Notes under the pieces: model-generated
Databases searched by the model: none
What the model was told of the DNA's origin: nothing
What the model saw: the letters and a program-made list of their open reading frames with translations, nothing else
Translations under genes and position numbers: made by a program
Shown here: positions 1-59,719 of the stretch, in pieces
Position numbering within the stretch: position 1 is the first letter of the stretch
How the letters are laid out: every line of letters begins with the position of its first letter
From: Myxococcales bacterium
GTDB lineage: Bacteria; Myxococcota_A; UBA9160; UBA4427
Reading direction: 5' to 3'
DNA length: 59,719 nucleotides
Assembly: GCA_022563535.1 (NCBI GenBank)
Contig: JADFNE010000024.1
Location: 1-59,719 of the forward strand

Positions 1-64
1 GCTCTCCACGTCGACATGACCAGGTAGAGGAAGCGATGCCTTCCTTGTCGAAAGGAGAGTTGGG

Positions 65-280
65 ATGGAATCGAACGAATTCACTGTGGCGCTCTTTGCG
101 TTCTCGCCCGAAGGCATTCGCCTTCTCGCCCGCAGTGCTGACCCCGGGCTCGTGGATTCGGTCCGCGAACTCCTGACCGCTGAGCGCAGGCGGGATCTCG
201 CTCGGCTGTGCGGCAGCCCGGTGAGAGCAGTTTTAGCGGGCGATCGTGCGTCTGATGGCGACAGCGGAACGAGCAAATGA
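65..280 (+). CDS. Small hypothetical protein of the integrated element
   Basis: A 71-residue protein that I do not recognise. A good ribosome binding site (AAAGGAG) lies just upstream of the ATG. The stop codon overlaps the start of the next gene in an ATGA arrangement, so the two are probably translated together. The middle is charged and helical (a stretch rich in Glu, Arg and Leu) and the tail is Gly/Ser/Asp-rich. It has no membrane segment and no cysteine pair. By position it is probably an accessory gene of the element that ends with the integrase near 3392. The function is unknown. Confidence 0.6.
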   Translation: MESNEFTVALFAFSPEGIRLLARSADPGLVDSVRELLTAERRRDLARLCGSPVRAVLAGDRASDGDSGTSK

Positions 281-1752
281 GCGGAACCGACAAAACGAAG
301 GGCCGCCGGCTGGCACCAGCGACCCATTCGGGCGCTTGGAGATTGAACATGTTGAAAGATACCAAAATTGGCGGAATGAGTAGCGAGGAAGCGGACCTCC
401 GCGCAGAAATCGGAGAACTCAACGATTTCGACTTTGGTCGGCAACGCAGCGACATCGCGTGTCGTCACAGAATTTCATTCAAGACTCTCGATCGAATCTA
501 CGCCGAGGAACATAAGCCGCTCCGGAAGGCGCGAAGTGGCCTGACCCTGACTGAAATCGAACTGTGGCCGGAGGTTGTGGACGGGGCGGACATGCTGGAC
601 GGCCTGTCGAAGGCCATCCGGCGCTTTATCGTCCTTGATCCCGAGTCATGCGATGCCGTCGCGCTATGGATCGCCCATGCGCACGCTCATGGGGCATTCG
701 CAATCTCGCCGATTCTTCTGATAACCGCCCCAACCAAGGGTTGTGGGAAAAGTACGTTGCTGGATGTAATCGCTCGTGTGGTCCCGCGTCCACTCTTGAG
801 CGCGGCAACGACTGCTGCGGCGCTTTATCGGAGTGCCGAGCGCATTCCCACAATTTTGTGCGATGAAGGGGACACCTACCTGAGTAGCGATATGCGGCTG
901 GTCACGTTCTTCAACGCGGGTCATCGTCGCGGAGTTCCATTTCGTCTCTGCGAGGGTGAGGACAACCGGCCACGTGAATATCCCTCGTGGTGCCCGAAGG
1001 CCATTGCGCAGATCGGATTGCCGAGAGTGCCGCAGATCATCGATCGGTCGATCGTTGTCGAACTGCGCCGCAAGCGTCCCTCGGAACAGTGCAGAGAGTT
1101 TTCGTTTCTTGAGTCCTACCCGGATATTCACGAGGTTGCGAGGCGCTGTGCACGATGGACGGACGACATTATGGAGACGCTAGGGGGAATGCGCCCCGTA
1201 CTTCCGCAGGGATTCGAGAATCGGCTGGCAGATAATTGGCGCCCCCTGTTCGCAATCGCAGAGGCTGCCGGTGGCGATTGGCCAAACCGTGCGCGCCGGG
1301 CCGCCTCTGCACTCGGGGAGATAGTGGACGATGACTTGGAGATCATGCTGTTAGAGGACTTTCGGGAGATTTTTGACGATCGAGATTTCGCGTTTACGGA
1401 GCAGGCAGTCAGTTTTCTCAATGGTATGTCGGAGCGACCTTGGAATTCGCTTCGACAGGGACGTGGAATCGACGGAAATCGGGTCGCAAGAATGTTGCGA
1501 GGCTTCGGCATCCAGCCAGAGCGAATCCAGAATGGGAGCACACGAAGACGTGGCTATCAACCTGGGCAATTCACCGAGGTGTGGTCGCGGTATCTCGAAG
1601 GTTCAAAGGATGGAGAGAGCCGGAACAGCTTCTTGGACCCGTCCGACCCGTCCAGCTTGTCCGCTGATCTGGGCCTACTGGACACAGTGGACGGGAGGGA
1701 CGGACCAGCTTCAGGGCCGTCTGTTGAGTCGGAGCTTGGAGCCGGAACGTGA
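277..1752 (+). CDS. DUF3631-type ATPase of a phage or integrative element
   Basis: A 491-residue protein with the features of the DUF3631 family, often found with or fused to primases and replication proteins of phages and plasmids. A P-loop-like segment (TKGCGKSTLL, about residue 152) is followed by an acidic Walker-B-like motif (TILCDEGD). The C-terminal third carries the usual small domain with the signature WNSLRQGRGIDGNRVARMLR and GIQPERI. No primase active site is visible, so it probably acts as an ATPase or helicase-like partner. The start is supported by the ATGA overlap with the upstream gene, and its own stop overlaps the next start (GTGA). The tail after about residue 440 is low-complexity and Ser/Asp-rich. 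Confidence 0.8.
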   Translation: MSGTDKTKGRRLAPATHSGAWRLNMLKDTKIGGMSSEEADLRAEIGELNDFDFGRQRSDIACRHRISFKTLDRIYAEEHKPLRKARSGLTLTEIELWPEVVDGADMLDGLSKAIRRFIVLDPESCDAVALWIAHAHAHGAFAISPILLITAPTKGCGKSTLLDVIARVVPRPLLSAATTAAALYRSAERIPTILCDEGDTYLSSDMRLVTFFNAGHRRGVPFRLCEGEDNRPREYPSWCPKAIAQIGLPRVPQIIDRSIVVELRRKRPSEQCREFSFLESYPDIHEVARRCARWTDDIMETLGGMRPVLPQGFENRLADNWRPLFAIAEAAGGDWPNRARRAASALGEIVDDDLEIMLLEDFREIFDDRDFAFTEQAVSFLNGMSERPWNSLRQGRGIDGNRVARMLRGFGIQPERIQNGSTRRRGYQPGQFTEVWSRYLEGSKDGESRNSFLDPSDPSSLSADLGLLDTVDGRDGPASGPSVESELGAGT

Positions 1753-2003
1753 AAAGCACTCAGCAAACGATCGAACCGCTTCGAGTGGCTCTCCGTCCAC
1801 GCGAGGCCGCAGAAGCGCTGGGTATTAGCGAGCGGAAGCTGCGTGATTTACTCCCTGAACTCCCGCATCTCCGCTTGGGCGGCGTAGTTCTGATTCCCAT
1901 TACTGAACTCAAAGACTGGCTTGCGGAACGAGCGAAAACCGCTGTGGCCGAGTCCAAGACAGCTGACGAAATTCTTTCAAGCCTGAAACGCCGAAGACCG
2001 TGA
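1749..2003 (+). CDS. Excisionase-like helix-turn-helix protein
   Basis: An 84-residue protein with a MerR/Xis-type winged HTH: the segment EAAEALGISERKLRDLLPEL is followed by a short wing (LRLGGVVLIPITELKDWLAE). Such proteins sit beside tyrosine integrases and act as excisionases or directionality factors. The GTG start overlaps the stop of the DUF3631 gene in a GTGA motif, and the integrase follows 34 bp downstream, so the three are probably one transcript. The family is clear; the role as the recombination directionality factor of the adjacent integrase is inferred from position. Confidence 0.8.
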   Translation: MKSTQQTIEPLRVALRPREAAEALGISERKLRDLLPELPHLRLGGVVLIPITELKDWLAERAKTAVAESKTADEILSSLKRRRP

Positions 2004-2036
2004 TGGTTTCGGTATGGTTCAGTTGGAGGTAGTGCC

Positions 2037-3392
2037 GTGGCAGCGAAAGTCCGTTGGTATCGCGATGCCTGGTGGGTCCGCACCCATGCGCATGGCCGCC
2101 GGAGCGACAAGCGGCTCGGCCCGACGAAGGCGGACAAAATTCACGCGCAGACGATCGCGAGGGAAATCAACGCCAAGCTCGTTCTGGGCAATTATCAATC
2201 CCACCCTCCCGAGAAACAGGATCAAATCACGTTCCAAGACTTCGCTGAGCTTTGGCTCTCCCGGGAGATCGACCTTCCCTTCGAGCGTCGCTCCGCTGGC
2301 CATGTTGCGGCCGGCACTGCACGCACCTACCGACTCCAGATCGAGAAACATCTCGTTCCGTTCTTCGACGATTTCGATCTCCGTACTTTCAAGCGAAGCG
2401 ACATCCAGCGATTTTATGATCACTGCATCGATTCGGGCAGACCCAGGAGCCCGAAATCGATCGATATGGCGATCAACGTGCTGCGCATGATCCTGGGCTA
2501 TGCAGAGGGTCAGGAGTTGATCGAGACCAACCCCGTAGAAGCCTGGAAGCGTGGACGGAAGCGCCGGAGGGCTTCTTCGACTGTGACCAAGATCGAGCGC
2601 ACCAAGGTATTCACCGCCGAGGAATTGACCGACCTTCTGAACCTGGCCGCCGAAGAGTTCACCGAGCACCATCCCTTGCTGCTGTTCTTGGCCCACACGG
2701 GGGCGAGAATCGGCGAGGCGTCGGCACTTCGCTGGGAAGACGTAGATCTCGAAGGCGGGACCGCCCGAATTGCGCGAAGTTTTTCGAGCGATATCGAACT
2801 CGGTCCGACCAAGACGGGTCGCGAGCGCATCGTCGAACTCTCGAACGATCTAGTGCACACACTCGCGAGGTTCCAACCCAACGTGTTTCCGATCCCAGAA
2901 GGCTTGTTGGTGTTCCCAGCCGAGAATGGTGGATTTCTCAGGGCAGCGAACTTCCGCGAACGAGTCTTCAAGAAGTTGGTCCGAGCGACCGTCGGCCCTC
3001 ACCGGGGTTTGTCTCCCCATTCACTGCGCCACACCTGGGCGAGCCTCCACATGGCCCGGAGCACGCCGCTAAAGTGGATTCAGGAGCAGGGTGGATGGGC
3101 CTCAGCGAAGGTCTTGCTCGACACCTACGGCCACTTCATGCCGAGTGAATCGCACGGGTATGCGGACGCAATCATGGGTTCAAACGGCTCTGGGACGGCT
3201 CCAACTCTCAGGGCCGCCAATGACCTCAACGACCAACCCGCTCAACCCCCCGAAACTGCAGAAGATCTCACCACCCGCCCCTTCGCGATCAATCCCAGAT
3301 CCCCGATCATGCACTTAACAGAGCCGCCGCCCTTCTTTAGAAATTCGCTCACGTCGACGGTGATGGGGGTGACGCCGCGATCGCGGACCTGA
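2037..3392 (+). CDS. Tyrosine-type site-specific integrase
   Basis: A 451-residue tyrosine recombinase. The N-terminal part has an arm-binding region and a SAM-like core-binding domain (about residues 60-170). The catalytic domain shows the Arg in TGARIGEASALRW (about 222), Lys in GPTKTGRERIVEL, His-x-x-Arg in HSLRHTWAS (about 327), GGWAS, and the nucleophile Tyr in LDTYGHF (about 363). The start is GTG with TTGGAGG upstream. The last 50 or so residues (after DLNDQPAQPPE) are antisense to the 3' end of the convergent gene at 3242-4246, so this tail is probably read-through into target DNA at the attachment site. It presumably integrates and excises the element carrying the three upstream genes. 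Confidence 0.93.
   Translation: MAAKVRWYRDAWWVRTHAHGRRSDKRLGPTKADKIHAQTIAREINAKLVLGNYQSHPPEKQDQITFQDFAELWLSREIDLPFERRSAGHVAAGTARTYRLQIEKHLVPFFDDFDLRTFKRSDIQRFYDHCIDSGRPRSPKSIDMAINVLRMILGYAEGQELIETNPVEAWKRGRKRRRASSTVTKIERTKVFTAEELTDLLNLAAEEFTEHHPLLLFLAHTGARIGEASALRWEDVDLEGGTARIARSFSSDIELGPTKTGRERIVELSNDLVHTLARFQPNVFPIPEGLLVFPAENGGFLRAANFRERVFKKLVRATVGPHRGLSPHSLRHTWASLHMARSTPLKWIQEQGGWASAKVLLDTYGHFMPSESHGYADAIMGSNGSGTAPTLRAANDLNDQPAQPPETAEDLTTRPFAINPRSPIMHLTEPPPFFRNSLTSTVMGVTPRSRT
3190..3392. other. Probable right junction (attR) of the integrated element
   Basis: Integrated elements usually carry the integrase next to one attachment site. Here the integrase reading frame continues through the convergent stop codon at 3242-3244 into the 3' end of the guanidine-modifying enzyme gene, including the codons for its catalytic Cys loop. 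The crossover site should therefore lie in or just before this overlap. The matching repeat would be outside the window to the left, so no direct repeat can be shown. Confidence 0.3.
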
Positions 3393-4246
3393 TCCTGCAA
3401 TCGATCGGATACGCCCATGGGCATGACCAGGAAGCAGTCTCCTTCGCGTTCGTAGCTGAAGGAATTTGCTGCGTAGTGTTGGGCGTCTTCTTTGGACAGT
3501 TCGAGGATGTGATCTTTGAAGTGTTTTGTGAGTCGCTTCATGTCGTCGACATCGATCGCGTCGCGGTAGACCATCAACTCGCGGCGGCTCGGCCCGAAGG
3601 CGCATAGTGCGGTGTCGCCGTGGTAGTGCGCTTCCAACACGAGACCAACCTTGATGATCGGGGTCGGGGCAATCTTGGGCGCCAGCAGGGTTTCCACCCG
3701 AACGTCGGTGCGAAACCCGTATACCCGTTTCCAGGGCGGGATGGCGAGAGTCGGCACGAAGCGCTGAATCTCGAGCGCACCGTGGGTAAAGAGATAGACG
3801 TCGCCGGCTGGAAAGAAATCGGCTTCGCCCTCGAAGCGGTACTGCTCGTCGATCTCGGAGATCAAGAAGCCTTCGGCTTCGAGCACCCGGCGGTAGTGGG
3901 CCTTCTCTCCGGCGCGAGTCGGTAGCAGGTTTGAAAGGGTGAAGACCTTTGACTTGACGCTGTCGGGATGGTCGACATCACTCTGGCATCCCGCGTTTGC
4001 GGGATAGACGAGTCCCGGTTGCTCCGGGTCGGGCGGTACGACGATGACCCGGATGTCGAGATCTTCGAGGGTGTGCTTGAGGCCGCGCCATTGTTCGATC
4101 GCCCGCTCGCGATCTACTTTGCGCAGCGTACCCCAGCGCGTACGGGTGTGGGGGTTGGCGCCGCCCTGGACGCTGAAGTGGGACGGGTCGCCCATCAAGA
4201 CCGTGCGCTGGTAGTCGCAGTCCTGGTGTTCGTTGTCGATCTGCAC
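3242..4246 (-). CDS. Guanidine-modifying (amidinotransferase/DDAH-fold) hydrolase, possible AstB substitute
   Basis: A 334-residue member of the amidinotransferase/dimethylarginine dimethylaminohydrolase superfamily. Visible catalytic elements are the acidic segment FEGEADFFPAGDVYLF (about 137), the His region VLEAHYHGDTAL (about 203) and the nucleophilic Cys in GGGSVKCMIGDLG near the C-terminus. True AstB proteins belong to the same superfamily but are around 440 residues. As the last gene of an operon with AstA, AstD and a transaminase, this enzyme probably performs the succinylarginine dihydrolase step or a related hydrolysis of a guanidino compound. The GTG start follows AAAGGAC, 23 bp after astD. 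The 3' end is overlapped by the convergent integrase gene, so the last residues may have been altered by integration. Confidence 0.8.
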   Translation of the reverse strand: MQIDNEHQDCDYQRTVLMGDPSHFSVQGGANPHTRTRWGTLRKVDRERAIEQWRGLKHTLEDLDIRVIVVPPDPEQPGLVYPANAGCQSDVDHPDSVKSKVFTLSNLLPTRAGEKAHYRRVLEAEGFLISEIDEQYRFEGEADFFPAGDVYLFTHGALEIQRFVPTLAIPPWKRVYGFRTDVRVETLLAPKIAPTPIIKVGLVLEAHYHGDTALCAFGPSRRELMVYRDAIDVDDMKRLTKHFKDHILELSKEDAQHYAANSFSYEREGDCFLVMPMGVSDRLQDQVRDRGVTPITVDVSEFLKKGGGSVKCMIGDLGLIAKGRVVRSSAVSGG

Positions 4247-4269
4247 CTACTCGTCCTTTACTTAGCCCT

Positions 4270-5700
4270 TTACCCGTCCTTGGGCCTGGGAAAGCCGGGT
4301 GGCAAACTGTTCGGGCTGAATCCACCTTCGCTCTCGAGATGTGCCTGGGTGTAGGTTGTATAGATAGAAGCAGTAATGCCGGCGGGCCGGTCGTTGCCGC
4401 TCTTCCCCAGTCCGCCAAAGGGTAGCTTGCCACTCGCTCCGGTGGTCCCCTTGTTCCAGTTCAAGATTCCAGTGCGAATGCGACCCACGCTGTAGTCGAA
4501 GCTACGTCGCTCTCGAGTGAAGACCGCTGCGGCCAACCCGTAATCTGAATCGTTGATGGCCGCGATCGCTTCGTCGAGGTCGCTGATCGGATAGAGAGCC
4601 GCCTCGGGTCCAAAAATTTCCTCGCGCTTGTAGGGATGGTCCTGGTCTGCGTTATGAAAACGCATGAGTCCGGGGCCCACGTAGGGTGAGGGAAGCCCGG
4701 GATCGACGTGAAGGATTCTTTCGCCTCCGGCCGTGAGTGCGAACTCTCGATAGTGTTCGACTTTTGCGGCTGCCCCCTTGGAGATCAGCGGGCCCATGAA
4801 GACACCGTCATCAAACGGGTGACCGATTCGAATCTCTCGCAGGGTTGCGATCAACTTGTCGGCAAATTCATCGGCGATCGATTGCGCTACGAAGATCCGG
4901 CTCGCGCAGGTGCAGCGTTGTCCCGTGCTGACGCAGATCGATAGCGCGGTCTCCGCGACTGCGAGGTCGAGTTCGGCATCGTCGAGCACCGCGATCGCGT
5001 TCTTGCCTCCCATCTCCAGGGCCAGGATCTTGTGCGGCTGGTCGAGCACCGCCTCCGCGATTTCACGCCCCACGGCATAGGAGCCGGTAAAGAGAATGCC
5101 GTCAACTTCCGGGGCCTCGGCGAGAGCGCGACCCGTATCGGCACCGCCTTGAACAATTTCGAGTACACCGCGCGGCAGCCCGGCGTCTTCCCATAGCTGC
5201 GCCATGAACGCGCCGGTGGCCGGGGTGAGATCGCTCGGTTTGAATACGACGGTGTTGCCCGTCGCAAGTGCGGGAACGATGTGTCCGTTGGGTAGATGCG
5301 CGGGGAAGTTGAACGGTCCATAGACTGCCAACACGCCGCGCGGGTGATGGGTTGCTCGTGCGCCGCCACCGACATCCTGCACGGAGACCTGCTCCATGCC
5401 GAGGCCGAGACTCGTGTCCACTTTGGCGGCGATCAACTTGGCTTCTCCGTTGGCGTCCCAGAGTGCCTTGCCGGATTCCAGCGCGATGAGCCGCGCAAAT
5501 TCGTCGACCCGCTCGGACGCGATATCGCGAAAGCGGCGCAGGACTGCGGCGCGCTTGTCGAACCCCGCATCCCGCCAATCGGGAAACGCGTGCTTGGCTC
5601 GGTCTACAGCTGCGCGTACTTTGGCCGCGTCGGCGATCGGGAAGCGTCCGAGTTCGCGCTCCGGTTCGGCCGGAGATGTACTGATCAGCATTTCACTCAT
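4270..5700 (-). CDS. astD: Succinylglutamate-semialdehyde dehydrogenase
   Basis: A 476-residue NAD(P)-dependent aldehyde dehydrogenase, matching AstD in length and motifs. AstD oxidises N-succinylglutamate 5-semialdehyde to N-succinylglutamate in the AST arginine pathway. Seen here are YGPFNFPAHLPNGHIVPAL (the Asn of the oxyanion hole), FKPSD, FTGSYAVGREI, LEMGGKNA (catalytic Glu) and STGQRCTCASR with the nucleophilic Cys, then EEIFGPEAALYPI. The open frame runs on to 6312, but that extension is only an overlap with astA. The ATG at 5700 overlaps the astA stop (ATGA) and is the likely start; a second ATG lies three codons in. It sits second from the end of the operon, before the guanidine hydrolase. 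Confidence 0.92.
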   Translation of the reverse strand: MSEMLISTSPAEPERELGRFPIADAAKVRAAVDRAKHAFPDWRDAGFDKRAAVLRRFRDIASERVDEFARLIALESGKALWDANGEAKLIAAKVDTSLGLGMEQVSVQDVGGGARATHHPRGVLAVYGPFNFPAHLPNGHIVPALATGNTVVFKPSDLTPATGAFMAQLWEDAGLPRGVLEIVQGGADTGRALAEAPEVDGILFTGSYAVGREIAEAVLDQPHKILALEMGGKNAIAVLDDAELDLAVAETALSICVSTGQRCTCASRIFVAQSIADEFADKLIATLREIRIGHPFDDGVFMGPLISKGAAAKVEHYREFALTAGGERILHVDPGLPSPYVGPGLMRFHNADQDHPYKREEIFGPEAALYPISDLDEAIAAINDSDYGLAAAVFTRERRSFDYSVGRIRTGILNWNKGTTGASGKLPFGGLGKSGNDRPAGITASIYTTYTQAHLESEGGFSPNSLPPGFPRPKDG

Positions 5701-6722
5701 GGCAGCGGTGTGACGGTTACCCGTTCTCCAGCCGCTACGCCGAGGGCTTCGCGGCATTCCTTGGTAACAAGAGGCGTGCCCCACTCTTCTATTGGGACCA
5801 CGGTTGCGCGGAAACCCCGCTGCGTTTCGCTCGACAGCAGCGCCAGGGGTGCCCCCGCTAGATCGTGTTCGTCGCTGCAGTCTCCCGGGAGCACGAGTTC
5901 GCGTCGCTCGCGTACCGATGTAATCGCGTCTCGCGACGCACCGTAGTAAGGACCCCCGTCGAAGGGATCTACCTGGTTGAGGTAGCGGAAGCCGATCTTC
6001 TCGAGGATTCGCACCGCGGCTTTGGCGGTCTCGTTCGGCGTACCGATCGTCTCCTGCACGTTCTTTGGAAACAGATTTGCGTAGACGGGATCTCGCGGAA
6101 ACAGATCGGCGATGAATTGTTTGTTGCGGGCCGAGAGATGGTCTGCTTCGCGGTAATCGAGCCCGGTGAAGTGTTGACCGAACGCGTCCCACAGGAGGTT
6201 GCCGCCCGATTCCTTGAACGGAGAGAGCATCTCCGCCGTGATCTCTCGCTGGAATCGATCGGGGTGCATCGACATGTAGGCGAAGCGCACGATCGAAAGG
6301 GCTTTGCCGCACTTCTGCGGGTGGTTGCGGTACGCCGGGTCGAGGATCAAGCCGCCGATTTCGGTCGGCCCATCTTCGGTGGAACGCAGCCGGAGTTTTG
6401 TATGGACGAAGCGTTTTCCCAGTTCGACACTGCTCCGCTCCTCGGTCGACACTTCGAACCAGTAGTACGGGCTGCCGGGAACGCCGTGTTTGGAGATGAT
6501 CATCGAAGTCCCGATGACCTTGTCCGCCTCCTGGTCTTTCATCACAAAGACGTAGATTGGCGGATCGTTGGAATTGCCGTGCTGAGCGAAGGAATGCTCA
6601 GAGTGTGCAATGCGATGCTTCAGGAACTCCCGATCGCGCGGAAGGTTCATCGAATCGAGTTGCTCGGCCAGGACGAACAGGTCGTCCAGATCCTCGGCCG
6701 CAATGGGCCGTAGAATCAGCAC
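5697..6722 (-). CDS. astA: Arginine N-succinyltransferase
   Basis: A 341-residue protein clearly of the AstA family, which transfers succinyl from succinyl-CoA to the alpha-amino group of arginine and commits it to the AST pathway. Family features in order: MLILRPIAAEDLDDL, YVFVMKD, SPYYWFEV, the acyl-CoA binding region GGLILDPAYRN followed by GKALSIVRFAYM, EMLSPFKESGGNLLWDAFG, DPVYANLFPKNVQETIG, and LEKIGFRYLNQVDPFDGGPYYGA. The start is GTG, overlapping the end of the transaminase gene by 7 bp. The stop overlaps the astD start. Length is typical. Confidence 0.95.
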   Translation of the reverse strand: MLILRPIAAEDLDDLFVLAEQLDSMNLPRDREFLKHRIAHSEHSFAQHGNSNDPPIYVFVMKDQEADKVIGTSMIISKHGVPGSPYYWFEVSTEERSSVELGKRFVHTKLRLRSTEDGPTEIGGLILDPAYRNHPQKCGKALSIVRFAYMSMHPDRFQREITAEMLSPFKESGGNLLWDAFGQHFTGLDYREADHLSARNKQFIADLFPRDPVYANLFPKNVQETIGTPNETAKAAVRILEKIGFRYLNQVDPFDGGPYYGASRDAITSVRERRELVLPGDCSDEHDLAGAPLALLSSETQRGFRATVVPIEEWGTPLVTKECREALGVAAGERVTVTPLP

Positions 6723-8098
6723 GGGAGTCCTAGCTCTTCGCGCACCTGGACCAAGGCCTTCTCCAGGATTGCAAAACCGGCTTCGAGTTCTTCGTCCGTC
6801 GTGTTCACCGCGGGCAACATGCGAATCTTGCTCGGGTTCGAACCCGCCCCCAGGAGAATCAAGCCATCGTCGAACGCCGCCTTGAGAACGGCACTCACGA
6901 CTTCGGGTGCGCCGTTCCAGGGAACGAACGCCTGCATGGCTCCCGTGCCCGAACAGGGGCCGATCGTCTTGGGCATGCGCTTGGCAAGAGATTGGAAGCG
7001 TCGCCGGATACGCCCCCCAAGCAGCGCAATGCGTCCTTCCGACCCGAGATAGCCTTCAGTTTCAAGGCGATCAATCATGTGTGCGCCCACCGCCATGCCG
7101 ACGGTGCTCCCCGCGTAGGTGCCGGCGACGAGACCTGGTCGCGGGTTGTATTCTTTGCAGAACAGCGTGGCGCTGCCCTGCAACAACTTGCCCGCTGTAG
7201 CGATGTCGACCAGGTCATCCAACTCGAGCTTGCGGAACGCAAACAGTTCGCCGGTCCTCACAAAGGTCTGCACTTCATCGACCCACACCGCAATCTTCGC
7301 TTCCTTGCAGAGACCCATCACGTCGGCAAAAAATTCGCGCGGTGCGGTGTTGAACCCGCCCTCTCCCTGAATTATTTCGAAGCACATGCCGGCAATTTGT
7401 CCCGGGTATCTGCGAAGATGCCCCTCGAGCGCGGCCAGGGTTTTGTCAGTTGAATCGGGATCGCTGGGGTCGTAGAACGGCACGTAGAGCACGTTGCCCT
7501 TCAACGGGATGCCCTCGCGGAAGGCGGGGCGGTCGGTCATCTCGGCCGTCGCCATCGTGCGACCGTGAAATCCACCTTCGAAGACCACGATCTTCTCGGC
7601 CGGGGCATGTTTTTGAAAGATCATCTTGAGGGCGTTTTCGTTTGCCACGGCCCCCGACAACGAAAGCCAGACGTGCTTGAGGCGCGGGCCCGAGTGTCGC
7701 AGCAACGCTCGCGACAAGCGCAGTTCCTCCGGGCCGGGCATCAGATGTCCCTGGAAGACGGCATCATTTGCGGCGGCCACGACCGCCGTTTCGAGGAGTT
7801 CCGCGTCGTTGTGGCCAAACGCGTAGACCCCGATGCCGCCGATGAAATCGAGCTTCATGGTGCCGTCGGCCAGCCACACCCTTGCACCTCTTCCCGCACC
7901 GGAGGTGAGGATCGGATAGATGAGCGGACGCCCTCGCATCCGTTCGAGTTCGCGGATGGATTTGGCGTAGGCTTTCGGACCGAGGGATCGGTCGGCGGCT
8001 TCATGTTGCACCGCTGCGATCAGTGCGCGAGCGGCTTCGCGCACCGGTTCCGATCCCACCAGCGAATCAATCGGTGAAGGTTTTTTTCTGCGCGCCAT
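6716..8098 (-). CDS. Class III PLP aminotransferase, probable succinylornithine transaminase role
   Basis: A 460-residue class III omega-aminotransferase. Motifs include SLSGAVANENALKMIF, FEGGFHGRTMATAE, EIIQGEGGFN, the PLP-binding Asp in WVDEVQTFVRTGE and the Schiff-base Lys in DIATAGKLLQG (about residue 300). It is first in an operon with AstA and AstD and so probably supplies the AstC reaction (succinylornithine to succinylglutamate semialdehyde). The sequence is not a close AstC/ArgD type: the N-terminus is long and the RTGELFAF region resembles lysine 6-aminotransferases, so a lysine or ornithine substrate is possible. The N-terminal Lys/Arg-rich stretch is ordinary. It starts 260 bp from the divergent gene at 8359, a space that must hold the operon promoter. 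Confidence 0.85.
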   Translation of the reverse strand: MARRKKPSPIDSLVGSEPVREAARALIAAVQHEAADRSLGPKAYAKSIRELERMRGRPLIYPILTSGAGRGARVWLADGTMKLDFIGGIGVYAFGHNDAELLETAVVAAANDAVFQGHLMPGPEELRLSRALLRHSGPRLKHVWLSLSGAVANENALKMIFQKHAPAEKIVVFEGGFHGRTMATAEMTDRPAFREGIPLKGNVLYVPFYDPSDPDSTDKTLAALEGHLRRYPGQIAGMCFEIIQGEGGFNTAPREFFADVMGLCKEAKIAVWVDEVQTFVRTGELFAFRKLELDDLVDIATAGKLLQGSATLFCKEYNPRPGLVAGTYAGSTVGMAVGAHMIDRLETEGYLGSEGRIALLGGRIRRRFQSLAKRMPKTIGPCSGTGAMQAFVPWNGAPEVVSAVLKAAFDDGLILLGAGSNPSKIRMLPAVNTTDEELEAGFAILEKALVQVREELGLPC

Positions 8099-8358
8099 GG
8101 CGCCCTTCCTATCGGCGCTTTCGCCGTCCCCCTTTTGCTGGAAATCAGATTCGCACGGCTCTTCGAGAGCCTAGGCGCCCACTTGCCTATCCCTGGAGAT
8201 TTACGCCCTTAGCCGATATCGTAGTGAAACCGCATCAGCCGAGGCTCAGTCCTTTGTCGTCGATCTGGACCGCTTCGCGGCGAGAGTCGGCATTCTCATT
8301 GTGATCTCTGCGTAATCTCCGATAAGAAATGTGTCGACCTACAGACTAATGGTGTCAA

Positions 8359-9273
8359 TTGAGGCACGGTGGCCGGGAATTTGGGGGTATTGAATTGGCA
8401 CTGCGCCGCAAAAAATCGCGGGCGAAGAAAAAAGCCAAGCGAATGAAGGAAAGGCCGGGACCGCTCGCCAGGGTTTTGGCCAGCGGTCGCGCCATCCGAG
8501 CCGCCGCCGAGGCCCCAGCGCTGCCCGCGCCTTCAGTGGTGCCGCCTCCGGCTGGGCACGCGCCGGTGAGTCTCGGCGAAGAGACGAAGATCGCGACCTA
8601 TAACGTTCATCGCTGGTGTGGGGTCAACGGCCGCGCGGCGATCGACCCCGCTCGGGCGGGTTTCGTCATCTCCGAACTCGACGCCGACGTGATCGCCCTG
8701 CAGGAAGTCCTGCGCCCGTACGACAAAGAAGATCCCCTGCTCGCGCTGTGTAGTGCACTGGGTCTGTACTTCGTGTTTGCGGCGACGCGGGTCCACAAGC
8801 GCGGCGAGCAGGGCAATGCGATTCTTTCCCGCTTTCCGATCGAGTCCTGTTCCGTTTTCGATATCTCAAATTCGCGAATCGAAAAACGAGGGGTGCTCGC
8901 CGCTCAGTTTAGCAATTCGGAACGCAGTCTTTCGGTAATCGCTACCCATCTGTCCCTGGTCGATCGCACGCGATCGCGCCAGGTTCAATCGTTGTTGCAG
9001 CACCCCGAACTCAATTCGGGGCCCGCCGTGTTACTCGGCGACATGAATGCCTGGCGCAAATGCAAAGCCACCCGACGACTCGAAAATGAATTTGCGCGGC
9101 ATGAAAACCAGCAGTGGCCGGCTTCGTTTCCCGCCCTGCGGCCGGTTCTGGCGCTGGACCGCATCTACTCGATCAACGCCGAAATCAAGGAAGTGTATTC
9201 GCACAATACACCGTCCTCCCGGCGCGCTTCGGACCATCTACCCATCGTGGCCCGGATACGACTCTCCGGCTAG
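8359..9273 (+). CDS. Endonuclease/exonuclease/phosphatase (EEP) family protein
   Basis: A protein of up to 304 residues with a basic N-terminus (RRKKSRAKKKAKRMK) and a Pro/Ala linker, then an EEP domain from about residue 75. Catalytic elements seen: TYNVHRW (Asn), LQEVLRP (metal-binding Glu), ATHLSLVDR (His), LLGDMNAWRK (Asp and Asn) and ASDHLPIVA (final Asp-His). It could be a DNase-like hydrolase or a phosphodiesterase acting on lipids; the substrate cannot be told. Two TTG starts are possible: 8359, or 8395 with a GGGGGT just upstream, which I slightly prefer. Its TAG stop shares bases with the end of the MITE at 9272. Confidence 0.85.
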   Translation: MRHGGREFGGIELALRRKKSRAKKKAKRMKERPGPLARVLASGRAIRAAAEAPALPAPSVVPPPAGHAPVSLGEETKIATYNVHRWCGVNGRAAIDPARAGFVISELDADVIALQEVLRPYDKEDPLLALCSALGLYFVFAATRVHKRGEQGNAILSRFPIESCSVFDISNSRIEKRGVLAAQFSNSERSLSVIATHLSLVDRTRSRQVQSLLQHPELNSGPAVLLGDMNAWRKCKATRRLENEFARHENQQWPASFPALRPVLALDRIYSINAEIKEVYSHNTPSSRRASDHLPIVARIRLSG

Positions 9274-9434
9274 CAGCCTGTTGAAGAACCCTGACCGAGT
9301 CAGGTGCGGTCGTTCGCCCCGAGATCAAGGCGCGGAATCGTGGGCGTAGCCGTAGCTACGGCCGCGGTTTCGCAACGCAGAGATCGGGGTGAAGGGCCGT
9401 GCCTGGCGACCGAAGGGTTTTTCAACGGGCTGCT
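9272..9434. repeat. MITE-like element with terminal inverted repeats
   Basis: A 163-bp non-coding segment between two convergent genes. The left end AGCAGCCTGTTGAAGAACCC and the reverse complement of the right end, AGCAGCCCGTTGAAAAACCC, match at 18 of 20 positions. The interior holds further pairing arms (GCCCCGAGATC against GATCGGGGTG) and the 12-bp palindrome CCGTAGCTACGG, so the whole can fold into a long hairpin. The termini overlap the stop codons of both neighbouring genes. A related half-site lies at 57411. It has no transposase and is probably moved in trans; it may also serve as a two-way terminator. Confidence 0.75.
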
Positions 9435-10824
9435 AAATCTCGATCAGCTTCCAGCGACCTCCGCGAAAGCGACCCATCAACACCGCGGTGAGCACGGCGG
9501 TAGAGACGAGTCCGCCGATCCATGCCCAGGTCAATCCGCCGTCGAGATAGATTCCCAGAATGTAGGCGGCTGGCAGAAACATGAGCCAACTGATCAGGAA
9601 GCGCAGCACCATGGGCCAACGCGTGTCGCCGGCGCCGCGGAGTCCACCGTCGGCAATGATCGAGAGCGCGTCGAAAACTTGATAGATCGCACCGACCAAC
9701 ATCAGGGGCCGCCCTAGTTCGAGGACCCGCGGGTCGTCGGTATAGAGTCTGAGCAGTGGCTCGGCTGCAAACACCAGCAATAGACCCACGACCCCGGCCA
9801 TTGCGAGACACAACCGCACACCCGAATAAAAACTGCGCTCGGCCGCCGCCAGGTCCTTGGCGCCAATGTATCGACCAACCAAGGTCGAAACCGCGATGCC
9901 CAGGCCATAGGCCTGCATGAAAGAGATGGACAGCAGTGAAACGAACACCTGGCTCGCCGCCATGGGGGCGTCGCCCATGCGCGCGACCAGGGTGAGGAAC
10001 AGCGCATACGAAGACATCTCGAGCCACCACTGTCCCCCTACCGGGAGACCCATGCGCATCAATCGCCGGATATCGCTCTTGATTGGCGCGACCATCTGGG
10101 TGGCAAAGGACCGCGCGACGGCAGCGCGCCGAAAGAAATAGAAGAGCGCAAAAAAGTTGGTCCACTCGGCGACCGAGGTCGCGATTCCCGCACCCGCGAT
10201 ACCGAGTTCGGGCAATCCCAACTTGCCAAAAATCAATCCATAGTCGAGCACCGCGTTCAACAGGTTGGCGACGATGCTCGCATAGAGCGGGGTACGGGTA
10301 TCGCCGACGCCGCGGAAGAACGAACTCAACGCCACTGCCGCGATCAACCCTGGGCACCCCAGTGCGCGGGGCTGCATGTAGTCGATGGCGTAGGGGGCGA
10401 TCAACGGATCCGGGTCGAGGAAACCGACGAGCAGACCGGCCCCAAAATACAGGGCGGTGCTGAGCAGCAACGTCATCGGTCCCAGCACGTAGATCGCCTG
10501 CCAGGCCCAGCTTCCACATGCGCGGTTGTTCCCCGCTCCGTAGTGTTGAGACACAAAGGTCTGGACGCAGGTCGTGGTGCCGACAAAAAAGCACGTCAAC
10601 GTCCAGAGCCAGACTCCTCCGAAACCTACGCTGGCGAGCTGTGGTGAACCCAGCTGGCCCACCATGATGCTGTCCACGATTTGCATTGCGGTAATCGAGA
10701 GGTGAGTCAGAACCACAGGAAGCGCGAGTTTCACCACTTCGGCGGTACCACCGCGCAAGGGGGCGCTGGATTCAGGTCGCGGGTCGGGCGATTGCCGGGA
10801 TCGGGTTTCGGACGGGTGGCTCAT
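9433..10824 (-). CDS. MATE family multidrug/cation efflux transporter
   Basis: A 463-residue NorM-like protein with about twelve membrane segments in two similar halves. Family marks include LALPVVLTHLSITAMQIVDSIMVGQLG in the first helix pair, QTFVSQHYGAG, ALSSFFRGVGDTRTPL, and in the second half GLPVGGQWWLEMSSY and ALSIIADGGLRGAGDTRWP. Such proteins export cationic drugs or metabolites using sodium or proton gradients across the inner membrane. The N-terminal 20 residues are hydrophilic. The stop codon TAG lies within the right end of the MITE. The substrate is unknown. Confidence 0.92.
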   Translation of the reverse strand: MSHPSETRSRQSPDPRPESSAPLRGGTAEVVKLALPVVLTHLSITAMQIVDSIMVGQLGSPQLASVGFGGVWLWTLTCFFVGTTTCVQTFVSQHYGAGNNRACGSWAWQAIYVLGPMTLLLSTALYFGAGLLVGFLDPDPLIAPYAIDYMQPRALGCPGLIAAVALSSFFRGVGDTRTPLYASIVANLLNAVLDYGLIFGKLGLPELGIAGAGIATSVAEWTNFFALFYFFRRAAVARSFATQMVAPIKSDIRRLMRMGLPVGGQWWLEMSSYALFLTLVARMGDAPMAASQVFVSLLSISFMQAYGLGIAVSTLVGRYIGAKDLAAAERSFYSGVRLCLAMAGVVGLLLVFAAEPLLRLYTDDPRVLELGRPLMLVGAIYQVFDALSIIADGGLRGAGDTRWPMVLRFLISWLMFLPAAYILGIYLDGGLTWAWIGGLVSTAVLTAVLMGRFRGGRWKLIEI

Positions 10825-11168
10825 CGGGAAAGGCTCCAGGAGACGACGACGTTTTGGTCATCATTGAGGTCGGGGCGCGGTGCAAAGACGGGGCGCGGTG
10901 CAAAGACGAGGCGCGGTGCAAAGACAGGGCGCGGTGCTTCGCGACTGGCTTGTTCCTGAAACCCGGACTATCGGAATCGCGTTTCTGGAACTCGCTATCG
11001 CGTCTGTCGCGTATGACGATGACTGCGGAATGAGTCAATGCGCATCATTGGAGTCCTCCTGAACGAAGCCGACCTTTACCACGGGCTAGAGCGTCGTGCA
11101 AACTGGTTTGGGGGTTTCTGTGCAAAGATCGACTACACTCGCTCCAGTCGAGCGCTGAGGTGAAGACG
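10825..11168. other. Gene-free spacer holding a tandem repeat
   Basis: About 340 bp between the start of the MATE gene and the start of the TPR lipoprotein gene, which are divergent, so it must hold both promoters. I see no convincing ORF: the frames present are driven by the repeat. The only clear structure is the 18-bp tandem repeat listed separately. Confidence 0.6.
10871..10937. repeat. 18-bp tandem repeat, about 3.7 copies
   Basis: The unit CGGGGCGCGGTGCAAAGA occurs twice exactly, then once with one change and once partially, from 10871 to 10937. It lies in the upstream region of the MATE gene and is probably a replication-slippage product. Eighteen bases keep reading frame, which makes spurious ORFs with repeated GAKTGR-like units on both strands. 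Confidence 0.85.
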
Positions 11169-11564
11169 ATGAGCCGAGCAAATCCTGCGAGAAAGCATTT
11201 GAGTGCGGTGCTGATTCTCGCGTTTCTGGCCCTTGATTTTGCGGGATGCGCGAGCTTTCGCGCCGCGCGCTTGTACAACGAGGGGACGGACGCGCTGAAC
11301 CTGGGCGACTACGAAATCGCGATTTCGCGACTTGATCGCGCAGGCCAGCTGGCGCCCAGAGCGTCTGAGATCCAAAACCATCTCGGCCTGGCGTTTGCAT
11401 CTACTGGACAGCACGAGAAAGCCCTGTCAGCATTTGAGAAGGCTGTTGATCTCGATTGCTCGAACTCTGCTGCGGTCCACAATCTGGCCAGCGAGCGAGC
11501 TTCAGCCCAGAGCCAGTTGAAGACGGGGCTGAAGACAGACACGATATCTGAGCAAGTGCCGTGA
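11169..11564 (+). CDS. TPR-containing lipoprotein
   Basis: A 131-residue predicted lipoprotein. The signal peptide ends in a lipobox (LDFAGC, with Cys about residue 27), followed by two or three tetratricopeptide helices (LYNEGTDALNLGDYEIAISRLDRA, SEIQNHLGLAFASTGQHEKALSAFEKAVDLD). It is probably anchored in the outer membrane and acts as a small protein-interaction module. I chose the ATG at 11169 because GAGG lies 8 bases before it; a GTG three codons earlier would overlap that site. The partner is not evident; the gene precedes an unknown protein and Fur. Confidence 0.75.
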   Translation: MSRANPARKHLSAVLILAFLALDFAGCASFRAARLYNEGTDALNLGDYEIAISRLDRAGQLAPRASEIQNHLGLAFASTGQHEKALSAFEKAVDLDCSNSAAVHNLASERASAQSQLKTGLKTDTISEQVP

Positions 11565-11577
11565 GGAGTGCCGCAAG

Positions 11578-12051
11578 ATGAGCGACGAACGAAAGCGGAG
11601 TTGGGCCGAGATCGACCAGTTGCGCGACGGCTCGCGCAGAGGCGACCGCGAACGCCCTCGCAATGAGGCGAGTCAGATGCGAACCGAGCAGGCGACCCAG
11701 ACCTACCTCAAGGAAATCGACAAGCTCTTCTCATCGACCGGCCGCAGCGCCGAGGCGGATGCCCTCGTCAAACGTTTGCGCGACGCCCATGGCACCCCCG
11801 AACTCGCAGAAGTTTGCCGGACCTTTCGCGATGCAGTGGGACTGCCCCGAGAAACCGCCCTGCTTTCAATTTTCTTGGATTGCAACGAAGCCGAGCTTGT
11901 CGTTGACGCGCTTTCGACCCTGCTCATGTTGCTCGAGCAGGAAGAAATCGAACTCGGCAAGGGCGTTCTGAGTCAGCTCCGCGTCCTGTCCCAGGACTTC
12001 GACAACAGCATCGCCGAAGTCGCGGAAGATATTCTCGCAAAGCTCGCCTGA
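11578..12051 (+). CDS. Conserved-looking hypothetical protein upstream of fur
   Basis: A 157-residue soluble protein that I do not recognise. The first 40 residues are strongly charged; the rest reads as an all-helical domain (TYLKEIDKLFSS, EADALVKRLRDAHG, LLSIFLDCNEAELVVDALSTLLMLLEQ). It has no signal peptide and no metal motif. GAGGAG precedes the ATG. It lies 13 bp after the TPR lipoprotein and 49 bp before fur, so the three are probably co-transcribed, and it may work with one of them. Confidence 0.65.
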   Translation: MSDERKRSWAEIDQLRDGSRRGDRERPRNEASQMRTEQATQTYLKEIDKLFSSTGRSAEADALVKRLRDAHGTPELAEVCRTFRDAVGLPRETALLSIFLDCNEAELVVDALSTLLMLLEQEEIELGKGVLSQLRVLSQDFDNSIAEVAEDILAKLA

Positions 12052-12100
12052 GGGTCTAGCCCATGCGACCCATCGAACTCCAAGTTGGTGGCCACCCCCT

Positions 12101-12532
12101 ATGAAGTACGAAGAAGAACGCGAAAAGTTGGCGAGGTACCTCGACGGTACGGGGTTGAAGCACACAAAGCAGCGCGACGTCATCTTGATCGCATTTCTGG
12201 ACACTCACGAGCACATCAGCGCCGAGCAGCTGTATCAGGTGGTCATCAAGGAAGCGCCGAGTATCGGTTACACGACGGTGTATCGGACGTTGAAGCTGTT
12301 GGTGGACGCTGGCCTTGCCCAGGAGCATCGCTTTGACGACGGCCTCACCCGCTACGAGGTCGAACACGCTCACCACGACCATCTCGTTTGCCTGCAGTGC
12401 GGCAAGATCATCGAGTTCAAATCAGAACTCATCGAAGACACGCAGATTGCGATTGCAGATGGATACGGCTTCAAGGTTCTACGTCACCGACACGAACTCT
12501 ACGGCCATTGCTCGGACTGCCAGGACGCGTAG
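12101..12532 (+). CDS. fur: Fur family metal-responsive repressor
   Basis: A 143-residue Fur-type regulator. The N-terminal winged helix contains KHTKQRDVILIAFLDTHEHI and SIGYTTVYRTLKLLVDAGLA (recognition helix). The C-terminal half has the metal site HAHHDHLVCLQCGKIIEF and a second cysteine pair in HELYGHCSDC, so both the regulatory site and the structural zinc site are present. The motif set fits Fur (iron) better than Zur or PerR, but the metal cannot be proven by sequence. It would repress iron uptake genes, none of which are in the window. Spacing to the upstream gene suggests a shared transcript. Confidence 0.92.
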   Translation: MKYEEEREKLARYLDGTGLKHTKQRDVILIAFLDTHEHISAEQLYQVVIKEAPSIGYTTVYRTLKLLVDAGLAQEHRFDDGLTRYEVEHAHHDHLVCLQCGKIIEFKSELIEDTQIAIADGYGFKVLRHRHELYGHCSDCQDA

Positions 12533-12644
12533 CGATCGCGATCATTCGGTGCCCGCCGAATTCGCATTCAAGTAGAGCGCGCGAAAATCCGATCCAACCC
12601 CCACGGTCGACGAACTGGCACGCCCGTCCTGAGGCGGTCAGCCG

Positions 12645-13202
12645 CTAGCCGCGGTACTGGGGAAGCAGCTGCGGATCCACTTCGCTGAGCAGGGGCGCCG
12701 CAGCGTCCTTTTCGGAAAGCAGCGGTTCCTCGATTGGCCACGGAATTCCGATCGCCGGATCGTTCCACCTCACACCGAATTCTCCCGTGGGATCGTAGAC
12801 ATCGCTGCATTTGTACTCGACCTCGGCGGTCTCACTCGTCACCACGAATCCGTGAATGAAGCCCACCGGCACGAAGAGTTGGCGAAAATTTTCGGCCGAC
12901 AAGGTGACGCCAGCATATTGACCGAAGGTGGGAGAGCCCCGGCGCACATCGACCGCGACGTCGTAGATCTCGCCGGAAAGGACCCTCACGAGCTTGTCCT
13001 GAGGGCGAGCGGTTTGCGCATGCAATCCCCGGAGCGTTCCGCGAACTGAGCGCGAATGGTTGTCCTGGACAAAGGTGACCGTGATCCCTCCCTCACGGAA
13101 GCGATCGACGTGGTAGTACTCCAAAAAAAAACCCCGATCGTCACGGTGCACGGCCGGTTCGACCAGGATCACTTCGGGAAGCTGGGTCGGGGAAAATTTC
13201 AT
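12645..13202 (-). CDS. rfbC: dTDP-4-dehydrorhamnose 3,5-epimerase
   Basis: A 185-residue cupin epimerase of the RmlC family, which makes dTDP-4-dehydro-L-rhamnose for cell-surface polysaccharide. Marks include [35 protein letters not shown] (catalytic His), [34 protein letters not shown] and [23 protein letters not shown]. The ATG at 13202 overlaps the rfbA stop (ATGA), so the longer open frame to 13421 is not needed. The length is typical. rmlB and rmlD are not in the window. Confidence 0.95.
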
Positions 13203-14095
13203 TTGCGCGGTCCCGCTTCGTTGGCGAGTTGCAGAAGATACGCGCCGTAGCTGTTCTTGCGGAGCTCCTCTCCGCGTTTGATCAATTCGTCTCGGCTGAG
13301 ATAACCTCGGTGAAAAGCAATTTCCTCCAGGCAGGCAATCTTGAGTCCCTGTCGCTCCTGGATCGTCTGGATGAAATTGGATGCCTGCTGCAGGGATTCG
13401 TAGGTACCGGTGTCCAGCCACGCGATACCGCGTCCCAGCACTTCGACTCGCAGATTGTTGGTCTCGAGATACCGCATATTCAGATCGGTGATTTCGAGTT
13501 CGCCACGGGGAGAGGGCTCCAGAGCCTTGGCGCGCTCGACTACCGAATTGTCGTAAAAGTAGATACCTACAACTGCATAGTTCGAGCGGGGCTTTTCCGG
13601 TTTTTCCACAATCTCGAGCGCGCGAAAGGATGCATCGAACTCGACGACGCCATAGCGCTCGGGATCAGCTACCCAGTATCCAAACACGGTCGCGCCGTCC
13701 TCGCTCTCAGCCGCGCGCACGAGTGGCTCGACCAGACCGTGGCCATAAAAGATGTTGTCCCCCAAAGCGAGCGCTACCCCGTCGCCAGCGATGAACTCCT
13801 CGCCAATCAAGAATGCCTGGGCGAGACCTCCCGGTGAGGGCTGAACCGCGTAACTGAGTTCGAGTCCGAATTGGCGGCCGTCCCCGAGCAGGCGCCTGAA
13901 CGACTCCAGATCGTGGGGCGTCGAAATGATCAGAATCTCGCGAATTCCCGACAACATCAGGGTCGAGATCGGGTAGTAGATCATGGGTTTGTCGTAGACG
14001 GGCAGCAGCTGCTTGCTCACGCCCAGGGTGATGGGATGAAGGCGCGAGCCCGAACCCCCGGCCAGCACGATGCCCTTCATTGAAACTGACGACAT
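13199..14095 (-). CDS. rfbA: Glucose-1-phosphate thymidylyltransferase
   Basis: A 298-residue RmlA enzyme, which makes dTDP-glucose from glucose 1-phosphate and dTTP, the first step to dTDP-L-rhamnose. Nucleotide-binding motif [14 protein letters not shown], then [65 protein letters not shown] and [15 protein letters not shown] are all present. The ATG at 14095 has AAGGGAA at good spacing and is preferred over an upstream TTG and an internal ATG at 14080. It is translationally coupled to rfbC. Confidence 0.96.
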
Positions 14096-14256
14096 CGACA
14101 AAATTCCCTTCTAGTTCTGCGGCTCTCGCGGTCGTGCCCGAGAGCGACCCGGTGGCCGCGATGAGCGCCGCAAGTTAGCTCGAATTGCGGGATTTTGCGG
14201 TTGCCGGGGCCGCAGCGGTGGAAGCGATGGGGTTGGCCGCTGCGGACGAGCCCCGG

Positions 14257-14286
14257 GGCCCGGAGATCAGGCTCGATCTCCGGGCC
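14257..14286 (-). terminator. Strong hairpin directly after the RCC1-like gene
   Basis: GGCCCGGAGAT and ATCTCCGGGCC form a perfect 11-bp stem with an 8-base loop, starting at the base after the stop codon of the minus-strand gene at 14287. No run of T follows on the minus strand, so it may terminate weakly or protect the 3' end. Confidence 0.55.
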
Positions 14287-15327
14287 TCAAGCCTTCAGAA
14301 GGCGTCGGCCGCGAAGCGCGTGGGCGGTGGCCCCACAGAGAACGATGCAGAGTACGCTGGCACTCCAGGGGGATAGGCTCGGAACCGGTGGAGCACAGCT
14401 GCCGGTTTCTTGGCAAAACATCAATCCGTTGGGAACGGTCGATTGGCCCCACTGGTTGTCCCCCCAACATGTCACGCCGTTGTCGTCGATCGCACAAGTG
14501 TGAAAACTGTGCGCGGCAATGTCGCTCGGGTTCACGAGTCCTGAGGGGACCGCCGACGCGCCGTAGCTAGTGAGCCCCCAGCATGTCACGCCGCTGTCGT
14601 CGATCGCGCAGGTGTGATAAATCGCTGCGGCGAGGGCGCTGGGGTTTACCAATCCGCCGGGAACGGTCGATTGGCCTTCCATGCTCGCCCCCCAGCAGGT
14701 GACACCATTGTCGTCGATTGCACAGGTGTGATCGTAACCCGCGGCGAGCTGGGTGGGGTTCACGAGTCCGCCGGGAACGTTTAGCTGGCCTACGTTATTT
14801 CTTCCCCAGCAACTGACGCCATTGAAGTCGATCACGCAGGTGTGATTTTCGCCGGTGGTGATGGCGACGGGGCTCAACAGCCCACCCGGCACGGTCGATT
14901 GGCCAAAGTTGCTGCTTCCCCAGCACGTCACACCGACGTTGTCGATCGCACAGCTGTGCTTGGAGCCTGCGGCGACGTGGGTAGGGTTCACGAGCCCACC
15001 CGGCACGGATATTCGACCGTTGCCACCGCTCCCCCAGCACGTGACGCCGTTGTCGCTGATCGCGCAGTTATGCGCTTCACCCGAGACGACGACTGTGGGA
15101 TTCGCGAGGCCGGCGGGCACGTTCAATTGTTCGCTCTCGTTCCACCCCCAGCACGTGATGCCAATGTCGTCGAGCACGCATGTATGGCTGGAGCCCGCCG
15201 CGATGTCGTACGCTGAAACTTCACTGGCAACCAGCGTCAGGAACAGAACGAGCATGAGCCGGTGTGGCCACAACGAATACGACGGCACATGCTGTAGATT
15301 GATGTTAGAACGATCGCGTGGACTCAA
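14287..15327 (-). CDS. Secreted RCC1-like repeat protein with C-terminal sorting-like tail
   Basis: A 346-residue exported protein. A signal peptide (hydrophobic LMLVLFLTLVASEVSA) is followed by about eight repeats of about 38 residues, each with HTCAIDDNGVTCWG and GLVNP elements as in RCC1/BNR beta-propeller repeats. Each repeat holds two cysteines that probably form a disulfide. The end is tripartite: VPSLSPWS, a hydrophobic stretch, then basic RGRRLLKA, resembling IPTL- or PEP-CTERM sorting signals. The repeats are also similar at DNA level. Function is unknown; a surface or extracellular binding protein is likely. Confidence 0.8.
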   Translation of the reverse strand: MSPRDRSNINLQHVPSYSLWPHRLMLVLFLTLVASEVSAYDIAAGSSHTCVLDDIGITCWGWNESEQLNVPAGLANPTVVVSGEAHNCAISDNGVTCWGSGGNGRISVPGGLVNPTHVAAGSKHSCAIDNVGVTCWGSSNFGQSTVPGGLLSPVAITTGENHTCVIDFNGVSCWGRNNVGQLNVPGGLVNPTQLAAGYDHTCAIDDNGVTCWGASMEGQSTVPGGLVNPSALAAAIYHTCAIDDSGVTCWGLTSYGASAVPSGLVNPSDIAAHSFHTCAIDDNGVTCWGDNQWGQSTVPNGLMFCQETGSCAPPVPSLSPWSASVLCIVLCGATAHALRGRRLLKA

Positions 15328-15686
15328 GACAGCCTCCTCTGCTCAGCTACTTACCAACCCAACTACTCAGCCTCTCGAGCATCGATCTTTGCTGCGCGGA
15401 TAGGCAAGATAGCCGCAATTTTCCTGCAGCGCAGGTGTAATTGAGGGGCTCCATCCGCAGTGGTCGTGGGAGCCGGGCCACTGCGAAGGCGAAATTTTGT
15501 GAATTATTGCGAAGTTGCCCACTGCCGTTGCCGGTTGGCCGTCGCGTCGATGAACACAACGGTCCCCCAAAAAAAACGCATCGGATTATTTGCGGGTCGA
15601 ACGGGCTCTACCACGCTGGGGTCATCGGGTTGGGTTGGCGACTGCGAATCAATCGATCTCGGAAAACCCGAGCCGGGCGGACGCCC
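15328..15686. other. Gene-free spacer upstream of the RCC1-like gene
   Basis: About 360 bp with no frame that looks coding on either strand. It must hold the promoter of the minus-strand RCC1-like gene. I compared the minus strand by eye with GEMM-type c-di-GMP riboswitches and saw no match. Nothing else recognised. Confidence 0.5.
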
Positions 15687-15917
15687 TCAGTTGCTGAACT
15701 CGGAGATCTTGCAGTCGCGAAAGGTGCCCCGTAGCCTCACCCGCCCTCGGGCGAGCATGGTGATGACGGTGTCGATCACGACCTGGTCGTCTTTGGAGAT
15801 GGCGCTTATTTCGTAGACGAGTTCGAGCAGGGTGATGGATTCGGGGAGATAGGAGAGCAGCTCCAAGTTGATGGCTCGGCGGTTTTGCGGAACGTGCACT
15901 GCGTACGCTGCTCCCAT
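15687..15917 (-). CDS. Small hypothetical protein
   Basis: A 76-residue protein of unknown function. The segment NLELLSYLPESITLLELVYE followed by ISAISKDDQVVIDTVITMLARGRVRLRG looks like a real folded, helical domain with a winged-helix flavour rather than a chance frame. The ATG at 15917 has AAGGGA nine bases upstream; a TTG at 15953 would add 12 residues. It is downstream of comM on the same strand after a 300-bp spacer. I would treat the call as provisional. Confidence 0.45.
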   Translation of the reverse strand: MGAAYAVHVPQNRRAINLELLSYLPESITLLELVYEISAISKDDQVVIDTVITMLARGRVRLRGTFRDCKISEFSN

Positions 15918-16217
15918 GACGACGATTCCCTTGCACTGATGCACTGATTCCAATGCATTTTCGGTGCCAAAAATGAGCGCTGCCGTGCCGATTTGCGCGG
16001 CGTTTGAATTCAGGTACTTGGCGGCGGGCAGGTCTGAATTTCCGGGCAGGGCGGAGCCAAAGTGTCAATTTTGGAACACGCGAGTGACGTTTTTGAGTCG
16101 GGACGCCATCGGAGTTTGCATGCAGAGGGCCGGATGAGTCGCTCGTCAGTGCTTCTCGCAACCCAATCTCTGCAAAAGTTCGCAACTGCACGCGACGCTT
16201 GGGGGGGGGCGTCGCTG

Positions 16218-17735
16218 TCAAGAAATTGGTCGGTTCTGAGATTCGGTTCGAGTTGTGAGAGCCTCGGCGATGGCGCTGGCCTCTACGTGTGTTGTTTCCG
16301 CCAGGTCCGCAATGGTACGCGCCGTACGCAATACGCGTCTCGCCGCTCGGGCCGAGAGCCCAAACCCATCGACGGCGCGCCCGAGCAGGGTGTTGGCTTC
16401 GGGTGTTGGTTTTACGTATTGGTCGAGCTGGGCGTCCGGGATTTCGGCGTTCGAGCGCACGCCGCGTCGATGTTGAAGCTCGCGGGCGCGGACGACGCGC
16501 TCCCGCAAGGTTGCGCTCGTGGGTCCCGAGCTGGGTTGCTCGAGGTCTCGCCAGGCCTGCGCGGGCACGTTCACGTGAAGATCGATGCGATCGAGAAGCG
16601 GGCCCGACACCCGCTGCTGATAGCGTGCGATCGTCGCGTCGTCGCAGCGACAGTCCCGAACACCGCTCTGGTACCAGCCGCACGGACACGGGTTCGCTGC
16701 GGCGATCAGCTGGAAATGAGCCGGAAAGACACAAGAGAATCCCGCGCGTGCGAGACGAACCGAATGCCCTTCCAGCACCGCCCGCAGCGATTCGAGGGAA
16801 CGGCGATTGAACTCCGGAAGCTCGTCGAGAAACAGCACACCCCGGTGCGCGAGGGAGACTTCGCCGGGCATCGGGGGATTGCCACCCCCCATCAAGCCCG
16901 CCGAACTCGCGCTGTGGTGGGGAGCGCGAAACGGCCGCTGCCGAATCATTGGGTGCTCGGCACTCAGCTGTTGCGCCGCGCCGTGAATTCGCGTGGCATC
17001 GAGCGCTTCGTCGATCTGCATGGGTGGGAGAATTCCGGGGAGTCTACGCGCGAGCATCGTCTTGCCCGAACCCGGTGGTCCGCAGAGCAGCAGGGCGTGC
17101 CCGCCCGCAGCGGCGACTTCGAGGGCGCGCTTGGCGCCTTCCTGCCCCCTGACATCGCTGAGACAGTGAACTGACGTCGGCGGATCTTCGACGAATGGGG
17201 GTGGGGTGTGGACTTCGATCGCACTGGCACCTCGCAGGTGGGCGAGGATCAATTCCAGATGTTTGGCTCCATGGATTGCGATACCCGGGGCCACGCTTGC
17301 TTCGCGAGCGTTCTCCTCGGCCACGAATGCCGAAGTACAACCCTCATCCCGGGACGCCAGCGCCAGCGCCAGGGTTCCGCGCACCGGTCGCAGCCGTCCG
17401 TCGAGTGCGAGTTCCCCCATGAAGGCAGCGTGCTCCAGCGCTCCGTGTTCGATCGCTCCCGCGGCGGCGAGAATCCCGATTGCGATGGGCAGGTCGAGAC
17501 CCGCGCCGGATTTCTTCAGACCTGCCGGGGCGAGGTTTACGGTAATCCGCCGGTCTGGAAATTTTTCGCCAATGGCCGAGATGGCGGCCCGTACCCGGGC
17601 GGCGCTTTCTCGCACTGCGGTTTCGGGTAGACCCACGATGTCGATGCGAGGCAACTGGGAACTGATCCGGACCTCGACCTCGACGCAAACGCCGTCGACG
17701 CCCGAAAGCGTGGCACTGTGAACTCGAGACAACAA
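16218..17735 (-). CDS. comM: ComM/YifB-type Mg-chelatase-like AAA+ ATPase
   Basis: A 505-residue protein of the ComM family, a hexameric helicase that promotes branch migration when incoming DNA is integrated during natural transformation. An N-terminal Lon-like domain (SRVHSATLSGVDGVCVEVEV, GLPETAVRESAARVRAAI, NLAPAGLKKSGAGLDLPIAI) precedes the AAA+ part with Walker A GPPGSGKTMLARRLPGILPP, Walker B GVLFLDELPEF, AANPCPCG and a C-terminal Mg-chelatase domain. The start is probably TTG at 17735 behind AAGG. The open frame continues to 18077, but family length argues against the extension. A run of nine G lies just after the stop. Confidence 0.93.
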   Translation of the reverse strand: MLSRVHSATLSGVDGVCVEVEVRISSQLPRIDIVGLPETAVRESAARVRAAISAIGEKFPDRRITVNLAPAGLKKSGAGLDLPIAIGILAAAGAIEHGALEHAAFMGELALDGRLRPVRGTLALALASRDEGCTSAFVAEENAREASVAPGIAIHGAKHLELILAHLRGASAIEVHTPPPFVEDPPTSVHCLSDVRGQEGAKRALEVAAAGGHALLLCGPPGSGKTMLARRLPGILPPMQIDEALDATRIHGAAQQLSAEHPMIRQRPFRAPHHSASSAGLMGGGNPPMPGEVSLAHRGVLFLDELPEFNRRSLESLRAVLEGHSVRLARAGFSCVFPAHFQLIAAANPCPCGWYQSGVRDCRCDDATIARYQQRVSGPLLDRIDLHVNVPAQAWRDLEQPSSGPTSATLRERVVRARELQHRRGVRSNAEIPDAQLDQYVKPTPEANTLLGRAVDGFGLSARAARRVLRTARTIADLAETTHVEASAIAEALTTRTESQNRPIS

Positions 17736-18117
17736 TATGACCTTGAACCTTCCCGGGACCGGGAGGGGGCAGCACGCCAGTGGCGAGCGGAGCCAGAAGT
17801 CAAGAATGAAGGAGACAGGGCTCACAGGGGTGAATCCCTGCCTCCTACTTCTGAAGAGTCCCGTGAGGACGGGACACCTATTAATGAAGTGGTCGGCAAA
17901 AGCCGAATGTGTCAGATAAGAGCGGAACCCTGCAAAGAAAAAGTCGAAACTAGTCCCGAGCGCGACATCATTCTCGTGTTTTAAGGCTAGTTTGCATTCC
18001 GTGGCTCCGCTCCTCACTGGATCGTGTGATTTGCGTCCGTCGGGAACCCCAATCGGCAGAGAACGCGCAAGTTTCACCCCATAGTTTTCGCAAGCAGATT
18101 CTGGAATCGGGTCGCAG
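17736..18117. other. Gene-free spacer with REP-like hairpins
   Basis: A 380-bp divergent spacer between comM and the M28-like lipoprotein gene. Its composition is less GC-biased than the flanks. It holds two tight hairpins (listed separately) but no convincing ORF. Promoters for both flanking genes should lie here. Confidence 0.5.
17825..17875. repeat. Pair of REP-like hairpins
   Basis: Two perfect short palindromes occur in tandem: CAGGG GTGAAT CCCTG at 17825-17840, and GTCCCGT GAGG ACGGGAC at 17858-17875. They resemble repetitive extragenic palindromes mobilised by RAYT-type transposases, though no transposase is present here. Confidence 0.45.
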
Positions 18118-19185
18118 ATGGAACGAATGGTGAAAATTCACACGGTGAAATCGGGCGCAGGGCGGGTTTGCCTGGGATTTTCGCTGGCCGTCTGCCTGCT
18201 GCTCACGGGCTGTCAGTCAACTGGGTCCGGGAGTACGCGCGGTGACGTTCCGGGCTGGCAGGGATCCAATGCGAGCGGTGCACAGTTCTTCGCCCCGGCC
18301 GCGTGGAGACATATGCGCGCGCTCAACAAGATTGGCTCCCGGGTTTCGGGAAGCGAGGGCTCTGCCCAGTTCCGGAAGTACCTGCGAAGCAGTCTGAGCG
18401 AATTCGAGATCGAGTTGAAAGAGCGGGAGGTGTCGGTAGCCGACAACGCGGGCAAGTCCTTCAAACTCACTCATCTGACCGCGGTGATTCCGGGCCACTC
18501 TCGGGACGTGCTGCTGTTGGCGGCCCACTACGACACATCCCCCGAAGCGCTGTCTGCGCCGAGCCTCAATGACCAGCGGGCTTCGGGCGCAGCGCTGTTG
18601 TTGGAACTTGCTCGGGTGCTAGCTGCCGGGACGACGCCCTCGTATACAATCTGGCTCAGCTGGATTGACGGTGATGCATTGGAAGCGAGCCCGGGTACTC
18701 CCTCGCAGGCTCGCCTGGGGAGTCAGAGTCTGTTGGAGGAATGGATTGTCGAACAGGAGTTTTCGCGCATTCGCAGTGCGATCTTCTTCGGGAATGTCGG
18801 GGAGCGAGATCGACCCGTCGTACGCGATATCAACTCGCCGCGGATCTACCGCGAAATATTCTGGGAGTCCGCGCATGATCTTGGCTACGTCGAGACGTTC
18901 CCGGCAGATAGCCACTATGAGGAGTTGGAAACCGGCCGAAAGATTTTTGCAGAGGCCTCGCTGCGCGCGTCGATCGCCCTGGCGAACCAACAGTGTTCTC
19001 AAGCTGAAGCCCCGGTTGCCGCGAGCCGTTCCGAGATCGGTGGACAGCCTCGCCGATTATCCGCTGGTTTTGAGGCCGTGGGCAACGTGACCCTGGAAGC
19101 TCTGGCGAGAATTGCCGGCAGATTGCAGAAGATCGATCACTTCGCCCAGTCGCCACTCACCGCGGGACGCGAGATCTCCCCGTGA
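18118..19185 (+). CDS. M28-like peptidase/glutaminyl cyclase-fold lipoprotein
   Basis: A 355-residue predicted lipoprotein. The lipobox LLLTGC (Cys about residue 32) follows a hydrophobic signal. The mature part has the M28 fold layout: IGSRVSGSEGSAQFRKYL, VIPGHSRDVLLLAAHYDTSP (metal-binding His-x-Asp), LNDQRASGAALLLELARVL (bridging Asp), WIDGDALE in place of the usual EE pair, and SHYEELETG near the place of the last His. The changed EE pair makes classical aminopeptidase activity doubtful and fits the glutaminyl-peptide cyclotransferase side or a non-catalytic protein. The stop overlaps the next gene (GTGA), so it is co-expressed with the vWA protein. ATG at 18127 is an alternative start. 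Confidence 0.75.
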   Translation: MERMVKIHTVKSGAGRVCLGFSLAVCLLLTGCQSTGSGSTRGDVPGWQGSNASGAQFFAPAAWRHMRALNKIGSRVSGSEGSAQFRKYLRSSLSEFEIELKEREVSVADNAGKSFKLTHLTAVIPGHSRDVLLLAAHYDTSPEALSAPSLNDQRASGAALLLELARVLAAGTTPSYTIWLSWIDGDALEASPGTPSQARLGSQSLLEEWIVEQEFSRIRSAIFFGNVGERDRPVVRDINSPRIYREIFWESAHDLGYVETFPADSHYEELETGRKIFAEASLRASIALANQQCSQAEAPVAASRSEIGGQPRRLSAGFEAVGNVTLEALARIAGRLQKIDHFAQSPLTAGREISP

Positions 19186-20501
19186 CCCTCCCGACGGGAC
19201 TGGCAGCAATGCGGTCCCCGATTCCCGTCCTCGTTTTGTGGTTTTGCTTCGCCGCGCTCTCGCCCCTCGCAGGCGGCGCTCTCGCCTTTGCGGCCACAGT
19301 CGAATCCGGCAGCGACGCCGCGACGGTCGTGATCGACATCGTGTCCCCAGCTCCGGGTGAGACCGTTCGAAACCGTGTTCACCTCGCTGCAATTCGCGGC
19401 TCTGCACGTTCGGGCGCGGAAGACCCGCTCGATTTCGATGTCATGATCGCGATCGACGTCTCCAAGTCGACGAGGTTCCCGAGTGGCATCGATGTCGATC
19501 AAAATGGCGAGATCGGCTTCAACCCCCACGAAGAGCTGATCGCTCCCGGCAGCTATCCGGACGAGGTCGTCTGCAGCGATCCAGCAGACAGCATCCTTAG
19601 CGCCGAGATTCAGGCGGCGCGCATGCTGGTTGATTCGCTCTCCCCGGGGCGCAGCCGGGTCGGAGTCCTGACCTTTTCGGGAGATGTGGATCTCGAAACC
19701 GGCGAGCGAAACGCGCCGGATCAAAAAGACGCCACACTGCGAATTCTACTGACCGACGATTTTGCGTCCGTGATCCGTGTGCTCGGCGAAATCCACGCAG
19801 AAGGCCCGCACGGCGCCACCAACTTTGCTGCTGCCATCCATCTCGCTGTAGTCGAATTGGTGGGGTTGTCGGGCTCTCGCAGTGTTGCGCGGCCCGGGGC
19901 CAGGCATCTGCTGCAGTTCCTCACCGACGGCGTTCCAACTTTTCCTTTTGGGCGCGGCGACGTGGCGGACCCCGAAGACACCGAGGTGGCGATCAGCGCC
20001 GCGCGCCTCGCCCGCAAGGCGGGACTCACGATCAACAGCTTTGCATTGGGGCGCCATGCCCTCGCGTCTCCGGTCGCCACCACCGAGATGGCGAGACTGA
20101 CGGGTGGCGCCTACACACCGGTGAGGAACCCCGGTGAGATTCTGGCGTTTCTGCGCGGCGTGTCGTTTGCGAACATCGATGACGTCGTGATCACGAACCT
20201 GACCACCCACGACATTTCCTACGACGTCCACTTGTCTCCCGACGGTTCGTTTTCGGGCTTCGTGCCCGTCGATCCAGGGTCCAACAAGGTCCAGGTGACC
20301 GTGCTTGCTTCTGACGGTGGCGAGAGCACGATCGCGTTTGACGTCAATTTCGAAAAGAGTGGGCTCACGGAAAATGAGTTGATGGTCGAGCTCCGCCGGG
20401 TGCGAAAGCGCAACAAAGAAATGATGTTGTTGCTCGAACGAAAACGCATCCGGGCGTTTCGCGAGCGTCAGAAGGGTGTGATTACGATCGAAGGCGAGTA
20501 G
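19182..20501 (+). CDS. Exported von Willebrand factor A domain protein
   Basis: Up to 439 residues. A signal peptide (MRSPIPVLVLWFCFAALSPLAGG, ending near ALAFA) precedes a vWA domain. The MIDAS metal site is complete: DVSKS (DxSxS), GATNF (Thr) and TDGVPTF (Asp). After the vWA domain come a beta-rich region and a basic coiled tail (LRRVRKRNKEMMLLLERKRIRAFRERQ). It probably binds a partner or matrix component outside the cytoplasm. The GTG start overlaps the upstream stop; an ATG at 19209 directly before the signal peptide is an alternative. Confidence 0.82.
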   Translation: MTLPTGLAAMRSPIPVLVLWFCFAALSPLAGGALAFAATVESGSDAATVVIDIVSPAPGETVRNRVHLAAIRGSARSGAEDPLDFDVMIAIDVSKSTRFPSGIDVDQNGEIGFNPHEELIAPGSYPDEVVCSDPADSILSAEIQAARMLVDSLSPGRSRVGVLTFSGDVDLETGERNAPDQKDATLRILLTDDFASVIRVLGEIHAEGPHGATNFAAAIHLAVVELVGLSGSRSVARPGARHLLQFLTDGVPTFPFGRGDVADPEDTEVAISAARLARKAGLTINSFALGRHALASPVATTEMARLTGGAYTPVRNPGEILAFLRGVSFANIDDVVITNLTTHDISYDVHLSPDGSFSGFVPVDPGSNKVQVTVLASDGGESTIAFDVNFEKSGLTENELMVELRRVRKRNKEMMLLLERKRIRAFRERQKGVITIEGE

Positions 20502-20581
20502 TGGGCGTCGCTGCGAGACCGGTGCTCACTACGGTCGATTCCTCCCGGTCCCCCGTACCCCTCTCGGTACCCCTTGTATCC

Positions 20582-21613
20582 CTATAGCGGAACGACTTCT
20601 GGCTTGAGGATGTTTCGCTGCACGAGCTTTCCGTTGCGGTAGATCGAAATCACGTCGATTTTTCCATCTCCATCGAGGTCTTCTTCTCGTTGGGCGAGGA
20701 TGGCCTTGCCCTGCTCTGCGTCGAAGGTTTCGAACGTATCCGCAAAACCGCGGCCAGCGCGATCGGATTCGATCCGGCTGATGGTTTCATATCCGTTCCG
20801 GTACTCGTAGCGGATCCAGGTGTCGGTGCGGCCGTCCCGGTCCATGTCCTCTGCTGAGGAGACGCGCCTGCCCTCGTGGTACTGGATCACCAGGTCAATT
20901 TCGCCGTCGTTGTCGGCGTCGTGGCGCTCGCGGGCGAGATAGCGCCCTTCGTAGTCGTAGTAGGCATCCACGACGCCATCGTGGTCGCGATCGAGGGATC
21001 TCTTCAGCATGCGCCCACCTGCGTAGACCTCAAAGATGTCGAGCCGGCCGTCATCGTTGCTGTCGAGACTCCGCTCGATCAACTGAGATCCCTCGAAGCG
21101 GAGAAATGAATCCATCCTGCCGTCGTAGTTGCGGTCTTCCTCCTGCCGAATCCAGGCGCCGGTCTTGCGATCGACGTAGCGAACGATCTCGGGAGTTTCG
21201 TCGCTGTCCGCGTCCAACGACAGCCGGATGAGTTTGAGTTTCTGGTCGTTGTCGAAGCCAGCTGTGCCCGGGGCGATCGTGACTGCTTCTTCGCTGAAGA
21301 TCGCCCGGGGAAGATCTCGAATCTCTGGGGCCGACGGTGCCAGGCGCGCGCTTGAATTTGCCCCCAGCGACCCGACGTCTTGCTGAGCATGAGCACCTAG
21401 GGCGTCCCGTGAAGTCGCAGTCTCGTTGCGGTGCTGTCGCTTGATCATTTCGCCCTCGACCTGCATTTCAGCCTCGATCTGGCGGAGCAGACGCTGCTCT
21501 CGCGCGCGGTCCTCGTCCGCGATTGCCCGCGGCGCAACGCTCGCGACCAGAACGAACCCGCATAGCAGCAGCCCGATTGGAAGCTTTACGACCGTCTGAA
21601 AAGTCATCGACAT
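20582..21613 (-). CDS. Exported DxDxDG calcium-loop repeat protein
   Basis: A 343-residue exported protein. The signal peptide is MSMTFQTVVKLPIGLLLCGF and onward to AIADE. From about residue 115 it carries about eight repeats of 20-25 residues, each with an EF-hand-like or dockerin-like calcium loop (DADSDETPEI, DRNYDGRMDS, DSNDDGRLDI, DRDHDGVVDA, DADNDGEIDL, DMDRDGRTDT, DLDGDGKIDV) alternating with short beta strands. Such proteins are typically secreted and calcium-stabilised. It converges with the vWA gene. Start chosen at the ATG before the signal peptide; the frame is open to 21652. Confidence 0.8.
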   Translation of the reverse strand: MSMTFQTVVKLPIGLLLCGFVLVASVAPRAIADEDRAREQRLLRQIEAEMQVEGEMIKRQHRNETATSRDALGAHAQQDVGSLGANSSARLAPSAPEIRDLPRAIFSEEAVTIAPGTAGFDNDQKLKLIRLSLDADSDETPEIVRYVDRKTGAWIRQEEDRNYDGRMDSFLRFEGSQLIERSLDSNDDGRLDIFEVYAGGRMLKRSLDRDHDGVVDAYYDYEGRYLARERHDADNDGEIDLVIQYHEGRRVSSAEDMDRDGRTDTWIRYEYRNGYETISRIESDRAGRGFADTFETFDAEQGKAILAQREEDLDGDGKIDVISIYRNGKLVQRNILKPEVVPL

Positions 21614-21936
21614 GTGCCCGATCAACTTGCCATACAACGTTCGACCCGCCAAAGGACGGTCGCTTGCGCCCGCGGGGCAAGCCAGAATTGGGTTCTCATA
21701 TTCGATCCGTCCAGGGTGCCTCCTTTGTACTCAAGGGAACGGACGCAGCGTCGGCCACCTGTGGGGTGCTTGCACACCAATTAGCTTGGAAGTCACTGAA
21801 GTTGCACAGGAATTATCGAAACTCGCGCCGAGAGGACGGTTGCAATTGCGGGGAATTCCCGGTACACTGGTCGGCCTTGGATCCTTCCGGACTGCCCCGT
21901 ACCGGATGGACGACCCCACGCCCCGGACCTTGCCAG

Positions 21937-22791
21937 ATGTGTACCCTGATTGTCATTCACCGCCGAATTCACGGCGCGCCGCTGGTGGTAGCGGCGAACC
22001 GAGACGAGTTCTACGACCGCCCGGTGGAGGCCCCTGCGCTGATACAACTCTCCGATGGGAGCACGATTCTGGCTCCGCGAGACTTGCGGGCTGGCGGGAC
22101 ATGGTTGGGCCTGAATCAGGACGGCGTTTTCGCTGCGATTACAAACCGACCCAATCCGGAGCCGGATTCGAGTCGTCGCTCCAGAGGCCTGCTGGTGCTC
22201 GATGCCCTGGCCTTTGCTAGCGCTGAAAAAGCTGCAACAAACTTCGAATCCCTGGGGTCCGATCTGTACAACCCATTCAATTTGTTCGTGGCCGATCGGA
22301 ACGACGCCTTCGCCGTGGTCCATGACGATTCAAAGGACGCAAAGAACACCAAGCTAACGGTGAACCGCCTCGAGCCCGGCGTCCACGTAATCGGCAATGC
22401 AGACCCCAACGATCTTTCGCATCCAAAGACGTGTCGTACGCTGGAGGCGGTGGAGTCTCTGACGGCCTCCTTGGCTGGCAACGCAGCTGGCGCGGCCGAT
22501 CTGCCTTCGAGCGATCGGGTGCTCGCGGGCCTGGGCGAGATCTGCCGAAGCCACGACGGAACCGAGGGTGTGGCGGGACCCTTGGGTGCAACCTGCGTAC
22601 ATCACGAAGGCTATGGAACTCGAAGCTCGATCCTGCTGCAACTGAGCGAAGACCCGCAACAAGACATTTTCCAATACGCGGATGGTGCACCGTGCACCAA
22701 TCCGTACGAGAACTTAACACCCCTTCTCCACGAGCTGAGCCGAGTGGCAAGCTACGAAGGATTTGGGTCACTGGCGAGGAAAGCGAGTTGA
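21937..22791 (+). CDS. NRDE/TANGO2 family protein
   Basis: A 284-residue member of the NRDE (TANGO2) family. The protein begins MCTLIV, so Cys2 can become the N-terminal nucleophile as in Ntn-type hydrolases. The family signature AANRDEFYDRP, then APRDLRAGGTWLGLNQDGVFAAITNRPNP, NPFNLFVADR and VIGNADPN follow. The biochemical role of the family is not settled; membrane-lipid, heme or acyl-CoA handling has been suggested. The frame is open upstream to 21523, but family length and the Met-Cys start fix 21937. Its stop overlaps the TTG start of the next gene. Confidence 0.9.
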   Translation: MCTLIVIHRRIHGAPLVVAANRDEFYDRPVEAPALIQLSDGSTILAPRDLRAGGTWLGLNQDGVFAAITNRPNPEPDSSRRSRGLLVLDALAFASAEKAATNFESLGSDLYNPFNLFVADRNDAFAVVHDDSKDAKNTKLTVNRLEPGVHVIGNADPNDLSHPKTCRTLEAVESLTASLAGNAAGAADLPSSDRVLAGLGEICRSHDGTEGVAGPLGATCVHHEGYGTRSSILLQLSEDPQQDIFQYADGAPCTNPYENLTPLLHELSRVASYEGFGSLARKAS

Positions 22792-23114
22792 GGCGAATAG
22801 GCAGTAACATCCGCAAGAAGAACTCTGAAGAACGCTCCCATCGTTTGACCAAGAACATCATTACGTACACAAACGACGAAGAGCCCGTAAACGACTATCC
22901 GCGGAGGATCGTGTCCCCTCCAACACCCTCCGAATGCTGCACGGACGCGAACCGGCTCACGGTCGGGAGCATGCGCGAAATAGACGGGTTCAAGTTCTGT
23001 TACAAGATCTGCCAGGAATGTGGCCATGCGGTGAAGTACTTTTTCCCCGCCATCGAGACCACCAGCGCAGCCGTCAAGGAGTATCGCTCCTGGAAGAAGT
23101 ACATGGTCCAGTAG
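22788..23114 (+). CDS. Small Cys-rich, probable zinc-binding protein
   Basis: About 108 residues if it starts at the TTG that overlaps the NRDE stop (TTGA). The C-terminal half has a likely zinc knuckle, with ECC followed by CYKICQECGHAVKYFFP, that is a CC pair and a C-x3-C-x2-C-GH set. The N-terminal half is basic and polar. The cysteine pattern and conserved-looking aromatic tail suggest a real gene. I do not know the family. An internal GTG at 22911 is an alternative start. It ends just before a strong terminator. Confidence 0.6.
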   Translation: MRRIGSNIRKKNSEERSHRLTKNIITYTNDEEPVNDYPRRIVSPPTPSECCTDANRLTVGSMREIDGFKFCYKICQECGHAVKYFFPAIETTSAAVKEYRSWKKYMVQ

Positions 23115-23172
23115 AGCGTCTGTTCGGCTCTTCGAGTCGAGTGGATCTCGTCGATCGTTAAACGGTTGGACG

Positions 23173-23208
23173 CGGAGAGGCGGTCGCTTGCGGCCGCCTC
23201 TTCCGTTT
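23173..23208 (+). terminator. Rho-independent terminator after the NRDE/small-protein pair
   Basis: CGGAGAGGCGG pairs with CCGCCTCTTCCG across a short loop (stem of about 11 bp with one bulge), followed by TTTT. It closes the plus-strand transcript that contains the NRDE and Cys-rich protein genes, and lies just before folC. Confidence 0.75.
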
Positions 23209-23260
23209 TCGATGATCGCCAGTGAATATCCAAAGATTACCCAGAGAAGACCGAGCAACG

Positions 23261-24562
23261 ATGACTTTCCCAATCGAGACCAGTGAGGCCGCGGGCCGGT
23301 ATCTCGAGACCTTGATCAATTTCGAGCGTCGCCCCGAACTGATGAACGAGCGATTGAGCACGAGCCCCATTCGCGCCCTGCTCGACCGGCTCGGCAAGCC
23401 CGAGCAGGGACTGGCGGTGATTCACGTCGCGGGGTCCAAGGGCAAGGGCTCGACCTGCCTGTTTGCAGAGGGCGCGCTGACCGCTGCCGGGAAGCGGACG
23501 GGGGTCTTTACTTCGCCTCATCTCCACAGCTGGACTGAGCGATTCCGGATCGCGGGCCGTGAAGTTGACGGAGCGGTGCTGGCAGATGCGGTGACACGCC
23601 TGCGCCCCGAAGTCGAATGGTTGCGCGAGCACGAGCCGCTCAACTCCCCAACTTTTTTTGATGCGACGACGGCCGCTGCCCTGCTGATCTTTGCCGAGGC
23701 TGCGCTCGACTACGTCATCCTCGAGGTAGGGCTCGGCGGTCGTCTCGATTCGACCAACGTGGTGATGCCCCAGGTCACCTGCATTACCAGCATTGAACTC
23801 GAACACACGGACAAGCTCGGCAACAGCATCGCTGAAATTGCGGCCGAAAAAGCCGGCATCCTGAAACCTGGAATCCCTTGTTTGATGGGGCGGCTATCGC
23901 CCGAGGCCGAACGCGTGGTGCGAGCGCGCGCGCTGAAAATCGGCGCACCGTTGTTGAAAATTGGCGATGACTTTCCAGCGGCGGACCCACACGATCTGAC
24001 AGTCCTGGGCAATCATCAGCTCGACAACGCCGGGATCGCCCTGGCGGCGCTCGACCTGCTCGGAGAGCCTGATCGCGAGCAGTTCCTCGCGGCGGGACGT
24101 CTGGGGCTCGCGCAAACTCGCCTGCCCGGCCGCCTGGAAGTCCTGTGCGAGGATCCCTGGATCATCGTCGACGGCGCCCATACCCGAGCGTCCGCTCGCG
24201 CCCTGGCTCGAGTTCTGGCAGGGCGCCCGTTGAACCGTGGCACGCTCTTGCTCTCGGTTTCTCAGGGCAAAGACCTCGACGCGATTCTGCAGGCCCTGTT
24301 GCCCTTCGCGGACGAAGTCGTGGTGACCTGTGCAGAGCCGATCCGCTCGTTCCCGGCAGCAGATCTCGCCGCGACGATCCGCGCGCGCAACCCCGAGCTG
24401 CCCCTGCAGGTCGTTCCCGATCCAGGCGAGGCTGCGCGCGCTGCACGCGAGAGCACCGGCCCGGGAGAGCTGCTTTTCGCCGCGGGAAGCATCTATCTTG
24501 CGGCGGCCGCACGCGAAGTATGGAGTGCAGATCCCGTGGGTCTGAATTCGAATTCGCGTTGA
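23261..24562 (+). CDS. folC: Folylpolyglutamate synthase/dihydrofolate synthase
   Basis: A 433-residue Mur-ligase-family enzyme that adds glutamate to dihydropteroate and to reduced folates. Seen are INFERRPELMNERLS, the P-loop HVAGSKGKGSTCLFAEGAL, GVFTSPHLHSWTERFRI, EVGLGGRLDSTNVV, ITSIELEHTDKLGNSI, GILKPGIPCLMG, QTRLPGRLEV and VDGAHT. A GTG at 23222 would extend it by 13 residues but falls too close to the terminator at 23208 to leave room for a promoter, so I prefer the ATG at 23261. It is followed by another one-carbon enzyme (AICAR formyltransferase), which fits folate use. Confidence 0.93.
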   Translation: MTFPIETSEAAGRYLETLINFERRPELMNERLSTSPIRALLDRLGKPEQGLAVIHVAGSKGKGSTCLFAEGALTAAGKRTGVFTSPHLHSWTERFRIAGREVDGAVLADAVTRLRPEVEWLREHEPLNSPTFFDATTAAALLIFAEAALDYVILEVGLGGRLDSTNVVMPQVTCITSIELEHTDKLGNSIAEIAAEKAGILKPGIPCLMGRLSPEAERVVRARALKIGAPLLKIGDDFPAADPHDLTVLGNHQLDNAGIALAALDLLGEPDREQFLAAGRLGLAQTRLPGRLEVLCEDPWIIVDGAHTRASARALARVLAGRPLNRGTLLLSVSQGKDLDAILQALLPFADEVVVTCAEPIRSFPAADLAATIRARNPELPLQVVPDPGEAARAARESTGPGELLFAAGSIYLAAAAREVWSADPVGLNSNSR

Positions 24563-24644
24563 GGATTGAGGAATGCGGCCGATTGCTTCATCCTCATGTC
24601 GACGGCTCGACGGCTGGCAACTGCAACTCTTGGAGACCCCCTGG

Positions 24645-25802
24645 ATGAGACTGAAATACGGCTGTAATCCCCACCAGGAATTCGCCGAAGCCGTGCCCAT
24701 CGATCCCGAGAGCCTTCCGATCGAACTGCTGAATGGCAATCCGTCGATGATCAACTACCTCGACGCCAGCAACGCCTGGCAGTTGGTGAGAGAGCTTCGA
24801 ATCGCCCTCGACCTGCCCGCCGCGGCGAGCTTCAAGCATTGTTCCCCGGCCGGTGCCGCCGTCGCGGTCGACCTGGACGCAGACCTCGCACGGGCCTATG
24901 AGGTGGCGGGAAGCGATCTCACGCCGCAAGCCTGTGCCTATGTTCGCGCTCGGGGTGCGGATCCCAAGAGTTCATTTGGCGACTTTGTCGCGTTGTCCGA
25001 TCCGGTGGATCTCGCGACCGCCAACTTTTTGAAGGGAGTCGTGTCGGACGGAGTCGTGGCCCCTGCTTACGAGCCGGAAGCCCTCGAAGTTCTCAGTTCG
25101 AAGAAGAACGGCGGCTTCATCGTTCTGCGCGGCGACCCTGACTTTGTCCCGCCCGAACGAGAAGTCCGCGAAGTTTTCGGGATGCGCCTCACGCAAGACC
25201 GCAACAACCGGGTGGTGACGGCAAGCGACGTTGCCACGCCGGTGTGCGGAACCTTGACCGACGCGGCGCAGCGGGACATGGTGCTCGGCTTGATCGCCCT
25301 CAAGTACACCCAGTCTAACTCGGTGGGTTATGTCCTCGATGGACAGATGATCGGGATCGGGGCGGGCCAGCAATCGCGCGTCGACTGCACGAAGTTGGCC
25401 GGACAAAAGGCCGACACCTGGCATCTCGGTCGTCATCCACGCGTACTCGATCTCGAGTTCAAGTCCGGCGTCAAGCGTCAGGAACGCATCAATTGGCGCA
25501 TTCGATATCTAGAAGGAGACCTCACGCAGTTCGAAGAAGTCGCCCTGCGCGAGCTGCTCGAAGGCGAGTTGCAGGTGCTGAGCGCCGAAGAGAAGACGGA
25601 ATGGATTCAGAAGCTGACGGGGGTTTCACTGGTCTCCGATGGATTCATTCCTTTTCGAGACAACATCGACCACGCTGCGAAGCACGGCGTCAAGTTCATT
25701 GCCCAGCCCGGCGGATCTTCTCGGGATGCCGAGATCGAATCTGCCTGCAAGGACTACGGCATTGCGATGGTCCACACCGGCCTGCGACTCTTTCATCACT
25801 AG
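24645..25802 (+). CDS. Stand-alone AICAR formyltransferase (PurH C-terminal type)
   Basis: A 385-residue protein equal to the formyltransferase half of PurH. It transfers formyl from 10-formyl-THF to AICAR, the penultimate step of IMP synthesis. Key signatures are LKYGCNPHQ, INYLDASNAWQLVREL, SFKHCSPAGAAVAVD (catalytic Lys-His), RGADPKSSFGDFVALSDP, KNGGFIVL, LKYTQSNSVGYVLDGQMIGIGAGQQSRVDC and DGFIPFRDNIDHAAKHGVKFIAQPGGS. The N-terminal IMP cyclohydrolase domain of bifunctional PurH is absent, so that activity must be encoded elsewhere. The frame is open upstream to 24573 but homology begins at the ATG at 24645. It follows folC closely. Confidence 0.9.
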   Translation: MRLKYGCNPHQEFAEAVPIDPESLPIELLNGNPSMINYLDASNAWQLVRELRIALDLPAAASFKHCSPAGAAVAVDLDADLARAYEVAGSDLTPQACAYVRARGADPKSSFGDFVALSDPVDLATANFLKGVVSDGVVAPAYEPEALEVLSSKKNGGFIVLRGDPDFVPPEREVREVFGMRLTQDRNNRVVTASDVATPVCGTLTDAAQRDMVLGLIALKYTQSNSVGYVLDGQMIGIGAGQQSRVDCTKLAGQKADTWHLGRHPRVLDLEFKSGVKRQERINWRIRYLEGDLTQFEEVALRELLEGELQVLSAEEKTEWIQKLTGVSLVSDGFIPFRDNIDHAAKHGVKFIAQPGGSSRDAEIESACKDYGIAMVHTGLRLFHH

Positions 25803-25811
25803 ATCCATCAC

Positions 25812-27041
25812 ATGAGCGGGATGCGTGAGAACCTTGAAATGGTGAGCCCCAAAGCTTCCGAGCTAAAGACCCATTGGGGACTCGACCCCGAAGTCACGTA
25901 TCTGAATCACGGATCGTTTGGCGCCTGTCCAAAAGTCGTACTCGCGGAACTCCACCGACTGCAGGTCGAACTGGAGAGCGAGCCCGCGACGTTCTTGACT
26001 CGAATGGCACGCGAGCGATTGCTTGCGGCGCGCCGCTCCCTGGGCCAATTCGTAGGTGCGAACCCCGACGATCTCGCCTTTCTGCCAAACGTCACGACCG
26101 CGCTCAATGCAGTTCTCCGGTCGCTGCCACTGCGCGCCGGCGATGAACTCATCGTCAGCAGTCACGAGTACAACGCGTCGCGCAATGTTCTCGAATACGT
26201 CGCGCAAAAAACACAGAGCCGGGTGGTGGTAGTCGAGATTCCGTTTCCGATCGCCGGACCCGATGTCGTGATGGAGCGAATGCGAGATGCCATCACCCCC
26301 CGCACCCGGCTCGCGTTGGTCGATCACGTAACCAGCGCCACGGGGATGCTGATGCCTCTGGCGGAACTCATCGGACTGTTTCACGAGCGCGACGTGGAGG
26401 TCATGGTCGATGGCGCGCATGCCCCGGGGATGATTCCGCTGGACATCGAAGCGTTGGCTCCCGACTATTACACCGGAAACTGTCATAAGTGGATCTGCGC
26501 GCCCAAGGGTGCGGGCTTTCTCTATGTGCGCCCGGATCTGCAAGAACAAGTTCGACCCGCGGTCATCAGCCACGGGGCCAACGCCGGCCTGGTGGGCAAT
26601 GCGCGCTTTCGCGCGGAGTTCGAGTGGACGGGAACCCGCGACATCACACCCTGGTTGTGTGTCCCCAGCGCCATCTCCTGTCTGGGTTCGCTACTCCCGG
26701 GCGGCTGGCCCGAAGTCATGGACCGCAACCACGCGCTCGCAGTCGAGGGGCGTGCTCTGCTCGCAGCCAGTCTTGGCGTCGAGCTTCCCTGCCCAGACGA
26801 TATGTTGGGGAGCCTCGCGACACTTCACCTGCCCGAGAGCGCGCGGTTCGAAGCGGAGTCTTCAGCCTCAGCGCTCGACCTCAACCCGCTCCAGGAAGCC
26901 CTGTTTCATCAACACAAAATCGAGATGCCGGTGCTCAGCTGCCCGGAATCTGGCAGACCCATGTTGCGCGTCTCCGCCCAGCTCTACAACGAACTCGACG
27001 ACTACGAGCGACTCGCTCGGGCGCTTCGGTCGCTGTTGTAG
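25812..27041 (+). CDS. Class V PLP aminotransferase, isopenicillin N epimerase-like
   Basis: A 409-residue fold-type I PLP enzyme of the class V family. It has YLNHGSFGACP, LAFLPNVTTALNAVLRSL, SSHEYNASRNVLEYV, VDHVTSATG, the PLP-binding Asp in VDGAHAPGMIPLDIEAL and the Schiff-base Lys in YTGNCHKWICAPKGAGFLY (about 225). This subgroup is often annotated as isopenicillin N epimerase-like or cysteine desulfurase-like; the true substrate is usually unknown. It starts 9 bp after the AICAR formyltransferase gene. A TGTAGC hexamer is repeated at its stop codon. Confidence 0.88.
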   Translation: MSGMRENLEMVSPKASELKTHWGLDPEVTYLNHGSFGACPKVVLAELHRLQVELESEPATFLTRMARERLLAARRSLGQFVGANPDDLAFLPNVTTALNAVLRSLPLRAGDELIVSSHEYNASRNVLEYVAQKTQSRVVVVEIPFPIAGPDVVMERMRDAITPRTRLALVDHVTSATGMLMPLAELIGLFHERDVEVMVDGAHAPGMIPLDIEALAPDYYTGNCHKWICAPKGAGFLYVRPDLQEQVRPAVISHGANAGLVGNARFRAEFEWTGTRDITPWLCVPSAISCLGSLLPGGWPEVMDRNHALAVEGRALLAASLGVELPCPDDMLGSLATLHLPESARFEAESSASALDLNPLQEALFHQHKIEMPVLSCPESGRPMLRVSAQLYNELDDYERLARALRSLL

Positions 27042-27060
27042 CTGTAGCTGTAGCTGTAGT
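27027..27060. repeat. Hexanucleotide repeat TGTAGC at a gene end
   Basis: About four to five copies of the hexamer TGTAGC begin in the final codon and stop of the class V aminotransferase gene and continue into the spacer. Each unit supplies an in-frame TAG, so changes in copy number would not alter the protein. Confidence 0.7.
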
Positions 27061-27101
27061 CGTGGAGCAGGTTCGGAACCGATTCCGGGAATCGCGCCAG
27101 A

Positions 27102-27938
27102 CTATTCGCTGGCAGGCTCAGTCTGGAATAGCACGCAGCCCGGCCCTCGGTTCGTCACGAGATAGAGACCGAACCCCTCAGTCGGAAAGTTGTCGCCGCG
27201 GGGCGGTGTGAGTCGAGATTCATCGGTGTCGCTGCATGCCGCGGTTTTGGCGCTGCCCATCAACAGATTGAGAAATTCGCCGAGGGCGTCATCGGCGTCG
27301 CCGGGATCGAGTTCACTGGGCTCGCACATGAGCATTGCAGCCGCGATCTGGTGGGCGAGTTGCTCGCTTGCCGCGATGCCGATGATGAGGTGTTCCCCGC
27401 CTTCAACCTCGATCCAACGTCGGTGTTCAAGGGCTGGGTCATCGAACCACTCCGGTCCCCACTGGGTCAAGATCTGAAGGCGCGCCATTCTCGAGGCAAT
27501 CCTGGGCAACGCTTCGAGGGTCAGCGCTGCAATTCGGTTGCGAGTGATTTCCACGGGAGCTTGATTCCGTTCGTTGAAGGCCGAGACTTCGTGTTTGTAT
27601 TGATCGAGCAGATCTTCCAGCGCGGAACGCGTCACGATATCGAGCCGCACGAGGGATTCGCCGATATAGAGGTGACTCGTAGTGCGTTGATGAGTAAGCG
27701 TCTGGAGTTGTGACTCGGTGAGGAACTCCATCGCAACGGCGATTTCACCGAAGCGCCGATCAATGGATCGTTGTTTCTCCAGCACCTCGCGAACCTGCCC
27801 CTTGTCCATCCAGTTTTCGCGAACCGCGAGTTCGCCGATCCGGAGGTTGACCTGATCGCACAACTCCAGCGCCTCTTGGAGGTGACGGTGTTCGATTTCG
27901 CCCGTGGCGATCAAGAATTCACCAAAAAATCGCGGCAT
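27102..27938 (-). CDS. MshEN-type domain fused to CheX-like phosphatase domain
   Basis: A 278-residue protein in two parts. Residues 1-110 contain tandem helical motifs as in the N-terminal MshEN domains of type II secretion/type IV pilus ATPases (FGEFLIATGEIEHRHLQEALE, RIGELAVRENWMDKGQV, YIGESLVRLDIV), which can bind c-di-GMP in some proteins. From about residue 130 it is CheX-like: IIGIAASEQLAHQIAAAMLM and DDALGEFLNLLMG, which has the E-x2-N of CheC/CheX phosphatases. It may link c-di-GMP sensing or polar assembly to dephosphorylation of a response regulator. No chemotaxis operon is adjacent. Confidence 0.72.
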   Translation of the reverse strand: MPRFFGEFLIATGEIEHRHLQEALELCDQVNLRIGELAVRENWMDKGQVREVLEKQRSIDRRFGEIAVAMEFLTESQLQTLTHQRTTSHLYIGESLVRLDIVTRSALEDLLDQYKHEVSAFNERNQAPVEITRNRIAALTLEALPRIASRMARLQILTQWGPEWFDDPALEHRRWIEVEGGEHLIIGIAASEQLAHQIAAAMLMCEPSELDPGDADDALGEFLNLLMGSAKTAACSDTDESRLTPPRGDNFPTEGFGLYLVTNRGPGCVLFQTEPASE

Positions 27939-28075
27939 TACTGAAAGACCCTTCGCCGTGGAGCCGGAAGTTCGTGTGCACTATCTCGTTACAAGCTCAA
28001 TGTCGGCAAAAGATCGGCATCACTTAACCCTGTGCGGTTGTGTGCCCACGTCCAAAACTGACGCTTCGATGCTTC

Positions 28076-29371
28076 TCAACTGCGATGGACCCTGGTCAAC
28101 AACCGAACCAGCAGCGCAAGGAAAATCAAGCCAGCGAAATAGACATAGGATTGGAGAATGTTGAAGTTTGTCTCGGCGAGGCGGTTGAGCAAGCGAAAAT
28201 TATTGCTGATCAACATGAAGCTGATGAGCAGGGGTGCGAGGTAGCGCGCTCGCTCGCGCGACTCGAGTGCGAGAACTGCGGGCAGTGCGATGGCGAACAG
28301 TGGCAGCGTCACCCCATAGTGATGGGTCCAGACTGTGGGTGAAGCCAGAGTTGCGCACAGAACAACGATCGACAGCTCCAGTGGCCCTGCGCTTCGCGGA
28401 CCAGAGCGAGGCGGAAATAGCCCGACGACCATCAGCCCCAGGGTGCTCACCAGCGTGCCCCCGTGCACCCAGGGGTGGTAGGTCATGAGCAGGTTCCGAT
28501 CCCAGGTAAGGGAATCGCCGTTGTGGAACAAGCGATGGAGCAGGCCATTCATCGACTGATTTGGATGAAATATTTCTCCTTGTTGGGAGATGTATGAGAG
28601 AACGCCGAGGTAGTCGGTGTGGTTGTCCCAGCCAAAAACCAATAGCGAGACAAGAGCGAAACACGCCATCGGTAAGGTGAAGCCCTTGATGAATTCCCAT
28701 TGCTTGCGCACAGCACCCCAAATGACGACAAGCGCAAAGGTGGGTTTTATCACGCAGATCAACGCCAGGAATACGCCGCTCGTCCGCCGGTACCCCTCCA
28801 ACCACGCCCAGAGCACTCCCGCGATCAACAAGTCGATCCAGACCTGAATTTGCCCGAGGTAGTAGCCGCGCACGATTGGGTAGAAGGTGAGGGTGAATCC
28901 GAAAGCCAGCACGGCGAACAAAATCTCGGAGCTTCTCGAAACCTCATGCGTGAGACCAAACCGTTTTCGCGCGAGGAAAAACACCCGTGCGAGCACCGCA
29001 GCTAGTCCCCAGATACACCACCAGGAAATCCGGTTCAGTCGCTGGTCGCCAATCGGATCGGCGAGACCGGTCCCGCGCAGCGCTTTGAGTATGAGTAAGC
29101 TCGAGGGGGGATATTGAAAGCGAACATTGTTGTCGAAGTAGAGAGCTGAATAGAGCGGCTTGTTGCGCGGTTCGTCGGTGTAGAAGAGCGCGGTTCGCAT
29201 TGCCTTCCACGAGTCGGCGTGGGCGCCTTGCTCGATGAAGGCCTTGGTGTAGTCGAGCGTCGTGACCTGTTGGGGTTGCCAGGGCAGACGGGGCAGTGCC
29301 CAGTTGATCACCAGGCCGTTTGCGATCACAAATAGGAGAAGCCCGGTCTTGAGTGTCAACTTGGAGGTCAA
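28076..29371 (-). CDS. GT87-like (DUF2029) polyprenol-dependent membrane glycosyltransferase
   Basis: A 431-residue integral membrane protein with about ten membrane segments, of the GT-C/GT87 class that uses polyprenyl-phosphate mannose or similar donors. Features include an early periplasmic loop with LDYTKAFIEQG and FQYPPSSLLIL (the YPP motif typical of the family), GYYLGQIQVWIDLLI, FLALICVIKPTFALV, FHPNQSMNGLLHRLF and WTHHYGVTLPL. The TTG start overlaps the stop of the upstream gene (TTGA), so the two glycosyltransferases are co-translated and probably act on one glycan or lipid. Confidence 0.82.
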   Translation of the reverse strand: MTSKLTLKTGLLLFVIANGLVINWALPRLPWQPQQVTTLDYTKAFIEQGAHADSWKAMRTALFYTDEPRNKPLYSALYFDNNVRFQYPPSSLLILKALRGTGLADPIGDQRLNRISWWCIWGLAAVLARVFFLARKRFGLTHEVSRSSEILFAVLAFGFTLTFYPIVRGYYLGQIQVWIDLLIAGVLWAWLEGYRRTSGVFLALICVIKPTFALVVIWGAVRKQWEFIKGFTLPMACFALVSLLVFGWDNHTDYLGVLSYISQQGEIFHPNQSMNGLLHRLFHNGDSLTWDRNLLMTYHPWVHGGTLVSTLGLMVVGLFPPRSGPRSAGPLELSIVVLCATLASPTVWTHHYGVTLPLFAIALPAVLALESRERARYLAPLLISFMLISNNFRLLNRLAETNFNILQSYVYFAGLIFLALLVRLLTRVHRS

Positions 29372-31035
29372 GGCGCCCCTTTGCCAGCTGCCGCTCGGGT
29401 TGGCGTAGCCGCATTGCGATCTCGTCGTTCGAGAAAAGAAAAGTACCCCGATTGTCCATTGATCGCGTCGGTCAAGAAGACCGAACCAACCCGGTACTCC
29501 CGCGCGACCAGTTCATCGACTTCGTCGACCAACAGCGGGATCCCGGCCAGGGGTTCCTTGCGAAGCCTGCGACTGAACATATAGAAAGTGGGTTGCTTGG
29601 CGAAGATGTAGGGGTAGTCGGTCTTTTCGTGTCCCGGGAGTCCGCTCCCCAGTTCTTCTCGCCCATGACTCCGATGGGCGATGTGACGATCCGTGATTCC
29701 GTGAACATCGTAGACTGCGAGTCCCGAAAAGTATGCCACCGCCCCAATCGCACCCGTCGCGAGGCTTTCTCCCGGGCGCCCATAGTGCGCGAAGAACTCG
29801 CCGATCAACTGATGACGCGCAACATACCAGCGCTCGGTCAAGACTCCGCGATAGTTGCCGTGCATGAGTTCGGGTTTTTTGACCCAATTGCTTTCGAGTG
29901 GTGTCGAGTGGAACAGACTTCCAGCCAAACCGAGCAACGTTGCGGCCTTGATCCCCTGGGCCAGGCCCTGATTGGAGCCAATTCCGCTGATGGCCCGGTG
30001 GAGTGCCGCGCTGATGAGTAAATAGAGGAAGGGAAGAATCGGCACGTAGAACCGGTACATCGCCATGTAGTCCCCCCCGACCCACGTAACGTAGACCGAG
30101 TAGAACGAGACGATCGCCGCGCAGAGGGGAAGCAAGCCGCGATCGCCATCTCCAGCGGGAGTCGCATCCGGTGTGGTTCTCTTGCGAGCAAACGTGGCCA
30201 GACCGAGGACTGCGATCCAGGGCAAGACAAAATGGAGCGCAAAGAGCGCGGTGTAGTGTGCACCGCGAAGCGCCTGCGCGGCGCCACCGCCCGTCTTGGC
30301 GTAAAACGTATTGGGCAGGAAGTCGCCAAAGTAATTCCAACGCCAGAGCCAATAGAGCCCGGCCAGTACGCCATAGCCCACCAGCGCGAGCAGCAACGTG
30401 AGCACCCAAGCGCGTTTGCGCTGGTCCGCGCGATACACGGACCAGCCAGACGCGGCAGCCATGAGCATCGCGATCAACAGGCCTTCGGGACGGGTGAGGG
30501 TTGCGAGAAACAGTGACCCGTAGGCGAGCCACGCATCGCTTGTGTGTCCGGTGTTGAGAAAGCGCGCATGGAGATAGACCGCCGCAGTGATCCACAAGCA
30601 GAACACGTTGGTTTCCATCCCCGATGTCGCCCAGGTGGCGAACGGACCCGAGCAGGCGAGGGCCAGGCACGGAAGCGCGGCAAAGCGGCTTGTCCAACCC
30701 AGCAGTTTCGCAGAGCGGTACACGAGGAGCAGGGTCGCGAGGCTTGCCGCCGCGCCGATCCACTGGGCTGTAAGCGGCAGGTCGAGCCCCAACCCGAGGA
30801 TCCCGGCGGAAATCAGCAGCCAGAGAAAATTTGTATATCCCTCGACCGGGGCATCGCCAACGTTCCATACCAGGCCGTGATCGGCAACGAGATTCTTGGC
30901 GAAGCGAAATGTGATGTAGGCGTCTTCAGTGACACACGCGAGATACACCGCATGAACGATGAAGATGAGCGCAACGGACCCGCAGATCGTTGCAGAACGC
31001 GAATCAATGCCAAAGCGTTCCCCGAGTGCACGCAT
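29368..31035 (-). CDS. GT-C membrane glycosyltransferase resembling AftB-type arabinofuranosyltransferases
   Basis: A 555-residue integral membrane protein. The N-terminal loop has EDAYITFRFAKNLVADHG then LVWNVGDAPVEGYTNFLWLL, the acidic and aromatic pattern seen in mycobacterial AftB and related GT-C enzymes, and later DFLPNTFYAKTG. About nine to ten membrane helices are followed by a soluble periplasmic domain after residue 380. AftB uses decaprenyl-phosphoarabinose; the donor here is not known and need not be arabinose. It is the first gene of a pair with the GT87-like enzyme. Confidence 0.8.
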   Translation of the reverse strand: MRALGERFGIDSRSATICGSVALIFIVHAVYLACVTEDAYITFRFAKNLVADHGLVWNVGDAPVEGYTNFLWLLISAGILGLGLDLPLTAQWIGAAASLATLLLVYRSAKLLGWTSRFAALPCLALACSGPFATWATSGMETNVFCLWITAAVYLHARFLNTGHTSDAWLAYGSLFLATLTRPEGLLIAMLMAAASGWSVYRADQRKRAWVLTLLLALVGYGVLAGLYWLWRWNYFGDFLPNTFYAKTGGGAAQALRGAHYTALFALHFVLPWIAVLGLATFARKRTTPDATPAGDGDRGLLPLCAAIVSFYSVYVTWVGGDYMAMYRFYVPILPFLYLLISAALHRAISGIGSNQGLAQGIKAATLLGLAGSLFHSTPLESNWVKKPELMHGNYRGVLTERWYVARHQLIGEFFAHYGRPGESLATGAIGAVAYFSGLAVYDVHGITDRHIAHRSHGREELGSGLPGHEKTDYPYIFAKQPTFYMFSRRLRKEPLAGIPLLVDEVDELVAREYRVGSVFLTDAINGQSGYFSFLERRDRNAATPTRAAAGKGAP

Positions 31036-31195
31036 GCGCGACTAAGCCTATCACAGCGCCTATCACAGCAAAGGTTGCGATAATTTGGAGCCTGCGCGCT
31101 GCGTGAGTAGAAAATTTGCCAGACGCCTAAAGCCAGACCCCGATACGAGTCGATAGACGAGCGCAAATCACACTTGCAGGATACGGGAGTCACGA

Positions 31196-31423
31196 GTGCA
31201 ATCCGATTATCAACGGCTGGTTCGCAACCGCAGATCGCGCGGACTCGTACGCGAACTAGGGCTCGGGGTCGCGCTTCTCATCGCGATCGTGCTGGGCTGT
31301 ATCCTGCTCCCGGACATGCCCGGGAATGCTCACATCCAAGCGGTGGGTACGGCGCCGCCGGCAATCCAGTCTTCGTCACCACACGAAAGCGAACGCCCCG
31401 AAGTCATCGCGGCGGAATCTTAG
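31196..31423 (+). CDS. Small single-pass membrane protein
   Basis: A 75-residue protein with a basic N-terminus (RLVRNRRSRGLVRELG), one hydrophobic segment (GVALLIAIVLGCILLP) and a short polar tail, expected to face the periplasm. The GTG start has GGGAG eight bases upstream. I do not recognise it and it has no strong context: it is divergent from the glycosyltransferase pair and convergent with the next small gene. Confidence 0.5.
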   Translation: MQSDYQRLVRNRRSRGLVRELGLGVALLIAIVLGCILLPDMPGNAHIQAVGTAPPAIQSSSPHESERPEVIAAES

Positions 31424-31443
31424 GCCGCCGGGTTCGCTACCCG

Positions 31444-31752
31444 TCAGGCCAGCAGGCCGAACCCGGATTCGAACGCCACGGTTCCGTCCTCGGAAACCGA
31501 AAAACCCACAGTGGCGTGCGGCTTGAACCAGCGATCGCTGTTCACCTCGCAGGCGCTGCCCGAAACCGTGAGGGTTGGGTCGCGGCTCGACCCGACGCTC
31601 ACGTGCATTTCCAGGCGATACTCGGTTCCAGATTTACCGGTGGCGATCTTGACCGGCTCGTGGCCGACGAGTTCGATCAACTCGCGGCGGCGCCAACTCC
31701 GATACGGAGAGACGAAATGGGCCAGCAGGGCTTGCGCTTCGGGCAGGTTCAT
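31444..31752 (-). CDS. Hypothetical protein upstream of the HIP-type operon
   Basis: A 102-residue soluble protein of unknown family. It has an N-terminal helical part (MNLPEAQALLAHFVSPYRSW, RRRELIELVGHEPV) and a beta-rich remainder (EYRLEMHVSVG, PTLTVSGSACEV, ATVGFSVSEDGTVAFESGF), a balanced pattern that looks like a true fold. It starts at the ATG at 31752; the frame is open to 31881. It is divergent from the ipdA operon, and the palindrome at 31848 lies between them, so both may answer to the same regulator. Confidence 0.6.
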   Translation of the reverse strand: MNLPEAQALLAHFVSPYRSWRRRELIELVGHEPVKIATGKSGTEYRLEMHVSVGSSRDPTLTVSGSACEVNSDRWFKPHATVGFSVSEDGTVAFESGFGLLA

Positions 31753-31836
31753 GGGATCGCGACCTCTGATCTCGAAAGTATCGTGGGCCGGGGACTCGCT
31801 CGCACGCTGGACGGACCTGTTTCTGCCGATCCGGCT

Positions 31837-31870
31837 TGCTTTACAGAAACGATACGTATCGTTATTGTAT
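31837..31870 (+). promoter_or_regulatory. Promoter with a 16-bp palindromic operator
   Basis: The perfect palindrome AACGATACGTATCGTT occupies 31848-31863. It falls in the spacer between a possible -35 (TTACAG, 31841-31846) and -10 (TATTGT, 31863-31868), a classic position for a repressor site. Size and symmetry fit a TetR-family dimer. It lies about 190 bp before ipdA and about 100 bp before the divergent gene at 31752. It differs from the AnCAAG-type KstR2 site of actinobacteria. Confidence 0.6.
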
Positions 31871-32053
31871 ACCGGCGGCATCGATCAAGACCCCCTCGTT
31901 CCGGGATGACAGCCAGCCCCCTGCGGGAAGTCGGCGAAATAGCGCGATCTGGGCGGACATTTCGCGATAATCCGAACACTGCCCAATCGACTCGTGGTGA
32001 TCCGGGCGGCCTGTGACCGCGCCCGCGACTCTCGGGAGAAAAGGTTTCGATTC

Positions 32054-32902
32054 GTGGATAAACGAACCACCGAGCAGGAAGTCATCGACGAATTGCGCGA
32101 TGGCATGACGATCGGGATCGGGGGCTGGGGCTCGCGACGCAAGCCGATGTCGCTGGTGCGCGAAATCATTCGCTCGAAACTCAAGGATCTCACCATCGTT
32201 TCCTACGGCGGCCCTGACGTCGGGCTGCTGTGCGCCACGGGCAAAGTAAAGAAAGTCATTTACGGCTTTGTCTCCCTGGACTCGATTCCTCTCGAACCCC
32301 ATTTCCGAATCGCACGACAGACCGCTTCGATCGAAGCAGTCGAACTCGACGAAGGCATGCTGCAATGGGGATTGTTGGCGGCCGTGCATCGGGTTCCATT
32401 CCTTCCGACTCGCGCGGGCCTGGGATCGGATCTGGAAAGAAACAACCCCGATTTCAAGCGGATCCAATCCCCCTACGACGACGGCGAGACCTTCATCGCC
32501 ATGCCCGCGTTGGAACTCGACGTGGCCCTCATCCACATGAACCGCGGCGATGAATCGGGCAACGGTCAGTTTCTCGGCCCGGACCCCTTCTTCGACGACC
32601 TCTACTGCCTTGCGGCCAAGCGCCGATTCATGTCGGTGGAAAAAATCGTTCCAACCCAGGACCTGATCAAGCAAGCCAGCGTCCACACCCTGCGGATCAA
32701 CCGCACCATGATCGACGGAGTGATCGAAGCCCCAAACGGAGCGCACTTTACCGAGTGTCCCCCGGACTACGAGCGCGACGAAGCATTCCAGAAAGAATAC
32801 GCCGCGACGGCAAAGGATCTCGAAGCCTGGGAAGCGTTCAAGAAGCGCTACCTCGATGTGTCCTCGGAGAAGGAATATCAGGAGGCTGTAAAGTCTCGAT
32901 GA
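32054..32902 (+). CDS. ipdA: IpdA-type CoA-transferase-fold ring hydrolase, alpha subunit
   Basis: A 282-residue class I CoA-transferase alpha-type subunit that closely resembles mycobacterial IpdA: MTIGIGGWGSRRKPMSLVRE, LTIVSYGGPDVGLLCATGKV, YGFVSLDSIPLEPHF, FLPTRAGLGSDLER, ETFIAMPALELDVALIHMNR and VNRMMVDA-like INRTMIDGVIEAPNGAHFT. With IpdB it forms a hydrolase, not a transferase, that opens steroid ring C of COCHEA-CoA in HIP catabolism. The GTG at 32054 has AAAAGG upstream and matches the family N-terminus (DKRTT); the frame is open from 31994. ATGA overlap with ipdB. Confidence 0.9.
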   Translation: MDKRTTEQEVIDELRDGMTIGIGGWGSRRKPMSLVREIIRSKLKDLTIVSYGGPDVGLLCATGKVKKVIYGFVSLDSIPLEPHFRIARQTASIEAVELDEGMLQWGLLAAVHRVPFLPTRAGLGSDLERNNPDFKRIQSPYDDGETFIAMPALELDVALIHMNRGDESGNGQFLGPDPFFDDLYCLAAKRRFMSVEKIVPTQDLIKQASVHTLRINRTMIDGVIEAPNGAHFTECPPDYERDEAFQKEYAATAKDLEAWEAFKKRYLDVSSEKEYQEAVKSR

Positions 32903-33660
32903 GCGAATTCACTAGAGCTGAACAATGTGCGGTCGCGATTGCAGAATGCTTTCGAGGTGACGGAGAAATTTTGGTGAGTCCGATCGGGAACCTGCCGATA
33001 CTCGGCGCGCGCCTGGCCAAACTCACCTTCGAGCCCGACATCTTGCTGACCGACGGCGTGGCTTCGATCGTCTCGACTTGCCAACCCATTGGCGGGGCGC
33101 CCGGCCCCGAACCGATCGTCGAAAGTTGGATGCCGTACCGCACGATTTTCGAGTGCGTGGCTTCCGGACGTCGCCATGTCATGATGGGCGCGACCCAGAT
33201 CGATCGCTTCGGCAACCAGAACATCGCCTGCATCGGTGACTTCAAGAAGCCCAAGGTTCAACTCCTCGGACTGAGAGGAGCGCCGGGCAACACGATCAAT
33301 CACACCACGAGCTATTGGGTGCCAAATCACAGTCCCAAGGTATACGTAGAGAAAGTCGACGTCGTTTCGGGACTCGGCTACGACCGCGCCGCGGCATTGG
33401 GTCCCGAGGGCTCCCGCTTCCACGAAATCCGGCGGGTGGTGTCCAACCTTTGCGTCATCGACTTTGGCGGCCCGGATCACGCGATGCGGCTCGTGTCGGT
33501 TCACAACGGTGTCACGATCGACGAGGTCGTCGCGGCGACGAGTTTCGAATTGGTGACCGAAGACGTCGGTGAAACCCGCGCGCCTAGCGACGCTGAACTC
33601 ACGATTCTGCGCGAGCAGTTGGATCCAAACGCAATTGCGACCAAAGAGGTCCCGGGCTGA
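32899..33660 (+). CDS. ipdB: IpdB-type CoA-transferase-fold ring hydrolase, beta subunit
   Basis: A 253-residue partner of IpdA. Marks: EFTRAEQCAVAIAECFRGDGEI, ILLTDGVASIV, GRRHVMMGATQIDRFGNQNIACIGD, LRGAPGNTINHTTSYWVPNHS, VDVVSGLGYDR, RRVVSNLCVIDFGGPDHAMRLVSVH and TSFELV. In mycobacteria the IpdAB complex cleaves ring C during cholesterol C/D-ring degradation. The start overlaps the ipdA stop (ATGA), giving 1:1 coupling. The longer frame back to 32755 overlaps ipdA and is not used. Confidence 0.9.
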   Translation: MSEFTRAEQCAVAIAECFRGDGEILVSPIGNLPILGARLAKLTFEPDILLTDGVASIVSTCQPIGGAPGPEPIVESWMPYRTIFECVASGRRHVMMGATQIDRFGNQNIACIGDFKKPKVQLLGLRGAPGNTINHTTSYWVPNHSPKVYVEKVDVVSGLGYDRAAALGPEGSRFHEIRRVVSNLCVIDFGGPDHAMRLVSVHNGVTIDEVVAATSFELVTEDVGETRAPSDAELTILREQLDPNAIATKEVPG

Positions 33661-33691
33661 AAAGAGCCCCCTCCCCCTGGAGATCCTCCGA

Positions 33692-34747
33692 TTGTCTTCT
33701 GCACTCCACACCGAAATTTGTGACCGACTGGGTATCCGCTACCCGATCATTCAGACAGGCATGGGATGGGTCGCGACCCCCGAGCTCGTGGCGGCGGTGA
33801 GCAATGCTGGCGCGATCGGTTTTTTGGCGGCGGCGACCATACCTCCAGCTGAAGTCGAGGCCGCGATCCTGGACGTAAAGAAGCTGACCGACAAACCGTT
33901 CGGCGTAAATTTTTTGATGGACGCGCCGGGCGCCGATGTCATTACTGAGGCGATCATCCGCCAGGGAGTCAAGGCGGCGGGATACAACCGGGCCCCCAAT
34001 GCGGACTTGATCGGAACTCTCAAAGACGCGGGCGTCGTATGTGTCCCGACCTGCGGTGCCGTGAAACACGTGCAGAAGGCCGAGCAGTTGGGTGCGGACA
34101 TCGTGGTCGTTCAGGGCGGGGAAGGCGGTGGGCATACGGGACCCGTTCCAACTTCGATTTTGTTGCCCGCTGCTGCCGCTGCCGTCGATATCCCTGTCGT
34201 CGGTGCAGGGGGCTTCAAGGACGGCAGGGGGTTGGTGGCTGCGCTCGCATTCGGAGCCGCCGGAATCGCGATGGGAACCCGCTTCGTCCTGACCCAGGAG
34301 AGTCCGGTACCCAAGACGAGCACCGATCGTTTCCTGGCCGCCGAGGTCGCGGATGTGGTCGTCACGAGACAGATCGACGGTCTGCCCCAACGCGTCGTGA
34401 TGAATGAATTGGTAAGGCGCCTCGAAGAAGCGTCGCCATTGGTGCGCTTGCTCCTGGCGCTGCGCAACGGGCTCGCCTTCCGCAAAACGTCCGGTGCATC
34501 CGTTTCCGAACTGGTAAGCAGCGCGCTCAAAATGCGCCGCAACCAACGGCTGACCAACGCCCAGACGATCATGGCCGCCAACGCGCCAATGCTCGCGAAG
34601 AAGGGCATGGCGGAGGGCGATCCGATCAACGGCTACCTGCCCGGCGGCAGCATCGCGGGGGTCATTGACGACATTCCAACCTGTGAAGAATTGATCCAAC
34701 GAATCATGAGCGAAGCCGAGACCACGATCTCGGCGCTCGCGAACTAG
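33692..34747 (+). CDS. ipdC: IpdC-type flavin oxidoreductase (nitronate monooxygenase family)
   Basis: A 351-residue TIM-barrel FMN protein of the nitronate monooxygenase family, closest in motif order to mycobacterial IpdC: LGIRYPIIQTGMGWVATPELVAAVSNAG, KPFGVNFLMDAP, VVQGGEGGGHTGPVPTSILLP, VVGAGGFKDGRGLVAALAFGA and MGTRFVLTQESPVP. IpdC acts on a hydroxylated HIP-derived CoA ester during ring C/D breakdown. The likely start is TTG at 33692 behind TGGAG; earlier in-frame positions overlap ipdB. It follows ipdB by 31 bp. Confidence 0.87.
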   Translation: MSSALHTEICDRLGIRYPIIQTGMGWVATPELVAAVSNAGAIGFLAAATIPPAEVEAAILDVKKLTDKPFGVNFLMDAPGADVITEAIIRQGVKAAGYNRAPNADLIGTLKDAGVVCVPTCGAVKHVQKAEQLGADIVVVQGGEGGGHTGPVPTSILLPAAAAAVDIPVVGAGGFKDGRGLVAALAFGAAGIAMGTRFVLTQESPVPKTSTDRFLAAEVADVVVTRQIDGLPQRVVMNELVRRLEEASPLVRLLLALRNGLAFRKTSGASVSELVSSALKMRRNQRLTNAQTIMAANAPMLAKKGMAEGDPINGYLPGGSIAGVIDDIPTCEELIQRIMSEAETTISALAN

Positions 34748-34759
34748 ACGGGAACCCGT

Positions 34760-35518
34760 ATGGCAATCGACATCGAAGTAAATGACGGCATTGGCGAAGT
34801 GGTGATCAACAATCCGCCGGTGAACGCGCTGGGGAGCCAGGACTGGTTCGAATTTGCAGCGGGGATCAAGGCCCTGGGCGAAAACCCGGACGTCAATTGC
34901 GTCGTGATTCGCGCCGAGGGCAAGGGCTTTCAGGCGGGAGTCGACATCAAGGAACTCGCGCAAGACAGCAGCAAGATTCTCGAGGTGAACCGCGGCTGCT
35001 ACGACACCTTCGGCAATATCTACGATTGTCCCATCCCGGTAATCTCGGCGGTTCACGGCTACTGCATCGGCGGCGGCATCGGAATCGCCGGTGCTTCGGA
35101 TATCGTGATCGCGTCGGAGTGCGCCACGTTTTCTCTTCCCGAAATCGATCGCGGGGCGCTGGGCGCGGCGACCCACTTGATGCGGCTGTTCGGCATGCAG
35201 AAGACCCGCCGCATGCTCTACACCGGTGAGGCGATCGATGTCCAGGAGGCGTATCGCCTCGGCGGTGTCGAATCGATCGTGCCCAAAGAAAAGCTGCGCG
35301 ATGAAGCGATGAAGCTCGCGCGCTGCATTGCGGATAAATCCCCCAAGGCGCTGCGCCTGGCCAAGTTGTCGCTGAACGGGATCGAATTGCTGGATCCCAA
35401 GGAGAGCTACAAATTTGAACAGGGGCTCACCTTGGAATTGTATAAGTCGTCGGATTCCCAGGAAGCGCGCGACGCGTTCTTGGAAAAACGAGAGGCCAAC
35501 TTCACCGACAAATCGTAG
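34760..35518 (+). CDS. echA20: EchA20-type crotonase-fold ring D hydrolase
   Basis: A 252-residue crotonase-fold protein very similar to EchA20, which in mycobacteria opens steroid ring D of HIEC-CoA. Matching segments: NNPPVNALGSQDWFEFAAGI, VVIRAEGKGFQAGVDIKEL, NRGCYDTFGNIYDCPIPVISAVHGYCIGG in pieces, GGGIGIAGASDIVIASECATFSLPEI, DRGALGAATHLMRL and the C-terminal SYKFEQGFTFEL-like YKFEQGLTLELYKSS. Gene order ipdA-ipdB-ipdC-echA20 mirrors the local neighbourhood of the actinobacterial genes. It starts 12 bp after ipdC. Confidence 0.9.
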   Translation: MAIDIEVNDGIGEVVINNPPVNALGSQDWFEFAAGIKALGENPDVNCVVIRAEGKGFQAGVDIKELAQDSSKILEVNRGCYDTFGNIYDCPIPVISAVHGYCIGGGIGIAGASDIVIASECATFSLPEIDRGALGAATHLMRLFGMQKTRRMLYTGEAIDVQEAYRLGGVESIVPKEKLRDEAMKLARCIADKSPKALRLAKLSLNGIELLDPKESYKFEQGLTLELYKSSDSQEARDAFLEKREANFTDKS

Positions 35519-35586
35519 ACCGCGAGCGAGACGGGGCGAGAAACTACCCAGCAACTACACAGAACGACAAGGAAGTACGACGAAGC

Positions 35587-36756
35587 ATGGATCTCAATTT
35601 TACATCCGAACAAATGGCTTTCCGTAGCGAAGCCCGAACCTGGCTGGAGAGCAACGTCCCTTCGGAACCGCTGCAGTCATTCGATACCAAGGTGGGCTTC
35701 GAAGAACACCGGGACTGGGAGCAAAAGCTCAACGCCGGAGGCTGGGCAATGGTTCCCTGGCCCGTCGAATACGGCGGGCGCGGGGCCAATCTTCTCGAGT
35801 GGCTGATTTTCGAAGAGGAGTACTACCGCGCCGGTGCACCGGCGCGCGTCAACCAGAACGGGATCTTCTTGCTCGGCCCCACCATCATGGAGTACGGAAC
35901 CGACGAACAGAAGGCGCGCTTCTTGCCCGCGATGGCGTCGAGTGAAGAGGTCTGGGCCCAGGGTTGGTCCGAACCCAACGCCGGTTCCGACATGGCCAAC
36001 ATCCAGGCCAGCGCAATTCTCGACGGCGACGAATACGTGATCAATGGACAAAAGACCTGGGCCTCGCGTGGCGCCTACGCGCACTGGCTCTTTGGCATGT
36101 TCCGCACGGATCCCGATTCGAAGCGACACCACGGACTCACCTTCATCTTGTGTCCCCTCGACGCGCCGGGGATCACCGTGCGGCCGATCGAAAAATTGAG
36201 CGGCAAGGCGGCCTTCGCCGAGGTGTTCTTCGACAACGCCCGGGTCAAGGCCGAAAACCGTCTCGGTCCGATGGGCGAAGGCTGGGGGGTCGCGATGGCG
36301 ACTGCGGGCTTCGAGCGCGGCTTGATGTTGCGCAGCCCCGCGCGTTTTCAGAACACCGCGCGCAAGCTCGTCGAACTTTATCGCGAGACTCATGCGCAAG
36401 GAGAACTCATCGACGCTTCCGTTCGCGATGGTGTCGCGCGTTGTTGGATGGACGCCGAGGCCTACGCGCTAAACACGTACCAAACGGTTTCACGCATGAT
36501 GGCGGGAGGCAAGATCGGCGCCGAGGCGAGCTTGAACAAAATTTTCTGGTCCGAGCTCGACATTAAAATGCACGAACTCGCCCTCGAACTCCTCGGCTCG
36601 CGAGGCGAACTGCTGCCGAGCGCCCCCGCGGCAAAGGGTGTTGGCGATTGGCTCGACGGTTTCATCTTTGCCCTGGCGGGTCCCATTTACGCGGGCACCA
36701 ACGAAGTGCAGCGCAACATCATCGCCGAGCGCATTCTCGGTCTCCCCAGGAAATAG
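35587..36756 (+). CDS. Acyl-CoA dehydrogenase, FadE30/31-like, catalytic subunit
   Basis: A 389-residue acyl-CoA dehydrogenase. It has MVPWPVEYGGRGANLLEWLIFEEEYYRAGAP in segments, GYSEPNAGSD-type AQGWSEPNAGSDMANIQ, YVINGQKTWASRGAYA, MATAGFERGLMLR and the C-terminal GPIYAGTNEVQRNIIAERILGLPR. The Glu in FERG matches the catalytic base of the steroid-type FadE enzymes. The closest relatives by motif are FadE30 and FadE31 of the HIP pathway. It is 5 bp from the next acyl-CoA dehydrogenase gene, which lacks this Glu, suggesting a mixed alpha2-beta2 complex. Confidence 0.88.
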   Translation: MDLNFTSEQMAFRSEARTWLESNVPSEPLQSFDTKVGFEEHRDWEQKLNAGGWAMVPWPVEYGGRGANLLEWLIFEEEYYRAGAPARVNQNGIFLLGPTIMEYGTDEQKARFLPAMASSEEVWAQGWSEPNAGSDMANIQASAILDGDEYVINGQKTWASRGAYAHWLFGMFRTDPDSKRHHGLTFILCPLDAPGITVRPIEKLSGKAAFAEVFFDNARVKAENRLGPMGEGWGVAMATAGFERGLMLRSPARFQNTARKLVELYRETHAQGELIDASVRDGVARCWMDAEAYALNTYQTVSRMMAGGKIGAEASLNKIFWSELDIKMHELALELLGSRGELLPSAPAAKGVGDWLDGFIFALAGPIYAGTNEVQRNIIAERILGLPRK

Positions 36757-36761
36757 TCGAC

Positions 36762-37823
36762 ATGGATTTCGGATTTACAGAAGACCAACAACTCCTGCAG
36801 CAAACCGTGCGCGACTTTCTCGAGGGTGAATGCACGGTCGAGCACGTGCGCTCGCTGTGGGACACTGAAACCGGGCGTAGCCCGGCGTTCTGGCAGAAGC
36901 TCGCCGAGATCGGGATATCGGGACTGCTGGTTCCCGACGAGCACGGGGGCCTGGGGATGAACGAGGTCGATATGGTTCTCGTCCTCGAAGAAACCGGTCG
37001 CGCGGCCCTCGCCGAGCCCGTGATCCACACCGCCTTCGTGGGGGTGCCGCTGCTGGTAGAAGCCGGGGACGAGGCGCTGGCAAAGAAATGGCTTCCCAAG
37101 GTCGCCGATGGCTCTGCGATCCTGGCCGTCGCCCACGCCCAAAGCCCCTTCGTGAGTGATGCCCACGTTGCCGACCTGCTCCTGCTCAACTCGGGGGACG
37201 CCGTCCACGCGGTCCCCCGGGCCGACGCAAGCGTCACCCCGCAGTCCGCCAACGACCCGGCAAAGCGAATTTTTACCGTAGACTGGACTCCGCGTTCCAA
37301 GATGCTGCTCGCGGATGGCGAAGCCGGAAAACAACTTCAAGCCAAAGCCTTCGATCGCGGTGCCCTGGCAAGCGCCGCCCAGTTGTTGGGCGTGGTGCAG
37401 CAGCTACTCGACATGGCCGTGCTCTACGCGACCCAGCGCAAGCAGTTCGGCGTACCGATCGGTTCGTTCCAGGCGGTGAAGCACATGCTCGCCGACGAGA
37501 AGGTCAAGATCGAATACGCGCGCGCCCTCGTGTATCGCGCCGCCGATTCGCTGGCCCACGATGTACCGAGTCGCGCGGTGGATGTGTCGATGGCGAAGAT
37601 CGCCGGGGCGGAGGCCGCGGTATCGACGGCGAAGACGGCGCTTCAGGTCCACGGAGCGCTCGGCTATACCTGGGAGCAGGATCTTCACGTCTGGATGCGG
37701 CGCGCCTGGTCCCTCGATTCCGCCTGGGGAACTACGGCGTATCATCGCGCCCGGTTGGCAAATGGAGTGATCGACGGAAACAGTCCCGCGGTAAACTTCG
37801 GGTATCAAGCTCCCGCGGCATAG
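36762..37823 (+). CDS. Acyl-CoA dehydrogenase, probable non-catalytic partner subunit
   Basis: A 353-residue acyl-CoA dehydrogenase homologue with a shortened middle domain. N-terminal FTEDQQLLQQTVRDFLEGEC and PDEHGGLGMNEVDMVLVLEE, C-terminal TQRKQFGVPIGSFQAVKHMLAD and KTALQVHGALGYTWEQDLHVWMRRA are typical. In the place of the FERG catalytic Glu it has KAFDRGALA. It therefore resembles the FadE32/FadE33 type subunits that pair with a catalytic partner. The ATG at 36762 follows the upstream stop by 5 bp; the frame is open from 36648. Confidence 0.85.
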   Translation: MDFGFTEDQQLLQQTVRDFLEGECTVEHVRSLWDTETGRSPAFWQKLAEIGISGLLVPDEHGGLGMNEVDMVLVLEETGRAALAEPVIHTAFVGVPLLVEAGDEALAKKWLPKVADGSAILAVAHAQSPFVSDAHVADLLLLNSGDAVHAVPRADASVTPQSANDPAKRIFTVDWTPRSKMLLADGEAGKQLQAKAFDRGALASAAQLLGVVQQLLDMAVLYATQRKQFGVPIGSFQAVKHMLADEKVKIEYARALVYRAADSLAHDVPSRAVDVSMAKIAGAEAAVSTAKTALQVHGALGYTWEQDLHVWMRRAWSLDSAWGTTAYHRARLANGVIDGNSPAVNFGYQAPAA

Positions 37824-37858
37824 TGGAAAGGCATAGTGGAAGGCATAGTGGAAAGTAA
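37817..37858. repeat. Tandem repeat GGCATAGTGGAA(A)
   Basis: Three copies of a 12-13 bp unit (GGCATAGTGGAAA, with small changes) start at the last codon of the acyl-CoA dehydrogenase gene. Each contains a TAG. The repeat lies in the short spacer before the DUF35 gene and may be slippage derived. Confidence 0.75.
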
Positions 37859-37874
37859 AGCGAGGAGAGCAAGC

Positions 37875-38303
37875 ATGGCAGAACAAGTTCCCGCAATCGA
37901 AGGATGGTTCACAACCGGTCCCGAGCCCAAGTTGCTCGGTAGCCAATGCAGTGGCTGCAAGACCTACTTCTTTCCCAAAGAGACGACCTACTGCCGCAAC
38001 CCCGGCTGCCAGTCGACTGCGTTTGAAGAAGTGGAGCTGAGTCGCACCGGGACCATCTGGTCCTATACCGAGCACTACTACAAACCGCCGGCTCCCTACA
38101 TCGCCGACGAGCCCTTCGAGCCCTACACGATCGCGGCGGTAGAACTCGCCGACGAAAAACTCGTGGTGCTCGGTCAAATGGCCGCCGGAGTCAATCACAG
38201 CGACCTCAAGGCGGGCATGCAAGTGGAACTCGTGGTTGAACGTGCTTACGACGTGGAAGACGTCGAGCACACCATGTGGAAGTGGAAGCCGCTCGCGGCC
38301 TGA
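37875..38303 (+). CDS. DUF35 OB-fold, zinc-ribbon acyl-CoA-associated protein
   Basis: A 142-residue protein with an N-terminal rubredoxin-like zinc ribbon (GSQCSGCKTYFFPKETTYCRNPGCQ: two CxxC-type knuckles) and a C-terminal OB-fold (TGTIWSYTEHYYKPPAPYIADEPFEPYTIAAVEL). DUF35 proteins act together with thiolase-like Ltp proteins, and in steroid side-chain degradation such pairs form aldolases. It sits directly before the Ltp-like gene, 28 bp apart, supporting a complex. GAGGAGAG precedes the ATG at 37875. An earlier ATG-less frame from 37836 reads through the tandem repeat and is rejected. Confidence 0.88.
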   Translation: MAEQVPAIEGWFTTGPEPKLLGSQCSGCKTYFFPKETTYCRNPGCQSTAFEEVELSRTGTIWSYTEHYYKPPAPYIADEPFEPYTIAAVELADEKLVVLGQMAAGVNHSDLKAGMQVELVVERAYDVEDVEHTMWKWKPLAA

Positions 38304-38331
38304 TCGGATTTTTCCGGCGAGGAGAAGACAG

Positions 38332-39519
38332 ATGAGCAAGGACGTCGCAGTTCTCGGTGTGGGAATGCATCCCTGGGGCAAATGGGGAAAGAACTTTGTC
38401 GAATACGGCGTTGTGGCTTGCAACGCCGCACTCAAGGACGCGGGGATCGACTGGAAGGAAGTCGATTTCATTTCGGGCGCCGAGACTGTGCGCAACGGCT
38501 ACCCGGGCTATGTCGCGGGCGCCACGTTTGCCCAGGCGCTCGGCTGGTCGGGCGCCTCGGTCGCGACTTCGTACGCCGCCTGCGCGTCCGGTGCCACCGG
38601 GATCAACGCCGCCCGCGCTCGCATCCTTGCCGGCATGAGCGACGTTGCACTGGTGATTGGTGCGGACACCACACCCAAGGGATTTCTCGCCCCCAACGCC
38701 GGCGAACGTTGGGACGATCCAGATTGGCTGCGCTTTCGCTTGATGGGTTGCACGAATCCCACCTATTTCGCCCTGTATGCGCGACGCCGCATGGATATTT
38801 ACGGCGCCACCGAAGAAGACTTCGCCCAGATCAAGGTCAAGAATTCGAACCACGGCTTTACCAATCCCAACGCGCGCTATCGAAAACAGTTCACCATGGA
38901 AGAGGTGTTGGGTTCGAACATGGTGGCGGAGCCCCTGCGCCTGTTCGAAATTTGCGCGACCAGCGACGGGGCGGCGTGCGTGGTGCTCACCAGCATGGAA
39001 TATGCACGCAAGCGCTCGCTCAAGCCCGTGCGGATCTCTGGGGTCTCGACCGTGACGCCGAAATTTCCGAGCACCGTGATCGAGATGCCGAATCTATCCA
39101 CCGATTCGGCATACAGCGTTTCGGTGCCCGACATGGCGTTCCGAGATTCGATCGCAGCCGCGGCCTATGAAGAAGCGGGTATCGGCCCCGAAGACATGTC
39201 GCTCGCCGAGGTCTACGACCTTTCATCGGCCCTCGAACTCGACTGGTATGAGAACATCGGTCTGTGCAAGCCCGGTGAAGCCGAGAAACTTTTGCGCGAC
39301 GGCGACACCACGATCGGGGGTCGCATCCCCGTCAACCCGAGCGGTGGGCTGGCGTGCTTTGGAGAAGCGGTTCCCGCCCAGGCGATTGCGCAGGTGTGTG
39401 AGTTGGTCTGGCAGTTGCGCGGAGATGCGGGAGATCGTCAGGTCGAAGGCGCCACGGCGGGAATCACCGCCAACCAGGGACTCTTCGGTCATGGATCGTC
39501 GGTGGTCTGCACGCGCTAG
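38332..39519 (+). CDS. Ltp-type thiolase-fold lipid-transfer/aldolase protein
   Basis: A 395-residue thiolase-superfamily protein of the sterol carrier protein X/Ltp group. It has VAVLGVGMHPWGKWGKNFVEYG, VATSYAACASGATGINAARARILAG (Cys at the thiolase nucleophile region), DVALVIGADTTPKGFLAP, a YFALYARRRMDIYGATEEDFAQIKVKN block in parts, and VNPSGGLACFGEAVPAQAIAQVCELV. Ltp proteins with DUF35 partners cleave or condense steroid-derived CoA esters. Position after DUF35 and before FadA6 supports such a role; whether it is an Ltp2-, Ltp3- or Ltp4-type enzyme is open. GAGGAGA precedes the ATG. Confidence 0.87.
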   Translation: MSKDVAVLGVGMHPWGKWGKNFVEYGVVACNAALKDAGIDWKEVDFISGAETVRNGYPGYVAGATFAQALGWSGASVATSYAACASGATGINAARARILAGMSDVALVIGADTTPKGFLAPNAGERWDDPDWLRFRLMGCTNPTYFALYARRRMDIYGATEEDFAQIKVKNSNHGFTNPNARYRKQFTMEEVLGSNMVAEPLRLFEICATSDGAACVVLTSMEYARKRSLKPVRISGVSTVTPKFPSTVIEMPNLSTDSAYSVSVPDMAFRDSIAAAAYEEAGIGPEDMSLAEVYDLSSALELDWYENIGLCKPGEAEKLLRDGDTTIGGRIPVNPSGGLACFGEAVPAQAIAQVCELVWQLRGDAGDRQVEGATAGITANQGLFGHGSSVVCTR

Positions 39520-39581
39520 TCGCGAGCCCTGCACACGGATCCGGAACGGAGCAAGGCAAAGAGCCGAGAGGAATTTGGAGC

Positions 39582-40730
39582 ATGCCAGAGGCGTACATCG
39601 TCGACGCGGTTCGTACCCCGGTGGGGAAGAAAAAGGGAAGCCTCGCGGCGGAACATCCCGCCGATCTCGGTGCGCATGTCCTCAAGGCGCTGATTGAGCG
39701 AAACGACATCGACCCGCTCGCGGTCGAAGATGTGGTGTTCGGTTGCGTCGACACGATTGGTCCGCAGGCGGGCGACATTGCGCGCACCTGTTGGCTCGCG
39801 GCCGGATTGCCCGAAGAAGTGCCGGGGACGACGATCGATCGTCAGTGTGGTTCTGCCCAACAGGCGCTGCACTTCGCCGCCCAGGGGGTCATGAGTGGCA
39901 CGCAAGATGTGGTGATCGCCGGCGGCGTGCAGGCCATGAATCTGATCCCCATTTCCTCCGCCATGACCTGTGCCGAGGGACTCGGCTTCAGCGACCCCTT
40001 CTCCACCAGCAAGGGTTGGGTCGAGCGCTACGGCACGGTCGAGGTTTCGCAGTTCAACGCGGCGGAGATGATCGCGGAAAAGTGGGACATCAGCCGAGAG
40101 GACATGGAGAAGTTTGCCCTGGAGAGCCACCGGCGAGCTCTCGCTGCGATCGCGGCAGGGCGTTTCAAGCGAGAGATCATCCCTTACGGTGACATGGACA
40201 CCGATGAACCGCCCCGAGAGTCGAGTCTGGAGAAGATGGCGTCACTGCGGACCCTGGTCGAAGGCGGCCGCCTGACCGCAGCGGTATCGAGTCAGATTGC
40301 AGACGCGTCGGCTGCGCTGCTGATCGTTTCTGAAAGAGCGCTCGAGCAACACAATTTGACCCCCCGCGCGCGGATCCATCATATGAGCGTTCGCGGTGCG
40401 GATCCGATCTGGATGTTGACGGCTCCGATTCCCGCAACGGCCTACGCGATGGAAAAGTCCGGGATGAAGCTTTCGGAGATCGATCTCATCGAGATCAACG
40501 AAGCCTTTGCTTCGGTGGTGCTCGCATGGCAGAAGGAAACGGGCGCGGACCTCGACAAGGTCAACGTGAACGGGGGTGCGATCGCATTGGGTCATCCGCT
40601 TGGCGCAACCGGTGCCCGCTTGATGACCACGATGCTCCACGAACTCGAACGCACCGATGGACGCTACGGTATGCAGACGATGTGCGAGGGCGGGGGTCAG
40701 GCCAACGTCACGATCATCGAACGGCTCTAG
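39582..40730 (+). CDS. fadA6: FadA6-type acetyl-CoA acyltransferase (thiolase)
   Basis: A 382-residue thiolase close to mycobacterial FadA6. Conserved blocks: EAYIVDAVRTPVGKKKGSLA, VFGCVDTIGPQAGDIARTCW, TTIDRQCGSAQQALHFAAQG (nucleophile Cys about 89), IPISSAMTCAEGLGF, GPRESSLEKM-like PPRESSLEKMASLRTLVEGG, ADPIWMLTAPIPAT, NEAFASVVLAW, VNVNGGAIALGHPLGATGAR (His) and MQTMCEGGGQANV (second Cys). FadA6 performs thiolytic cleavage late in HIP catabolism. All catalytic residues are present, unlike the Ltp upstream. The gene begins 62 bp after ltp. Confidence 0.92.
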   Translation: MPEAYIVDAVRTPVGKKKGSLAAEHPADLGAHVLKALIERNDIDPLAVEDVVFGCVDTIGPQAGDIARTCWLAAGLPEEVPGTTIDRQCGSAQQALHFAAQGVMSGTQDVVIAGGVQAMNLIPISSAMTCAEGLGFSDPFSTSKGWVERYGTVEVSQFNAAEMIAEKWDISREDMEKFALESHRRALAAIAAGRFKREIIPYGDMDTDEPPRESSLEKMASLRTLVEGGRLTAAVSSQIADASAALLIVSERALEQHNLTPRARIHHMSVRGADPIWMLTAPIPATAYAMEKSGMKLSEIDLIEINEAFASVVLAWQKETGADLDKVNVNGGAIALGHPLGATGARLMTTMLHELERTDGRYGMQTMCEGGGQANVTIIERL

Positions 40731-40775
40731 CCGACAGTTCTAGCGGGCACGAAAATCGAAGAGGCGAAGATATAG

Positions 40776-41684
40776 ATGACCAGCAAAATTTGTCAGGACC
40801 GCGTCGTCATCGTGACGGGTTCAGGCCGGGGGATCGGACGCGCCCACGCGCTCGAGTTCGCGCGCCAAGGGGCGAAGGTCGTGGTCAACGATCTCGGCGC
40901 CGAAGCCGATGGCCAGGGAAACTCAACGGGACCCGCGGGGGAGGTGGTCAACGAAATTCGAGCCATGGGAGGCGAGGCCGTGGCCAATGGCGCCGACGTC
41001 GCCGATTTCGAAGCTGCACGCGAATTGGTCAAGACCGCGATCGATACCTTTGGACGCCTTGACGTCGTCGTGAACAACGCGGGTTTCTTGCGCGACCGTA
41101 TGTTCTTGAAGATCTCCGAAGACGAGTGGGACGCGGTAATCCGGGTTCATCTCAAGGGACACTTTTGTGTGAGCCGTCACGCCGCCGAGTATTGGCGCAA
41201 CGAATCGAAGGCTGGCAACCCGGTGGATGCGCGCATCATCAACACGAGCTCTGGCGCCGGCCTGCAGGGCAGCGTCGGACAATCGACCTACTCGGCGGCC
41301 AAGGGAGGCATCGCCACCTTGACCCTGGTCCAGGCGGCAGAACTCGGACGCTATGGCGTCACGGCCAATGCCATCGCCCCGGCGGCGCGCACGCGCATGA
41401 CCGAGGCAATCTTTAGCGACATGAAAGCACCAGAAGACGGCGAATTCGACGAGAGCGCCCCCGAGAACATTTCGCCCCTGGTCGTGTGGCTGGGGAGCAG
41501 CGAGTCGCGGGAAGTCACCGGGCGGGTATTCGAAGTGAAGGGCGGCATCATCGGCACTTCCGATGGCTACCGAGACGGACCCATCGTCGACAAGGGCGGG
41601 CGCTGGGAACCCGACGAAGTCGGCGCGGCGGTTCAACAAGTGCTCGAAAAGTCGCCGATCCCTCAAAAGGTATTCGGTACCTGA
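40776..41684 (+). CDS. Short-chain dehydrogenase, HSD17B4/Rv3548c-like
   Basis: A 302-residue SDR. The cofactor motif VTGSGRGIGRAHALEFARQG with VVVNDLGAEADGQGNSTGPA is typical of the multifunctional-enzyme-type 3-hydroxyacyl-CoA dehydrogenases. NNAGFLRDRMFLKISEDEWDAVIRVHLKGHF, NTSSGAGLQGSVGQSTYSAAKGG (Ser, Tyr, Lys) and the long C-terminus resemble mycobacterial Rv3548c, a neighbour of echA20 and ipdAB. It probably oxidises a hydroxyacyl-CoA intermediate with NAD. It belongs to the HIP-type operon. Confidence 0.87.
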   Translation: MTSKICQDRVVIVTGSGRGIGRAHALEFARQGAKVVVNDLGAEADGQGNSTGPAGEVVNEIRAMGGEAVANGADVADFEAARELVKTAIDTFGRLDVVVNNAGFLRDRMFLKISEDEWDAVIRVHLKGHFCVSRHAAEYWRNESKAGNPVDARIINTSSGAGLQGSVGQSTYSAAKGGIATLTLVQAAELGRYGVTANAIAPAARTRMTEAIFSDMKAPEDGEFDESAPENISPLVVWLGSSESREVTGRVFEVKGGIIGTSDGYRDGPIVDKGGRWEPDEVGAAVQQVLEKSPIPQKVFGT

Positions 41685-41728
41685 GCAGCAGTGCTTGCAC
41701 GAACTGGCGAGGCGGGAAAGCAGGGAAA

Positions 41729-42871
41729 ATGAACTTCGCGTTCAACGAAGAACAGGAAGAATTGCGATCGATGGCGCGGACGTTTCTCGACGAAAATTCG
41801 GGCAGCGAACAGATCCGCAATGCCATGGAGAGCGAACTCGGCTACGACCCCGAGGTCTGGCGCCAGATCGGCGCCGAGTTGGGTTGGACCTCGGTCCACA
41901 TTCCCGAAGAGTACGGGGGCCTGGGGCTTGGCTATGTCGAACTCGTAGCCCTGATGGAAATCATGGGCGGCTCGCTCTTGTGCGCGCCGTTCTTCTCGAG
42001 CGTTTGCCTCGCCGCCAACGCACTGTTGGTCGCCGGTAGCGAAGAACAAAAGAAAGAGTACCTGCCCGGCATCGCCGCGGGCACAACTCGGGCGACCCTC
42101 GCCTACTCGGGTTCTTCTGGCAGCTGGGATGCGTCGTCGGTCGAAGTCGTGGCCAGGCGCACCGGTGATGAGTTTGTGCTGCACGGCAAGACGTCTTTCG
42201 TGGTCGACGGTCATTGTGCAGATCTCATCATCGTGGCTGCGCGGAGTGACGGGAGTGTCGGGCGAGAGGGCGTGAGCTTGTTTGTCGTTCCCGTCGGCAC
42301 TCAAGGCTTGCGTCGCAAGTTGCTTCCCACCATGGACCTGACCCGTCGTCTGGCGGAGATTGAATTCGACGAGATGCGTTTGCCAGCATCGGCACTCTTG
42401 GGAGAGGAAGGGGGCGGCTGGCCAGGGCTCTCGCGGACCCTCGACCTCGCAGCAATCGCGTTGGCGGCCGAACAAGTGGGCGGGGCCCAGCGCTGTCTCG
42501 ATCTCGCCGTCGCCTACGCGAAAGAACGCGAACAGTTCGGTCGTCCCATCGCATCCTTCCAGGCCATCAAGCACAAATGTGCCGACATGATGGTGAAGGT
42601 CGAATCGGCACGGTCCGCAGCCTACTATGCGGGATGCGCCGTCGCCGAGGGCAATGAAGCCGAACTCGACACCGTAGCCCCGCTGGCGAAGGCCTATTGT
42701 TCGGACGCGTATTTTCAAGTTGCGGCCGACTGTATTCAGATTCACGGCGGAGTGGGCTTTACCTCGGAGTACGACGTCCACCTGTATTTCAAGCGAGCGA
42801 AGTCTTCGGAATCGCTGCTCGGCGACGCGACGTTCCACCGCGAACTCCTCGCACAACGCATCAATCTCTAG
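41729..42871 (+). CDS. Acyl-CoA dehydrogenase, third of the operon
   Basis: A 380-residue acyl-CoA dehydrogenase. N-terminal NEEQEELRSMARTFLDENSG and IPEEYGGLGLGYVELVALMEIMGGSLL, a middle domain with GDEFVLHGKTSFVVDGHCADLIIVAAR, and C-terminal KEREQFGRPIASFQAIKHKCADM and IHGGVGFTSEYDVHLYFKRAK are present. Like the 36762 gene it lacks the FERG glutamate: the corresponding segment reads LSRTLDLAAIALAAE. It may be a second partner for the 35587 enzyme or use another base. The ATG at 41729 has a GGGAAA upstream; the frame is open from 41486 inside the SDR gene. Confidence 0.86.
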   Translation: MNFAFNEEQEELRSMARTFLDENSGSEQIRNAMESELGYDPEVWRQIGAELGWTSVHIPEEYGGLGLGYVELVALMEIMGGSLLCAPFFSSVCLAANALLVAGSEEQKKEYLPGIAAGTTRATLAYSGSSGSWDASSVEVVARRTGDEFVLHGKTSFVVDGHCADLIIVAARSDGSVGREGVSLFVVPVGTQGLRRKLLPTMDLTRRLAEIEFDEMRLPASALLGEEGGGWPGLSRTLDLAAIALAAEQVGGAQRCLDLAVAYAKEREQFGRPIASFQAIKHKCADMMVKVESARSAAYYAGCAVAEGNEAELDTVAPLAKAYCSDAYFQVAADCIQIHGGVGFTSEYDVHLYFKRAKSSESLLGDATFHRELLAQRINL

Positions 42872-42923
42872 CAGTCCATAGCAACGGTCGCATAGTAAGG
42901 AAGAACAGGGAGAAACTCGGGTC

Positions 42924-43718
42924 ATGAACAACCCTCTCGATTTTTCGGGCCAGGTCGTGATCGTCACCGGTGGGGGGCGCGGCGTCGGACTGGGAATTAC
43001 GACGCGGTTCCTGGAAGCCAATGCCGACGTCGTCATCTGCGGTCGCAATGAACTGAAAAGCATTCCGGAAGTGGGCGGGCGCAAGGCGGAGTTCATCACG
43101 GCCGACGTGCGCGAAGTCGAACAAATCGAAAGCGTGGTGTCCTTTGCCAAGCAGCGCTTCGGTCGCCTGGATGTGCTGGTGAACAACGCGGGCGGCGCAC
43201 CCGAGGCTGAGGCCGCGACCGCTTCCCCGCGATTCTCCGAGGCGATCATTCGCCTGAATCTCATGGCACCTTTGAACTTCGCCCAACAGGCCAATGCCGT
43301 CATGCAGGAACAGGATACGGGTGGCGTGATCATCAACATCGCGAGCGTGAGCGGAACCCGCCCATCCCCCGGCACCGCCGCCTACGGGGCCGCGAAGGCG
43401 GGGCTTTTGAGTCTGACCCAGAGCCTCGCGGTTGAATGGGCGCCCAAGGTGCGGGTAACGGGGATCATCGCCGGCATGATCCGCACGGAGCTTGCACATC
43501 TCCACTACGGTGACGAAGAAGGTGTTGCGGCAGTCGCGGCTACGGTGCCGCTCGAGCGCATGGGTGAGCCTGCGGATGTTGGCAATACCTGCCTGTACCT
43601 GGCGTCTTCCCTTGCGAGCTACGTGAGTGGGACCAGCGTCTGGGTACACGGTGGCGGAGAGAAACCCGCGTTTCTCGATGCGGCCAAGAACAAGTCCGAC
43701 GCTGGCAGCTCGAAGTAG
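42924..43718 (+). CDS. Short-chain dehydrogenase, Rv3549c-like
   Basis: A 264-residue classical SDR: LDFSGQVVIVTGGGRGVGLGI (NAD(P) binding), ADVREVEQIESVVSFAKQRFGRLDVLVNNAGG, IINIASVSGTRPSPGTAAYGAAKAG (Ser-Tyr-Lys) and a typical C-terminus VSGTSVWVHGGGE. Its place in the operon next to another SDR matches the Rv3548c-Rv3549c pair of mycobacteria. The exact substrate is unknown, most likely a hydroxy CoA ester from ring C/D breakdown. Confidence 0.87.
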   Translation: MNNPLDFSGQVVIVTGGGRGVGLGITTRFLEANADVVICGRNELKSIPEVGGRKAEFITADVREVEQIESVVSFAKQRFGRLDVLVNNAGGAPEAEAATASPRFSEAIIRLNLMAPLNFAQQANAVMQEQDTGGVIINIASVSGTRPSPGTAAYGAAKAGLLSLTQSLAVEWAPKVRVTGIIAGMIRTELAHLHYGDEEGVAAVAATVPLERMGEPADVGNTCLYLASSLASYVSGTSVWVHGGGEKPAFLDAAKNKSDAGSSK

Positions 43719-43747
43719 CAACCGAAGCCAAGAGAGGAAGAAGCGAC

Positions 43748-44209
43748 ATGGCGACGATCTTCAACAGTCCCGCCGATCTCGAGGCTGCGGTTGGCAAGCA
43801 GCTCGGAGTGAGCGAGTGGTTGGAAATTGACCAGGCTCGTATCGACAAGTTTGCCGATGCAACCGGCGATCACCAATGGATTCACGTCGACCCCGAGCGC
43901 GCGAAGAACGGCCCCTTCGGTTCGACAATTGCCCACGGCTACCTGACCCAATCTCTCGTCAACTACTTCCTGCCTCAGATCATTGAGGTGAAGGGTATTT
44001 CAATGGGAGTGAACTACGGCGCCGATCGCCTGCGCTTCCCCGCACCGGTGCCGGTCGGCTCGCGGCTCCGAGGAAGTGCGGAGTTGATCAAGGTCGAAAC
44101 CGTCAAGGGTGGAGCCGTGCAGACCACCGTTCGGGTCACGGTAGAAATCGAAGGCAGCGAGCGCCCCGCCTGCGTGATCGACACGATCAGTCGATACTAT
44201 CCCGAGTAA
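43748..44209 (+). CDS. MaoC-like (R)-specific enoyl-CoA hydratase
   Basis: A 153-residue hot-dog-fold hydratase. The hydratase 2 motif is clear in FADATGDHQWIHVDPERAKNGPFGSTIAHGYL, with catalytic Asp and His, followed by LVNYFLPQI, MGVNYGADRLRFPAPVPVGSRLRG. It hydrates trans-2-enoyl-CoA to the (R)-3-hydroxyacyl-CoA, and could serve either of the SDRs upstream. It is the last gene of the operon; the next gene converges. Confidence 0.9.
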   Translation: MATIFNSPADLEAAVGKQLGVSEWLEIDQARIDKFADATGDHQWIHVDPERAKNGPFGSTIAHGYLTQSLVNYFLPQIIEVKGISMGVNYGADRLRFPAPVPVGSRLRGSAELIKVETVKGGAVQTTVRVTVEIEGSERPACVIDTISRYYPE

Positions 44210-44236
44210 TTCCGCAACCAATGGCTACGCGACGAT

Positions 44237-45958
44237 TCAAGGCTCCGCGCTACCCCGGACCTTTTGTTCCATGATTTTCTTCACTCGAGCGACCTCGTCT
44301 GGACGTTCTTCCATTTTGTACAAGAAGCCCAGATACCGGTAGATGGGTGCGAAATCGGGATGCGTATCGGCCATCGCCTCGAGTATTGCGATGGCTTCTC
44401 CCGGGGTCTTTAGATGTCCACGCATGCGAGCCAAAAATTTGTTCCAGATTGGTATCGGGGAATTCCCCGTATGGACTTTGCCCATCAGGTCGAGGATTTC
44501 GAGATACAGAGGCAGTACCAGTTTGGGATCGGGTCCATACTGGCCGGACTCGAACGCTTGTCCGGCCGTGACCACGTAGCCGAGGGCTTCGAGTCTTGCA
44601 ACGTCTGCTTCGTCGAGGTCTGTCATGGTGGGTACCGCGAGTAGCGCATTCTCCCCTCGGAGTGCCTGCAATTGTTGCTTCAGCTCGCCGGCCTCTCGTC
44701 GTCGCTCGGAAAAGATGTTGTGCGCTTCCAGCGGATCCCGTTCCAGATCGAATAGCTCTGGATTGGGTCCGTCGATGTACTTGAGGGAGCCGCGATACAA
44801 TGCGGCGAGTCCCGCCCAACCAAAACGCGCCTGGCCTTCCACGGCCTCTGCGATCACTGCCCTGTCGGGATCCTGTGCTTGTGTGAGATCGACGCCGTCG
44901 AGCGGCTGAGGAACATTGAGTCCCAGCAATGAAGCGATCGTCGGCAAGATGTCCACCTGGGAAACTCTCGTATTCACATGACGGCCGCTTCCAATCACTC
45001 CCGGTGCATGCATGATGAGTGGAATCCGAAGCGTTGCTTCATACACGAAGTAGGAGTGGGTTCGCTCGCCGTGTTCTCCCAAGGATTCCGCGTGGTCTGC
45101 GACTATGATGATCAGCGGTTCGTCTTTGCTCGTTGCCCTCACCTTATCGAGGAGGCGGCCGAGTTCGTGGTCCATGAAGGCGATTTCGCCGTCATAAGGG
45201 TGCGGGTTCTGATCCAAGAAGGGAGCGGGGGGTTCGAGGGAATGATGGGGATCAAAGTAGTGGACCCAGAGAAAGTACGGCCGCGAGGACTTTGTCTCGA
45301 GCCACTCGATCGCCTGCCGAGTGGTGTCGTCGCCGCGACGTTGGGCATATCCAAACACCGTGGTAGGCGAACCCATCTCGTCGTCGTAGTGAGAAAATCC
45401 CTGGTTGACACCGAATTGTTTGGCCAAAACAAATGCCGAGATGAACGCCGCGGTGTCGTAGTCGTTCTCTCTCAGCATCTCGGCGATCGTGCGATGTTCT
45501 TCAGCGAGGACATAGACGCCGTTTGCGCGCGCGCCGTGGTGGTGCGGATATAGTCCGGTAAAGATCGAAGCGTGGGTGGGGAGCGTTGCGGAAGCTGTCG
45601 CGATGGCGTTAGAGAAGATCACACCCTCGGCAGCCAGGCGATCGAGGGTTGGAGTCTTGATGTTGTCATTCCCGTAGCAGCCCAGCCGGTCGGGCCGGGT
45701 CGTATCCAGGGTGACGAGAATGACATCGCGACCCCGCATTGCGCCCGGAGACGCGGGGATGGCCGGAACGGTGATTGCGTCTGCGGAGACTTTGAGAGGG
45801 ATCATCGGGATTGGAGCCGAGAGATGCCGACCGCCTTCCTTCATGTAGCTGATCAACGACATCACGATGAACGACACTGAGACGAGACGAATCAACAAGG
45901 TACGTCGAGAGTCCTTGTTGCTCCCCCGCTCCTCGTCCTCCTGGTTGTCCACTTCCAT
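44237..45958 (-). CDS. Sulfatase-fold hydrolase without the formylglycine cysteine
   Basis: A 573-residue protein of the alkaline phosphatase/sulfatase superfamily. An N-terminal membrane anchor or signal (LLIRLVSVSFIVMSLISYM) precedes the metal motif ILVTLDTTRPDRLGCYG, the nucleophile region SATLPTHASIFTGLYPHHHGA, HYFDPHHSLEPP and IIVADHAESLGEHGE. The usual C/S-x-P-x-R motif reads T-L-P-T-H, so formylglycine cannot form and a Thr nucleophile, as in phosphoethanolamine transferases and phosphatases, is likely. It has a helical C-terminal tail after residue 450. Substrate unknown; it should act outside the cytoplasm. It converges with the MaoC gene. Confidence 0.85.
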   Translation of the reverse strand: MEVDNQEDEERGSNKDSRRTLLIRLVSVSFIVMSLISYMKEGGRHLSAPIPMIPLKVSADAITVPAIPASPGAMRGRDVILVTLDTTRPDRLGCYGNDNIKTPTLDRLAAEGVIFSNAIATASATLPTHASIFTGLYPHHHGARANGVYVLAEEHRTIAEMLRENDYDTAAFISAFVLAKQFGVNQGFSHYDDEMGSPTTVFGYAQRRGDDTTRQAIEWLETKSSRPYFLWVHYFDPHHSLEPPAPFLDQNPHPYDGEIAFMDHELGRLLDKVRATSKDEPLIIIVADHAESLGEHGERTHSYFVYEATLRIPLIMHAPGVIGSGRHVNTRVSQVDILPTIASLLGLNVPQPLDGVDLTQAQDPDRAVIAEAVEGQARFGWAGLAALYRGSLKYIDGPNPELFDLERDPLEAHNIFSERRREAGELKQQLQALRGENALLAVPTMTDLDEADVARLEALGYVVTAGQAFESGQYGPDPKLVLPLYLEILDLMGKVHTGNSPIPIWNKFLARMRGHLKTPGEAIAILEAMADTHPDFAPIYRYLGFLYKMEERPDEVARVKKIMEQKVRGSAEP

Positions 45959-46095
45959 CAGCTTCGCATTCTCATGGGGTACGATGTTAGCAGCTCATTG
46001 ATGAACGTTTAGGACGCCGAGTACGCATCGAAAGGAAAGCGAGAAATCGACCGACACTCGGCTAAACTAACTCCTCATCCAAATTGGGAAATGAA

Positions 46096-48159
46096 ATGAA
46101 GAGCCAGTGGTCTGACGCGGACGCTAAAGCGATGATCGATCGCTACGCGGACGACTCTGTAAACGAAGACCTCGCCCTGCGGGTCTACACCTCTCGCTTG
46201 ATTGGGCAGGACCCCGCACTGGTGCTGCACGGGGGCGGAAACACTTCGGTCAAGACGCGCCTGCCCGACGATCTGGGTGAGCCCATCGATGTCCTGTGTG
46301 TGAAGGGGAGCGGCTGGGATCTCGGCGACATCGAGCCCGCCGGCCTGCCCGCCGTGCGCTTGTCTTCGCTGGGAGCCTTGCGCGAACGCGATTCACTCAG
46401 TGACGAAGACATGGTCAATGCCCAGCGGATCCGACTTTTGAACGCAGCGGCCCCAAATCCTTCCGTCGAGACTCTGCTGCACGCATTTCTGCCCCACAAG
46501 TTCATCGACCACTCTCACGCGGACGCGATCCTGAGCATTGTGGATCAGCCCGACGCCGAACAGATCTGTCGCGATATCTACGGTGAGCGACTGGCCATTG
46601 TGCCCTACGTGATGCCGGGCTTCGATCTCTCAAAGCTGGCCGCGCAAGTGCACGAAGCCAACCCTGAGGCCGAGGGGCTCTTGTTGTTACAGCATGGCCT
46701 GTTTACCTACGGCGACACCGCAAAGATTTCCTACGAGCGTCACATTCGTGCGGTCGACGAAGCAGAGCAGTGCATTGCGAACCGCGGAGCGGCCATCACT
46801 GTGCCACGGCGTCCCGATGTCAACTACACGACGTTCGCGCCGGTGCTGCGCGGGCTGCTCGGTGAGGGGGAGCGCCGCTATGTCCTGTGTCTAAGGACCT
46901 CCGAGAAGATCCGCGCATTTGTCGATCGCCCGGAACTCGCGAGCTGGTCCCAGCGCGGTGTCGTGACCCCTGACCACGTCATTCGCACCAAGCGTGTGCC
47001 GATGTTGCTGGAACTCGACGTCGTCGACACCAAGAACACCAAGAACACCAAGAACACCGGGTCATTGGATCTGGACGACGTACAAAAGCGAATTCGAACT
47101 CAGCTGGACGACTATCGCAATGCCTACCGGGCTTATGTCAAAGAGCAGGTGGACGGGCGCGGGCTCGAGGTCAAATCGCTCGATCCCGATCCGCGAATCG
47201 TGCTGGTGCCAGGCCTGGGAATCATCGCCGTCGGGGCATCGCCTCGGGCCGCGCAGATTGCCGCCGATGTCTACGAACACACGGTCAACACGATTACCGA
47301 CGCAGAAGCGGTGGGAACCTTTCAGGCGCTGCCCAATGCGGATCTTTTCGACATGGAGTACTGGTCACTCGAGCAGGCCAAGCTCGGCAAGGCCAAGCCA
47401 CTTCCTCTCGCCGGACGCGTGGTTTTGATCACTGGCGCTGCCGGCGGGATCGGTGAGGCCGTGGCGCGAGCCTTCGCACGAGAGGGTGCTTCTATTTATC
47501 TGGTCGATCGAGACGCCGAGGGTGTGGCGCGGGTGGCCGATGCTTTGGGGGCGGCCCACGAGGCCCTGGATTTGACCGACGCCGCTGCCGTGGCGGATTG
47601 CGTCGAACGTATCGTTGCACTGCACGGCGGTGTCGACGGCGTGGTGTCCAACGCGGGGACCGCTCCCCAGGCGGACATCGATACCTGCGATCCCGAACTG
47701 TTGCGTGAGAGCCTCGAAATCAATCTTCTATCTCATCAGTGGGTTGCCCAGTCAATTACCGCGCGGTTGCGCGCACAGGGGACTGGAGGCTTCTTGCTCT
47801 TCAACGCATCGAAGGCGGCTTTCAATCCGGGCAAGGGCTTTGGTCCCTACGCGATTGCGAAGGCGGCATTGGTGGCCCTCACAAAACAATACGCCCTCGA
47901 ATGTGGTGGCGACGGGATCCGCGCCAACGCGGTAAACGCCGACCGCATCCGCACCAGCCTGCTCGACGCCGATGACGTCACCCGCCGCGCCGAAGCGCGC
48001 GGACTCAGCGCAGACGAATACTATCGAGCGAATCTATTGGGAGCAGAGGTAACGGCGGACGATGTCGCAGAGGCGTTTTTGAACCTCGCGCTCGCGCGAA
48101 GCACGACCGGCTGCATCGTCACGGTGGACGGGGGAAACATTGCGGCCTCTCCGCGCTGA
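46096..48159 (+). CDS. Bifunctional class II aldolase/short-chain dehydrogenase fusion
   Basis: A 687-residue fusion as in RhaD-like/YuxG proteins. Residues 1-400 form a class II aldolase (LVLHGGGNTSVKTRLP, VKGSGWDLGDIE, FIDHSHADAILSI with zinc-binding His, LLLQHGLFTYGDTA). From about residue 435 comes an SDR (GRVVLITGAAGGIGEAVARAFAREGA, VSNAGTAP, LFNASKAAFNPGKGFGPYAIAKAA). The family splits rhamnulose 1-phosphate or a related sugar and oxidises lactaldehyde, though many members lack proven substrates. A linker KNTKNTKNT (about residue 313) comes from a 9-bp tandem repeat. ATG at 46096 is preferred to the TTG at 46084. Confidence 0.88.
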   Translation: MKSQWSDADAKAMIDRYADDSVNEDLALRVYTSRLIGQDPALVLHGGGNTSVKTRLPDDLGEPIDVLCVKGSGWDLGDIEPAGLPAVRLSSLGALRERDSLSDEDMVNAQRIRLLNAAAPNPSVETLLHAFLPHKFIDHSHADAILSIVDQPDAEQICRDIYGERLAIVPYVMPGFDLSKLAAQVHEANPEAEGLLLLQHGLFTYGDTAKISYERHIRAVDEAEQCIANRGAAITVPRRPDVNYTTFAPVLRGLLGEGERRYVLCLRTSEKIRAFVDRPELASWSQRGVVTPDHVIRTKRVPMLLELDVVDTKNTKNTKNTGSLDLDDVQKRIRTQLDDYRNAYRAYVKEQVDGRGLEVKSLDPDPRIVLVPGLGIIAVGASPRAAQIAADVYEHTVNTITDAEAVGTFQALPNADLFDMEYWSLEQAKLGKAKPLPLAGRVVLITGAAGGIGEAVARAFAREGASIYLVDRDAEGVARVADALGAAHEALDLTDAAAVADCVERIVALHGGVDGVVSNAGTAPQADIDTCDPELLRESLEINLLSHQWVAQSITARLRAQGTGGFLLFNASKAAFNPGKGFGPYAIAKAALVALTKQYALECGGDGIRANAVNADRIRTSLLDADDVTRRAEARGLSADEYYRANLLGAEVTADDVAEAFLNLALARSTTGCIVTVDGGNIAASPR
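47029..47056. repeat. 9-bp in-frame tandem repeat
   Basis: Three copies of AAGAACACC preceded by CACC encode KNTKNTKNT inside the aldolase domain linker. The unit is a multiple of three, so copy changes keep frame. Confidence 0.85.
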
Positions 48160-48320
48160 CTCCTAGAGCTTCACCGTTTCGTGTAACCAGAAGCCCGTGC
48201 GACTACCGCGGCCCGCGTCGCCTCACTCTCATGTGAACCCCTGAGCAGCTACGTCCCCAGTTCTATCCGCGAAGTTTCCAAACGGTACAGCCGAACCCGA
48301 TTCGGATCGATAAACCGGTT

Positions 48321-49835
48321 GTGGGAATTTACCCGACAGGTCACCGGGCACGCGAGAATCATCGGGCCATCGGCTGCGCAAGAGCCATGGCGTTCGCCCT
48401 TGTTTGGACCGTATTTCTCGCGGGAGATGTTGCGGCAGAACTGACGAAGCCAGACACGAGCGAACCTACTCCCGATCCCCGCATGATCGAAGCCAGTTCA
48501 CTCCTTTCCGACCGCGCATCGCACGATCGCGCAATCGAACTCTATCGCGAGGTCCTGGCCGGTGATCCTGCTCATCGGATGTCCAGGTTGTGGCTCGCTC
48601 GAGTTCTATCTTGGGGAGGAGACTACGAAGAATCCCTCGCGCAGTACCGCGAGATCGCCCTGCGCGAATCCGACCCGCCCTGGGCGCAAAAGGAAGCGGC
48701 GGATGTCCTCACCTGGTCGGGGCGTTACGAAGAAGCGTTTTTAATCTACGCGAGTCTTCTGGAGCGACATCCGGACGACTTTGATCTCAACCTTGCGCTC
48801 GCCCGGGCTTACGGTTGGGGAGGGCGTACGAAAGAGGCCATGCGCGCGTTCCGGCGCACCCTCCAAATTCGCGACGATGTCAGTGTGCGGAAAGAACTGG
48901 CGAAACTCTCACAAGCTGCATCAAAAGCCGCGAAGACAGATTCGAATCGGGGTCAGGGTCTCGGAACATTCCTTCGCGACAGTGACAACCTCGAAATTTG
49001 GCGGGAGGTTGCGGGGACTCACTACAAGCTCGGCGACAATTCGAGCGTGGAGGCGCATCTCGGCTACACGCGCATCGGCGCCGACCCGCGCGTGCCCGGG
49101 GCTCGCGATCTCTTTCAGGCCTTCGATTGGGATTTTGCCCTGCGGCGTTCGCTCAACCCAGTGTTTCTCGCTCGGCGCCTCGAGATCGAAGTCGGCCTGG
49201 GAGCGCGTCACTGGGATCATGCCAAGGATCAATTCGTCGTTCGCAGTCGCGTCGAATACAGCCCGAGCGCGACCACGGCTTTTGCTGCGTCCCTCGAGCA
49301 CGGCGACTTTCTCGATACATCCGCGTCTCTGGAAGCGGTGCGCCGCGGTCTTTCCCGCACGAGCCTGGCTGCTTCGTGTTGGCAGAGTCTCGGGGGCGCG
49401 AACTCGGTCTTTGGGATTTTTACCGCGACCTTTGTAAGCGACGCCAACGAAGCCTTGTCTACCTACCTGAGTGCAACGACTGCGCCCTGGTCCGGACATT
49501 CACTTCGGTTGTCTCTTTCGGCCAACTCCATCAGCTATACGGGAAGGAGCGACCACTACTACGATCCCGTCATGGACATCGGCACAATGTTGAGTGCGAG
49601 CGTGCGTTATCCCGAAACCGGCGGCTTGTATCTTCGCGCTGATGTCGGGATCGGATTTGGCTACGCGAAGCAAGACGGGGTGTCTGGCTCCGGTTTCACC
49701 TATCGCACGGAGTTGGGCACACGACTGGAATTGCGCGACTGGTGGTTCGATCTCAGCGGCTACCGGGCCGAGTCTCAACGGGCCAGCGTCTACACGACCC
49801 ACGGTGCCCACGCGCGGTTGGGGCGAAGCTTCTAG
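48321..49835 (+). CDS. TPR plus outer-membrane beta-barrel protein
   Basis: Up to 504 residues. A signal peptide (basic start, then MAFALVWTVFLAG, cleaved near VAAE) is followed by about four TPR motifs (DRAIELYREVLAGDPAH, EESLAQYREIALRES, EEAFLIYASLLERHPDD, KEAMRAFRRTLQ). From residue 225 the pattern alternates polar and hydrophobic residues as in a 16-or-so-strand barrel and ends in LGRSF, a C-terminal Phe typical of BAM-inserted proteins. YaiO and the PgaA/BcsC exporters have this layout, so polysaccharide export or binding is possible. GTG at 48321 gives the better signal peptide; ATG 48387 is an alternative. Confidence 0.78.
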   Translation: MGIYPTGHRARENHRAIGCARAMAFALVWTVFLAGDVAAELTKPDTSEPTPDPRMIEASSLLSDRASHDRAIELYREVLAGDPAHRMSRLWLARVLSWGGDYEESLAQYREIALRESDPPWAQKEAADVLTWSGRYEEAFLIYASLLERHPDDFDLNLALARAYGWGGRTKEAMRAFRRTLQIRDDVSVRKELAKLSQAASKAAKTDSNRGQGLGTFLRDSDNLEIWREVAGTHYKLGDNSSVEAHLGYTRIGADPRVPGARDLFQAFDWDFALRRSLNPVFLARRLEIEVGLGARHWDHAKDQFVVRSRVEYSPSATTAFAASLEHGDFLDTSASLEAVRRGLSRTSLAASCWQSLGGANSVFGIFTATFVSDANEALSTYLSATTAPWSGHSLRLSLSANSISYTGRSDHYYDPVMDIGTMLSASVRYPETGGLYLRADVGIGFGYAKQDGVSGSGFTYRTELGTRLELRDWWFDLSGYRAESQRASVYTTHGAHARLGRSF

Positions 49836-49837
49836 TC

Positions 49838-50020
49838 GTGGGGCCGACCGCCCTGGGCGCGCTAGTTGCAGTCGTCGCGCTGAACGGGTTCAGGCAACTG
49901 CTCCGCGAAATCAAAAACACGGGGATCAAGGTCCTGCCCTTGTCCGAAGTGTTCGACGCGTGCGAGACGGCACGCTGCGCCCTACCCGATTCTCGAGATA
50001 CGATCAGCCCGGCTGAGTGA
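49838..50020 (+). pseudogene. Possible polysaccharide deacetylase tail remnant
   Basis: A 60-codon frame right after the TPR/barrel gene with no start context. The stretch ALNGFRQLLREIKNTGIKVL plus PLSEVFDA resembles the last helix and strand of polysaccharide deacetylases, where a final loop of the type LLREKGYRFVPLSE is common. No catalytic NodB motifs are present. It overlaps the end of the convergent kinase gene by 17 bp. It could be a relic of a PgaB-like partner of the barrel protein, or a chance frame. Confidence 0.35.
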
Positions 50021-51245
50021 TGCGCGGCAGGCTGACACAGAAACGTGCCCCGCCATCGCTACCGGTTTCGATGTGAATCGATCCACCGGCACCTTCGATC
50101 AGTTTCTTGGTAATCGCCAGCCCCAATCCCCCCGCCCGGTCGTCATGGGTCGAGAAGAAGGGCTCGAACAAACGGTTTCGCATCGATTCGGATACCCCTG
50201 CGCCCTGATCCTCGACGCTGAACTCTACCTTGGTGTCGAATCGTTGGGCGCGCAGGGTCACGCGACTCGAAAAGGGCGCAGCCTCCAGGGCGTTGAGCAT
50301 CAGGTTCAGCAGAATTTGGCGCAGGGCATCTTCATCGATTGCGATGTCGTCGGTCGCAAGGTCGATCTCGGTCGAAAGCTTTATGTTGCGTTCCGCCGCC
50401 CGCTGTTTGAGCAGACTGAGTAGAGAAGAGAAAACCCGCTCGAGATCTGCGGTGTCATGGGCGGTTTCGCTCGCGACACGATTGGTCGCCGGTCGCGCGT
50501 GTTCGAGCAGCGTGTCGAGCAGGCGCTCCATGCGCTGGAGTTCTTCGAGGACGACACTGCGAAATTCTCCCTGAAAATCTGGATCATCGAGATGATCGGG
50601 CAGCAGGTGCAGGAAGGTCTTCACCGAAACCAGCGGATTGCGAATCTCGTGCGCGACTTCGGCCAGCAGGCTCCCCATCGTGGCCAATCGATCGAGGCGG
50701 CAGACCTCGGCGTCGAGTTCGGTAATGCGCGCGAGTGCAGTTGCGGCGGCGGCAGGAGTGCGGAGCCGGGCGACGGTTGCGCCGAGTGCCGCGAGGGTGC
50801 GGGGTCGAACGCCCCCCGGTGGATCGTCCGGGCCGCCGAGCAGCACCATGGCGATTCGCTCGTTGCCAGTGGAAACCAGCGGCATTGCGCAGCTCATGTC
50901 ATAGCGCGCTGCCAACTGTGCAAGCGCGCTCGGAGCGTCAGATGCTCCGAGATCAATCGGCTGATCCGTTGTCCAAAGAGTTTCGAGTGCCGCGAGGGCA
51001 TTTGCGTCAGGGGATTTGGGCGAGGTGGTGTCGCGGTAGGCCGCCGCGATCACATAGGGTTCCCCCTGCGGTCGCCACGCCCAGGCGCAGACCCGGAGGC
51101 TTCCGGTGGTTTCGGCGAGTCGCCGCAGCGCATCCGCGAGCAAGCTCTGGAGATCTCCAGAGTCGACGTACCCCAGCCGCGATTCGCACGGCTGGGTACG
51201 CTCGCTCCCAGGCGTTGACTGGTGCCTGGGATCGATCTCGAACAT
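50004..51245 (-). CDS. Sensor histidine kinase with GAF-like input
   Basis: A 413-residue soluble kinase with no membrane segments. Residues 30-170 look like a GAF-type sensory domain (LADALRRLAETTGSLRVCAWAW, MSCAMPLVSTGNERIAMVLLGG). HisKA: SLLAEVAHEIRNPLVSVKTFLHLLPDHL with the phosphoacceptor His. HATPase: LRQILLNLMLNALEAA (N box), VEDQGAGVSE (G1), FEPFFSTHDDRAGGLGLAITKKLIEGAGGSI (F and G2). The group resembles NtrB/ZraS/AtoS-type kinases that pair with NtrC-like regulators, and one lies at 55257 three genes away. Start at the ATG at 51245 behind GGGGGGTGG; a TTG at 51272 is possible. Confidence 0.88.
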   Translation of the reverse strand: MFEIDPRHQSTPGSERTQPCESRLGYVDSGDLQSLLADALRRLAETTGSLRVCAWAWRPQGEPYVIAAAYRDTTSPKSPDANALAALETLWTTDQPIDLGASDAPSALAQLAARYDMSCAMPLVSTGNERIAMVLLGGPDDPPGGVRPRTLAALGATVARLRTPAAAATALARITELDAEVCRLDRLATMGSLLAEVAHEIRNPLVSVKTFLHLLPDHLDDPDFQGEFRSVVLEELQRMERLLDTLLEHARPATNRVASETAHDTADLERVFSSLLSLLKQRAAERNIKLSTEIDLATDDIAIDEDALRQILLNLMLNALEAAPFSSRVTLRAQRFDTKVEFSVEDQGAGVSESMRNRLFEPFFSTHDDRAGGLGLAITKKLIEGAGGSIHIETGSDGGARFCVSLPRITQPG

Positions 51246-51325
51246 GGTTGTTTTACCACCCCCCATAGGCAATTAGCTACCTCAATCGGCTGCGATCTGC
51301 GACCCCCGTGCGCGATTGGGGCCGA

Positions 51326-54088
51326 TCAAAAGAAGTCTTCTCGAATCGTGCGCTGGGTGTCGCCGGCTGATTTGCGGGTTGTACTCGACTCGGTGGGTTC
51401 GGTCCCTTCGAGGAAGGGCTGGAAGTATGCGTCTGTGGTTGTCCGGTCGGCGAGCAGGCCATTGGCCCGGTCTATGCGGACCGTAACGATGTGATCTGGT
51501 TCTTGAAAATTGAGCACGGGACGGCCCGCGAGGGCGGCTTCCATGTAGTCGACCCAGATGGGCGCCGCGGCGCGCGAGCCGGTTTCGCCCCAGCCCAGAA
51601 CGGTCGAATCGTCCCGTCCGACCCATACCCCGGTCACGATGTCGGGAGAGAAGCCCATGAACCAGGCGTCTTTCTGATCGTTGGTGGTCCCCGTCTTCCC
51701 GCCCAGCGGCCGCCCGAGTTTGCGCAGACGCCAGCCCGTGCCCCGAGGATCTTTCACCACCGCCTGCAGCAGATCACACATCAAATAAGCGTCGGCCTCC
51801 GAGATGATCTGATCCGTCGGCACGATCTCGGCATCGGGATAGCCGCCACCAATCCCCAGCGCCAGATCCTCTTCGTTGGCCGGACCATCGTCATCGGTTT
51901 CGGTGCCTTCGTCAGTCACGAATTGAAGCGGTCGCAACACCGGGGGTGGTTGCGGACCCAGGGGAACGTCCTCGAGCAGTACATTGCCGTTGCGGTCGGT
52001 GACACGAGTGATAAAGCGGGGAGTGACGCGCCGTCCGCGATTGGGAAAGACCGCGTACGCACTGGTGAGTTCCACAAGCCCGACCGAACTGGAACCGAGT
52101 GCCAGCGACAAGTCGCGGCTCAGCGGCGATTGAATGCCGAGCCTGCGCGCGTAGTCGATCACATAGTCCACACCTACGTCGCGAAACAGGTGAACGGTTG
52201 CATTGTTGACCGATCGCACCAACGCCGTGCGCATCGGCATGGGTCCGTAAAAATGTCGGCCGTAGTTCTGGGGACGCCAGACAAAGCCCGACACCGGGTC
52301 TTTGTAGACCGCGGGCCGATCGTAGAGGGTGGACACCGGCGTATAGTCGCGTGAGAGCGCGGCACCGTAGATGAATGGTTTGAAGGCAGAACCCGGCTGG
52401 CGCAGCGCTTGAGTGGCGCGGTTGAACTGGCTGCGATCGTAGTCGTAGCCCCCGACCATTGCGCGTACGTCCCCGGTTGCGACCTCCATCGAAAGCAGCG
52501 CGCCCTCGACGAGGGGATCCTGATAGATCGTGACCCGTACGAGTGGAGCAGATGCGGGTTCGTCCTCCGCGACTTCGTCCAGCAGCTCCGAAACCGTGTC
52601 TTCCAGTTCGAGAGCTGCCACTTCGCTTTCGTCGGCATTTTCGTCTTCGAGTTCCGGTTCTTCCGTGGAAACCAACGGGTCGCCTTCCAGACGGATGAAG
52701 TTTGCGACGTCGCCCACCGCAAAGATGTCCTCGATGTCCTTGACCGGTCGCGGTCGCCGCTTGACGTCCGCTTCGCGCGCCCAGCTGACGTCTTCGAGCG
52801 CAACCTGGCCTTCGACGCGATGCGCGAAAGCGATGCGGGCGGTGTCGCGCTCGGGGTCGACACTCACCACGACGCCCTGCACTTGTTGGCCGACTTCGAT
52901 GGGTTTGGGCAGCTCGGGCACGATCGCACCTTCCTTCGCGCCACCCTGTAGCCAGTCGATGGAGTTTTCGACCGCATTCACCAGGCTTTCAATCGGAACG
53001 GATCCAATATCACCCCCTTCATTCCCCGTGCCGTCTCCGACCTCGAGGTCATTGATTTGCGCGAGCTTGTCAATTTCGATGTTGAGGTCGAACACCGACA
53101 CCTGGTGCAAGGGCCCGCGGTAGCCGCGACGCTGGTCGTGTTCGATGAGCCTTGCCCGGACCGAGGCGCGCGCGATTTTTTGCAGCTCGATGTCGAGCGT
53201 GGTCTCGATCACCAGCCCCCCGCTGAGTACGCGTTCGCCGCCCAGGCGTTCGAACAGGTAGCGGCGTACTTCTTCGGTGAAATGTTTGGCCGCGATGAAG
53301 TCGAGATTGCGTTTGCGCACCGCCAGCACGGGCGGCTTCGCCAACTCTTCTCGATATACCTCTTCGCTGATGATCGTGTCTTCGCGCATGCGCCTGAGTA
53401 CGTAAACACGCCGGTTCTCGGCCAGATCCGGATTGACGAACGGCGAATAGGCAGATGGGCGCTGGGGCAGACCCGCCAACAGCGCAGATTCAGAAATCGT
53501 AAGCTCACTCGCGGGTTTGTCGAAGTAGGTCGCGGCCGCTTCGCCGATCCCCCAGGCGCCCGAGCCGAAGTAGATCTGATTCAGATACAGATAGAGGATC
53601 TCGTCTTTGGTGAAGTGGCTCTCGATCTTTCGCGCCAGCACCATCTCGCGGAGCTTGCGCGAGAAGCGCCGTTCGGGGCTGAGCAGCATCTGCTTGACCA
53701 GCTGCATGGTGATCGTGCTGGCGCCCTGCTTGATGCCGCCGGCGCGGATGTCCACCCAGGCGGCGCGCAGGATCGACACATAGTCGATCCCACCGTGCTC
53801 GAAGAAGTGGCTGTCCTCCGCGGCCACGAAAGCGAGGCTTGTGTGCTCGGGCAACGATCCCAGCGGTACCATGACCCGCCGCTCGGTCGCAAAGCGACCG
53901 ATGAGCACGCCCTTGTGATCCAGCACGCGGCTGGTCAACGGTGGCTGATAATCTTCGACGGTACGTAAGTCGGGGAGGTCCTGCAGGAACGTGACGTAGA
54001 CGAATGCGCCGCCCGCGCCCGCGCCAAATGCCAGCAAAAGCACGAGCGAGAGCAGAACCCGGAACCCCCCGGCCCGGATGAAAGCCAT
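51326..54088 (-). CDS. mrcA: Penicillin-binding protein 1A, bifunctional
   Basis: A 920-residue class A PBP that polymerises and cross-links peptidoglycan. A membrane anchor (VLLSLVLLLAFGAGAGGAFVY) is followed by a GT51 glycosyltransferase domain with the catalytic Glu in FVAAEDSHFFEHGG, then GASTITMQLVKQMLL, ESHFTKDEILYLYLNQIYFG. An extra acidic OB-like insert (about residues 380-500, with EEPELEDENADES) precedes the transpeptidase domain: SAFK in QPGSAFKPF, SVN in VRSVNNATV, and KTG in GGKTGTTND. All catalytic motifs are intact. The insert fits the OB/ODD domain of PBP1A and its acid-rich part is long. Confidence 0.95.
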   Translation of the reverse strand: MAFIRAGGFRVLLSLVLLLAFGAGAGGAFVYVTFLQDLPDLRTVEDYQPPLTSRVLDHKGVLIGRFATERRVMVPLGSLPEHTSLAFVAAEDSHFFEHGGIDYVSILRAAWVDIRAGGIKQGASTITMQLVKQMLLSPERRFSRKLREMVLARKIESHFTKDEILYLYLNQIYFGSGAWGIGEAAATYFDKPASELTISESALLAGLPQRPSAYSPFVNPDLAENRRVYVLRRMREDTIISEEVYREELAKPPVLAVRKRNLDFIAAKHFTEEVRRYLFERLGGERVLSGGLVIETTLDIELQKIARASVRARLIEHDQRRGYRGPLHQVSVFDLNIEIDKLAQINDLEVGDGTGNEGGDIGSVPIESLVNAVENSIDWLQGGAKEGAIVPELPKPIEVGQQVQGVVVSVDPERDTARIAFAHRVEGQVALEDVSWAREADVKRRPRPVKDIEDIFAVGDVANFIRLEGDPLVSTEEPELEDENADESEVAALELEDTVSELLDEVAEDEPASAPLVRVTIYQDPLVEGALLSMEVATGDVRAMVGGYDYDRSQFNRATQALRQPGSAFKPFIYGAALSRDYTPVSTLYDRPAVYKDPVSGFVWRPQNYGRHFYGPMPMRTALVRSVNNATVHLFRDVGVDYVIDYARRLGIQSPLSRDLSLALGSSSVGLVELTSAYAVFPNRGRRVTPRFITRVTDRNGNVLLEDVPLGPQPPPVLRPLQFVTDEGTETDDDGPANEEDLALGIGGGYPDAEIVPTDQIISEADAYLMCDLLQAVVKDPRGTGWRLRKLGRPLGGKTGTTNDQKDAWFMGFSPDIVTGVWVGRDDSTVLGWGETGSRAAAPIWVDYMEAALAGRPVLNFQEPDHIVTVRIDRANGLLADRTTTDAYFQPFLEGTEPTESSTTRKSAGDTQRTIREDFF

Positions 54089-54286
54089 GCGAACTCCAAT
54101 AGTTATCCTACCCTAGCCGAGGCTGGCCCAGCTGCGCTAGAGGTTTGAACGAGCATTCTCGGCAGTGGCCCAGGCCCGGTCCTCGATCGGCATGTCGAGA
54201 TCGGTGATTAGAGATCAATAGAGAATTCAACGAAGCGGCGCTTTGCACGCACTCCTTCGAAACCGCTCGGGATAAGGACGTTCACG

Positions 54287-55264
54287 ATGCGACCCCGCCA
54301 GCTCACAATGGCATTCGTCATGGACCCTGTGACGCAGCTGGATATTTCCGCAGACACCACCTTTGTGCTGATGCTCGAAGCTCAGCGGCGGGGCCACGAG
54401 GTGCTGTACGTCGACCAGGCGGATCTGTCGATCGAAAACGGCCAGGCGGCTGCGCTCGTGACGCCCGTGACGCTGCGAGTCGAAGAGGAAAATTTTGTCG
54501 ACCTGGGCCCCGCGCGCCGGGTGATTCTCGATGACGAGGTCGACGTCGCCTTTCAGCGCAAGGATCCGCCGGTAGACCCGGCCTATATCGCCGCCACCCA
54601 GATCCTCGGCACATGTCGCAAGACTCTCGTCCTGAACCGCCCCGAGGCGATTCTCGCGTTCAACGAGAAGCTCTTCGCCCTCCACTTCCCCGACCTCATG
54701 CCCAGGACCACGGTGACTCGCAGCATCGCTGAACTGCAGAGCTTCATGGAAGCTCTGGGTGGCGAGATGATCGTGAAACCCCTGAACGGCAAGGGTGGCG
54801 AGGGGGTTTTTCATCTGGTGGCGGGAGAGAAGAACATTTCGTCGATCCTCGAACAGTCGACCCAGTTCGAGACCAGCCTGGTGATGGCCCAGGAGTATCT
54901 CCCCGCGATTCGCCTGGGCGACAAACGGATATTGCTGCTCGAGGGCGAAGCCATTGGCGCTGTCCTGCGGGTGCCAGCGGACGCCGAGGTTCGCGCAAAC
55001 CTCCACGTAGGCGCCCGGGCTGAAAAGGCGGACCTCTCTCCGGCCGATCGCGAGATCATCCGCCGGCTGGGCCCGATCCTCAAACGCGAAGGCCTGTTCT
55101 TCGTGGGGATCGACGTGATCGGCGACCGTTTGACCGAGATCAACGTGACGAGCCCGACGGGAATTCAGGAAATCAACGCCCTCGATAGCGCGTGTCTGGA
55201 AGCGAAGGTGATCGATGCGGTCGAAGCCCGGGTCGCAGCCGGCGCGGGAGACGCCGATGGATGA
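54287..55264 (+). CDS. gshB: Glutathione synthetase
   Basis: A 325-residue ATP-grasp ligase that joins gamma-glutamylcysteine and glycine. Family marks are AFVMDPVTQLDISADTTFVLMLEAQRRGH in pieces, YVDQADL, QRKDPPVDPAYI, NRPEAILAFNEKLFALHFPDLMP, GEMIVKPLNGKGGEGVF (ATP binding), AQEYLPAIRLGDKRILL and GIDVIGDRLTEINVTSPTGIQEI. The ATG follows AAGGA. It overlaps the NtrC-type gene by 8 bp, so both are expressed together. gshA is not in the window. Confidence 0.94.
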   Translation: MRPRQLTMAFVMDPVTQLDISADTTFVLMLEAQRRGHEVLYVDQADLSIENGQAAALVTPVTLRVEEENFVDLGPARRVILDDEVDVAFQRKDPPVDPAYIAATQILGTCRKTLVLNRPEAILAFNEKLFALHFPDLMPRTTVTRSIAELQSFMEALGGEMIVKPLNGKGGEGVFHLVAGEKNISSILEQSTQFETSLVMAQEYLPAIRLGDKRILLLEGEAIGAVLRVPADAEVRANLHVGARAEKADLSPADREIIRRLGPILKREGLFFVGIDVIGDRLTEINVTSPTGIQEINALDSACLEAKVIDAVEARVAAGAGDADG

Positions 55265-56741
55265 TTTCGCCGCCGAGGATCGCGAGGCATCTGGCAAGCG
55301 CTACGGGATATTGATCGTCGACGACGAGGAGGCAATTCTCGAATCCCTCGAGTTTACGCTCGGTACCGAGTATCGCGTTTTTGTCGCGACCAACGGACGC
55401 GATGGTCTTGCGATATTCGACGCCGAAGAGATTGCCCTGGTGATCGCGGACCAGAACATGCCCGGGATGAGCGGCGTCGAGTTTCTCGAAAAGGTGATCG
55501 AGCGCGACGTGCGGGCCATCCGCATGATGCTCACCGGCTACGCCGATATTTCATCCCTGGCCCGAGCGATCAACAGCGGTCGCATCTATCGCTACATCAC
55601 CAAGCCGTGGGAACCCGACGAGCTGCGGATCAACGTAAAGCGCGCGCTGGAATCCTACGCGCTCAGCAGTGAAAACAGCTCACTCGCCGGGGCGCTCGCC
55701 GAGGCCAACGAGCGACTGCAGGCCGAGAACCGCTATCTGCGAGACGAGGTCGAGCGCCGCTACTCGTTCGAGGGGATCGTCGCCGACAGCCCAGCGATGC
55801 AGCGGGTTTTCGAAATCATGAGGAAAGTCGCGGAAACCGATGCCACGGTGCTGATCACCGGCGAAACCGGCACCGGCAAGGAACTCGTCGCCCGGGCCAT
55901 CCACTACACGGGGGCTCGACACGAGCAACGCTTTGTCGCCCAAAATTGCGCGGCACTGCCCGACACCCTGCTCGAGAGCGAACTCTTCGGTCACCGCAGA
56001 GGCGCGTTCACCGGGGCCCATCGGGACAAAAAGGGTCTCTTTGAAGCGGCCGACCGTGGGACGATCTTTCTGGACGAGATTGGTGAGACCGAGCCGGGCA
56101 TGCAGGTGCGTCTGTTGCGCGTGCTGCAGGAGGGTGAGATCCGGCCGATTGGTTCGTCCGACACGCTCCAAGTCGACGTGCGCGTGTTGGCCGCCACCAA
56201 CAGTGATTTGGAGGCCCTGGTCCGGGAGGGCCGCTTCCGCGAAGACCTTTTCTATCGCCTGAGAGTGGTCGAGATCAAGGTCCCGCCCCTGCGCGAACGG
56301 CGCAGTGACATTCCCGCCCTGGCTCAGCATTTCCTCGAAGGGGCGAACAAACGCATGCAGCGCCAGCTTTCGGGCTTTAGCAACGCTGCGATGGAGCTTC
56401 TCACCGCCAACGCCTGGCGGGGCAATGTGCGCGAACTGGAAAACGAAATCGAGCGCGTCGTGGTCTTGGCCGGGGAGGAGGAACAGGTCTCGGTCGAGAT
56501 GCTCTCGGGGCACATCCGCGGTGGTCGCTCCGAGGTCTTGGCGAGCGAAGTTGGCGACGACGGAATCCTGGACTGGAATCTCAATCACGCGGTGGACAAC
56601 ATGAAGCGCCACATGATCATGGCCGCGATGCGCGAGACCGGGAGCAAGACCCGGGCTGCCGAGCGCCTGGGCATCCCCCGTCAATCATTGCAGAAGATGA
56701 TGAAACGTCTGGGTCTGACCGACGCGACCGTCGACGGTTGA
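55257..56741 (+). CDS. NtrC-family sigma54-dependent response regulator
   Basis: A 494-residue three-domain activator. Receiver: ILIVDDEEAILESLEF, phosphoacceptor Asp in LVIADQNMPGMSG, MMLTGYAD, Lys in YITKPWEPDEL. A coiled linker leads to the AAA+ core with Walker A TGETGTGKELVARAIH, the sigma54-contacting GAFTGA, Walker B GTIFLDEIGE and ATNSDLEAL. The Fis-type HTH is SKTRAAERLGIPRQSLQKMMKR. It should activate sigma54 promoters when phosphorylated, perhaps by the kinase encoded at 50004. The ATG at 55257 overlaps gshB; ATG 55261 is out of frame. Confidence 0.93.
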   Translation: MDDFAAEDREASGKRYGILIVDDEEAILESLEFTLGTEYRVFVATNGRDGLAIFDAEEIALVIADQNMPGMSGVEFLEKVIERDVRAIRMMLTGYADISSLARAINSGRIYRYITKPWEPDELRINVKRALESYALSSENSSLAGALAEANERLQAENRYLRDEVERRYSFEGIVADSPAMQRVFEIMRKVAETDATVLITGETGTGKELVARAIHYTGARHEQRFVAQNCAALPDTLLESELFGHRRGAFTGAHRDKKGLFEAADRGTIFLDEIGETEPGMQVRLLRVLQEGEIRPIGSSDTLQVDVRVLAATNSDLEALVREGRFREDLFYRLRVVEIKVPPLRERRSDIPALAQHFLEGANKRMQRQLSGFSNAAMELLTANAWRGNVRELENEIERVVVLAGEEEQVSVEMLSGHIRGGRSEVLASEVGDDGILDWNLNHAVDNMKRHMIMAAMRETGSKTRAAERLGIPRQSLQKMMKRLGLTDATVDG

Positions 56742-56863
56742 GCGCCGCTCCCGCGATCGATCCGCCAGCCCCAAACACTGTCAGGACTCTTTTCCAAGTG
56801 AGTTTCGATCGATCTTCGCGCCTTGCGAACTTTCTCTTCCCCAACTCGATCTCGGTGTGTATT

Positions 56864-57400
56864 GTGAGCTACGTGCCGGAGATCATCCAGACCGCGGACT
56901 TCGAAACCAAGATAGGAACGATCCGCATCGCGTCTTCCGAGCGCGGACTGGTGTACCTGGGCTTCCCGCTGAACAACGGTCGCGGTTACGGGGGATGGCG
57001 ACAGCGCTTCGCGCCCGGGTGCAAAACCGTAAACAACGAGAGCGTGAATCAGCCGATTTACGAGCAGGTGGTCGAGTTCATCGCGCATGAGCGGACGGAT
57101 TTCGAGTTTCCCATCGACCTGCGGGCCACAGCGTTTCACGAGAAGATCTTCAAGATCGTCTCAGAGATCCGATACGGCGAGACGCTTTCCTACAAAGAAG
57201 TCGCCCAGATTGCCGGGGATGAAAAGTTGGTCCGCGCAGTGGGTGCAGCGCTCGGCGCAAACCCCATTTCCCTGGTCATCCCGTGCCATCGCGTCGTGGG
57301 CAGTGGTGGAAAATTGCAGGGCTATTCCGGGGGCATTCAGATGAAAGCCAGGCTCCTCGCCGCCGAGCAGACGGGGCCGGCAAACGGGCGCTTGTTCTAA
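56864..57400 (+). CDS. ogt: Methylated-DNA-protein-cysteine methyltransferase
   Basis: A 178-residue O6-alkylguanine-DNA alkyltransferase, which moves the alkyl group from O6-alkylguanine to its own cysteine. The N-terminal ribonuclease-H-like part is short; the C-terminal DNA-binding part has FHEKIFKIVSEIRYGETLSYKEVAQIAG, RAVGAALGANPISLVIPCHRVVGSGG (acceptor Cys in PCHRVV) and LQGYSGGIQMKARLLAAE. The start is uncertain: GTG at 56864 is chosen by family length, but the frame is open to a TTG at 56738 that overlaps the regulator's stop. It may be co-transcribed with gshB and the regulator. Confidence 0.9.
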   Translation: MSYVPEIIQTADFETKIGTIRIASSERGLVYLGFPLNNGRGYGGWRQRFAPGCKTVNNESVNQPIYEQVVEFIAHERTDFEFPIDLRATAFHEKIFKIVSEIRYGETLSYKEVAQIAGDEKLVRAVGAALGANPISLVIPCHRVVGSGGKLQGYSGGIQMKARLLAAEQTGPANGRLF

Positions 57401-57410
57401 GCTCTGTTGA

Positions 57411-57430
57411 CAGCCTGTTGAAAAACCCTT
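57411..57430. repeat. Single end of the MITE family seen at 9272
   Basis: CAGCCTGTTGAAAAACCCTT matches the terminal repeat of the element at 9272-9434 (18 or 19 of 20 positions depending on which end is compared). No partner inverted repeat is visible before the convergent gene, so this is a relic or a solo end. A small hairpin, GCCTG TCTCG CAGGC, follows at 57435-57449. Confidence 0.7.
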
Positions 57431-57452
57431 TGAAGCCTGTCTCGCAGGCCCG

Positions 57453-57716
57453 TCAGTCCGCGCTGCCGAGTGCGGCAATCCCCCGCAGGAGGCCCGGAAG
57501 GCTGATCTCCTCGCCGAGTTCCTTCCACTCGATACGTCGCCCTTCGTCGGTAATCTCGAAGTTTTTCAGCACTTTAGCCGAGGCTTCGACGAGCCCGGGG
57601 AACCAGTCCAGGGGCACCTCGAGTGCATCTCCGTCGGCCAGTTCAACCGTGAGCGTGTCGCCGTCGATTCTGACATTTGTCGCGCGAGGACCTCGATCGA
57701 CCGGTGGTTTGGACAT
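57453..57716 (-). CDS. DUF2442 domain protein
   Basis: An 87-residue protein matching the DUF2442 family, small proteins often found near toxin-antitoxin or plasmid genes. It has NVRIDGDTLTVELADGDALEVPLDWFPGL followed by NFEITDEGRRIEWKELGEEISLPGLL, the usual core with W-x-F/W-P and EEISLPGLL. The ATG at 57716 marks the family N-terminus; the open frame to 57926 is not needed. No DUF4160 or RelE-like partner is visible next to it. Confidence 0.88.
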   Translation of the reverse strand: MSKPPVDRGPRATNVRIDGDTLTVELADGDALEVPLDWFPGLVEASAKVLKNFEITDEGRRIEWKELGEEISLPGLLRGIAALGSAD

Positions 57717-57814
57717 GAGCTGAACCCCCAAAATCGAGTGATTTCGACGGCAAACGGTAGCGCGAAACGAAAATCCTTCGATGGGTGCGCGAGCACCGCC
57801 GGGTCGACGCCAAA

Positions 57815-58186
57815 TTAAAGCGAAATGATGTCTTCGCTGATGTAGGCCGCCTTGCCCGTCTCGGTCGCGACCAACCAATAGTGGGGCTGGGATTCTCGGG
57901 GGCTCTGCCAGGACGCGGGATCGCACAGGATTTCCGGAGCCTTCTCTTGGGAAATCTGAGTGTAGCCCCCCCTACCCGGTCGATCGGCGTGGGCGGGAGT
58001 CATCTCCAGGCGGACATGCTGCTTTTTCACCAGCGGCAGACAAGCCGCCACACAGGCTTCGAATATTTCTTCGCTGCTGGCATCGCTCTGCCGGGTCTGC
58101 ATTGCCGCCAACAACTCGGACAGCCCGCAGCGGTCGCCGTCACCGCTCGAAACCACATAGGAGGCGATGTAGTTGAGGTCGATCAT
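57815..58186 (-). CDS. Hypothetical protein linked to the cystathionine gamma-synthase gene
   Basis: A 123-residue protein that I do not recognise. It has an N-terminal helical part (IASYVVSSG, GLSELLAAMQTRQSDASSEEIFEACVAACLPLVKKQH) and a mixed C-terminal part (HYWLVATETGKAAYISEDIISL). It starts at the ATG at 58186, 16 bp after the stop of the cystathionine gamma-synthase-like gene, so the two are probably in one transcript. No motif assigns a function. Confidence 0.6.
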   Translation of the reverse strand: MIDLNYIASYVVSSGDGDRCGLSELLAAMQTRQSDASSEEIFEACVAACLPLVKKQHVRLEMTPAHADRPGRGGYTQISQEKAPEILCDPASWQSPRESQPHYWLVATETGKAAYISEDIISL

Positions 58187-58202
58187 CGATCGCCCCTGGC
58201 AC

Positions 58203-59390
58203 TCAAACTTGATCTAGCGCCTGTTCGAGGTCCGCGATGAGATCGTCCTTGTCCTCGATCCCACAGGCAAAGCGCACCAGCGAGTCGGTAATGCCGATCG
58301 CAAGGCGCTCTTCCTTCGGGTAGTCCCAAAACGACATCGTCACCGGCAATTCGATCAGGGATTCGACCCCTCCGAGGCTTGGCGCCTGATAGGGGATGCG
58401 AGTCGCATCGATGAAGCGGATCGCACCTTGGAGGTCGGTTTCGATCTCGAAGGTTACCACCCCGCCGTAGCCGTGCATTTGCCTGGCCGCGACCTCGTGG
58501 TCGGGATGACTCTCGAGCCCCGGGTACCACACCTGCCGCACCTTCGGGTGATTCTCCAAATATTCGGCGACCGCCTGGCCGTTCGTATTATGGCTCGCCA
58601 TGCGGATCGCGAGGGTCTTGAGCCCGCGCAGCAACAACCAGGCACCGTGGCTATCGATGATGCCCCCCAGAACCCCCAACGCTTTGCGCACAGGATCGAC
58701 GAGATCTCGACTGCCCGTGAGGGTTCCCGCGAGCAAATCGTTATGACCACTCAGGTACTTCGTCGCGCTGTGGAGCACGAGGTGCGCTCCGTCGCTGAGA
58801 GGTGTGTGATTGACCGGAGTTGCGAAGGTCGAATCGATCACGATCTTCACGCCGTGTTCGTTCGCAACCTCGACCACCGCCTGGACGTCGACCACCCGCA
58901 AGTAGGGATTGGTGGGTGACTCGGTAAAGAAGATCTCGGTGTTGGGACGAATTGCGGCCTTGAAGGCTTCGGTGCTTCCCGGTTCGATGATCGATACTTC
59001 GACGCCCATGCGACTCAAGAACTGGTCGATGAACTGTCGCGTGCGCCGATAGCAATCGCTGGTCACCACCAGGTGGCTACCCGTCGGAAGCAGGGCCATG
59101 AAGGTCGTGGTCGCGGCGCACATTCCAGACGCGAAGAGGACAGATTCTTCGCCGCCCTCGAGTTCAGAAAGCTTGCGCTCGACTGCTCGCCAGGTGGGAT
59201 TGCCGTAGCGCCCGTATTCTTCGCGGTGAGACTTGCCTTCCTGGTAGTCGATGACTTCCTGGGAATTCTCGAACCAAAAAGTCGAGGTCTGGTAAATGGG
59301 AGTCGTGATCGCGTTGGCTTCCTGCTGGCGCAGCTCTCCCGCGTGGACGGAATCGGTCGCCTGCCCTCGCTTCGAAGGCTGGTCGCTCAT
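58203..59390 (-). CDS. Cystathionine gamma-synthase-like PLP enzyme
   Basis: A 395-residue Cys/Met metabolism PLP enzyme. It has TDSVHAGELRQ, TTPIYQTSTFWFENSQEV, YGRYGNPTWRAVERKLSELEGGEESVLFASGMCA, ESPTNPYLRVVDV, the PLP-binding Asp in IVIDSTFATPVNHTPL, the Schiff-base Lys in LVLHSATKYLSGHNDLLAG, and GTLTGSRDLVD. The SATKYLSGHNDLLAG wording resembles plant-type cystathionine gamma-synthases. It makes cystathionine from an activated homoserine and cysteine for methionine synthesis; a gamma-lyase role cannot be excluded. Start at the ATG at 59390; the frame is open upstream through a P450 fragment to the window edge. Confidence 0.88.
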   Translation of the reverse strand: MSDQPSKRGQATDSVHAGELRQQEANAITTPIYQTSTFWFENSQEVIDYQEGKSHREEYGRYGNPTWRAVERKLSELEGGEESVLFASGMCAATTTFMALLPTGSHLVVTSDCYRRTRQFIDQFLSRMGVEVSIIEPGSTEAFKAAIRPNTEIFFTESPTNPYLRVVDVQAVVEVANEHGVKIVIDSTFATPVNHTPLSDGAHLVLHSATKYLSGHNDLLAGTLTGSRDLVDPVRKALGVLGGIIDSHGAWLLLRGLKTLAIRMASHNTNGQAVAEYLENHPKVRQVWYPGLESHPDHEVAARQMHGYGGVVTFEIETDLQGAIRFIDATRIPYQAPSLGGVESLIELPVTMSFWDYPKEERLAIGITDSLVRFACGIEDKDDLIADLEQALDQV

Positions 59391-59579
59391 CGGTCTTTCT
59401 CTTTCTCTTCTTGCGGACGCCGCGGAGGGCGCCCGGCTGTGGCGCTTAGCACGTCGGCGGGTGGTCCGAGGGCCTGCAAGCGCCTGAAATCGTCCCCGTA
59501 TCGTTCGAACCTGAGCTTGCGAGCCTAGCGCACTTCCCGGGCGCCGACCGAGGCGGGTGGTACGATGCGGCCCGTGCCC

Positions 59580-59719
59580 GAAGCGATCCGGAAACACGTC
59601 CTCGTCGCGATTGGCGGAGCCGTAGAGCAAAGCGACAGCCTCACCCGCACAGATCTTTTCGCCTCGAATTTCAACATCCTGCACCGCCGTCCGGGCAAAA
59701 CCGCGATAGGGCGTATAGA
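59580..59719 (-). pseudogene. Cytochrome P450 fragment, cut by the window edge and lacking the heme Cys
   Basis: Reading inward from the right edge on the minus strand gives YTPYRGFARTAVQDVEIRGE followed by KICAGEAVALLYGSANRDED and VFPDRF, the unmistakable beta-sheet region of bacterial P450s just before the heme loop. The normal continuation (about 20 residues then FGxGxHxCxG) is missing: the text turns directly to FGHGPHRTTRLG and then random Arg-rich sequence. No Cys follows. The frame stays open into the next gene. The upstream part of the gene is outside the window. Confidence 0.65.

Follow-up and report, generated by a model that had tools for sequence, protein, structure and literature searches.

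The window analysed here is the whole 59,719 nt stretch of contig JADFNE010000024.1 from a Myxococcales bacterium. It carries a plus-strand gene cluster preceded by a promoter and a putative operator:

31840–31845, plus strand: −35 element (TTTACA) of the ipdA operon promoter, from a consensus scan and its fixed distance to the operator across 20 genera
31848–31863, no strand: putative operator, a perfect palindrome AACGATACGTATCGTT with core ACG-nn-ACGT-nn-CGT, from an exact sequence match and conservation
31863–31868, plus strand: −10 element (TATTGT; TAyTnT in relatives), sharing the last operator base, from a consensus scan and conservation
32054–32902, plus strand: ipdA, alpha subunit of a CoA-transferase-type ring hydrolase, at the head of the controlled operon, GTG start (Pfam CoA_trans; closest solved chains 6co6_A, E 2e-100, and 6con_A)
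32899–33660, plus strand: ipdB, beta subunit (6co6_B, E 1e-86)
33695–34747, plus strand: ipdC-like flavin reductase of the nitronate monooxygenase/FabK type (Pfam NMO; NCBIfam FabK-like, below cut-off)
34760–35518, plus strand: echA20-like enoyl-CoA hydratase family protein (NCBIfam NF005925, above cut-off)
35587–37823, plus strand: two acyl-CoA dehydrogenase genes (35587–36756 and 36747–37823; Pfam)
37836–40730, plus strand: ChsH2-type OB-fold protein, thiolase-like protein and thiolase (fadA6-like) (Pfam; ORF coordinates)

The structures matched by IpdA and IpdB are those of IpdAB itself (6CO6/6CON). The gene families place the operon in HIP catabolism (PMC5380842), the degradation of the last two steroid rings (C/D rings). 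Lying on one strand with short gaps, the genes at 37836–40730 are probably the remainder of the ipdA operon.

The arrangement TTTACA-17-TATTGT matches the sigma-70-like consensus at 9 of 12 positions and is the sole promoter-like match between 31500 and 32300, lying on the plus strand; the palindrome occupies its 17-bp spacer. A first-pass annotation of this DNA had described a perfect 16-bp palindrome between plausible −35 and −10 elements, about 190 bp before ipdA, and all of this was confirmed, the interval from the operator end to the GTG being 190 bp. It had also placed the site between divergent genes. A minus-strand ORF is indeed found there (31444–31752), but shows no conservation except one weak match in the same genus, so that the geometry is unimportant, the ORF was ruled out as a second target, and the operator would serve the ipdA direction.

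The symmetry of the site proves nothing by itself, because the window holds four perfect 16-bp palindromes where 1.3 are expected. Longer perfect palindromes occur at 35827–35846 (20 bp, within an acyl-CoA dehydrogenase gene) and 51145–51162 (18 bp). Whole-genome scanning, as advised in the first-pass annotation, found a single exact copy of the palindrome in the source genome, the one before ipdA, and one exact match to the degenerate pattern WACGNNACGTNNCGTW. When up to three mismatches were allowed, a two-mismatch match at C13:52006 fell within a longer ORF and was treated as chance.

The first-pass annotation held that its reading would fail if the palindrome were absent before orthologous operons, and the site proved to be conserved. 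Most of the genomes compared are metagenome assemblies. An alignment of one genome per genus from 20 genera shows that only the −35/palindrome/−10 block is conserved and that the flanks are random. The exact core ACGnnACGTnnCGT is present in 38 of 55 Myxococcota-type ipdA upstream regions (loci of genome_contigs with enough upstream DNA) and, with one mismatch, in 7 more; 45/55 therefore carry it with at most one mismatch, compared with 0.7% of mononucleotide shuffles. Some of the 55 loci have no site, and among Actinobacteria ipdA loci the figure is 1/23, close to chance. Two genomes of a second family, from another order of the same class, also carry the site (G062 and G063). Across the class, matches are near-unique per genome (91 genomes, no matches in the reversed control), and all of those examined precede ipdA or an acyl-CoA dehydrogenase gene, mostly fadE30. 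Chance occurrence of the palindrome between genes, which the expectation of 1.3 per window might allow, is refuted by conservation in 20 genera and two orders between random flanks, and by the unique genomic placement of the site before HIP genes; the probability of chance is close to nil.

The distance from operator to ipdA ranges from 14 to 325 bp among relatives. At loci L080, L081 and L082 only 14 bp separate the end of the operator from the ipdA start codon, against 190 bp in the window, which would leave the transcript with almost no leader. One genome that is 99% complete (G037) has ipdA at C83:46827-47669 with neither the operator nor the PhlF-like tetR described below, and must therefore control its HIP genes otherwise.

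In mycolic-acid Actinobacteria, HIP catabolism is under the TetR-family regulator KstR2, which is encoded among the HIP genes (Kendall 2010, PMC3068626). In Mycobacterium, KstR2 has three binding sites with the motif AnCAAGnnCTTGnT: one at its own promoter, one at fadE30/fadD3 and one in the Rv3549c/Rv3550 region beside ipdABC (PMC3068626). The palindrome had been judged unlike the KstR and KstR2 sites, and this holds: AnCAAGnnCTTGnT does not occur in the window, CAAGnnCTTG is found in 0/55 of the Myxococcota-type ipdA upstream regions, and the one loose KstR-like match in the window, at 343, is far from the operon promoter. Control of the operon through KstR2 or KstR sites was ruled out by their absence from that promoter.

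The source genome (G000) encodes 22 TetR_N proteins, none of them on the contig of the window, and a TetR profile search of the window ORFs gave no match, in agreement with the earlier statement that no tetR gene is present there. The candidate repressor gene adjoins fadD3 on another contig, C27:

G000:C27:34882-35469, minus strand: tetR, 196 aa, PhlF-like (PF00440 TetR_N, 49.9 bits against a cut-off of 24; TetR_C_11)

Its product thus belongs to the TetR family by its TetR_N domain, and the palindromic sites overlapping its own and its target promoters are typical of the family, the identity of the binder being an inference. The tetR promoter bears a composite site ACGnnACGTnnnGTATCGTA, with TACGATACGTGCTGTATCGTA located 32 bp before the start; every other tetR upstream region of the source genome (21 in all) differs from the site by at least five mismatches. 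Relatives of this tetR were detected in 52 of 61 genomes, and 30 orthologues share an unchanged recognition helix, GKATIYRRW. The exact composite pattern ACGNNACGTNNNGTATCGTA occurs once per genome in 35 of the 61, in all 35 upstream of the C27-type tetR and on the same strand, at 33–214 bp in 30 genomes and about 1.4–1.6 kb in 5, apparently with a thiolase-like coding sequence in between. Among 379 genomes of the phylum, 47 members of the class carry it, as does one other genome, which has no related tetR nearby.

Both tetR and ipdA are present in 46 of the 61 genomes, ipdA only in 4, tetR only in 6 and neither in 5 (Fisher p 0.007, uncorrected for kinship); they share a contig in 14 genomes. 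Three of the four genomes with ipdA and no detected tetR are at most 85% complete. TetR genes lie near ipdA at L079, L090, L092, L158, L201 and L206, but the conserved tetR near fadD3 accounted for the data. Judged from sequence, the likely regulator of the ipdA site is the PhlF-type TetR of C27, encoded outside the window.

The gene beside tetR is a fadD3 (NF005801, 716 bits, cut-off 657), and fadE30- and ipdF-like genes diverge from it. The first-pass annotation had suggested looking for copies of the palindrome before fadD3 or a tetR gene, and related sites were found at both. The fadD3/fadE30 intergenic region of relatives contains a conserved related site, which in several genomes is a perfect ipdA-type site; the window's genus has a degenerate version. 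The sites at tetR, fadD3/fadE30 and ipdA suggest a regulon made up of tetR, fadD3/fadE30-ipdF and ipdAB. Half-sites abut at ipdA and are 5 bp apart at tetR, a difference in layout that counts against the proposed reading of both sites by one protein. The tetR and fadD3 sites resemble a couple of half-sites separated by 5 bp, or else two operators that overlap; we take them to be the probable target of a pair of dimers. An ipdA-like layout, TGA...17...TATCGT, seems by eye to recur in the tetR promoter.

We consider it very probable that the palindrome serves as operator for a TetR repressor of the HIP operon, most likely the PhlF-like, TetR_C_11-type protein encoded beside fadD3. Bound at 31848–31863, the repressor would fill the 17-bp spacer and bar RNA polymerase from the promoter of the ipdAB/ipdC/echA20 operon; it would likewise repress itself and the divergent fadD3/fadE30-ipdF pair, and would be released by an intermediate formed after FadD3 acts, most likely HIP-CoA. 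The operator, promoter geometry, conservation, regulon membership and tetR link are apparent at the sequence level. From these we infer DNA binding by the C27 TetR, repression and a ligand, with HIP-CoA as the probable effector by analogy. The original proposal of a TetR-type operator in the HIP promoter spacer is supported by the block conserved in 20 genera and by related sites at tetR and fadD3/fadE30.

A genuine HIP-operon operator might instead be bound by another protein, either another of the 22 TetRs encoded in the genome or a member of another family, with the PhlF-like TetR reading only its own composite site. The differing half-site spacing would be consistent with this. However, the core ACGnnACGT...CGT is common to both site types, the fadD3/fadE30 sites are intermediate between them (or of the perfect ipdA type in some genomes), the same gene clusters are involved, operator and tetR are both missing from G037, and the upstream regions of the other 21 tetR genes are all at least five mismatches from the site, making a different binder unlikely. 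Some TetR-family proteins act as activators, and the regulator could conceivably be an activator or dual regulator instead of a repressor, but with its centre between −35 and −10 the operator is in the position for steric block, and the spacer layout seemingly repeated at the tetR promoter points the same way; activation is highly improbable.

The C27 protein is not a KstR2 orthologue, which was ruled out by its TetR_C_11 domain and 21% identity to KstR2 (reference sequence verified against 4W1U); in the comparison of the genome's TetRs with KstR2 it comes 18th. In KstR2 the C-terminal domain is TetR_C_24, the recognition helix is SGSLYHHF instead of KATIYRRW, and the operator is AnCAAGnnCTTGnT rather than ACGnnACGTnnCGT. 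The two systems are alike in having the regulator gene among HIP genes and palindromic sites at the equivalent three promoters (own gene, fadE30/fadD3 and ipdAB-echA20), with the fadD3/fadE30 site degenerate in the window's genus. With equivalent promoters, another motif and another protein subgroup, the C27 TetR would work like KstR2 without being KstR2, and the earlier suggestion of a regulator different from KstR and KstR2 is borne out by the differences in both operator and protein.

PhlF, the repressor of 2,4-diacetylphloroglucinol synthesis in Pseudomonas, is the closest named relative among those tried. Of the 22 TetRs in the genome, the C27 protein is the one closest to PhlF (36% identity, 89 bits; next 37), and it shares with PhlF the TetR_C_11 ligand domain and the nearest solved chains, placing it in the PhlF clade; the pathway and ligand of PhlF are different. 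Its operator phlO, which we take to be ATACGAAACGTACCGTAT, would have the same ACG-nn-ACGT-nn-CGT layout as the ipdA site; the phlO letters were not found in open papers, and the likeness is treated as a lead. Among six PhlF-like genes on plasmids, two perfect cores lie upstream of one, and another has a core with one mismatch; the former, a Shinella gene (L262), carries its two ACGnnACGTnnCGT cores 24 bp apart.

Very few regulators have been linked to bacterial steroid degradation (PMC8700777), and bile-acid-degrading Proteobacteria reportedly lack KstR2 homologues (PMC8399759). EdcR of Caenibius, the TetR repressor of estradiol degradation (PMC8700777), also governs a steroid pathway outside Actinobacteria, but by its description it targets the upper estrogen pathway, not HIP genes, and is induced by estradiol and estrone. 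Our literature search turned up no HIP regulator described outside Actinobacteria, and nothing specific on steroid catabolism in this uncultured Myxococcota lineage. It is reasonably probable that a PhlF-type TetR independently took over the three HIP promoters of KstR2 in one Myxococcota class, as the first HIP-specific regulator outside Actinobacteria, and senses a CoA thioester through a ligand domain belonging to a clade in which the known member responds to a phenolic antibiotic. If so, the same regulon has been rewired around an unrelated repressor and operator. The finding supplies a named gene with its sites, and the C27 TetR is a candidate sensor for a steroid CoA intermediate.

A further site, ATACGAGACGATGCGTCTTGTAAAT, lies at G000:C27:45367-45387 (L296, ~1500–1520), some 55 bp ahead of a family III CoA-transferase gene that may be a fourth member of the regulon. 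At L240, a 66% identical family III CoA-transferase gene has a similar site at 43 bp.
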